Virus record (IMG/VR): IMGVR_UViG_3300032323_000214
Coordinates: 1 to 33,106 of that record
Reading direction: 5' to 3' (one strand)
DNA length: 33,106 nucleotides
DNA from: a virus
Shown: positions 1 through 33,106 of the stretch, piece by piece
How positions within the stretch are numbered: position 1 is the stretch's first letter
How the letters are laid out: every line of letters starts with the position of its first letter
Made by a program: the position numbers and the translations under genes
The notes under the pieces: model-generated
What the model was told of the DNA's origin: nothing
Seen by the model: only the letters and a program-made list of their open reading frames with translations
Database searches by the model: none

Positions 1-3000
1 CTGCGTTAAAATGCCCAGATATAAAGTCGTCGTATGCTTTAACCCCATCAGTAGCTAAGCTTGCACCTGGACCAGCCATACCAATAATAAAGTCATTAAA
101 CTGGTTAGCTACAGAATGGTCATACTTAGTATCCCTAAACCATAAGTTATTTAGCGACGTGCTTGATGCAATATCCGCATTGGTAATAGTAGATATGGGG
201 CCCTTCTCAAAGAAACTAGCTGCTTCTCCGAAATACTTAGGTATCCATACATTGCGGAACCATAGGTCTAGGTCACGTTCTTCAATAGGAATTGGGTCGT
301 CGTCATCACGCAATGCATTCCGTATACCCTCAGTCACAGCTATAACCATGCTATATAGTGGCATTCCAACAACACCCGCAAACATACCGGTCATCATTAA
401 AGTGCCAACAAGCTGAGTAGTAGCCTCACGGCGGGCGCGTGGATTGAGGTCAGACCCTTTAACCATGGTTAAGAAGTTACGTAACAAATATGCTGTAACT
501 TGTTGAGGGAACAGTTTAAACTGGAATACAATCCTTGCCGGAGGTGAACGCATAATGCGAGGGCGGTTGTACTTAGTATAGTTAAACATTGAGTCATAAG
601 TATTTTTAACCGCTTCATCAATTGCACGGGTAAACGCTTCCCCGTTTTTACCGCCAGACAATCCTTCTGAAAGTCCTTTTTTATAAGCAAGTTCAAACGA
701 AGTCATAAACATAATTTCACGGTTTAGTCGTTCTGAATGGTGAAATAATAACCCGGCAAAGTTAACAAACGCCCTAGTACCTCGACTAATTGCACCTTGG
801 TGAGTAGCAGATGGGGTACGTGCCATAGCCATAAGGTCGTAGGTGCGAGTAATTTCGGTAATGCCTCGTTCTGCAGCCTCTTCAAATGCAGCAGCAAGTA
901 TAGGGGTAGATTGCACATGCTTAGAAAAACCTATAGATAGTGGAGTATAGCTGCCATCAGGCTTAACAAACGTAGTATAGTTAAATACCTTGGTATATGC
1001 TGCTAATGCAGCGGCGGCTTTTACTTCTCCATATCTCGAAGCTAATACTGGATAGCCAAAAATAGGAATTGCAGTCATGTTAGCAATCGCTGATTTTATC
1101 GCCGTTAACCTATAGAAGAAAGCTGCTTGGTTAACCCCATTAGCAAATCTAGTCCAGAACTCATCTTCGTTTGACGGGGCTAGCTCTTCCCCAACACGAG
1201 TACCCACTTCATTTAAAAATTGACTTAGTTTAATCTTATCTTTAGGGGGCATACCCTCTAATGAGGCATGTGCTGAATCCATCTCGGTAGTAATGTCTGG
1301 ACCGAATTGAAGCCTGGGCAACTGATTAGCACTTGCATATCCTGAACGAACAAAGTTACGTAAAGAGTCACCACTAAAACCGGTAGTGCCTTTACGATGA
1401 ATGAATTGTTTACGGAAGCTTTGCTCAGGCATAGTGAGTAGATACATTTGATACACCGCATCTTTTAATGCTTCTTTATCGGTTACATTTTGAGTATCAA
1501 TAATTTTAAAGATACCTTGCAACATTTCACTAGCCTCAGTAGTTAAGTTACGAAGTTTAGTTAAATCGTTACCCGCATCAAACTCTCCGGACTCCAGGAT
1601 TTCGTCATAGGTTCTATTGTCGCCAGCTTTTTGTAACTGCTCTATGCGTTCGTCAATAAACATGTTGCGTTGAAGTTCGCTTTCAAACATGTAGAACTCT
1701 TTATTTACCCCTTTACCTAAGCTCATCCAGTAGCTACCGTAGCGCATCAACGGGAAATATACACCGACTTTTTTAGCATCTTCGTATGTTTTACGAATAG
1801 CAGCCATCAACATGCCCTTAGGGGTAGACTCGTTATCTATATCACCAGAAATGCTGGATTTTGCAATGCGCTCATCTAGGATTGCACGATGTAAATTAAA
1901 CATTGCTCTATAATGGTCACGAACTTTAGTAAATATACCGTGAGCTTCGCCTTTACCAACTCTCCCTGCTTCATTCCATAGCTTGTAAGCGGTGGTTATT
2001 CTGTTGGTTCTAAGTGTAATTTGACCTTTATATGCTGCTTTAGCACGAGGGTTACTTGCGGCATCCATTAGCTTACGTAACTCAGCTAGTTGAGAATCTC
2101 TAGATATAGCAATTGCTGCAGTAGTATGCAGGCTAGGGTCTACTTCTGCTAAGGTTGAATAGTGCATAAGGCGGCTTAATAGTCTTCCGCCAGAAGTATG
2201 AGCTTTTGCAAAATCTGCCCAGGGCTTAACTGTGTCGTCAATGGCAGCTAACATTTTACTGCGTGTAACCGCCATACGTTCTACTAGCCTATTAACTTGG
2301 TTTAAGTGAGGTATTTTGTCGCCAACCCAATCTGTAATTTGGCTAGTAGTTAATGCAGGTAAAAGAGTGGCTATGCTCTTGCTATCTAATGTGGTCCATA
2401 AAGTATTAAGTACTCGCTTTTTACCCGCCCAAGAGTCTGCTTCCATTAGTTTACTTAGTAACCCACCCATTTCCTCGGGGGATTCTGACCTTTGGATTTT
2501 TAGCAGTATGCTATCTACTTTTTTAGATGCAAGGATTCTTGGCGCTTCCCCTTCAGGCGCGGCACTATCCCCTAGCATTGCACGTACACCCGGTACGTCG
2601 TAAGGAACGTTTTCAATTGCTTCTACAAAGTTTTTAGGCTTAGCTGTTAATTTCTCTAAGGGTAGCGTCGCCCGTGCTCGTGCTATAAACTCATACTTAC
2701 TTGCTTTTGTAATTTCTTTTTCTTTATCCCTTAGCAGCGAAAAAGTAGATTTAGTATAAGGAAGATTGTTTTGGTTTTTAATATAATCTACTATTTGTGA
2801 AACAGGATAGTCATCTGTTGTGCCATATACTGATGGATGTCCAGGCATATGATAGCTTAATTGGATATCATAATCGCTAGCAAAAGTAATTGAAGGAAAA
2901 AAGTCAGCTTGCAATATTTCGTCGTTAAGACTACGAACCCAATCCCGAAGTTGTTCAAAAGCGGTATCCTTATCGCTATTAAATTTATCCTTAACGTCAC

Positions 3001-6000
3001 TTATACGCTGACGTATTTCGTCTTTGTTTAAAGCACCTGCTTGCTTAAGAACCGTTTCTAGTTTCTCTCTTTGCATTAAAGCGGCGCTATCTACTAAATT
3101 CTCTATATATCTATAAAACGAATTTGAATACCCATGACCTGTGGAATACTCTCCTTTCGTATTAACATAGCTCATAACTATTGCGTTAATATTTCCTCGT
3201 TGGGGTAGTTCAGTTTCTAGCGAATACGCATTAATAAGTTTACTAATCGGGGTTAGTGTCGCTTTAGTTTCAGGGTTATTAGGATTAACTAACGATGAAA
3301 TGCGTACAGCGGGTACTTCAAAACGAATATTACCGTTATAATCTTTTAATGCGTCTAGTTCTGGAACTATGTCTGAAACGGTAAGATTATTTATCGCTTG
3401 GTCAGCTTCATCTTTAACAATATCAAACGCCTCAAACATTTCTGGAGAATACCCTGTTATTCTTTCTACCGCTTCAATGTTACTAGAACTAAATAACGTA
3501 TTGGAAATAGCTTCAGTTACTGGAGAACTCTCGTATCTATAAGCTCTAACATCGTATATAAGACTTAATGCAGCAACATCTCCCTTTGCCGCTTCAGAAA
3601 TAACACGTTCAGCTAGGTCATAACCTTCTTTTTTTTCTTTTATTTTAGCTTCTTTTTTATCTGCCTCTAGTTGTTCTTCTGGCGATAACACTACTACTGG
3701 TGCTTGAGCTAAATTAGGATGCTCTTCTAATAAGTATTTATGGCTAGGTAACACAGTCTGCCCTGCACCTATACCAAACCATCGTGTAGGTTGTCCATCA
3801 GATAAATTATCTAGGGAAGCAACTAATGACTTACCGTTTTGTACGTAAACAGACATATTATTGTCTCGTAAGTAACTCCTACCGTGAGTAGAAGACCGTC
3901 CGGTACACCAGCTGCCTGGCTCTGAACCAGTATCTGCTGTTACAAGGCGCAACGCATTTGCAGAATCTACTCCTGAAAAGAATAACCATCCTGTTTCATC
4001 TTGTCCTACTTGAGACTTAATAATTCCATTGCGCTGCGGGAAAATAGTAGTCATAAACGCATCGTTTAATGCTTGTTTTGGAGACGCACCTTCATTTAAT
4101 TTTTCAAACATGGCGTCTACAAATTCAACTGAAATATCTTCGCCGTTTAAAGGCAAGTATTCATTTTTCTCAGTAATCGGAAGCAGTTTATTTCCAGCCA
4201 TAGCATATTTAGCTATGGCTTGGCGCATTAGTATTATGCCTTTGTGCATAGTAGTGCGTTTATTTTCGCGTTCTTCTTCGGATGCTGTATTGTACATATC
4301 CAAAAACATTTTAGTGTCGCCGTATTTGTCGCCTAACTCCCGCATTGAGCTTCTAAAAAATTGATTCCTATAGGAATTTGTACTTTCAGAATATCTTATT
4401 GCAGCTTCGCTAGGGTTTCTGTATACATTCCTAACACTATATTCAGCGGTATTTAAATTATATAAATTTAATGGTGGTAGTTGCGCTAGTACGCGCGCAG
4501 GGGATATAACTGCATCTACGGGAGTAGGGATATTAGACTCATATTCAGCTATAAAGTGTACAATTGCTGCTTTTTTATTCCCTGCTTTAAACTCAGGCAT
4601 AGTCTTAATATCGTCATAGAATAACTCTGTAAACGTTTTATCAATGCCTGGTTTTGTAAAGCCTAGTGACGCGTTTAGGTCTTTAGCTGATGCTAGGATT
4701 TTAGGCTTTTTACCTAACTCATCAGTTTCGTATATTTCTTTAGTAACTGCAGGGCTATCGGCAATTTCATTCGCCAACATATCTATCATCTCGGGCGTAA
4801 AGACAACCTTGCTCTCTGCTGTTTCAACCTTGCTAGTACCCACACGGGCTGCACCCTGAACTAATGTAACGATATCCTCAGCTGTTAATGTGCTTGGGTC
4901 TATATTTAGTTTGCGTAAGGATGCAAGTACTCCACGCCATAGCTCTTTAAGCCATGCAACAACTTTTTGTTTTTCCTTGGGCTGAGCTTTAAACGGGTCT
5001 ATACCATAACGATTGACAGCAATTTCTGTAAAGTACGCGACTACTTCTTGTTGATAACGCTCAGAATCAGGCGCTTCACCTGATACGTTAGCCATTCCAA
5101 CTGCTTCTTTAGCAATAACGTTTTCTAATGCATCGCCGCCTTTAGCCCATGTAAGCACTTGATTAGATAGCTTACCAACTCTAGGAACACCAACTAAATT
5201 AGGTAGTCCTATATGGACACCTTGCTCATGCAATATTGTGCCTCTAATTTGATTTTTAGGGATTTGACCAGCAATGTAGTAAGCTTTATTAGTACTAGGG
5301 TCTACGAACGCTTTAACTCCACCCTGTTCTGCCTGCTGTTTAATGTCATCAGATACGAGGCCAGTAAGGTCAGCATAGTCATTGACTACAACCGGCGGAT
5401 TAGTTTTAAGTTGTTGCGGCGGTAATAAGTCTTTTGCTGCGCTAGTAATTAAATTAATACTAGCTGATTCTTCATCAGGTGCAATTGGTTGAGGTGCAGT
5501 GGCGGGTGCAATTGGTTGAGGTGCAGCAACGGCAGCGGGTCTATATTCAGCTAATACGTTTCTACCTTGAGCTACATCTTCTAGCGTAACATCCGGGTCG
5601 TTTAGTGTGTCAATGTAGTCGTTATACGGGTCTAGGCGTCGCAGCTGTGCAGCTATCTGCTTAGCTTCTACTACATGAGGAAGTGTTTCATCTTGTTCTA
5701 CCGCTTCAGCAACTGGCTGTTCTGTTACTACCTCTTGCGCTTGCACGGCTTCAGGTGTGGGTGTTTCCATTGGGGCTGTTTCAGAAACAGGTAGTACTTC
5801 TTGTGGTTGTACAGTTTCAGCAGCGGGTGCTTCTAATGGGGCTTCAACTGGAGCTGCTTTAGAAACAGGTAGTACCTCTGGAGCTTGCACCGCTTCAATA
5901 GGCGCGGCTTTGAATTGCGTTAGCAAGTCTTTATATATAGTAGGTGACTGCGCAGCAACTTGCGCTATTTCGGGTGTGGTCTTAAGTAAGAAGTTCTTAA

Positions 6001-7477
6001 CTTGTGATGGATTTTTAAACGTCCTACCGGACTCACGCATTGTTTGAACTAAAGCAATTGGCTCTAATGCAGGTTGCTCGACAACCGCTCTTGTTTCAGG
6101 CTCTCCCACAATACTTCCAGGCCCAACCATTGTAGGTCCGATACCTTCTTCAACTCCTTCGGTAGGCTCAAGTCCTCGTTCTCCAGGTACAGGAACGCCT
6201 GCTCCAACTGTTTCACGCTTAATTCTTTCAACATCTTCAGCCTCCTTCTGGTCAGCAATATCTTGGTCAGCTAGCCTCTTAGCGTTCTCTGTTGTTTGCC
6301 CCAGTGAAGTATACTTCGTAACTAAGCTATCATACGATTCTCTTTTAGGAAGATTTGCAGTTAACCCTTTAGTTTTCCACGCTTCTAGAGCAGATTGCTT
6401 AGCTTCTTCTGCAGCTCGTTCCGGGGTATTAGCAAATTTATTAATTGCATATTCTGCAGCACTTCCGGGGACAGCAAGAGCTCCACCTAATACAGCGCCA
6501 CCAACAAAACTATCATAGTATTCTTTCCTTGCTTTCTCATCTGTAATAGACAGTCCGGCTTGCAAACGTTCTAGTAATTGCTGGCCTGTTTCTGTTGCGC
6601 CTTCTAAGCCCATTATTTTACCAGTACCGAGTGCATACTCTCCGGCTTTAGTTAGCAAAGATTTTTTAGCTAGTTGTTCAGCCACGTTTTCAGATATATC
6701 TATACCCGCTTTACCGAATATATTTCTAATACCTGGAATTAATCGGAACCCGTAGATGTCAAGCGCAGCTTGAGGAATGGCAGTAAGACCCGCCGTTAGT
6801 AGGTTTGTATCCTCTAACTTTTTATTGTTTTCCATTTGACGAGCAAGGTTACTACCCGCAAATTGAAGTAAAGATGTTGCCCCTGCCGCTAAAGGAACTG
6901 TAACTGGAGCTGAACCCAAAGCAGGGGCTGCCATTGCCGCTGCAGCTGGTGCCACCATATACGGCAGAGACCCGAATAACAATTCAGTAGTTTTTTCTAA
7001 AGGGGCTTCGGTAAAACTTTTATCTGTAGGTATGTAGGCACGTTCACCAGCAGCACGTAATTCTGCAGCACGTTTTTCTGCTTCTTCAGTGTCTCCTGTT
7101 ATCTTACCTTTAAGTAGTGCGACATCAGCACCAACGTTATATAGACCTTGCCCAAAAGCGCCCGCTGCAGTGTCGTTAGATGATAAGGGCGCAATAGGTC
7201 CTTTAACAGAGGGTACGCCTATAATATTTTCAGGTTCTATCTCACCAAAGATATTTGTTTTTGGCTTATCAGCGGTAGGTGTAGGTTTAGTAATTGGAGT
7301 ACCCCCAAACTTAGCAGCTAATGCGGCAGTGTCAGATGCAGGGGCAGCTTCTGGTTTTTCTTGGGCTACAGGAACCCCACCAAATTTAGCAGCTAGACGG
7401 GATACGTCTGTTTCTACAGGTTCTACAGACTCAATAGCTTTACCACCGTACTGAGCTGCTAACTTTTTTAAATCCAT
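1..7477 (-). CDS. Giant PLxRFG-type polyvalent virion protein, 3' end outside window
   Basis: An uninterrupted minus-strand frame gives 2492 residues and leaves the window without a stop. The start ATG (7475-7477) is preceded by GGAG at 5-base spacing. The N-terminus has three LAA(Q/K)(Y/F)GG repeats (residues 6-12, 28-34, 53-59). An Ala-rich hydrophobic stretch (about 155-205), a Pro/Ala/Glu-rich linker (about 525-670) and a zincin-like HEQGVH (750-755) follow. A WCTGRSS segment at 1190 recalls PcfJ-like domains of polyvalent proteins. PLMRYG (about 1909-1914) matches the PLxRFG signature. Near the C-terminus are LFHHSERLNRE and FQFKLFPQQV and hydrophobic segments typical of the family. Such proteins are known as huge multi-domain phage proteins, probably injected with the DNA; the enzymatic role is inference. 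HExxxH is one residue longer than classic HExxH, so catalysis is unsure. It ends the gene string with the other probable internal proteins. Confidence 0.85.
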   Translation of the reverse strand, partial: MDLKKLAAQYGGKAIESVEPVETDVSRLAAKFGGVPVAQEKPEAAPASDTAALAAKFGGTPITKPTPTADKPKTNIFGEIEPENIIGVPSVKGPIAPLSSNDTAAGAFGQGLYNVGADVALLKGKITGDTEEAEKRAAELRAAGERAYIPTDKSFTEAPLEKTTELLFGSLPYMVAPAAAAMAAPALGSAPVTVPLAAGATSLLQFAGSNLARQMENNKKLEDTNLLTAGLTAIPQAALDIYGFRLIPGIRNIFGKAGIDISENVAEQLAKKSLLTKAGEYALGTGKIMGLEGATETGQQLLERLQAGLSITDEKARKEYYDSFVGGAVLGGALAVPGSAAEYAINKFANTPERAAEEAKQSALEAWKTKGLTANLPKRESYDSLVTKYTSLGQTTENAKRLADQDIADQKEAEDVERIKRETVGAGVPVPGERGLEPTEGVEEGIGPTMVGPGSIVGEPETRAVVEQPALEPIALVQTMRESGRTFKNPSQVKNFLLKTTPEIAQVAAQSPTIYKDLLTQFKAAPIEAVQAPEVLPVSKAAPVEAPLEAPAAETVQPQEVLPVSETAPMETPTPEAVQAQEVVTEQPVAEAVEQDETLPHVVEAKQIAAQLRRLDPYNDYIDTLNDPDVTLEDVAQGRNVLAEYRPAAVAAPQPIAPATAPQPIAPDEESASINLITSAAKDLLPPQQLKTNPPVVVNDYADLTGLVSDDIKQQAEQGGVKAFVDPSTNKAYYIAGQIPKNQIRGTILHEQGVHIGLPNLVGVPRVGKLSNQVLTWAKGGDALENVIAKEAVGMANVSGEAPDSERYQQEVVAYFTEIAVNRYGIDPFKAQPKEKQKVVAWLKELWRGVLASLRKLNIDPSTLTAEDIVTLVQGAARVGTSKVETAESKVVFTPEMIDMLANEIADSPAVTKEIYETDELGKKPKILASAKDLNASLGFTKPGIDKTFTELFYDDIKTMPEFKAGNKKAAIVHFIAEYESNIPTPVDAVISPARVLAQLPPLNLYNLNTAEYSVRNVYRNPSEAAIRYSESTNSYRNQFFRSSMRELGDKYGDTKMFLDMYNTASEEERENKRTTMHKGIILMRQAIAKYAMAGNKLLPITEKNEYLPLNGEDISVEFVDAMFEKLNEGASPKQALNDAFMTTIFPQRNGIIKSQVGQDETGWLFFSGVDSANALRLVTADTGSEPGSWCTGRSSTHGRSYLRDNNMSVYVQNGKSLVASLDNLSDGQPTRWFGIGAGQTVLPSHKYLLEEHPNLAQAPVVVLSPEEQLEADKKEAKIKEKKEGYDLAERVISEAAKGDVAALSLIYDVRAYRYESSPVTEAISNTLFSSSNIEAVERITGYSPEMFEAFDIVKDEADQAINNLTVSDIVPELDALKDYNGNIRFEVPAVRISSLVNPNNPETKATLTPISKLINAYSLETELPQRGNINAIVMSYVNTKGEYSTGHGYSNSFYRYIENLVDSAALMQREKLETVLKQAGALNKDEIRQRISDVKDKFNSDKDTAFEQLRDWVRSLNDEILQADFFPSITFASDYDIQLSYHMPGHPSVYGTTDDYPVSQIVDYIKNQNNLPYTKSTFSLLRDKEKEITKASKYEFIARARATLPLEKLTAKPKNFVEAIENVPYDVPGVRAMLGDSAAPEGEAPRILASKKVDSILLKIQRSESPEEMGGLLSKLMEADSWAGKKRVLNTLWTTLDSKSIATLLPALTTSQITDWVGDKIPHLNQVNRLVERMAVTRSKMLAAIDDTVKPWADFAKAHTSGGRLLSRLMHYSTLAEVDPSLHTTAAIAISRDSQLAELRKLMDAASNPRAKAAYKGQITLRTNRITTAYKLWNEAGRVGKGEAHGIFTKVRDHYRAMFNLHRAILDERIAKSSISGDIDNESTPKGMLMAAIRKTYEDAKKVGVYFPLMRYGSYWMSLGKGVNKEFYMFESELQRNMFIDERIEQLQKAGDNRTYDEILESGEFDAGNDLTKLRNLTTEASEMLQGIFKIIDTQNVTDKEALKDAVYQMYLLTMPEQSFRKQFIHRKGTTGFSGDSLRNFVRSGYASANQLPRLQFGPDITTEMDSAHASLEGMPPKDKIKLSQFLNEVGTRVGEELAPSNEDEFWTRFANGVNQAAFFYRLTAIKSAIANMTAIPIFGYPVLASRYGEVKAAAALAAYTKVFNYTTFVKPDGSYTPLSIGFSKHVQSTPILAAAFEEAAERGITEITRTYDLMAMARTPSATHQGAISRGTRAFVNFAGLLFHHSERLNREIMFMTSFELAYKKGLSEGLSGGKNGEAFTRAIDEAVKNTYDSMFNYTKYNRPRIMRSPPARIVFQFKLFPQQVTAYLLRNFLTMVKGSDLNPRARREATTQLVGTLMMTGMFAGVVGMPLYSMVIAVTEGIRNALRDDDDPIPIEERDLDLWFRNVWIPKYFGEAASFFEKGPISTITNADIASSTSLNNLWFRDTKYDHSVANQFNDFIIGMAGPGASLATDGVKAYDDFISGHFNA
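5478..5526. repeat. 22-base perfect direct repeat inside the giant gene
   Basis: Copies at 5478-5499 and 5505-5526 are identical and offset by 27 bases, so the duplication is in frame and encodes two copies of APQPIAP in the Pro/Ala-rich linker. It looks like slippage-prone expansion of a flexible linker between domains. Confidence 0.85.
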
Positions 7478-7504
7478 AAATACTCCGTAGCTAAAGGGGT
7501 AGTA

Positions 7505-10459
7505 CTAGGAGTTCGCTTTTGTTTTTGCTTTTTTATATGCGTCCAACGATTTTTGATCCGGGAATGAAAACCCATCTAGTACAAACTTATTAGCTGATTG
7601 TACCTTATCTACAGGTTTATTACCACCAGGAGCAGGGGCAAGAGCATTACCGCTAAGAAGACTCTTAGCAATCCTAGCTTTTTCATCTGCAATAAGCGTG
7701 TCATATTTTGCAATGTCTTCAGGGTTAGCTCTAGATTTTTTCATCATCTCTAAGTTTCTTAAGTCAGACCAACCTTTAATTTCTTTACTTGCGGCAATAG
7801 CAGTTTCTATTTTACCCGCAACATCCGCAGATAATTTAGATGTATCAAGGTCTAGTCGGTCTGACCCTGCAATTTTACCCATCTCGTTTGCAGCTAAGTT
7901 TGAAGCCTTAGATAAAGTTTGTTCGTTTGCTGGAGCGCCAGCGGCTACAAGCTCTTTATATTTAACATTAGTTAACCAGCGTAGGTCAGTGTTATGTGCA
8001 GAGGCAGATGCAATGCGTTGTTTATCTATATCAGTTTTATAGCCGTATTCAGCCTCGTACCCTTTTTGACCCGCAGCATTACGAGCTTCAATGTTTTTAT
8101 TTTGTGCAGACTCAAAGTTAGTAGCTGCAGTTGCGTATTTATTTTGTGCCCTGTCAATAGCAGCTTGATCGCCGGAAAGTTGAGCTTGTTTAAACTGTTG
8201 TCCCGCTGCAGACATATTGAACTGCTGTTTACGCATGTCTTTTTCAGAGTCATTAATTTCTTTTAATGCAGGGATAAGGGCCGTTGTAGTACCTTCACCC
8301 GTAATACCTATGCTTCTAGCAAAGTTAGGGTCGCCTTTAGCTAAGCTCTTAAATGCACCTTGCATCAATGCCAAGCCAAATGCTTCTTTCTTCTTATTCT
8401 TTAGGCCACCAATTTCTTTTTCTAGGCGGTCACTTTCTGGAGTGTAGATATCTTTAATGCCCGCTTTAGTGCGTTTAGCTTCTTCTTTAGCGATGAGTTC
8501 TTCTTCAGTGTATGGTTTGCCTGTAGCAGGGTTTAATGACTGCTCATACAGTGCTTTTTGAATGTCAGATTTATATTCTTCAGGCATAAAGTTAAACTCA
8601 GGGGCGCCTTTAACATGTTCTCTTACATAAGAACCCTGTGGACCAGCAAATGCAACGATACCGCCATCAGCCATTTCTTCAGTAGGTAAGTTAGAAGGTA
8701 ATCCCTCAATGCCTTGCATCTGTTGTGCTTGCTGCATAATCTGGTCTTTAATAGACGGAGCTTGACCACCTTGTTGTGCTTGTTGAGCAGCTTGGGCAGC
8801 TTGAGCCTCTTGTGTTTTCATTTGCAATAGCGGAATGCCTATATACTCAGGCACCGTTTTATTTTGCATGGCTTGTTGTAGTTGAGGGATACTTAATTTA
8901 CCCGCAATTTTTTCTACATTATCAATGCCTGTTACGCCGCCATCAGCATAACCTTTAACCATACCGCCTTGAGCAAGTTTAACAATACCGCCTTCTTTAA
9001 GAACACCAGCTTGTTTAGCGCCCGCATACGCAAGAGCCGTATTTGCTGCAGCACCAAATATATTAGGACCTGCTTGGTAGTTCGTAGTAGATGAGCCTTG
9101 ACCTTGCGTACCACGTATCATGTTGCTTAAGTTTTGCATAACTATGTTCGGGTTTTCTTGCGCCATAGCGTAATTTTGAATTGCTTGGTTGGTGATGTTT
9201 TGTTGCTGTTGCTGTTGCTGCGCACCAAATCGATTTTGTTGGTCAAGAATGCTTTGAGCCACTTGATTCTGTTGTGAACCGATATTAGCCAAGTTACTAC
9301 CTGCTTGATTAGCTAGACCATACCCAGCTTGAGCACCGGATACACCTTGTAAACCAACACCAGCACCTTGCATACCTTGAGCTGTACCTGCTAACTGAGT
9401 ATTTACACCTTGTAGACCTATACCAGCACCTTGCATACCAAGACCAGAACCCTGCATACCGCCTTGTAGACCTTGTAATGCAGTCCCAATACCGGATAGC
9501 CCTAGTTGACCGCCTTGTAAAGCAGTACCTAGACCTGACTGAGCGCCACCTAAACCTTGCACACCTAGGTTAGTACCGTATTGCATTGACTGAATTGCTT
9601 TATCGTAAGCTGATTGTAGTCCTAGAGCTTCAATGCCTTGTATTTGATCGTTTAATGCACGTTGTGCTTCTGCATTTTCAATAGCCTGACGTGAGCCACC
9701 AAATGCCCCTGCTTTAGCTGCCGCCGCTTGACGACCTGTTTTTTGAATAGCTGCATTACGGTATGCAGAGTCAATAGCTTGTTGGGTTACAGCTTGTTGA
9801 TATGGAGACATGTACGCTTGCACAGCCTCTGGGTTAGTCGCTAACTGTTGATAAATGTCGCCAGCTGCCGCTTGTTGTGCCGCTAAGTCTTGAGATTGCT
9901 GAGTAATACCTTGACCAGTTTGTTGAGCTTGTAAACCCATCTGACCGATTTGTGCGGCTATATCGCCATAACCTGCACCTTGAGCACCGTATTGAGCACC
10001 CATATTACCGTAAGCTTGACCGCCAGTAAGACCTATATTTTGACCCATCATGCCTGATTTAGCACCTTGAGCACCGTAGTCATAAGCTTGTTGAGCACTG
10101 TTAATGCCACCCATACCTGCAGCACCTGCTAAATCTGTTGCTTGACCAAACTGACCTGGAACTTGTAAATTAGCAGCGCCTTTAAATGACTGCTCTTGCA
10201 TAGGACTAAAGCCAGCTACATAATCTGCAGGGTTAGCGCTATATGGAACGTACGGTTTAAACCCAACAATATTGCCTTCAGCGTCGAGCTCAAGCAGCTG
10301 TTGCTGCGCCATGTTGAATAGATTTGCAGCTTCGTCTTCCATACCCAGAGGTACGTTAGTTGCGTACGATGTAGAAGTTCCACCGCCGCCTGAATAGTAT
10401 TTAGTACTATCAGCCCAAGCATTTTGGCTACCGTGTAGAATTGGATTGTAATGTCTCAT
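7505..10459 (-). CDS. Large Gln/Gly/Ala-rich probable internal virion protein
   Basis: This 984-residue protein is not identifiable by a named domain. Residues 115-430 are Gln/Gly/Ala-rich with imperfect repeats such as GMQGAGVGLQGV. In their midst is YMSPYQQ (216-222) followed by AGAFGGSRQAI (250-260), a motif I know from phage structural proteins in ejection-type modules. Around 490-515 and near 600 are Gly-Gly motifs (GGIVKLAQGGMV, ADGGIVAFAG). The C-terminal third is charged and helical (KQAQLSGDQAAIDRAQNKY) and likely coiled coil. The ATG overlaps the upstream stop by four bases (ATGA). Its place beside a GNAT-like gene and before the giant protein suggests an internal or ejected virion protein; that role is inferred from context. 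Confidence 0.75.
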   Translation of the reverse strand: MRHYNPILHGSQNAWADSTKYYSGGGGTSTSYATNVPLGMEDEAANLFNMAQQQLLELDAEGNIVGFKPYVPYSANPADYVAGFSPMQEQSFKGAANLQVPGQFGQATDLAGAAGMGGINSAQQAYDYGAQGAKSGMMGQNIGLTGGQAYGNMGAQYGAQGAGYGDIAAQIGQMGLQAQQTGQGITQQSQDLAAQQAAAGDIYQQLATNPEAVQAYMSPYQQAVTQQAIDSAYRNAAIQKTGRQAAAAKAGAFGGSRQAIENAEAQRALNDQIQGIEALGLQSAYDKAIQSMQYGTNLGVQGLGGAQSGLGTALQGGQLGLSGIGTALQGLQGGMQGSGLGMQGAGIGLQGVNTQLAGTAQGMQGAGVGLQGVSGAQAGYGLANQAGSNLANIGSQQNQVAQSILDQQNRFGAQQQQQQQNITNQAIQNYAMAQENPNIVMQNLSNMIRGTQGQGSSTTNYQAGPNIFGAAANTALAYAGAKQAGVLKEGGIVKLAQGGMVKGYADGGVTGIDNVEKIAGKLSIPQLQQAMQNKTVPEYIGIPLLQMKTQEAQAAQAAQQAQQGGQAPSIKDQIMQQAQQMQGIEGLPSNLPTEEMADGGIVAFAGPQGSYVREHVKGAPEFNFMPEEYKSDIQKALYEQSLNPATGKPYTEEELIAKEEAKRTKAGIKDIYTPESDRLEKEIGGLKNKKKEAFGLALMQGAFKSLAKGDPNFARSIGITGEGTTTALIPALKEINDSEKDMRKQQFNMSAAGQQFKQAQLSGDQAAIDRAQNKYATAATNFESAQNKNIEARNAAGQKGYEAEYGYKTDIDKQRIASASAHNTDLRWLTNVKYKELVAAGAPANEQTLSKASNLAANEMGKIAGSDRLDLDTSKLSADVAGKIETAIAASKEIKGWSDLRNLEMMKKSRANPEDIAKYDTLIADEKARIAKSLLSGNALAPAPGGNKPVDKVQSANKFVLDGFSFPDQKSLDAYKKAKTKANS

Positions 10460-10887
10460 ATTAGTATTTCCACTAAAGTGTTGCGTGGTTCAAAATTAAA
10501 TCGTTGCAAGTATCTAACCATTGAAGGTCTGCACATCGCCTGAATTATTGTAGCCCCTCTTTGAGCTAGTATCTGGCGCATCTGTTCAAATGTATTCTTG
10601 CTTGTTACTAGTTTACCGCCAATTGCAGTGATAACTGCTGCCCTATGTAAGGGATAGTTTATAAAGGATATTGTTGCTGCACCATGAATTTTACCGTCTT
10701 CGTCTATAGCCACTAATAATAACTGCTGGCCTGAGGTTAAAAACTGTAGTATATGGTCAGCATTGTAACACTTACTCGACTCTGGGTAGGGTAGCCCCTT
10801 GTCTACTGATTCTTCTATATACCCTTTAACTAAGTTCCAAATCTGCTGAATGAAGTTAGCATCCACATACCTTACGGTAAGAGTCAT
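10456..10887 (-). CDS. GNAT-like protein in the position of T7 gp13
   Basis: The 143-residue protein has the order of an N-acetyltransferase fold: an N-terminal V(R/K)YVD strand, a helix, LLVAIDEDGKIHGAATI (strands 4-5 region), a helix TFEQMRQILAQRGATII, and a final strand with RYLQRFNFEPR, which mimics the GNAT ending in which a late helix precedes F. The usual (Q/R)xxGx(G/A) acetyl-CoA loop is not evident, so enzyme activity is doubtful. T7-like phages carry a short GNAT-like protein (gp13) just before their internal virion proteins, and this gene has the same place. It is coupled on both sides: it starts one base inside the preceding stop (TAATG) and overlaps the next gene by ATGA. Confidence 0.65.
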   Translation of the reverse strand: MTLTVRYVDANFIQQIWNLVKGYIEESVDKGLPYPESSKCYNADHILQFLTSGQQLLLVAIDEDGKIHGAATISFINYPLHRAAVITAIGGKLVTSKNTFEQMRQILAQRGATIIQAMCRPSMVRYLQRFNFEPRNTLVEILI

Positions 10888-11864
10888 TATTTTTTCCCGT
10901 ATAATCCCGCGCCACCAAAGCCACCACCAAATGCGCCCTGACTACCAGCAGACCCAAATGGAGTAGCCATTCTGCCCATACCACCTTGCATACCTTGCCC
11001 AAAAAAGCTTTGTTGGGGTCGAAACTGTTGTGGCTGTTGAAACCGTTGTGCCATGTTACCAAAACTGCCGTAATTTCGAGGCGTAAACGTAGGTTGTTGA
11101 GCTGTGCTAAATGGGTTTCTTGTTTGCCCTATACCTACAGGCATAGGCGCTTGGTTTGCAAATTGAGTGTATTGCGAAACCGGACCCATAGCTACACCAT
11201 AAGTACTTGCGGTACCTTGAGTATTTTGAGCCTTCATTGCGTCCATAGCACCAAGACCAGACTGGTTGCCCATTAAAGAGTAGCCAGGTTGTGCAAAGTC
11301 TTTGCTTTGTCCTTGATATACAGGCTGAAAGAACTGTTCGCCTTTAGGGTCTGGACGTGTGCCGCTTGCATAAGTCTCTGTTCTAGAGCGCATACCATAC
11401 GGATCAGTTTCAGTTGTTGTAGTAGCTTTTGGATTTAAAATGTTGTAAGCCGCATTTATATCGGGAGTAGTCAACATCTTCCCTGACTTAGGGTCTTTAA
11501 AATAATAGCTTTTAGTTTTTGGATCGTATTGGATTTGGCCGCCACTTAAGTTAAAGTTTTGCACGTCGGCTACGACTACTTGGCCTGGGGTATCACTTGC
11601 TTTAAATCCGGCAGTGCTATAGGCAGTATTAAAGTCTTTTGTTTTTTGGACATTATTGCCAGAGCCTACCCAATAGTAATAGCCATTTTTATAAAGCATT
11701 TGGCCAGGTCTAAGTTGCGGGTTTGTACCCTTAGTCCATTTTTGCTCGTCGTTAGATCCTGCTAAGACTTGTGAGCTGTAAGAACCAGACGTAGTTGGGT
11801 TTGACTTTTGAGTAGATGTAGTTGGCGTTGTATTAAAATTAGCCATACCATTTATTGTTGCCAT
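10887..11864 (-). CDS. Unknown structural protein with low-complexity C-terminus
   Basis: I do not recognise this 325-residue protein. The first 60 residues are Thr/Ser/Asn-rich. The middle (about 50-150) contains two similar segments, GYYYWVGSGNNVQKTKDFNTAY and DPKSGKMLTTPDINAAYNI-like, each with an aromatic strand followed by xxFNTAY or DINAAYNI, suggesting a small duplicated domain. The last 100 residues are Gln/Phe/Gly/Met-rich (RFQQPQQFRPQQSFFGQGM) and end in GGGFGGAGLYGKK. Low-complexity Gln/Gly composition is shared with the neighbouring 984-residue protein, so it is probably another internal or neck-associated virion component. Confidence 0.65.
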   Translation of the reverse strand: MATINGMANFNTTPTTSTQKSNPTTSGSYSSQVLAGSNDEQKWTKGTNPQLRPGQMLYKNGYYYWVGSGNNVQKTKDFNTAYSTAGFKASDTPGQVVVADVQNFNLSGGQIQYDPKTKSYYFKDPKSGKMLTTPDINAAYNILNPKATTTTETDPYGMRSRTETYASGTRPDPKGEQFFQPVYQGQSKDFAQPGYSLMGNQSGLGAMDAMKAQNTQGTASTYGVAMGPVSQYTQFANQAPMPVGIGQTRNPFSTAQQPTFTPRNYGSFGNMAQRFQQPQQFRPQQSFFGQGMQGGMGRMATPFGSAGSQGAFGGGFGGAGLYGKK

Positions 11865-11873
11865 AATACTCTC

Positions 11874-13082
11874 CTACGCTGCCATGTACTTGGCAGGGTT
11901 GATTTGTTTGCCTTGTTTGGAATTACCTGTACGGGCTTTACGTACTTTGTTCATCATCTTGTATAAGTGTTTAGCACCTGCATCTGTTGAGCCATTACCC
12001 AAGTGAGATACGACGTCTGCAGGGATTACAAACTCACCATCAGCTAAACGAGCAGGCTGTTTTCCGCCTATTGAAGCAGGTATATGGTCTGACATGCCAT
12101 CACCAGGACCTTTAAGTAATCGACCACCGTCTGAGTAACCACCTAAATCAGAGATGCCACCTGATGCCATCATCTTAACTGACTGACCTAAATAGCCTGC
12201 AGCTGGTGCACTGGTATAAGCGTTATCTTGCTGCTGCGGTACTACTTGTATGGCTTGTTGGTCTAATGGACCTTGATTGCTAGTATATGGATTATTTAGT
12301 CCAGTACCCATATTTTCCGCTGCTAGTGCAGTAATACCGCCTTCAGCATAGGCATTGGTTGGTCTAAACTTACGCCAGTCGTACTTAAATGGAGATTTTC
12401 TTTTTGTAGGAAGCTCTTCGTCAGGGGCAAATAAAGAAGAAGCTACCACGCCGCCACCGATACCTACACCTATTTTTTCTGGGGTAGATAAACCACCATA
12501 CCAATCACCGAGTCTGCCCATGATGCCTTGGTTTGCTGTGTTACTTGCAACTTCAGTACCACCTAGATTCATTGCGGAATTAGATAAGTCTCGAACTGGA
12601 ATTAAAGAAGAATTAGCAGCACTTTGTAGGGAGTCTAAACCAGGAGCCATAGGAGCTACAGGAGCAACAGGGGCCGAAGCAAACTTAGGAGCAAAAGTTC
12701 TATTAAGGTCTAGATTTGACATTTGGGGTAAATTACCTTGAACCCCTACGCTACTAAGTGCTTGGTTAGCGTTCATACCAAATTCAGGAAGTCCACCGGC
12801 ACCAGCGCCAGCACTTAAAGCCCCAGTAGAACTAGGAGCAGCAGAACCTATAGCTGCCGTAGTAGGAGCAGTTGTAGCCGCACCCGCAACAGTAGGACCA
12901 GCCGCACCTTGAGCAGTGCCACTAGCCGCACCAGAAGCAGGGCCCAATAAAGCTCCACCAACTCCGCCCGCAAGTCCGCCCATCAAAGCGCCTTTAAGAG
13001 GGTCTTGTCCAGTAGCTATTGCAGTGCCTCCACCGACAGCTGCACTAATAAGCATTGCTTCACCAATTCCACCTCCAGCCAT
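11874..13082 (-). CDS. Gly/Ala-rich virion protein with conserved LADGEFVIPADVVS C-terminus
   Basis: The 402-residue protein begins with a glycine-zipper-like hydrophobic region (MLISAAVGGGTAIATG, then LMGGLAGGVGGALLG), followed by an Ala/Pro/Thr-rich stretch. A second hydrophobic glycine-rich segment lies near 205-215. The C-terminal 80 residues hold a block I recognise from many phage structural proteins: GPGDGMSDHIPA, LADGEFVIPADVVSHLGNG and AGAKHLYKMMNKVRKARTG. Gly-Gly motifs (YAEGGITAL, MASGGISDL) precede it. The glycine zippers could insert in membranes, which would suit a DNA-ejection protein; this is inference. The start is preceded by AAGGAG. Confidence 0.7.
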   Translation of the reverse strand: MAGGGIGEAMLISAAVGGGTAIATGQDPLKGALMGGLAGGVGGALLGPASGAASGTAQGAAGPTVAGAATTAPTTAAIGSAAPSSTGALSAGAGAGGLPEFGMNANQALSSVGVQGNLPQMSNLDLNRTFAPKFASAPVAPVAPMAPGLDSLQSAANSSLIPVRDLSNSAMNLGGTEVASNTANQGIMGRLGDWYGGLSTPEKIGVGIGGGVVASSLFAPDEELPTKRKSPFKYDWRKFRPTNAYAEGGITALAAENMGTGLNNPYTSNQGPLDQQAIQVVPQQQDNAYTSAPAAGYLGQSVKMMASGGISDLGGYSDGGRLLKGPGDGMSDHIPASIGGKQPARLADGEFVIPADVVSHLGNGSTDAGAKHLYKMMNKVRKARTGNSKQGKQINPAKYMAA

Positions 13083-13125
13083 AGCCGTTACTCCTTAATT
13101 TCTATTTTGTCAAATAATAACACAA

Positions 13126-13374
13126 TTATACTTTAATCTTCAAAGCATTTGTTGCTGTATCGCGGTATACATCACCTGGTCGAAGGTTAGCTAACGCTGC
13201 TTGTGTAGGCAGTTTTGATATGTTTAAGTTTAGTCCTGATGCCGCTGAATCCCCAGGATTATCTAATTGTGAAAAATACAAACGTAAAATGGTGTTAAGG
13301 CTATCAAAATAAGCCCTATCGTAATCAGTAGGCGCATTGGGTAGACGTGGGGCTGATGTTGTTCCTGTGCTCAT
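13126..13374 (-). CDS. Small conserved phage protein
   Basis: An 82-residue protein with the pattern RLPNAPTDYDRAYFDSLNTI near the N-terminus and a short beta-like end, LRPGDVYRDTATNALKIKV. I have seen similar small proteins beside tail genes of marine and freshwater phages, but no function is known to me. It starts 3 bases after the end of the large tail gene and ends 44 bases before the next gene. The A+T-rich gap there has isolated TTGACA and TATAAT elements, but not in promoter order. Confidence 0.65.
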   Translation of the reverse strand: MSTGTTSAPRLPNAPTDYDRAYFDSLNTILRLYFSQLDNPGDSAASGLNLNISKLPTQAALANLRPGDVYRDTATNALKIKV

Positions 13375-13376
13375 AC

Positions 13377-15506
13377 CTATCTCCTACCGTCGTTTCTAAT
13401 GTCAATACGTGGGCTACCTAGCTGCCACGTCGCACCAAGCTGGTTACATTGCACTTTAAATGACATCTGGCGGCCACGAACCCTAACATATATTTGACCT
13501 GTAAACTGCTCAATAGGCACCACAGAAGTACGCGTTACATCTGCAAACGCTTCACCACCAACTGAAGGCGGAGTGTTATACCCTGAACCTGAGTTTTGCA
13601 ACGGTAACAACGTCATAGTAGCTTGAGGGTTAGCCGTAGTAGACCCACGGAATGTAATGTCTGGAATAATTCGCCAGATAAAGCCAAAGTTATGACCATC
13701 ATCAATATCAAATTCTGAAGAGGTGATGTAAGAGTCGATAGCAACAGTAATACCTGTCTCGTTATTATCTAAACCCTGCTCATGGTTAACAATGTTTTTA
13801 CTGTAGGTTGCAGCAATAGGGAACTGTAAAATGCCTGAATCAAGCCAAGCTGTGCGACCCATAGTGCCGTAATACCAGATGTCTTCCAAATAGTTATAGA
13901 CTACGTATTTATCATTTACAGTACTATTAGCTGACGGGTAGAACCACCATACTTCATTAAAGCCTTCGTTAGTACCGGCATAGACCTGTGCACTTTGGAA
14001 TGCGTTAAAATCTTGGAATATGTACTGACGCAAATCGCAGCGTAGAGTTTGCACACGACCATCGTATTTGTAGAACTTATCTATACCCATCCAGTACGTA
14101 ACCCCTGATGCAATAGCTATGGCATTTTGCCCCACAATAGAAATGTTATCAGCTAATAAAGTTGCGTTCCATACAAACGGAGGGCCTAAATACTGCATAC
14201 CATAACAAGCAGAATCAGTAAGCACAAAAATCTCTTGACGAGTTTGGATTGCCGTTATAATTTCTGAGCCGTGAGATATACGTAAGCTACCAGCCTGATT
14301 GGTTGCACTTGGTGTCCAGTCGTTAATTAGTTCTTGATCTGACCAGCGAATAAGCATCGGGTCTTGCGCTGTTGAGAAATAGTCGTTGCAACCAAATGCA
14401 AACGCAAACCTATTAATGTCAGACACAAATATAAAGTTTTGGATTACAGGAACATCAGTTGCCCCAGTAATTAATGATAAATCAAAGCCTATATTTTCTG
14501 TACCGTTAGATGCATCCCAATAATAAATTGCGCCACCACGAGGAGCAAACAGCAAGTCTTCACCAAAGTTAACCTGACTCCATAGGCGGATAGGATCCCC
14601 TGTTGCTTGACCGTTGCCCCATGTACCAAAACCCCAAGGGCCTGAACCCCATCCGTTTGAAGGTAACACATATTCAGGACCGGTATTAATCTCGTATTGA
14701 GCATAGACAGTACCGCCCCCAGTAGCCGTTGAGGTTGCAGCTGAGTTAGCTGTTATTGTATAAGTGTCTGGGTCTATTACCGCTGTAACTTGAAAAGTGC
14801 CATTTAGGGTTAAGCCGCCCACTGCAGTTGCATTGGAGTAAGTCACAAAGTCATTAGGTAATGCACCATGATCTACTTCGGTTACTGTAACTATAGCTGA
14901 GGTGTTGGTTGTACTAAATGGGTTTGTAAGCGTTACTGTGTTTGAGACGTATGTAACAACAATACCTAGGCCGCCTAACCCTGTAGCGGTTGCATTTGCT
15001 TGAGTAGGTAGTTCTATAGTAAAGGTGTCGTTATCAATGCGAGTAACAGAGAAGTAAGTATTGAAGTATATAAAGTCAATACCAGAAACATTAGTTAACA
15101 CATTGCTAATAGTAACCCCATCACCTGTTCGAAGGTTTGAACCTGTAGCATTAACTGTAACTGTGTATGAGTTTTCAACCGTATCAAACGGATTATCTAA
15201 GGTGTCGTTAGTTAGAGTTTGGTAGCGCAGTGGGGTGATGTCGTTATATACGCCACCCTTTTCAATGTAGAACTTAAGGTTAGTACCTACCCCAATTAGA
15301 TTTATATTGGCTAGAGTTACCCAGTTCCATAAAGACCGGCAGATGCCTAGGAATGAGTATTGTGAGATGCGTTGCCATCCACCTATTTTTTCAGGTGTGC
15401 CTTGACGAAAGCGAATTTTATCGCCATCATAGTAGCCGCCTTCGGTTGTATATCGAGTATTTTCCCGATTAACCCCAGCTTTAAATATAAGTTTCTTTAA
15501 CGGCAT
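13377..15506 (-). CDS. Large tail/neck structural protein with beta-sandwich inserts
   Basis: From the preferred ATG the protein is about 709 residues and begins MPLKKLIFKAGVNRENTRY, then GGYYDGDKIRFRQGTPEKIGG, the hallmark of a widespread phage structural family. An upstream in-frame GTG at 15515 lies inside the lysozyme gene; the ATG at 15506 sits one base after the lysozyme stop and matches the family start. Residues about 95-270 hold two or three repeats of a beta module of the type TVTEVDHGALPNDFV ... GTFQVTAVIDPDTYTI, similar to modules often found in phage adhesion proteins. The rest has many WYYGT/VWWFYPS aromatic strands, like a beta-propeller or tail-hub protein. Exact role unknown. 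Confidence 0.7.
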   Translation of the reverse strand: MPLKKLIFKAGVNRENTRYTTEGGYYDGDKIRFRQGTPEKIGGWQRISQYSFLGICRSLWNWVTLANINLIGVGTNLKFYIEKGGVYNDITPLRYQTLTNDTLDNPFDTVENSYTVTVNATGSNLRTGDGVTISNVLTNVSGIDFIYFNTYFSVTRIDNDTFTIELPTQANATATGLGGLGIVVTYVSNTVTLTNPFSTTNTSAIVTVTEVDHGALPNDFVTYSNATAVGGLTLNGTFQVTAVIDPDTYTITANSAATSTATGGGTVYAQYEINTGPEYVLPSNGWGSGPWGFGTWGNGQATGDPIRLWSQVNFGEDLLFAPRGGAIYYWDASNGTENIGFDLSLITGATDVPVIQNFIFVSDINRFAFAFGCNDYFSTAQDPMLIRWSDQELINDWTPSATNQAGSLRISHGSEIITAIQTRQEIFVLTDSACYGMQYLGPPFVWNATLLADNISIVGQNAIAIASGVTYWMGIDKFYKYDGRVQTLRCDLRQYIFQDFNAFQSAQVYAGTNEGFNEVWWFYPSANSTVNDKYVVYNYLEDIWYYGTMGRTAWLDSGILQFPIAATYSKNIVNHEQGLDNNETGITVAIDSYITSSEFDIDDGHNFGFIWRIIPDITFRGSTTANPQATMTLLPLQNSGSGYNTPPSVGGEAFADVTRTSVVPIEQFTGQIYVRVRGRQMSFKVQCNQLGATWQLGSPRIDIRNDGRR

Positions 15507-15507
15507 C

Positions 15508-15954
15508 TTATGCACCCATCATTAATTTTGCTTCATCTCTTCTGCGTAAAGTCAACCCTCTAAGCTCTTTACCACCGGCTTTATTATACTTGAGTAGACT
15601 TTCAATAGCACCTTCTTTATCCCCGCGATTAAGTTTCTGACGGAGTTTGCTTCGCTGAAGTGTACCAAGACCGAGATTAAAGCTAAAGCTAACAAGAGCA
15701 TCAAACTCACCTTGTGTAAGTTTTGCAGATATATAACGTGTAACCCCGCGCTCAAATCGTGCGACATCCTTAGCCAATATTGCGTCAATTTCTGCTGCCT
15801 CTAAAGTTCTATTCCAGCTATCAGGTAAGCTAAGCCCATCACCAATAAGGTGGCCAACACCCACAGTCCAAAGCCCAGCAGGGCAACGATACGGTTTACG
15901 CTTGATTCCTTCATATCGCTTTATTAGGTTTAACCCTTGTTGCGACGTTTTCAT
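15508..15954 (-). CDS. Endolysin, GH24 (T4-type) lysozyme
   Basis: A muramidase that cleaves the glycan chains of peptidoglycan at the end of infection. The 148-residue length is normal for the family. The active-site triad is visible as E15, C24 and T30, the E-8aa-(D/C)-5aa-T arrangement, followed by VGVGH. ALVSFSFNLG further on is the conserved second motif. There is no signal-anchor segment at the N-terminus, so export depends on a holin, and the preceding gene encodes one (4-base overlap). The sister cysteine variant of T4 Asp20 occurs in phage P22/21-type lysozymes. Confidence is high. Confidence 0.95.
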   Translation of the reverse strand: MKTSQQGLNLIKRYEGIKRKPYRCPAGLWTVGVGHLIGDGLSLPDSWNRTLEAAEIDAILAKDVARFERGVTRYISAKLTQGEFDALVSFSFNLGLGTLQRSKLRQKLNRGDKEGAIESLLKYNKAGGKELRGLTLRRRDEAKLMMGA

Positions 15955-16436
15955 TTTTTACTAAATGCTTGAGTACCAAACCAGAAGGATACAACCGATG
16001 CCCAGATTATTTGCGTGTCGTCATCCCATAAAGCATTAACTACAGTCAGGTACTCAGTACCTGTTTTTACGGCATAGTAACATCCAAATAGGTCAATAAA
16101 GACAAGAAGACCAAACAAGCCATAAGTAATGACAGGACGAACCATAGCTCGCGCATTAATGACCCAAGTACTCGCACCTTTACTGATTTCAATGTCGTGT
16201 TGATATAACGCTGCGCGTTCTTGAGCTTGGGTAGTAAGTTGAATTTCATCAAATTTAATCTCCTCTAAGTCTTTCTGAAGGGTAAAACCTGCTTTCTGTA
16301 ACTCTAGTTGCTGTTGGAATTGCAGTTGCGCCATTTGGATTTCATGCTTGTTATCAGACCTGTTTTGAAAGAAGTCTAATAGCTTAGGTACGCCGCCAGA
16401 TAGGAAGCTGACTACTGTGGTTAAAAGTGTAAACAT
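15951..16436 (-). CDS. Holin of the three-TM type (GTA-holin-like)
   Basis: The 161-residue protein has an N-terminal hydrophobic segment (about 2-20), a long charged Gln-rich coiled coil (about 28-85), then WVINARAMVRP (91-101) followed by a second hydrophobic segment (102-122) and a third (143-155) ending FWFGTQAFSKK. That order, and the RP entering the second segment, fit the Holin_3TM family found in gene transfer agents and many phages. It would permeabilise the inner membrane so that the following lysozyme reaches the wall. It overlaps the lysozyme by four bases and its start lies one base inside the preceding stop. Confidence 0.8.
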   Translation of the reverse strand: MFTLLTTVVSFLSGGVPKLLDFFQNRSDNKHEIQMAQLQFQQQLELQKAGFTLQKDLEEIKFDEIQLTTQAQERAALYQHDIEISKGASTWVINARAMVRPVITYGLFGLLVFIDLFGCYYAVKTGTEYLTVVNALWDDDTQIIWASVVSFWFGTQAFSKK

Positions 16437-16705
16437 TATTTGCTCCTTTGCTTTTCACGTTCTTCAAGAAGTCTAACCTGCACTTGCAGTTCGCTAATCT
16501 TCTGCATTAAGTCTTCTTTCATTAATGCTCTGCGTTCAGCGCTAATAGGGCTGTCAGTAGGAACGCCTTGATCCGTAATAAGGATAGGCATCTTAGATTT
16601 AATATGAATCAGGTCTGCTTGCATAGAGTTAACACTGGTAATCATCCAACCTATAGCGGCTACGACGACTGGAAACGCCATCTGCATTACTTTTTCAAAG
16701 TTCAT
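16436..16705 (-). CDS. Small TM plus coiled-coil protein in the lysis cluster (possible i-spanin-like)
   Basis: The 89-residue protein has one N-terminal membrane segment (about 7-24, MAFPVVVAAIGWMI) and then a charged helix (about 58-88, with LMQKISELQVQVRLLEE) likely to form a coiled coil. The middle, PILITDQGVPTDSPISAERR, is a conserved-looking linker. A type II membrane protein with a periplasmic coiled coil next to holin and lysozyme has the layout of an inner-membrane spanin, though no outer-membrane lipoprotein partner (lipobox) is seen in the window. An antiholin or wall-binding role is also possible. Confidence 0.6.
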   Translation of the reverse strand: MNFEKVMQMAFPVVVAAIGWMITSVNSMQADLIHIKSKMPILITDQGVPTDSPISAERRALMKEDLMQKISELQVQVRLLEEREKQRSK

Positions 16706-16850
16706 CTATATGTTCCTCGTCTTCTCGTAGTATTTCCGCTTCTGCGATGCAATAATCGCACGTCTTGTCGTCGCCTTCGTAATTAGGGATATAGGCTGTC
16801 CCGCATTGGATACACTTAGCTACGTGTTTTAACAACGACTTCTGACTCAT
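16695..16850 (-). CDS. 51-residue zinc-ribbon mini-protein
   Basis: This short reading frame runs from ATG (16848-16850) to TGA (16695-16697). It overlaps the preceding stop by one base (TAATG) and the next start by 11 bases, so it fits the operon exactly. It encodes CIQCG (C13, C16) and CDYC (C31, C34), a four-cysteine zinc knuckle with an 14-residue loop, followed by an acidic tail (EAEILREDEEHIDEL). No function is known; such phage ribbons may bind nucleic acid or proteins. The perfect cysteine pairing and tight coupling on both sides are the grounds for calling it. Confidence 0.7.
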   Translation of the reverse strand: MSQKSLLKHVAKCIQCGTAYIPNYEGDDKTCDYCIAEAEILREDEEHIDEL

Positions 16851-17086
16851 TACACTTGTGCAGTAATTATTGCAGTTGAAGTTTTTTTATCTATGGTCAT
16901 GTACCCACTACAGATAATATTGTAGTCAGTTCCATTCTCATCTTTTTCGTCTTTTATAGGCACGGTAATGCTTAAATGCTTAAACAAATATTCTTTACCA
17001 TTCTCAAATACTCGCCAAACATGATCCGCTGTACCTCTTCCTTCTTGCCCACGAGACTTGTTAAATCTTATGCTGTACTTGTTCAT
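16850..17086 (-). CDS. Hypothetical 78-residue protein
   Basis: I do not recognise it. The ATG at 17086 forms an ATGA overlap with the stop of the oxygenase-like gene; a longer frame from 17113 would overlap by 31 bases and adds only an Arg/Ser-rich stretch, so the short start is chosen. The protein looks beta-rich: MNKYSIRFNKSRG, then DHVWRVFENGKEYLFKHL, SITVPIKDE and GYMTIDKKTSTAIITAQV. A family of such small proteins, paired with phage oxygenase genes in cyanophages, comes to mind but I cannot be sure. Confidence 0.6.
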   Translation of the reverse strand: MNKYSIRFNKSRGQEGRGTADHVWRVFENGKEYLFKHLSITVPIKDEKDENGTDYNIICSGYMTIDKKTSTAIITAQV

Positions 17087-17778
17087 ATAACTTCTGCTGC
17101 GGGCATAGAACATGCTGTTTGTGGTGCGAATTGAACAGCTAAATTAAAATGGACAAACTTAATAGGTTTATCGTTTGCATGTCGTGTAAATGAATGAGGC
17201 ATCCAAGCATTAGAAAATATCATAAGTCCTGGCTTAGCTTCAAAATTAATCATGTTACTACCAACTGTTGCGGCACTCGGATCCTGCTCTGGTAAATTAA
17301 GCTGCACTTTACCTGGCCTTGGGTCGTGAAATACTACACGTGACGAACCTTCTGGCACTTCTAAAAAATAAAACCCAACAATCTGCACGCCATACCCATG
17401 CACATGTTGCTCCATTGAGGAATGCTTATAGTGCTCTTGCGCCCACATTTCAGTAAATGTTACTACTTTATCTTGCATAGCATACCCTTGTTCATTTAGG
17501 ATATTCCACGCGGTAGCACCTACAAACTCCGTAAACCCGATAGCTCTTGGGTCAGCAAAAAAGTTGTCGCTCATATAAACTGGGTAAATCTCATCCAGTT
17601 TTTGTTCTTCATGTCGTACTACTAGTGATTCTTCTGATACTTCTGTTACTGCTTTTAAGAAATCCGGCCGTTCAATTAAGTAAATAGGGCATGGGAAATG
17701 GTACGCTACATCTAGTTGTGTTGTTAATTCCGTTTTTTCTACTACTTTTTTAGAATTCTTTTTGGCGCTTGTAGCCAT
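17083..17778 (-). CDS. 2OG-Fe(II) oxygenase-like protein
   Basis: The 231-residue protein resembles the 2OG-FeII_Oxy_5 type common in marine phages, which hydroxylate an unknown protein or small-molecule substrate using 2-oxoglutarate and iron. The core is HVHGYG (H125, H127), then IVGFYFLEVPEGSSRVVFHD (about 133-152), then GLMIFSNAWMPHSF with H195, and FVHFNLAV at 208-215. The arginine that usually binds 2-oxoglutarate just before the last strand appears as lysine (K207) by eye, so activity is not certain. The first 20 residues are Lys/Ser-rich. It lies between fibre and lysis genes; modification of a virion protein is one possibility. Confidence 0.75.
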   Translation of the reverse strand: MATSAKKNSKKVVEKTELTTQLDVAYHFPCPIYLIERPDFLKAVTEVSEESLVVRHEEQKLDEIYPVYMSDNFFADPRAIGFTEFVGATAWNILNEQGYAMQDKVVTFTEMWAQEHYKHSSMEQHVHGYGVQIVGFYFLEVPEGSSRVVFHDPRPGKVQLNLPEQDPSAATVGSNMINFEAKPGLMIFSNAWMPHSFTRHANDKPIKFVHFNLAVQFAPQTACSMPAAEVI

Positions 17779-17800
17779 TGTGTTCTCCAGATTGGGTTAA

Positions 17801-17817
17801 ACCTACTTAGTGTAGGT
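17801..17817. repeat. Short inverted repeat between genes
   Basis: ACCTAC and GTAGGT form a 6-base-pair stem with a 5-base loop in the 43-base gap upstream of the oxygenase gene. No clear U-run follows on the minus strand (TTTAA), so it is at most a weak terminator or an mRNA processing hairpin. GGAG lies between it and the oxygenase start. Confidence 0.35.
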
Positions 17818-17821
17818 CTAT

Positions 17822-18313
17822 TTATACTACTACACTTTCATCCCAAGTCCAACTGGTTACGTTAAATGTGTAAGCTTTATCATCATTAGGGCGTGTAGGC
17901 ACTAACTTCCAATTGTTATCAGCACCTGACCAAAGATATGTTTCACCTTCTGCTACAGGGAATGGATACGCTACTGGCGGTACAAATACACAGGTTACTT
18001 CGTCAAAAGTCCACGTAGTAAAATTAGAAGCATTAGGTCTTTTAGCCCAAGCATCTTTTACACCTTGTTGTTTAGCAGCTTTTTCTGCTGCAGTCATAGG
18101 GCGCACTGCCCATACATCTTTCCACATACCATCTACTTTTTGATAGGTCGGATCTTGTGATTCAAGTAATTCATAGACACCAGGCACAGGGCGTTCTACA
18201 CGTTCAAATGGCTCCCAGTGTGCTGGGATATTACCAAATGCCTGTAAAAGATTGTCTTCAAAAGCTGGATGGTTTTTAACTTGACCATTTTCTGTTTCAA
18301 TATAAAGTTTCAT
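17822..18313 (-). CDS. Conserved phage protein after adhesins, possible fibre assembly factor
   Basis: The 163-residue protein starts MKLYIETENGQVKNHPAF and continues LLQAFGNIPAHWEPFERVERP, a pattern I know from small proteins encoded just after tail fibres in cyanophages and other marine phages. The middle is charged (MTAAEKAAKQQGVKDAW); the second half is aromatic (FTTWTFDEVTCVFVPP, ETYLWSGADNNWKL, TSWTWDESVVV), with two repeats of a W-x-W-x(D/E) type. Position right after three adhesin genes suggests a tail-fibre assembly or capping role like Tfa, but this is inference. Confidence 0.6.
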   Translation of the reverse strand: MKLYIETENGQVKNHPAFEDNLLQAFGNIPAHWEPFERVERPVPGVYELLESQDPTYQKVDGMWKDVWAVRPMTAAEKAAKQQGVKDAWAKRPNASNFTTWTFDEVTCVFVPPVAYPFPVAEGETYLWSGADNNWKLVPTRPNDDKAYTFNVTSWTWDESVVV

Positions 18314-18329
18314 TACTACTCCTTAAAAA

Positions 18330-19646
18330 TTAAGCGCCTACATTAGTTGATGGAAATGATGGGGTACCGCGTGTGCCACCTACGCACCATACAATACGTA
18401 CTGCTCCAACCGCCCCTGCACCGCCAGCAGAAGCACTAGAATACCCGCAGCAAGTTTGTCTGATACCAGCACCGCCACCACCTCCACCAAATGAGCCTCC
18501 AGCGCCACCAGTATAGCTAGCACCATTTTGCCCATTAGCACCGCTAGAGCCAGTTACGCCGCCAAATCCAGAACCTGGAGATGAAGAGCTACCTCTAGCC
18601 CCTCCTGTGCCACTTGTTCCCTGACCAAGCAACCCCACACCGCCACCAGCGCCGCCGCCACCCCAAGCTGGAAGTGCACCAGGAAAGAATCTACTGCCAG
18701 AACCACCACCTCCACCGCCGCCGCCAGAACCAGCCGAGCCAGCAACACCGCAACCACCAGTAACAAGACCACCAGCACCCCCATTTCCACTATATCCTCC
18801 AGCGCCACCACCTCCAGAACCACCAGCAGTACATATGGCACACTTGCGACCGCCAACGCCTCCTGCACCTCCGGTTCCAACTATTACTGCGCCACCAGCA
18901 GGGTTAAAATTGCCACATTTGCGCCCTGCGCCTCCACCTCCAGCCGACACAAGTGTTGAACCAAAAGAAGATGTACCACCAGCATTTCCAATAGAACCAG
19001 CATTTGCCGCCTGCCCTGCTCCACCATTACCAACAACGACCGTATAAGAAGTTCCAGGTGTTACGCTTATTGCATTGACATAAGAAAGGGCGCCACCACC
19101 GCCGCCAGTACCTGTAGAACCAGAAGTATTTGAACCCGCACCGCCACCGCCACCACCGACAGCTACAACAGCGACTGATGTAACACCAGTAGGAGCTACC
19201 CACGAGAACGTACCGGCAGTTGAGAATGTTGCACAAGTTTGAATAGCGACAGTAATACTATTAGATGGCGCACTAGCTCCACCTGTACCTGCACCGTTTG
19301 TTGCTCTTACTGTAAATGTATAAGCCGTTCCGTTAGTCAACCCAGTTACAGAAATAGGAGATGAAGCTCCAGTACCAGTAATACCCCCAGGGCTTGATGT
19401 TGCTATATAAGATGTTATCGCAGCACTACCTATATCCGTAGGAGCAGTAAATGCAACTGTTGCAGTACCAGAACCAGCTGAACCCGCCGTAGCAGTACCG
19501 ATAGTAGGTGCACCTGGGCTTCTAGGCCAAATGCCTTGTCGGGTGTAATTTTGTGCTTGGCATACTGTCCATACGCCTGATGCCGCAGTTGTCGTCGGAG
19601 TAATTGGTGTACCCCGAATAATTCCACCTGGATATTTTTTACTCAT
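18330..19646 (-). CDS. FN3 plus glycine-rich tail adhesin, copy 3
   Basis: A 438-residue host-recognition protein, the third and longest of three tandem paralogues. A fibronectin type III domain lies at about 44-133 (GAPTIGTATAG ... GLTNGTAYTFTVRATNGAG). A shared strand TFSWVAPTGVTSVAVVAVGG (about 147-166) follows. The rest is a run of glycine-rich loops (AGGSGGGGAGGYSGNGGAGG and others) that could pack as polyglycine-II helices, as in T4-like gp38 adhesins. Cysteines are scattered in the variable loops (RKCGN, RKCAIC, RQTCCGY), possibly for local cross-links. It ends RGTPSFPSTNVGA, a variant of the conserved end of its sisters. It starts directly after the preceding stop (TAAATG). Confidence 0.8.
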   Translation of the reverse strand: MSKKYPGGIIRGTPITPTTTAASGVWTVCQAQNYTRQGIWPRSPGAPTIGTATAGSAGSGTATVAFTAPTDIGSAAITSYIATSSPGGITGTGASSPISVTGLTNGTAYTFTVRATNGAGTGGASAPSNSITVAIQTCATFSTAGTFSWVAPTGVTSVAVVAVGGGGGGAGSNTSGSTGTGGGGGALSYVNAISVTPGTSYTVVVGNGGAGQAANAGSIGNAGGTSSFGSTLVSAGGGGAGRKCGNFNPAGGAVIVGTGGAGGVGGRKCAICTAGGSGGGGAGGYSGNGGAGGLVTGGCGVAGSAGSGGGGGGGGSGSRFFPGALPAWGGGGAGGGVGLLGQGTSGTGGARGSSSSPGSGFGGVTGSSGANGQNGASYTGGAGGSFGGGGGGAGIRQTCCGYSSASAGGAGAVGAVRIVWCVGGTRGTPSFPSTNVGA

Positions 19647-20717
19647 TTATAAATTTCCTGTATTTGTTGATGGGAAGCTACGTGTTGTGCCAGGCCAGAT
19701 GATACGAACTGCACCTCTACCAGAACTTCCTCCTCCACACGCAGGGGCGCCACCGCCACCACCACCATAAGTACCGGCGCATTTAGTTGAGGTAGACGTC
19801 CCACCAGAACCGCCTCCGCCGTTTGCAGTACCATTTGCGCCTTGACCTAATATACCTACTCCGCCGCCGCCTCTAGCTACAAAACTACTGGCATTACCGC
19901 CGCCACCACCACCACCAGAACCGGCTGATCCAGACCCACAACTTATTCCACCGTTGCCACCATTACCAGCATATCCTCCAGCACCTCCACCTCCGCCGCC
20001 AGTAGCGTTTCCTCGACTTCCGCCGTTTCCACCACCATCATAAACGCCACTAGGAGAGCCTCCGCTGCCACTACCACCACCAGCCGTCATTGTTCCAAAT
20101 AAAGCGGTAAAAGAAGATGCTTGCCCACAAGTACCACCACCACAACCTCCGGTTCTGAGAGCGGCAACAACAACCGAATAACTATTACCTGGAACTACAG
20201 TTATGTTGTTTTTGTACGCCAACGCGCCGCCACTGCCACCAACACCACCAGCAAGATAACCAGCTCCAGACGCTCCAGAGCCAACAGCTACAACAGAGAC
20301 AGATGTGACACCAGCAGGGGCAACCCAAGAAAACGTACCAGCAGTTGTATATGCTTGCTGACCTATAACAGCAGGAGTTGCAGAATTAGAAGCGGCACTC
20401 AACGGGCCTGTACCGTTTGTACCCGTTGCCCTTACCCTAAATGTGTATGCCGTTCCAGTAGTTAAGCCTGTTACAACCACAGGAGAAGAAGCATTAGAGG
20501 CTGTAACACAGCCAGGAGTTGATATAGCCGTGTAAGACGAGATACCAGAAGGAAAAAGTCCTGTGCAAGCTGGGGCTGTAAAAGCAACCGAAACAGAAGT
20601 TGCAGATGCGACAGTAGCCGTACCAATAGTAGGTGCACCGGGTGTTGCTGGCCAAATGTTTTGACCCCTAGCTTGAAATTGTTCTGCTGCGTTCCAAATT
20701 CCAGAAAAATTAGGCAT
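19647..20717 (-). CDS. FN3 plus glycine-rich tail adhesin, copy 2
   Basis: A 356-residue paralogue with the same order: N-terminal SGIWNAAEQFQARGQNIWP, FN3 domain (about 26-113), the strand YTTAGTFSWVAPAGVTSVSV, and a glycine-rich domain up to the end RSFPSTNTGNL. The glycine-rich part carries its own variable cysteines (GGCGGGTCGQ, SCGSGS, TKCAG, PACGG). The blocks GYAGNGG and GILGQGANGT are shared with copy 1 while the loops between differ. Start and stop couple tightly with its neighbours (TAATG at 20717). Confidence 0.8.
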   Translation of the reverse strand: MPNFSGIWNAAEQFQARGQNIWPATPGAPTIGTATVASATSVSVAFTAPACTGLFPSGISSYTAISTPGCVTASNASSPVVVTGLTTGTAYTFRVRATGTNGTGPLSAASNSATPAVIGQQAYTTAGTFSWVAPAGVTSVSVVAVGSGASGAGYLAGGVGGSGGALAYKNNITVVPGNSYSVVVAALRTGGCGGGTCGQASSFTALFGTMTAGGGSGSGGSPSGVYDGGGNGGSRGNATGGGGGGAGGYAGNGGNGGISCGSGSAGSGGGGGGGNASSFVARGGGGVGILGQGANGTANGGGGSGGTSTSTKCAGTYGGGGGGAPACGGGSSGRGAVRIIWPGTTRSFPSTNTGNL

Positions 20718-21760
20718 TATAAATCTCCAGTATTTGTTGATGGGAAGCTACGTGTTGTGCCTGGGTAAATAATACGGACTGCTCCACCACCACCAGCACT
20801 TTGACCGCCTCCACCGCCATACAGTGTACCCGATCCGCCCGAACCAGCTCCACCATTAACGCTACCTGATGTACCTGCTGTACCGTTTGCGCCTTGACCT
20901 AATATACCTACGCCACCGCCATTACCTGCTGCACTTCCGCCACCGCCACCGCCGCCACTACCTGCAACTGCTGTTCCTGATGCAACACCGGTACCTCCAT
21001 TACCAGCATATCCGCCAGCCCCGCCAGCCCCACGAGGAGAAGTGCAATATTGCCCGGTACCCCCATTACCTCCGCCTGTACCTGTAAAGCCACCTCCACA
21101 GTTAAAGGATCCACCACCACCACGAACTGTGCTTGTGTTTATAAAATAACTACTTGATGCATTTGCCCTAGTAGGACTTCCTTGACAACTAGCGTAAGCT
21201 CCACCACTAGCAACAACTACAGTATACGAACTGCCTGGGGTAACTGCTTGGTTATTTCTATAGCCTAAACCGCCTCCACCACCACCACTATTATATCCAG
21301 GGTCGCCACAATTACAGTATTGGTTTCCTAATCCGCCACCGCCACCGCCAACAGCTACAACTGAAACAGAAGTAACCCCCGCAGGAGCAACCCAAGTAAA
21401 CGTACCAGGTGTTGTATATGCTTGTTGACCTATAATAGCAGGAGTTGCGGAATTAGAAGCTGCACTAGGAAAACTTGGCCCAAAAGCGTTAGTTGCTATA
21501 ACCCTAAACGTATATGCCGTACCTGTAGTTAAACCTGTAATCGTCAAAGGAGAAGATGCACCAGAAGCAGTTCTTACCCCGCAGTTTGCGTAGGCTGTAT
21601 AAGACGAGATAGCCCCACCGCCAATACATGAAGGGGCAGTAAAAGCAACAGAAACAGTAGTTGCAGATGCAACAGTAGCTGTACCGATAGTAGGTGCGTT
21701 AGCGACTCTTAATGGGTTATAACCAGGCAATATAATGCCAGCTTGTCTGCTCCAGGCCAT
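20717..21760 (-). CDS. FN3 plus glycine-rich tail adhesin, copy 1
   Basis: A 347-residue paralogue, first of the three in transcription order. FN3 domain at about 22-111, shared strand YTTPGTFTWVAPAGVTSVSV, glycine-rich domain with variable loops (NQYCNCGDPGYNS, SCQGSPTR, SFNCGGGF, QYCTSPRG), and the end VRIIYPGTTRSFPSTNTGDL. The N-terminus, MAWSRQAGIILPGYNP, differs from copies 2 and 3, so each may dock to a different site or to the same site through the following domain. Probably exposed at the tip of a fibre. Confidence 0.8.
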   Translation of the reverse strand: MAWSRQAGIILPGYNPLRVANAPTIGTATVASATTVSVAFTAPSCIGGGAISSYTAYANCGVRTASGASSPLTITGLTTGTAYTFRVIATNAFGPSFPSAASNSATPAIIGQQAYTTPGTFTWVAPAGVTSVSVVAVGGGGGGLGNQYCNCGDPGYNSGGGGGGLGYRNNQAVTPGSSYTVVVASGGAYASCQGSPTRANASSSYFINTSTVRGGGGSFNCGGGFTGTGGGNGGTGQYCTSPRGAGGAGGYAGNGGTGVASGTAVAGSGGGGGGGSAAGNGGGVGILGQGANGTAGTSGSVNGGAGSGGSGTLYGGGGGQSAGGGGAVRIIYPGTTRSFPSTNTGDL

Positions 21761-21769
21761 AAATTACTC

Positions 21770-22162
21770 CTAGCTAATATCTTCGTAGCTAATTGAATAT
21801 GTTAGCGCACTACCTGTACCTGAAGTAACTGAAATTGATGTGCCTTCTTGTAAGTAAATAGCTGAAGTTTTATCAACTGCAATTAAAGAAGCAAACGCAG
21901 GGACAGAAACAGTACTTACGATTGGGAAAGCCGTACCGCCAGCTGGCGCTGAACCTTGTGCTACCGCACCGTTTGTATAGATTGAAACTGTAGCATTTGC
22001 TGCTGAAGCTGTTGTATTAGCTACTACAATTTGATTTATTTTAAATACTTTATTACTAGCTGCAGCATTAGGTAAAAGAACCACTGCAGTTGTACCTGTT
22101 GGTACGAAATACGTTGTGTTGCCGAAAATACTCGTTACGGCTACGATATTTGGGTTTGCCAT
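21770..22162 (-). CDS. Small beta-rich virion protein
   Basis: The 130-residue protein begins MANPNIVAVTSIFGNTTYFV, a pattern I associate with small phage structural proteins next to fibre genes. It has alternating strands (VFKINQIVVANTTASAANATVSIYT, SLIAVDKTSAIYLQEGTSI) and ends SALTYSISYEDIS. Its composition is Ala/Thr/Ser-rich, which fits a jelly-roll-like coat or fibre-base protein. No enzymatic motif is seen. Short gaps of 7-10 bases separate it from its neighbours. Confidence 0.6.
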   Translation of the reverse strand: MANPNIVAVTSIFGNTTYFVPTGTTAVVLLPNAAASNKVFKINQIVVANTTASAANATVSIYTNGAVAQGSAPAGGTAFPIVSTVSVPAFASLIAVDKTSAIYLQEGTSISVTSGTGSALTYSISYEDIS

Positions 22163-22172
22163 TTATTACTCC

Positions 22173-22796
22173 TTAGAATCCGAAAACCATTGCAAATGTT
22201 ATTGATTTACCTGCCGATATCCCTTCGTTAGGTACGCTACTAGTCCAATCCAAATTACCTGCCCCATCTGTAGATAAAACTTGTCCAGCTGTACCATCTG
22301 CTGCCGGCATTATATAACCTGAATCTTTAATTATTTTACCCGTAGATCCGTCAAACGTAGCAAGTGTATTGTTAGCAGCAGAGGTAGGGCCAGTTACATC
22401 ACTAATAATAGTAAAATCTGTACCATCCCATGCACAAAATGCTGCAACGTATGATTGAATCTGAACCCCTGTAGTAGCTGAACCCTTAAGCACAACAACA
22501 TCATCAGATGTGTTAATTACAACATAAATTTTACTACTACTAGGTGCAATAATATTTCTTGGTACACCAGGATTTCCCGTAGGTCGCAGTATCATCATGC
22601 GAGCTTGGTTTGTAGCCCCAGACCCTGTAGTAGTTAAGGTCCAGTTACCCGAAGTAACATCAGCTGTTGCAAAACCTGCGACTGAATCTTCAACTAGGCT
22701 TGTAACGCTATCGTTAACAACATTACCCCATGTCCCTGAAAGTTCTCCAGTTACCGGTAGGGCTAGTCCTAATAGCGGTGAATATTGTGTTGTCAT
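22173..22796 (-). CDS. Tail fibre protein with YSPLLGLALP N-terminus
   Basis: The 207-residue protein begins with YSPLLGLALPVTGELSGTWG, a motif found at the N-termini of many phage fibres, where it may bind the baseplate or trimerise. The middle is beta-rich. The C-terminal third, TLATFDGSTGKIIKDSGY followed by GTAGQVLSTDGAGNLDWTS, is a fibre repeat of the SxGQxLxSxGxGxxxW type also seen in the 573-residue fibre. It is probably a short fibre or an adaptor for the adhesins that follow. Confidence 0.7.
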   Translation of the reverse strand: MTTQYSPLLGLALPVTGELSGTWGNVVNDSVTSLVEDSVAGFATADVTSGNWTLTTTGSGATNQARMMILRPTGNPGVPRNIIAPSSSKIYVVINTSDDVVVLKGSATTGVQIQSYVAAFCAWDGTDFTIISDVTGPTSAANNTLATFDGSTGKIIKDSGYIMPAADGTAGQVLSTDGAGNLDWTSSVPNEGISAGKSITFAMVFGF

Positions 22797-22803
22797 AAAA
22801 ACC

Positions 22804-23421
22804 TCAAGTATTTATCTGTGTCCAGTCAGGATTTTGTGCATCGTTAATTACCGTCCATCCTCTAATTAATACAGTTCCTACTGCGCCTACTGCACTAACA
22901 CCTGTTACGACTGCTCTATCATCTACACGAATTGTAACACTTCCAACTGCGCCAGACCCAAAAAGTCCGGTTAATGAAGGCGTTATTTTAGTAACTGCAC
23001 TACCTACATTAGCTGTACCTACAACCCCAGTAGTAATCCCGTTGCCATTATATACTGGTAAAAGCGTTCCTACAGCACCTACACCTTCTACGCCTGTAAC
23101 AATACCAGCATCATTTATTTCAACTGTTACAGTTCCGACGCTAGCTGTACCTTCAACCCCAGTAAGCGTGTATTTTACTAATATCCCAATAGACCCAACT
23201 GCACCTGTACCTGCTACGCCTAGTGGTGTTCCTTTTGGTATACCTTTAACAGTTCCAACAGAAGCCGTAGCCTCTACGCCGGTAAGTAATATCGCGTCAC
23301 TAACCGAGATTACTACTGTACCTACTTCACCAGTAGCGCTAACCCCAATAACTTGTCCTGAACCACTAGTACCACCAGCGGATGCAAACGGCGCTCCTGA
23401 AAACGGTACGGTACCGAACAT
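22804..23421 (-). CDS. Repeat protein with eight GVxGxGxVGTV units
   Basis: After a short N-terminus (FGTVPFSGAPFASAGG) the 205-residue protein consists of eight units of about 20-25 residues, each containing a variant of GVxGTGxVGTV: for example GVSATGEVGTV, GVEATASVGTV, GVAGTGAVGSI, GVEGVGAVGTL and GVSAVGAVGTV. The spacers are beta-strand-like and variable. It ends RGWTVINDAQNPDWTQI. A beta-solenoid or extended fibre-shaft protein is likely. Repeats of this sort are known in phage virion proteins but no function is established to my knowledge. Confidence 0.7.
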   Translation of the reverse strand: MFGTVPFSGAPFASAGGTSGSGQVIGVSATGEVGTVVISVSDAILLTGVEATASVGTVKGIPKGTPLGVAGTGAVGSIGILVKYTLTGVEGTASVGTVTVEINDAGIVTGVEGVGAVGTLLPVYNGNGITTGVVGTANVGSAVTKITPSLTGLFGSGAVGSVTIRVDDRAVVTGVSAVGAVGTVLIRGWTVINDAQNPDWTQINT

Positions 23422-23432
23422 ATTTCTTTATC

Positions 23433-25154
23433 CTATAAACCGTTTAGAATTGACAATGCATTTACATAAGCTTTACTTGCTGCAGTTGATGTTTGCCAGC
23501 TTGGTGCTGAAGTCCCGTTAGATGTTAGTATCTGACCTGATGTACCGTTAGCAATGAACGCTGTAGTTCCTGAACCCGTTTGGTATGGTATTTGACTTGC
23601 ACCACCCCCAGCTAAATTAGTAGAAGTTGTTGCTGTTGTAGCTGAACCTACTGAAAGGCTTGACTGGTTTGTAAATGTAGGTGCCCCTGTACCGCCTGAT
23701 AATAATACCTGGTTTAATGTGCCCGCAGCTGTAATCGCATATGCAGTGCCTGTACCGTAAGTAACACCGCCCGCTGTTGGTGTATCCGTTGAATTAGTAC
23801 CACCCGCAGATATAGGTAATGTGCCTGTAGTTAAAGCTGAAGTAGATGTTGAGAATACAGCCTTATTTGCAGTAAACGATGTTAGCCCTGTACCACCTAC
23901 ATCTGTACCGACAGTAGTAAACCCTGTACTTAAAGCACCTGCAGTTAATGTACCAACCCCAGTAATGCCTGTGTAGGAGCCTGATATACGCGCAGTATTT
24001 ACTGTGCCACTTGTAATGTTGTTCGCATTGGTTGTATCTGTTGTGGCTGATGCCGCTAGCCCTGAAACTGCACTAGACGCAATTGCAATATCTGTATCGG
24101 CTAAGGCTGTTAGTTGACCTTGCGCATTAACTGTAGCTGTTAAAGTCTTGCTTGCTAAGCCATATGATGCAGGGGTTACAGCTGTGTTTGTAATGCTAAA
24201 CTGAGTGCCAGCTAGTGTTAAACCTGTGCCAGCGCTATAAATTTGAGTTGCACTAATCTGAGTAAACGTAATGTTAGTTGTACCGAAAACGATTGTGCCT
24301 ACTGTATTACATGTATATGTTTCGCCAGCGCCAGTAGTACCTTGCTGCACAAAGAAAGTAGAGCCTTCACCTAATGTATTTGGGCTAGTTAAACCAAAAG
24401 TGTTTGTGTCAGAAGAACGAGTTAGTACCCAGTTAGTTGAGCCTGAACCCACACTAGTTACTACATACACACCGTTTTGCGTTTGATCTGTTTGTTGATA
24501 CACCAAAACACGATCAGCTACACTTACTGTAACGCCATCAATAACCAAGGCAACTTGAGTTCCTGCATTAGTAAGTGTTGCACCTACCCCACTAGAACCG
24601 TTGTTATATGTTGCATTTAAGTTAATTGGAGACTCAACGCGTACCGGTTGGTGGAAGTGTATTCCTGATGCTACCAATGTATCTACATACTGTTTAGTTG
24701 CTACTTGAAGGTTAGTAGTAGGGTCTTGAGTAACAGCTACAGAAGTTAATCCACCTAGTGTAAGTGATGTCTCACCTAGTTTAATGGCAGTTGTACCGAT
24801 AGTAACTGGTATATTTGAGTACCCTACTGCGTCTTCGTATATTGCTTTTTCTGAAGGATAAGTTACAAATACTTCTTTATCACCAATACCAAAATTTGTT
24901 TTAGTTGTACCCCCAGCACTTGAGGCTAATACCGTATCACGGCTTAGTGTAGTTCCAGAAGATGTGTACGTGCCAATACCTACTTCCCATTCGGTTACAC
25001 CGCTGGCTGTATTGTTAATGCAGTAATAAGTAGTATTGCCATCACCTATAGCGCTAAAACCCTGGAACCCTGCATAAGCAGCGCCAAGCGTAATTGTGCC
25101 TTGACCCGTAGAGATGGATAATACTTTAACTCTATCTTTAAGAACTAGTGCCAT
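23433..25154 (-). CDS. Long tail fibre protein
   Basis: The 573-residue protein starts MALVLKDRVKVLSISTGQGT, then WEVGIGTYTSSGTTLSRDTV and VFVTYPSEKAI, an N-terminal fibre module found across many marine and freshwater phages. After VATKQYVDTLVASGIHFHQP (about 150-170) come long Thr/Gly/Ser beta repeats. They include SAGGTNSTDTPTAGGV and near the C-terminus GTSGQILTSNGTSAPSWQ. It ends in a short helix (ASKAYVNALSI). It probably forms a trimeric fibre shaft. It is followed by the repeat protein, short fibre and adhesins in the same transcript. Confidence 0.8.
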   Translation of the reverse strand: MALVLKDRVKVLSISTGQGTITLGAAYAGFQGFSAIGDGNTTYYCINNTASGVTEWEVGIGTYTSSGTTLSRDTVLASSAGGTTKTNFGIGDKEVFVTYPSEKAIYEDAVGYSNIPVTIGTTAIKLGETSLTLGGLTSVAVTQDPTTNLQVATKQYVDTLVASGIHFHQPVRVESPINLNATYNNGSSGVGATLTNAGTQVALVIDGVTVSVADRVLVYQQTDQTQNGVYVVTSVGSGSTNWVLTRSSDTNTFGLTSPNTLGEGSTFFVQQGTTGAGETYTCNTVGTIVFGTTNITFTQISATQIYSAGTGLTLAGTQFSITNTAVTPASYGLASKTLTATVNAQGQLTALADTDIAIASSAVSGLAASATTDTTNANNITSGTVNTARISGSYTGITGVGTLTAGALSTGFTTVGTDVGGTGLTSFTANKAVFSTSTSALTTGTLPISAGGTNSTDTPTAGGVTYGTGTAYAITAAGTLNQVLLSGGTGAPTFTNQSSLSVGSATTATTSTNLAGGGASQIPYQTGSGTTAFIANGTSGQILTSNGTSAPSWQTSTAASKAYVNALSILNGL

Positions 25155-25168
25155 AGAGCACTCCTAAA

Positions 25169-25630
25169 TTAAGCTATACGAATAATGGCTGTTGCCGCTG
25201 CAGCTGCTGGAAATTGCACAGTGAAGTCACCTGAACTTACTTGTTGGTCGCCACCAAAGCTTAACACCGCACAAGCTGCACCTGATGCTGAGCTGTTATA
25301 TATCAATGCACCAGCTGTAATAAATGTAGCCGCTGACCAAGTTACGTCTGCAAAATCAGTAAATGCTGTTGTGCTTGATGATGTTGGTGTTACAGCTGCT
25401 AATGTTTTACCTGGACGATCATAACCACCTACGCCGTTAGCAAGTTCATTAACACCCATTTGTGAGTAGTTAGTTGTAGCATTATTATAAGTAACATCTG
25501 TACCCGCAGCTGAGCCAACGAATAAAGCAATATTAAATGTGTTGCCACCTGGGTTTGAGAAGTTATGTGTTGCTTTCATTAGCTCGACTTTAAAGCTAGT
25601 CGGCATTGAGTTAGTAATGGTATATGCCAT
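25169..25630 (-). CDS. Structural protein, paralogue of the gene at 25921-26337
   Basis: The 153-residue protein shares a full-length pattern with the gene two places upstream: SFKVELMKATHNF at the start, ALFVGSA, then ATFITAGALIYN and a GGD/GSD block (VLSFGGDQQV), ending FPAAAAATAIIRIA. I know this family from many phages, where it lies between neck and fibre genes, but its role is unknown to me. A beta-sandwich virion protein is likely. RBS TGGAG precedes the start. Confidence 0.7.
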   Translation of the reverse strand: MAYTITNSMPTSFKVELMKATHNFSNPGGNTFNIALFVGSAAGTDVTYNNATTNYSQMGVNELANGVGGYDRPGKTLAAVTPTSSSTTAFTDFADVTWSAATFITAGALIYNSSASGAACAVLSFGGDQQVSSGDFTVQFPAAAAATAIIRIA

Positions 25631-25631
25631 G

Positions 25632-25919
25632 TTAAATCTCCAATAATTTAATTAATTCAGGATGTCCCGCTTCAGTAAAGCGATTAATAAGAGTGGTGTT
25701 GCGAGACTCTACGGCTCGTTTCATATAAGAAACCAATACACTACGCACTTGATCCCTGAAGGCTTCTGCTTGATCTCTAATGACTGGGTGGGACTGATCC
25801 CCGACAGATATGATTCTGTTTAATGCTTGTTCTGCTAATTCTTCTGGCGTGAAACCTCTGTGGTCCACTTTGTGGACTAGAACTGTACCTAAATCTAATG
25901 CGCCTGCTGCTCCAAACAT
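25632..25919 (-). CDS. Small helical conserved phage protein
   Basis: A 95-residue protein with VLVHKVDHRGFTPEELAEQA and HPVIRDQAEAFRDQVRSVLV, followed by AVESRNTTLINRFTEAGH. It is nearly all alpha-helical by composition, and similar proteins occur beside structural genes of T4-like and other marine phages. It sits between the two paralogous beta proteins with only 1-base gaps. The function is unknown; a chaperone or neck component is possible. Confidence 0.65.
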   Translation of the reverse strand: MFGAAGALDLGTVLVHKVDHRGFTPEELAEQALNRIISVGDQSHPVIRDQAEAFRDQVRSVLVSYMKRAVESRNTTLINRFTEAGHPELIKLLEI

Positions 25920-25920
25920 A

Positions 25921-26337
25921 TTATGATGACCTTATAATTGCGCTATCTGGTAGATTAGCTGGAAATGTTATAGTTAATGTCTGGTTTACTACAGTTTTAT
26001 CAGACCCAAAATCAAGTACTGCTATTGACTTATTACCTTTTGATGCATTATATATTAAAGCACACCTAGCTGTAAATGTTGCATTTGTCCAGTCAATATT
26101 ATCAAAACTTATGTATGCCGTGTCGTCAGCCGCGTTTACGGTTGCATTTTGTAGCTCTTTACCACCTGCTGTATAGCCTGTACCCACAACTTCATTAGTT
26201 GAAGAGTAAACTGTGGTAGCCTGTGTAAGCATTACATTACCTGTATACAAAGCAATATAGATGCTGTCCGTTAGAAAGTCGTGTACGCCTTCATACAGTT
26301 CTTGTTTAAAACTTGTTGTTTGGCCTTGGTTTATCAT
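25921..26337 (-). CDS. Structural protein, paralogue of the gene at 25169-25630
   Basis: The 138-residue protein matches its sister along its length: SFKQELYEGVHDF, IYIALYTGNV, NEVVGTGYTAGGKEL, then ATFTARCALIYNASKG and VLDFGSDKTVV, ending in FPANLPDSAIIRSS. The conserved aromatic and Gly positions suggest the same fold. It starts one base inside the stop of the adaptor gene. Role unknown; close association with the neck/fibre region suggests a tail or fibre-connector part. Confidence 0.7.
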   Translation of the reverse strand: MINQGQTTSFKQELYEGVHDFLTDSIYIALYTGNVMLTQATTVYSSTNEVVGTGYTAGGKELQNATVNAADDTAYISFDNIDWTNATFTARCALIYNASKGNKSIAVLDFGSDKTVVNQTLTITFPANLPDSAIIRSS

Positions 26338-26999
26338 TACATCACTTTCATTCTGACTTGACCGCTACGGTATGCATCTTGACGGTCTTTACCATCACCC
26401 AATTGTTTGAGCAAGAACATAGCTTCGTCGTAACGTTGTCTGTAGTTAGCCATTAGGTCAGGTTCGCCCTTCATAAACGTATAGGCTTCTAGTATTGAGC
26501 CGTATAGCAACGCTGAGTTGAAGTTGTCACCTAGCCATGAAGTACCAGAAGTAACTATAGATTCTGGGTAGTAGAAGTAGTGTAGTTCAGCAGTTAAGTT
26601 TGCATTAGGCGTAGGGCCAAGAATAAAGGTCAACTCATTCGGGTAATTAGACTGAGGACCAAATATCGCGTAGTACTTCGGAGCGCCTGTGTCTGTAGGG
26701 TTTGGGTATGCTTCTCGAATGTAGTTAACGTCTTTATTAAGCAAATACTCGTATGACTCATTTGCAGTGCCAAACCCCGAAATAACCGCTAGAGAAAACA
26801 CAGAAAGAAAGTCACTAGGAGCCGCCAAGTATTTATTACCTGAGGTTAATGCCCCTGTTACGTTTTTGCGTAGTGCCGGAAGCTGTACCGTATTGTATAT
26901 GCGTTGTTCTGCATTCTCTACAAACGTAGCAAGTTCCGTTGACGTAAACGTATTTTCTGTGTAGTCCTGTATTGCTGCGGTTAATTCTGCGTAGTTCAT
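26337..26999 (-). CDS. Head-tail adaptor-like protein
   Basis: The 220-residue protein begins MNYAELTAAIQDYTENTF, then FVENAEQRIYNTVQLPALRK, DVNYIREAYPNPTDTGAPKY, ELHYFYYPESIV and ends in a helical stretch with YDEAMFLLKQLGDGKDRQDAYR. This pattern matches a broad family of phage neck proteins that I associate with the SU10-type adaptor, which sits on the portal and begins the tail. The name of the family is from memory. RBS GGATAG overlaps the end of the preceding gene remnant. Confidence 0.7.
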   Translation of the reverse strand: MNYAELTAAIQDYTENTFTSTELATFVENAEQRIYNTVQLPALRKNVTGALTSGNKYLAAPSDFLSVFSLAVISGFGTANESYEYLLNKDVNYIREAYPNPTDTGAPKYYAIFGPQSNYPNELTFILGPTPNANLTAELHYFYYPESIVTSGTSWLGDNFNSALLYGSILEAYTFMKGEPDLMANYRQRYDEAMFLLKQLGDGKDRQDAYRSGQVRMKVM

Positions 27000-27008
27000 C
27001 TACTATCC

Positions 27009-27353
27009 TTAGGCCATAGGGCCGCGAGCCTTAATACCTTTAGTTGCTGCACCGTAACCACGAATTGTAATACCTTCAGTTTTAACTCGGTTAGCACCTG
27101 GATCACTTGCACTTACGCGCATAGCCGGAGTATTTTTCTCTATCTCTTGAGCTTTCATGCGGTTAGGATCTTTTTTATATTAAATATCCGCACTGTTAGG
27201 GCTGCTCATTGGCTGCTTATATACACCAATATCGTTACCACCACCAGCTGGGAATTTAAACCCTGAGTAAGAACTCGCGTCTTTATTCTCTTTAGCATTA
27301 CCTAATGGGTAAGCATCAGGTCCTGTTGTTTTTGGAAAGTCATTTTTAGCCAT
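27009..27353 (-). pseudogene. Small gene split by an in-frame TAA
   Basis: From the ATG (27351-27353, good RBS AAAGG) the frame encodes 57 residues, MAKNDFPKTTGPDAYPLG ... GVYKQPMSSPNSADI, and then meets TAA at 27180-27182. Past the stop the same frame continues with YKKDPNRMKAQEIEKNTPAM and ends in IRGYGAATKGIKARGPMA, a C-terminus I recognise from phage small proteins, at TAA 27009-27011. The downstream half has an ATG (27156-27158) but no convincing RBS. So the gene looks like a 114-codon frame interrupted by a single stop: a nonsense mutation, a sequencing error, a readthrough site, or two coupled genes. Confidence 0.55.
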
Positions 27354-27355
27354 GA

Positions 27356-27550
27356 TTAACCTTTCTTTTGAGCTGCGATTTTAGCTAAGCCGCGACCCAT
27401 CTTTTTCATATCTAAGTTAGTTTTGCCACCTTTGCTACCTGTAGCTTTAGGGCCGTTTTCGATTTTAGCTGTAGGGCCTGAGTTACCTAAGTTTTTACCT
27501 TCTGTCTTACCCTTTTTTGCAATGCCATCTGCACCTGATTTATATGCCAT
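27356..27550 (-). CDS. Small basic protein with ADGIAKKGKT motif
   Basis: The 64-residue protein is rich in Lys, Gly and Ala. Its N-terminal KSGADGIAKKGKTEGKNLG resembles the C-terminal tails of two other small proteins in this window (29385-29654 and 29654-30007), which end with ADGCAQRGKTRGK and ADGCATKGKTKGR. The rest (TNLDMKKMGRGLAKIAAQK) is helical and basic. Function unknown. It starts 11 bases after the upstream stop. Confidence 0.6.
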   Translation of the reverse strand: MAYKSGADGIAKKGKTEGKNLGNSGPTAKIENGPKATGSKGGKTNLDMKKMGRGLAKIAAQKKG

Positions 27551-27561
27551 GTTGTTACTCC

Positions 27562-27975
27562 TTAAGAAATTGATATTGTTACTGTACCTACAAATGTTAC
27601 TGAAGCCAAGTAGTTTGGTGTTAGTACTGCATCAAAGAACCTAGCGCCGCCTACAGGCGCCCAACCCCATTGAAACTCACGGCTACCACCTTCTGGTGTA
27701 CCAAAGTCCCCAGTATTAGTAAGTTGCAACCCATTAAGCCCTGACTGATAATAACTCAAATCTGGCCTTGGTTCACGAACTGCTTGTGGGTCATACACCG
27801 GATACATACCAAGTTGCAATTGCGGATGGTCTGGGTTCCAGCATTCCGGGCAAGCTTTAATACTTACTTGCTTAGTCTTAATCGTAAGCTTACGTAGTTC
27901 AGTTAACTTATATCTCTGTCCACAAATATCGCACTCGGCAATACTGTTCTTACCAGATGCGTATTTAATACCCAT
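27562..27975 (-). CDS. Zinc-ribbon structural protein
   Basis: The 137-residue protein begins with CDICGQRYKLTEL (CxxC) followed by a basic strand (KLTIKTKQVSIKACPECW, second CxxC), a treble-clef or zinc-ribbon fold. Next comes DHPQLQLGMYPVYDPQAV and REPRPDLSYYQSGLNG, a segment conserved in cyanophage and other marine phage proteins, and a beta-rich C-terminus. It is probably a virion component near the neck. Neighbours are the neck protein (27981) and the small basic proteins. Confidence 0.7.
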   Translation of the reverse strand: MGIKYASGKNSIAECDICGQRYKLTELRKLTIKTKQVSIKACPECWNPDHPQLQLGMYPVYDPQAVREPRPDLSYYQSGLNGLQLTNTGDFGTPEGGSREFQWGWAPVGGARFFDAVLTPNYLASVTFVGTVTISIS

Positions 27976-27980
27976 TGTAC

Positions 27981-28709
27981 TTACCTATAGTAGTTCATGC
28001 TACGAGGCACAAAGCGCACATTAGCTTTTTCACGGTCCTCTTCAGCGGCTAACTGGAACTGTTGTTCGTATTCTTGTTTTAAACCCACTACTCGATCCAT
28101 AGGCACATCGGGTAACTTCATGCTCAAATAGTAAGCTAGACCTGCAACCATGCACGTTAAGAAACGGAATGGGATATCTTGTGTTGAAATACCTGTACCT
28201 GCATCTTGGATACGACGCATACGCCAATAAACAAATCTGTAGTACGGTTGTTCTAGTGTACCTTGGTCGGGCGCAGGCCATACGTTAATGGTTGGGTAGT
28301 TAATTCCATCAGGCGTTGTAGCACCAGACTGACGATTAATCCATACCTGAATAGGGCGCCCTGTTGCATTTTTATTTGGTATTGTAGAATAAGTTGATTC
28401 GCTGATTCTATTGATGTTTAGGTCTTGTTGGTTTAAGCCTGAGCCTGTACGGGTTACTTGGTCTAATAAATCAATGGTATCTACCGGTAGGTCGTAAACA
28501 ATCTGACCCTGCACTAACGGGATGAAGCCTTCTTCAATTGTCCATAGGTTGATGCCACGGTTTGCCCACTCAATAGTAAGCAAGTTCATTGAACGACGAG
28601 CAGTACGGAAGTCATAGCCAGTACGTAGCTCTTTGCCGCAACGTTCAAACGCTTCTTCTATAAGGTCATTAACTTCTAAGTTAAATACTGCGGTACCCGT
28701 AGTTGCCAT
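27981..28709 (-). CDS. Neck/head-tail connector-type structural protein
   Basis: The 242-residue protein starts with FNLEVNDLIEEAFERCGKEL and TARRSMNLLTIEWANRGINL, then IEEGFIPLVQGQIVYDLP; later DIPFRFLTCMVAGLAYYLSM and LKQEYEQQFQLAAEEDREKA. This is a very common phage structural family with an N-terminal helical bundle, often encoded near portal/adaptor genes. It is related in pattern to the adaptor protein at 26337. Attaching it to a specific ring of the neck is beyond what the sequence shows. Confidence 0.65.
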   Translation of the reverse strand: MATTGTAVFNLEVNDLIEEAFERCGKELRTGYDFRTARRSMNLLTIEWANRGINLWTIEEGFIPLVQGQIVYDLPVDTIDLLDQVTRTGSGLNQQDLNINRISESTYSTIPNKNATGRPIQVWINRQSGATTPDGINYPTINVWPAPDQGTLEQPYYRFVYWRMRRIQDAGTGISTQDIPFRFLTCMVAGLAYYLSMKLPDVPMDRVVGLKQEYEQQFQLAAEEDREKANVRFVPRSMNYYR

Positions 28710-28715
28710 ATATTT

Positions 28716-28841
28716 TTACCAATTAATTACTACGTCAAATATGCCTAAGCTTACTATAACGTAATTGTTGTCTTCTACTTGCTCGTATTGAACACCTACT
28801 ACAAAACCACATATCAACCCAACGCTAAATAAATGCATCAT
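28716..28841 (-). CDS. 41-residue hydrophobic mini-protein
   Basis: This small gene fits exactly between its neighbours: its ATG forms an ATGA overlap with the stop of the preceding gene, and its stop is 7 bases before the neck gene. It encodes MMHLFSVGLICGFVVGVQY, one membrane-like segment, then an acidic turn (EQVEDNN) and a second hydrophobic stretch (YVIVSLGIFDVVINW). Tiny membrane proteins of this pattern are common in phages. Function unknown. An RBS-like AAAGG lies close to the start. Confidence 0.6.
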   Translation of the reverse strand: MMHLFSVGLICGFVVGVQYEQVEDNNYVIVSLGIFDVVINW

Positions 28842-29089
28842 TTTACCTTTCTAAATGGCTTAACCTTGCTTTTAATCTTAGCAGGCTGGGCTACGAACTG
28901 TTTGCCACTTGCCTTGCCTTCTCGTTTTGCTTTGGTTGTCGCTGCGTATTCTGCAGGAGTCAATGCTTTTATTGCTTTTTCTGGTAGATAGCGTTCGCCA
29001 GTGTCAGATGATTTCTTGCCTGACTTAGTAGTCCATTTCTGGTCTCCCCAAGCTTTTAAAGACCTCTGACTCTTAGCTAATGCACTCAT
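28838..29089 (-). CDS. Small lysine-rich conserved phage protein
   Basis: The 83-residue protein contains SLKAWGDQKWTTKSGKKSSD, then GERYLPEKAIKALTPAEYAA and GKQFVAQPAKIKSKVKPF. I know this block from phage and giant-virus small proteins of unknown function. It is strongly basic, which suggests DNA or RNA binding or packing in the virion. ATGA overlaps link it to the small membrane protein downstream and to the gene upstream. Confidence 0.65.
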   Translation of the reverse strand: MSALAKSQRSLKAWGDQKWTTKSGKKSSDTGERYLPEKAIKALTPAEYAATTKAKREGKASGKQFVAQPAKIKSKVKPFRKVK

Positions 29090-29382
29090 TTATATCCGCC
29101 ACCTGCGGCTTTATACTTTTTAGCTACTAACTGCGCTTTACGGGCTGACCATTGGCCTGCACCTGTACCGTGTGTTGCAGCTGCTTTAACTTGCGATACT
29201 ATACGCTTTCTTAAACTAGGCTTTGTGTAGTTACCGGCAGCATTAACGTTTTTACTCGCAGGGAAGTTTACCTTGCCACCCTCTTTATATTGCGTGAAGT
29301 CTGTATCGTCACGACGAGGTTTTTTAATTCCCTTAGGCATTTTACTAGGGGCTATTGCGCCCATACCACGAGAGGCTCGCAT
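29086..29382 (-). CDS. Conserved basic phage protein with GQWSARKAQ motif
   Basis: The 98-residue protein has a variable N-terminus with YKEGGKVNFPASK, then the conserved block NAAGNYTKPSLRKRIVSQVK and GAGQWSARKAQLVAKKYK, ending GGGYK. This block is frequent in marine phage genomes. Its function is unknown, and its high Lys/Arg content suggests nucleic-acid contact. Start overlaps the stop of the 28838 gene's region by four bases; the preceding gene ends 2 bases upstream. Confidence 0.65.
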   Translation of the reverse strand: MRASRGMGAIAPSKMPKGIKKPRRDDTDFTQYKEGGKVNFPASKNVNAAGNYTKPSLRKRIVSQVKAAATHGTGAGQWSARKAQLVAKKYKAAGGGYK

Positions 29383-29384
29383 GA

Positions 29385-29654
29385 TTACACCATTTTCCCA
29401 CGTGTTTTACCACGTTGAGCACAGCCATCAGCACGACTAGAAGCTGAACCGCCTTTAGACATTTTTACACAGCCACCTTTTTTGTAGCCACCGTAGTTAG
29501 TCATTTTGTTAATTTTAGCTTGAGTGCTATCAGGTTTTTTCTTGTCCTGTTCTTTCATCTCAGCAGCAGCTTTAGCATTCTGCTCAGGCGTACCTAGCAA
29601 TGCTTCTTTAGCTTTTGTGAACATGCTTTTTTCTTTATCTTTAGTGTCAGCCAT
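29385..29654 (-). CDS. Small protein with SASSRADGCAQRGKTRG tail
   Basis: The 89-residue protein has an acidic/basic helical N-terminus (DKEKSMFTKAKEALLGTPEQ) and a C-terminal tail GCVKMSKGGSASSRADGCAQ followed by RGKTRGKMV. Nearly the same tail ends the upstream neighbour (29654-30007), whereas the N-terminal halves are unrelated. It begins one base inside the upstream stop. Function unknown; the tail could be a sorting, assembly or metal-binding signal (Cys, Lys, Arg). Confidence 0.65.
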   Translation of the reverse strand: MADTKDKEKSMFTKAKEALLGTPEQNAKAAAEMKEQDKKKPDSTQAKINKMTNYGGYKKGGCVKMSKGGSASSRADGCAQRGKTRGKMV

Positions 29655-30007
29655 TAGATTATCCGTCCTTTTGTCTTACCTTTAGTAGCGCAACCATCAG
29701 CACGAGATGAAGCTGAACCGCCTTTAGCCATCTTAGTACAGCCGCCTTTTTTAAGGGCTGTTAGGTCAGTTTTCTTGCCACCGTGCATTTGTTTATCATG
29801 CATGCCAATAGCTTTTTTAGCCATTTTTTTGTCCATCTTAATATCTTCGTGTTTCATAGTTTCACCACCTTCGTTAAATTTTTTGCCTTTATCGGCTTGG
29901 TTGAACTCTTTGGCAACCTTGGTAGGTATGCCTACTTTTTTAGCGAAGGCTGGGTTATGTGCAGCTGCCGCCATGAAGTTACGTTGCTTTTTAGAACTAC
30001 TCGGCAT
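29654..30007 (-). CDS. Small protein with SSKKQRNFMAAAAHNP start and SRADGCA tail
   Basis: The 117-residue protein begins MPSSSKKQRNFMAAAAHNPA, then KVGIPTKVAKEFNQADKGKK, a block very common in phages of many groups. A charged stretch and Gly-Gly motif (NEGGETMKHEDIKM) follow. The tail is GCTKMAKGGSASSRADGCAT with KGKTKGRII, matching the next gene. It overlaps the preceding gene by 11 bases. Function unknown. Confidence 0.7.
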   Translation of the reverse strand: MPSSSKKQRNFMAAAAHNPAFAKKVGIPTKVAKEFNQADKGKKFNEGGETMKHEDIKMDKKMAKKAIGMHDKQMHGGKKTDLTALKKGGCTKMAKGGSASSRADGCATKGKTKGRII

Positions 30008-30215
30008 CTACGTGCTTCTTATATTTAGCTTTTACTGTCTTAACCCAACCTTGTACTGTTTTAGATTCCCAGATACGGATTGAATACCAGCCAATTGAGA
30101 ACAATGCAGCAATAGAAGGAAGGAGTTGATAGAGTGACCCTACCACCAAACCTATTGAAGTCCAATCCATTACGTTCTTCGTGTGCTCGTTAATTTCGTT
30201 TACGTGTTTAAGCAT
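29997..30215 (-). CDS. Small membrane protein, holin-like candidate
   Basis: Three in-frame starts exist (GTG 30227, ATG 30221, ATG 30215). The ATG at 30215 is chosen: AAAGGTGG lies 8 bases before it and it overlaps the preceding stop as TAATG. The 72-residue protein begins MLKHVNEINEHTKNVMDWTS, then a hydrophobic region (about 23-45, GLVVGSLYQLLPSIAALFSIGW) and a basic tail (KTVQGWVKTVKAKYKK). Small proteins of this type are often labelled holins in phages, but here the clear holin is at 15951, so this may be an antiholin or an unrelated membrane protein. Confidence 0.6.
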   Translation of the reverse strand: MLKHVNEINEHTKNVMDWTSIGLVVGSLYQLLPSIAALFSIGWYSIRIWESKTVQGWVKTVKAKYKKHVDAE

Positions 30216-30469
30216 TAGCATTTCCACCTTTTTAGTGAGGCGGCTTTCCTTGTCGGACGGCCTTGTTCATCTTTCATAGGGCCCGGCATTCCTGACATAC
30301 GTGCACAGAATGACTTCTTACGTGGACCACCTTCTGGTTGTGGGGCTTTTAGATTAGACCCCGTGGCTTTGTTGTATTTAGCACGACCTTTAGCAGTGAG
30401 GCCAGCCCCTTTCGAGACTGGTAATTTCTCACCCCGACCTACAGCTAGTGATGGATTCTTCTTAGCCAT
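30215..30469 (-). CDS. Conserved basic phage protein with RKKSFCARMSGMPGPM motif
   Basis: The chosen ATG (30467-30469) gives 84 residues. It begins MAKKNPSLAVGRGEKLPVSK, then GAGLTAKGRAKYNKATGSNL and GGPRKKSFCARMSGMPGPM, ending GRPTRKAASLKRWKC. This is among the most conserved small proteins in marine phages. A longer frame to 30607 has an N-terminus with no family likeness and lies inside the upstream gene, so it is rejected. Its high charge and two cysteines suggest nucleic-acid or metal contact, but no function is known. It overlaps the preceding gene by 8 bases. Confidence 0.75.
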   Translation of the reverse strand: MAKKNPSLAVGRGEKLPVSKGAGLTAKGRAKYNKATGSNLKAPQPEGGPRKKSFCARMSGMPGPMKDEQGRPTRKAASLKRWKC

Positions 30470-30938
30470 AGAACACCGTTGTGTGCACATCAGCTGGTAA
30501 AAATACCCTAATGCCGGTGTGCGCAAGAATGCCTTCACCTGGAATAACAACCGTGTATGCTGTTGCGTTACTTGCGTCAGCTTGAAATAAAACATCATTC
30601 CAAACAACTACGTTACCACTAGTGGCTCCGCTGTTTGCAACTGTTACAGTAAATACGTTTGCGTTTGTAACTGTTTGAACTTGATAAGGGTTATCAGCTA
30701 AATCCCAGTCAAGGTATACCCAATCACCAGCAGATAAGCCGTGATTTGCTGCAGTTATTGTAGCTGTTGTAGTAGCTCTTGCGTAAGTGCCTGAAATACT
30801 CACGTTATCTACAAATACTGAATACGCAGTAGCGCCAGTGAACGGAAACATTACTGCGCCTTTTAGTCGTGTGCGTTCAGAAACCATGAGTCCAGAAACA
30901 CCTGCGTGTTTTGACTTTACATCATATTGCATTCCCAT
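30462..30938 (-). CDS. Head-associated virion protein with an inserted beta domain
   Basis: The 158-residue protein begins MGMQYDVKSKHAGVSGLMVS, then GAVMFPFTG, and near the end WNDVLFQADASNATAYTVVI and GEGILAHTG. Between is a 60-residue beta module (about 52-113, TATITAANHGLSAGDWVYLD, then NANVFTVTVANSGAT) of the same type as the inserts in the tail protein at 13377. Such short head genes are usual after major capsid and decoration genes. A good RBS, AAGGAG, lies 7 bases before the ATG. Confidence 0.65.
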   Translation of the reverse strand: MGMQYDVKSKHAGVSGLMVSERTRLKGAVMFPFTGATAYSVFVDNVSISGTYARATTTATITAANHGLSAGDWVYLDWDLADNPYQVQTVTNANVFTVTVANSGATSGNVVVWNDVLFQADASNATAYTVVIPGEGILAHTGIRVFLPADVHTTVFYG

Positions 30939-30962
30939 AATTAATCTCCTTAGATTGAAAGC

Positions 30963-30976
30963 GGGGCCGAAGCCCC
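30963..30976 (-). terminator. GGGGC-UUCG-GCCCC hairpin after the decoration gene
   Basis: On the minus strand GGGGC and GCCCC pair across a UUCG tetraloop, 8 bases after the stop of the gene at 30985. Only a weak U-run (GCUUUC) follows, so it is likely a leaky terminator or an mRNA-stabilising hairpin within the operon. Confidence 0.65.
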
Positions 30977-30984
30977 TAGATTAA

Positions 30985-31587
30985 TTAGGCAGTAAATGTA
31001 GCGTAAGCTGGAATGTAGTAAGTAGTACCGTCAATTCTAACTTTAATTACTTTAGAAGGGCTGGCGGCAACTGCACTTGCTGTTGGAGCTACTGTAGCGG
31101 CTGGGCCTGTTTCGATATTCAAGAAGTTTTGAACTTCACCAGTAGCTGAACCTGAGTCAGATACACGGATAAAAGCAGAAGTAACAGGAAGTGTAGCGTT
31201 AACTGTGTAGTTAGTATCTAGTTGCAATACAGCTAAAGTACCGCCTGGAGAAGCTTCAGTACCGCCTAAGGTTGCGCGTACGGCGTTTGCTGCACCTGAA
31301 ATTGAACCACCTAAGTTAATATCTGCAGAGATATGAGCGCCGTTTGTTGTTTGACCAGCACCTTGGTCGCCTGTAACTACTGAGAATGCGCGTAATGTTT
31401 CACCGGCACCAGCAGCTGCAAATGTTAATTTATTGTATGTTAAGCGTGTATCGCCAGTTGCGGCTGTTGTAGTAGCATATGAAGAGTTGATGTTTTGGGC
31501 TGTTGTTACGACGATTGGGTCTGTTGCTGTACCGCCAATGAAGCCATTTAAAGACGCGACTGGGCCGCTGAACGTGGTTTTTGCCAT
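30985..31587 (-). CDS. Probable capsid decoration or head structural protein
   Basis: The 200-residue protein begins MAKTTFSGPVASLNGFIGG and is Ala/Thr/Gly-rich with beta character (TRLTYNKLTFAAAGAGETLR, FIRVSDSGSATGEVQNFLNI), ending KVRIDGTTYYIPAYATFTA. I know this family from phages where it follows the major capsid gene, consistent with a capsid decoration or head fibre; the exact role is not proven. It has its own promoter (31684-31712), a 90-base leader and a terminator hairpin, all suggesting high-level, separate expression. RBS AAAGGA lies ahead of the ATG. Confidence 0.65.
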   Translation of the reverse strand: MAKTTFSGPVASLNGFIGGTATDPIVVTTAQNINSSYATTTAATGDTRLTYNKLTFAAAGAGETLRAFSVVTGDQGAGQTTNGAHISADINLGGSISGAANAVRATLGGTEASPGGTLAVLQLDTNYTVNATLPVTSAFIRVSDSGSATGEVQNFLNIETGPAATVAPTASAVAASPSKVIKVRIDGTTYYIPAYATFTA

Positions 31588-31635
31588 GATTGAAATCCTT
31601 TGTGTTATAGCACATCCTCATACAGTCTCTATAAC

Positions 31636-31683
31636 GTCAGCTAGGTCTGTCTGTACGAGTAAAATAATCCTAGACGTACTGAC
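31636..31683 (-). promoter_or_regulatory. Folded 5' leader after the promoter
   Basis: On the transcript of the decoration gene, starting near 31677-31683, GUCAG (31683-31679) pairs with CUGAC (31640-31636) and CUAGG (31673-31669) with CCUAG (31645-31641), a 10-pair stem with a 5-base bulge and a 23-base loop. The loop contains CGUAC, which could instead pair with GUACG in the bulge. The structure may stabilise the mRNA 5' end or modulate translation. Function is inferred. Confidence 0.45.
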
Positions 31684-31712
31684 TTTATACTATTATATTA
31701 GAGGTTAGTCAA
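31684..31712 (-). promoter_or_regulatory. Sigma70-type promoter for the decoration gene
   Basis: On the minus strand TTGACT (31712-31707) and TATAAA (31689-31684) are spaced by exactly 17 bases; each matches 5 of 6 consensus bases of a host sigma70 promoter. It lies 97 bases before the gene at 31587, and just 19 bases upstream of the HNH start on the opposite strand. It is the clearest promoter in the window. Confidence 0.75.
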
Positions 31713-31730
31713 CTACTTGTTGAGATATTT

Positions 31731-32102
31731 ATGCCATTTAAAGATCCGGCAGTTCGTAAAGCCAAAGCAAAGCTCTATTCAAAAAATCACTATGAACTTA
31801 ATAAGCCAGCGCAAATAGAACGAGTTAGGATAGGTAAGATTAAGAAACGAGTTCAATGGGAAGCATATAAGGCCACACTTCAATGTGCAAACTGTGGTGA
31901 AAACCACCCCGCCGCGTTAGATTTTCATCATTTAGTAAAAGACCCTTCTAATAGAAAGATAAGCGAACTAGCTCAGAATGGGGCTTATAAGTTAGCCAGG
32001 GAAGAAATAGAAGCTAAGTGCATAGTGCTCTGTGCAAACTGCCACCGCAAACACCACCACGAAGAACGTCAATTAAAAGAAGGTCAAATTACAGAAAGGT
32101 AG
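31731..32102 (+). CDS. HNH endonuclease (free-standing, homing-like)
   Basis: The only plus-strand gene. Its 123 residues have an N-terminal basic part (DPAVRKAKAKLYSKNH) followed by QCANCG (C52, C55), ALDFHH (His 66/67, the HNH catalytic region) and CIVLCANCHRKHH (C101, C104, H105, H108-109). The four cysteines bind the structural zinc and the His residues the catalytic metal. Such enzymes nick or cut DNA and, when free-standing in phages, help their own gene spread into rival genomes (homing). It sits next to pqqA and opposite to the operon; the RBS (TTGAGATATTT) is weak. Confidence 0.9.
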   Translation: MPFKDPAVRKAKAKLYSKNHYELNKPAQIERVRIGKIKKRVQWEAYKATLQCANCGENHPAALDFHHLVKDPSNRKISELAQNGAYKLAREEIEAKCIVLCANCHRKHHHEERQLKEGQITER

Positions 32103-32189
32103 GCGTAGATTCGGTAGTTGTTGCATGTAACGCAGAAAGCCGAAAAACTCGTTACTTACTACATCCTCTAGTGTCGGCTTAACCGCCTA
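32100..32189. other. Compact, possibly pseudoknotted region between HNH and pqqA
   Basis: Besides the end of the HNH gene, this 90-base stretch holds no ORF. TAGGCG (32100-32105) can pair with CGCCTA (32184-32189). Inside, GTAACG (32127-32132) pairs with CGTTAC (32150-32155) while AAGCCGA (32137-32143) pairs with TCGGCTT (32174-32180). These last two stems interleave, which is an H-type pseudoknot, on either strand. It may be a structured 3' end of the pqqA or HNH transcript, or chance. It matches no RNA class I can name. Confidence 0.35.
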
Positions 32190-32196
32190 AAAGTTT

Positions 32197-32218
32197 ATAA
32201 TAACAAATTTGTTATTAT
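32197..32218. repeat. Perfect 22-base palindrome at the end of pqqA
   Basis: Half-site ATAATAACAAA is mirrored exactly, with no central spacer, and the repeat overlaps the pqqA stop codon (32215-32217). As RNA it can form a 9-pair AU-rich hairpin with loop AAUU; on the plus strand TTTGTT follows, on the minus strand AAACTTTT. It may act as a weak two-way terminator between the convergent pqqA and HNH genes, or as a binding site for a dimeric protein. Confidence 0.75.
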
Positions 32219-32286
32219 TTGTTCATTACGTACATTGTAACTTCAAAGCCAAAACGCATTTCAGTAGCTGCTGGTGTAGTCCACAT
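32215..32286 (-). CDS. pqqA: PqqA, precursor peptide of pyrroloquinoline quinone
   Basis: A 23-codon gene, ATG 32284-32286 to TAA 32215-32217, with RBS AAGGA eight bases before the start. It encodes a peptide with M-W at the start and RFGFEVTMYVMNK at the end. The length (23) and the pair E15 and Y19 in the motif EVTxY are exactly those of known PqqA (e.g. Klebsiella), in which the radical-SAM enzyme PqqE, with chaperone PqqD, cross-links this Glu and Tyr as the first step to PQQ. PQQ is the cofactor of methanol, glucose and alcohol dehydrogenases. No pqqB-E is in the window, so the host must supply the enzymes. It is a candidate auxiliary metabolic gene. Its origin from a methylotroph host (Methylophilaceae-like) is inference. 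Confidence 0.9.
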   Translation of the reverse strand: MWTTPAATEMRFGFEVTMYVMNK

Positions 32287-32294
32287 GATATTAG

Positions 32295-32299
32295 TCCTT
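32295..32299 (-). promoter_or_regulatory. Ribosome binding site of pqqA
   Basis: On the minus strand AAGGA lies 8 bases before the pqqA ATG, in AAGGACTAATATC. A strong site at good spacing is part of the reason to accept so short a gene. No strong promoter is visible between it and the capsid terminator; a weak pair (TTGTTT, 17 bases, GATTAT) exists. Confidence 0.75.
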
Positions 32300-32307
32300 A
32301 ACGAATA

Positions 32308-32325
32308 ACAAGCAAAATTGCTTGT
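32308..32325. repeat. Inverted repeat in the pqqA leader
   Basis: ACAAGCAA and TTGCTTGT flank a 2-base centre (8 pairs as DNA; about 6 as RNA with a 6-base loop). It lies 22 bases upstream of the pqqA start, 9 bases ahead of the RBS. It may protect the 5' end of a short mRNA processed from the capsid transcript, or serve as a regulator site. Confidence 0.55.
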
Positions 32326-32377
32326 ATGTAATAATCCGCCTAATATTCAACACAAACAATACAGAAAACCATTAAAA

Positions 32378-32397
32378 AAGGGGACCGAAGTCCCCTT
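32378..32397 (-). terminator. Rho-independent terminator of the major capsid gene
   Basis: On the minus strand AAGGGGAC pairs with GUCCCCUU across a UUCG tetraloop and is followed by a run of U (UUUUUU, including stem end). It starts 19 bases after the capsid stop. This is a textbook intrinsic terminator and isolates pqqA from the capsid gene except by readthrough. Confidence 0.9.
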
Positions 32398-32416
32398 AGT
32401 GTTACGCAGCTAAAAC

Positions 32417-33106
32417 TTAGCCTTGTGAACCGAACATACCTAATGGATCTGACCAACCGAATGAATAACGCTCACGTGATTTATAACGTACGTTACCTGT
32501 GTCGAAATCACCGTCCATTGAATTGGTTAGTGGAGTACGAACAAAGTGTTTCATGCCGTTAGGAACATCAGTTGTCAAGAACCATGCGTTTGTATCGGTC
32601 AAGAAGTGGTTAATTGTATAACCTTCTGGGATAGAACCGTTGTTCTTGATCGCGTTGATATCGTTATCAGCAGTAGATACACGAAGTTCAGTTTCCAACA
32701 AGCGAGTTGCGGTAAATTGCAATGCTGGTGGAACGACCAATTTTTTAGGTTTAGCAGCGATCAATAGGCCACGCTCATCCGTCCAAGCAGCGATTTGAAT
32801 AACAGCATTTTCCAATGAAGTTTCGTTCAAGTCTGTTGGAGTTGTTGGGATGTTTGAGTTTGAACCGCCTGAAACAAGAGTATGGGTAGCTGAGAACAAT
32901 GGAGCACCATCGCCACCTGGATAGTCTGTATCAAAACCGTTGTTCAATACACTTGCAGCTTTCACTTGTTTTGTGTAAGCCATAGCACGAGCTAATGCTT
33001 TTGTATAACGTGCAGACAATGAGTCATACAAGTTATCTTCGATAGCTTCTTCAGTTAAGCTGAAGCCTAAAGCAATAGTTTCGTGGTTGTATCGAGCAGT
33101 CCATGC
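32417..33106 (-). CDS. Major capsid protein, C-terminal part (5' end outside window)
   Basis: The frame is open to the right edge (229 residues visible); a TTG at 33031 is not a real start because the frame continues upstream with HETIALGFSLTEEAIEDNLY. The visible part has GAPLFSATHTLVSGGSNSNI, then TDERGLLIAAKPKKLVVPPA, STADNDINAIKNNGSIPEGY, AWFLTTDVPNGMKHFVRTPL and GNVRYKSRERYSFGWSDPLG. This is the pattern of HK97-fold major capsid proteins related to Mu gpT, which assemble into the icosahedral head. It is followed by a strong terminator, as expected for the most abundant protein. Confidence 0.85.
   Translation of the reverse strand, partial: AWTARYNHETIALGFSLTEEAIEDNLYDSLSARYTKALARAMAYTKQVKAASVLNNGFDTDYPGGDGAPLFSATHTLVSGGSNSNIPTTPTDLNETSLENAVIQIAAWTDERGLLIAAKPKKLVVPPALQFTATRLLETELRVSTADNDINAIKNNGSIPEGYTINHFLTDTNAWFLTTDVPNGMKHFVRTPLTNSMDGDFDTGNVRYKSRERYSFGWSDPLGMFGSQG

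Follow-up and report, generated by a model that had tools for sequence, protein, structure and literature searches.

A 23-codon pqqA gene between capsid and HNH-like genes of a phage genome, and its recurrence in methylophages

Background

The first step of PQQ synthesis is the cross-linking of a Glu and a Tyr of the peptide PqqA by PqqE with PqqD, and each PQQ made uses up one PqqA. Among the bacteria using this cofactor are the Methylophilaceae, which in lakes and along coasts rank among the main users of one-carbon compounds such as methanol. In another group of viruses, the cyanophages, psbA is carried for the fastest-turning photosystem subunit.

Phage pqqA is not new as such. The gene was described in a T4-like methylophage population of Lake Baikal, VP_266, with a proposed role as an aid to methanol oxidation (PMC7678222, 2020), and pqqA, pqqD and pqqE appear in a list of viral genes from reservoir sediments, where they were read in terms of phosphate solubilisation (PMC13188868, 2026). 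The genome papers of the phages Venkman, MEP301 and MEP401/402 leave PQQ unmentioned, while that of Melnitz names it only as a medium component. The DNA analysed here, referred to as the window, is a viral contig of 33,106 bases from IMG/VR without end repeats, for which a first-pass annotation had proposed a hidden pqqA gene on the minus strand.

Results

Identity and genomic context of the gene

Direct translation from ATG to TAA (Table 1) gives the peptide MWTTPAATEMRFGFEVTMYVMNK, 23 aa long with E15 and Y19 as the first-pass annotation had read it, and this peptide exceeds the cut-offs of both Pfam PqqA PF08042 (40.3 bits, E=3e-10, cut-off 21.1) and NCBIfam TIGR02107 (38.8 bits, E=5.6e-10, cut-off 20). 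The PqqA core R-x-G-x-E-[VI]-T-x-Y with its E-x3-Y spacing is present as RFGFEVTMY, and the AAGGA that had been pointed out before the start lies 8 nt 5' of the ATG. The record has a single PqqA match, and the claim that no other pqq gene is present agrees with the search of the whole window, where no pqqB-E appeared at E<1. When the gene was compared with the PHROGs, no family for PqqA was matched.

The proposed location between the terminator of the capsid gene and an HNH gene was recovered as well, both neighbours being found, the HNH match only below the cut-off; the HNH-like gene is conserved in a sister phage (L493, 2488-2859). The phage genes around pqqA encode the major capsid protein, a lysozyme/endolysin, an SU10-type adaptor and a virion structural protein, and on the basis of these genes and of the same gene in cultured phages, pqqA sits inside a genuine phage genome. 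Elsewhere in the window a giant open frame (2-7477, minus strand, at least 2,492 aa) runs off the window end, and from its size and position our guess is a giant virion protein, either structural or internal. A 2OG-Fe(II) oxygenase, a common accessory gene of phages, is found at 17083-17778 (minus strand; PF13759, phrog_81), and three consecutive proteins rich in glycine, whose Fn3-like repeats are alike in composition and which are apparently tandem paralogues, occupy the tail region at 18330-21760 (minus strand).

Table 1. Features at the pqqA locus of the window
Feature	Position	Strand	Evidence
HNH-like endonuclease gene, convergent downstream neighbour	31731..32102	+	two CxxC pairs, HNH-like C-terminus, PF01844 below cut-off
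AT-rich inverted repeat ATAACAAATTTGTTAT, just 3' of the pqqA stop	32200..32215	.	direct reading
pqqA CDS, 23 aa and TAA stop	32215..32286	-	PF08042, TIGR02107, host identity, sister comparison
Ribosome-binding site AAGGA	32295..32299	-	direct reading
Hairpin ACAAGCAATTTTGCTTGT at the predicted pqqA mRNA 5' end	32308..32325	-	stem-loop scan and folding
-10-like hexamer GATTAT, 22 nt 3' of the operator-like box	32331..32336	-	sequence
17-bp operator-like box TTAATGGTTTTCTGTAT	32359..32375	-	PWM score
Intrinsic terminator of the major capsid gene	32378..32397	-	stem of 8 pairs and T-run
Major capsid protein gene, Mu gpT-like, upstream neighbour, runs off the window	32417..33106	-	PF10124 E=2.9e-9, phrog_371

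Comparison with host pqqA genes

Host copies were found by scanning prokaryote genomes for RFGFEVTMY, and the alignment with Methylophilaceae PqqA that had been suggested earlier gave identity at 23 of 23 residues with a PqqA whose gene neighbours pqqBCDE in genomes of Methylotenera type (L212, L231, L264, L310 and L319). At the DNA level 70 of the 72 bases are identical to host copies (L253, L239, L231 and L229), and the nearest other phage pqqA, among those compared by position, shares 68 of 72.

In a set of Methylophilaceae genomes reached via "Methylophilaceae bacterium 11" (locus L284), pqqA was present in 185 of 187 genomes and in at least two copies in 171, with a median of 3, a mean of 4.0 and a maximum of 12 copies per genome. 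Three to twelve pqqA copies together with a single pqqBCDE have been reported earlier (PMC4109929), and from the median of 3 in the present set precursor dosage seems to matter. The methylotroph gene is amplified as both tandem and dispersed copies, some host contigs having two or three pqqA within 0.2-3 kb (L229, 3948-4019 and 5610-5681; L251, 7092-7361; L299).

Sister phages and selection

In L493, the closest sister phage found, the order capsid-pqqA-HNH-next gene is kept at 87-90% nucleotide identity, and its pqqA differs from that of the window at five codons, all synonymously. A lack of conservation in sister phages had been named beforehand as the result that would speak against the gene, and in this comparison the gene held. 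Four further relatives of the window lineage show 23 synonymous changes out of 24 in pqqA. Among 96 distinct phage alleles, using only codons outside the search pattern, dN was 0.125 and dS 0.83 (dN/dS ~0.15), and these codon comparisons show phage pqqA to be under purifying selection.

Distribution among viruses

A tblastn search of 50,697 phage records revealed PqqA in P19250A (23/23 residues), Venkman, MEP301, MEP401, MEP402 and four Melnitz records, the remaining matches being a Manatee Spring podovirus and two bacterial contigs wrongly labelled as phage. In the records of the matched phages the pqqA site is either left without a feature or annotated as a hypothetical ORF. The two bacterial contigs, filed as Acinetobacter phages, contain pqqABCDE, fur and ppk and were excluded as apparently bacterial; L007 (CAKLQF020000010.1), labelled Acinetobacter phage MD-2021a and harbouring pqqABCDE, fur and a polyphosphate kinase gene, looks like a bacterial contig.

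Scanning IMG/VR with a degenerate pattern gave at least 120 stretches, and all those listed decode to PqqA-like peptides. A second pattern, restricted to one arginine codon, gave at least 120 matches; as that codon occurs in 10 of 93 sampled genes, this extrapolates to ~1,100 or more viral contigs with pqqA in IMG/VR, redundant contigs counted in, and the gene is probably present in about a thousand environmental viral fragments. Another 43 viral contigs carry other PqqA types, such as MKWETPTYVDLRFGFEVTMYIYNR, a form seen in methanotrophs. None of the viral loci checked contained pqqB-E, and the idea of a full PQQ pathway on phages was rejected on this ground.

When the flanking genes were compared, the loci fell into 25 groups, a rough count obtained by single linkage on two shared ORFs. 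With blastn, the 7 kb around the gene have ~75 bp in common with cultured phages and nothing else, and this sole overlap indicates that pqqA moves between otherwise unrelated phages. In the Venkman lineage pqqA is found in 31 of the 36 nearest loci. It occurs at the same place as in the window in 2 of 80 close relatives of the window capsid and in 12 of 80 relatives of the next structural gene, many of these relatives being truncated contigs of unknown host. In the capsid lineage of the window pqqA is an accessory gene, and a position beside the capsid gene as a rule was rejected (2/80).

The region upstream of pqqA

The box upstream of phage pqqA has the form TTMATGRTTTTMYTTAK and resembles the palindrome CTAATGA-TTT-TCATTAG upstream of host pqqA genes. 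A PWM built from 67 host sites reached the threshold of 8 bits in 71 of 119 phage pqqA upstream regions versus 1.3% of shuffles, and a phage matrix did so in 62 of 70 later-fetched, held-out upstream regions versus 2.8% of shuffles, a test only partly independent since the 70 include relatives of training sequences. With a PWM built without the window lineage the box of the window scores 20.0 bits, the runner-up in the 33 kb (both strands) scoring 10.3, while with the host-only PWM it is weak (2.4 bits).

A TATAAT-like hexamer exactly 21 nt after the box was identified in 31 of the 113 phage cases used for training and in 35 of the 62 held out, a spacing that would put the box near -42, like an activator site overlapping -35. 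The same spacing was looked for at host pqqA genes and not found, and the promoter geometry of phage and host thus differs although the box is common to both. The box lies 115-142 bp upstream of each of the five pqqA genes in one host genome (G106). When three host genomes were scanned for a wider regulon, the sites outside pqqA showed no clear pattern. A perfect palindrome, CTCATGAAAATCATGAG, lies within a divergent gene pair other than pqqA, whose products appear to be secreted (L574, ~1501-1517; host G001:C1:1854002), and is a possible second target of the putative regulator of the pqqA box.

The hairpin ACAAGCAATTTTGCTTGT folds with -7.7 kcal/mol versus -3.0 kcal/mol for shuffles, and hairpins occur in many, not all, phage pqqA leaders (mean z -1.1, n=99), which moderately supports such a structure at the predicted start of the mRNA in the window and in many relatives. 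The capsid terminator is predicted to insulate pqqA from upstream transcription, and the inverted repeat after the stop codon is possibly a weak bidirectional terminator. With capsid terminator, operator-like box, -10, leader hairpin and ribosome-binding site, pqqA is predicted to be a free-standing transcription unit. Overall the first-pass annotation is supported in its identification of a phage PqqA; it had missed the operator-like box and the -10, the breadth of the distribution and the multiple pqqA copies of the hosts.

Discussion

The peptide of the window is established as a phage-encoded PqqA by two curated profiles, the full identity with host PqqA, the exclusively synonymous change in the sister phage and the recurrence in cultured methylophages. 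The gene is a homologue of a host metabolic gene retained by selection. Its most probable role, which we hold with considerable confidence, is that of a functional phage copy of host pqqA, originating from a Methylophilaceae-type methylotroph and acting as an auxiliary metabolic gene that sustains the precursor supply for host PqqD/PqqE. That the host is a methanol-eating bacterium we infer from pqqA itself.

The gene would have been taken from a methylotroph and kept as a transcription unit of its own between structural genes, and its peptide would be processed by host PqqD/PqqE and the later enzymes. After infection PqqB-E, being reusable, may outlive host shut-off, and the PqqA precursor would run out. 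Because PqqA is consumed with each PQQ and PqqB-E are reusable catalysts, a supply of peptide alone could suffice, and the phage-made peptide might thereby sustain PQQ levels, and with them methanol dehydrogenase activity and electron flow, in the infected cell. Against a benefit to the phage it can be said that hosts with 3-12 copies may gain little from one more, unless host transcription is shut off.

The match of 70 of 72 bases with host Methylotenera copies means that capture could be recent, and a chance piece of host DNA or an assembly chimera, carried as an unselected passenger, was considered, a case that the first-pass annotation had also raised. This is hardly credible when the same gene order recurs in L493 at the divergence given above with synonymous changes only, and when the gene is carried by cultured phages and more than 100 viral contigs; host DNA or a chimera was rejected on account of L493 and the cultured phages. 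The conservation of the box across phages and hosts would also fit a regulatory decoy, in which the many copies of the box supplied by replicating phage genomes draw the pqqA regulator away from the host genes and the peptide is the passenger. That reading is very improbable, since the peptide is under strong purifying selection with synonymous freedom and the phages retain a -10 at fixed spacing, a ribosome-binding site and the full ORF.

A peptide identical to that of the host would occupy PqqD/PqqE, and excess PqqA could in principle inhibit or divert these enzymes; a use of PQQ by the phage beyond methanol dehydrogenase, for example in redox protection, would also fit the sequence. We regard these alternatives as unlikely. 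For an inhibitor, loss or change of E15/Y19 would be expected, whereas the substrate residues are fully conserved, and the hosts amplify pqqA themselves.

Beyond the supply of precursor by this one phage, a wider proposal, which in our judgement has an even chance of being right, is that an orphan pqqA with a host-derived operator is near-universal and overlooked in phages of PQQ-dependent methylotrophs (probably also of methanotrophs), gained by unrelated lineages because precursor supply and not the enzymes limits PQQ in infection, and usable as a marker that tells the host of an uncultured virus. The gene has 72 bases and is skipped by most gene callers, and a probable key metabolic gene has thus been overlooked in phages already in culture, which points to a general blind spot for viral genes encoding precursor peptides. 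Phage control of methanol oxidation becomes directly testable, pqqA provides a marker by which viruses of PQQ-dependent hosts can be recognised from sequence, and a conserved operator-like box at pqqA, hitherto undescribed, is brought to light. In the literature searched, preprints and subscription journals aside, what appears to be new is the breadth of the distribution, the oversight in cultured methylophages, the evidence for selection and the shared box.

Comparison with known systems

The window gene shares with Methylophilaceae pqqA the whole peptide including E15/Y19, the ribosome-binding site and the upstream operator-like box, and an orphan pqqA away from pqqBCDE occurs in these hosts too. 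It differs in being phage-encoded, between capsid and HNH genes, and in its shorter leader, where 21-22 nt separate the box from the -10, a spacing not seen in hosts. VP_266 of Lake Baikal is likewise a presumed Methylophilaceae virus with a phage PqqA; its contig is T4-like and also carries a methanol dehydrogenase, whereas the window comes from a small phage of a different lineage and has pqqA on its own, with a regulatory box and comparative evidence for selection. The list from reservoir sediments also includes pqqA among viral metabolic genes, without the link to methylotrophs or an analysis at the gene level. Cyanophage psbA concerns an unrelated protein and pathway, and its benefit is experimentally supported whereas that of pqqA is inferred; the likeness lies in a phage that would provide only the component used fastest.
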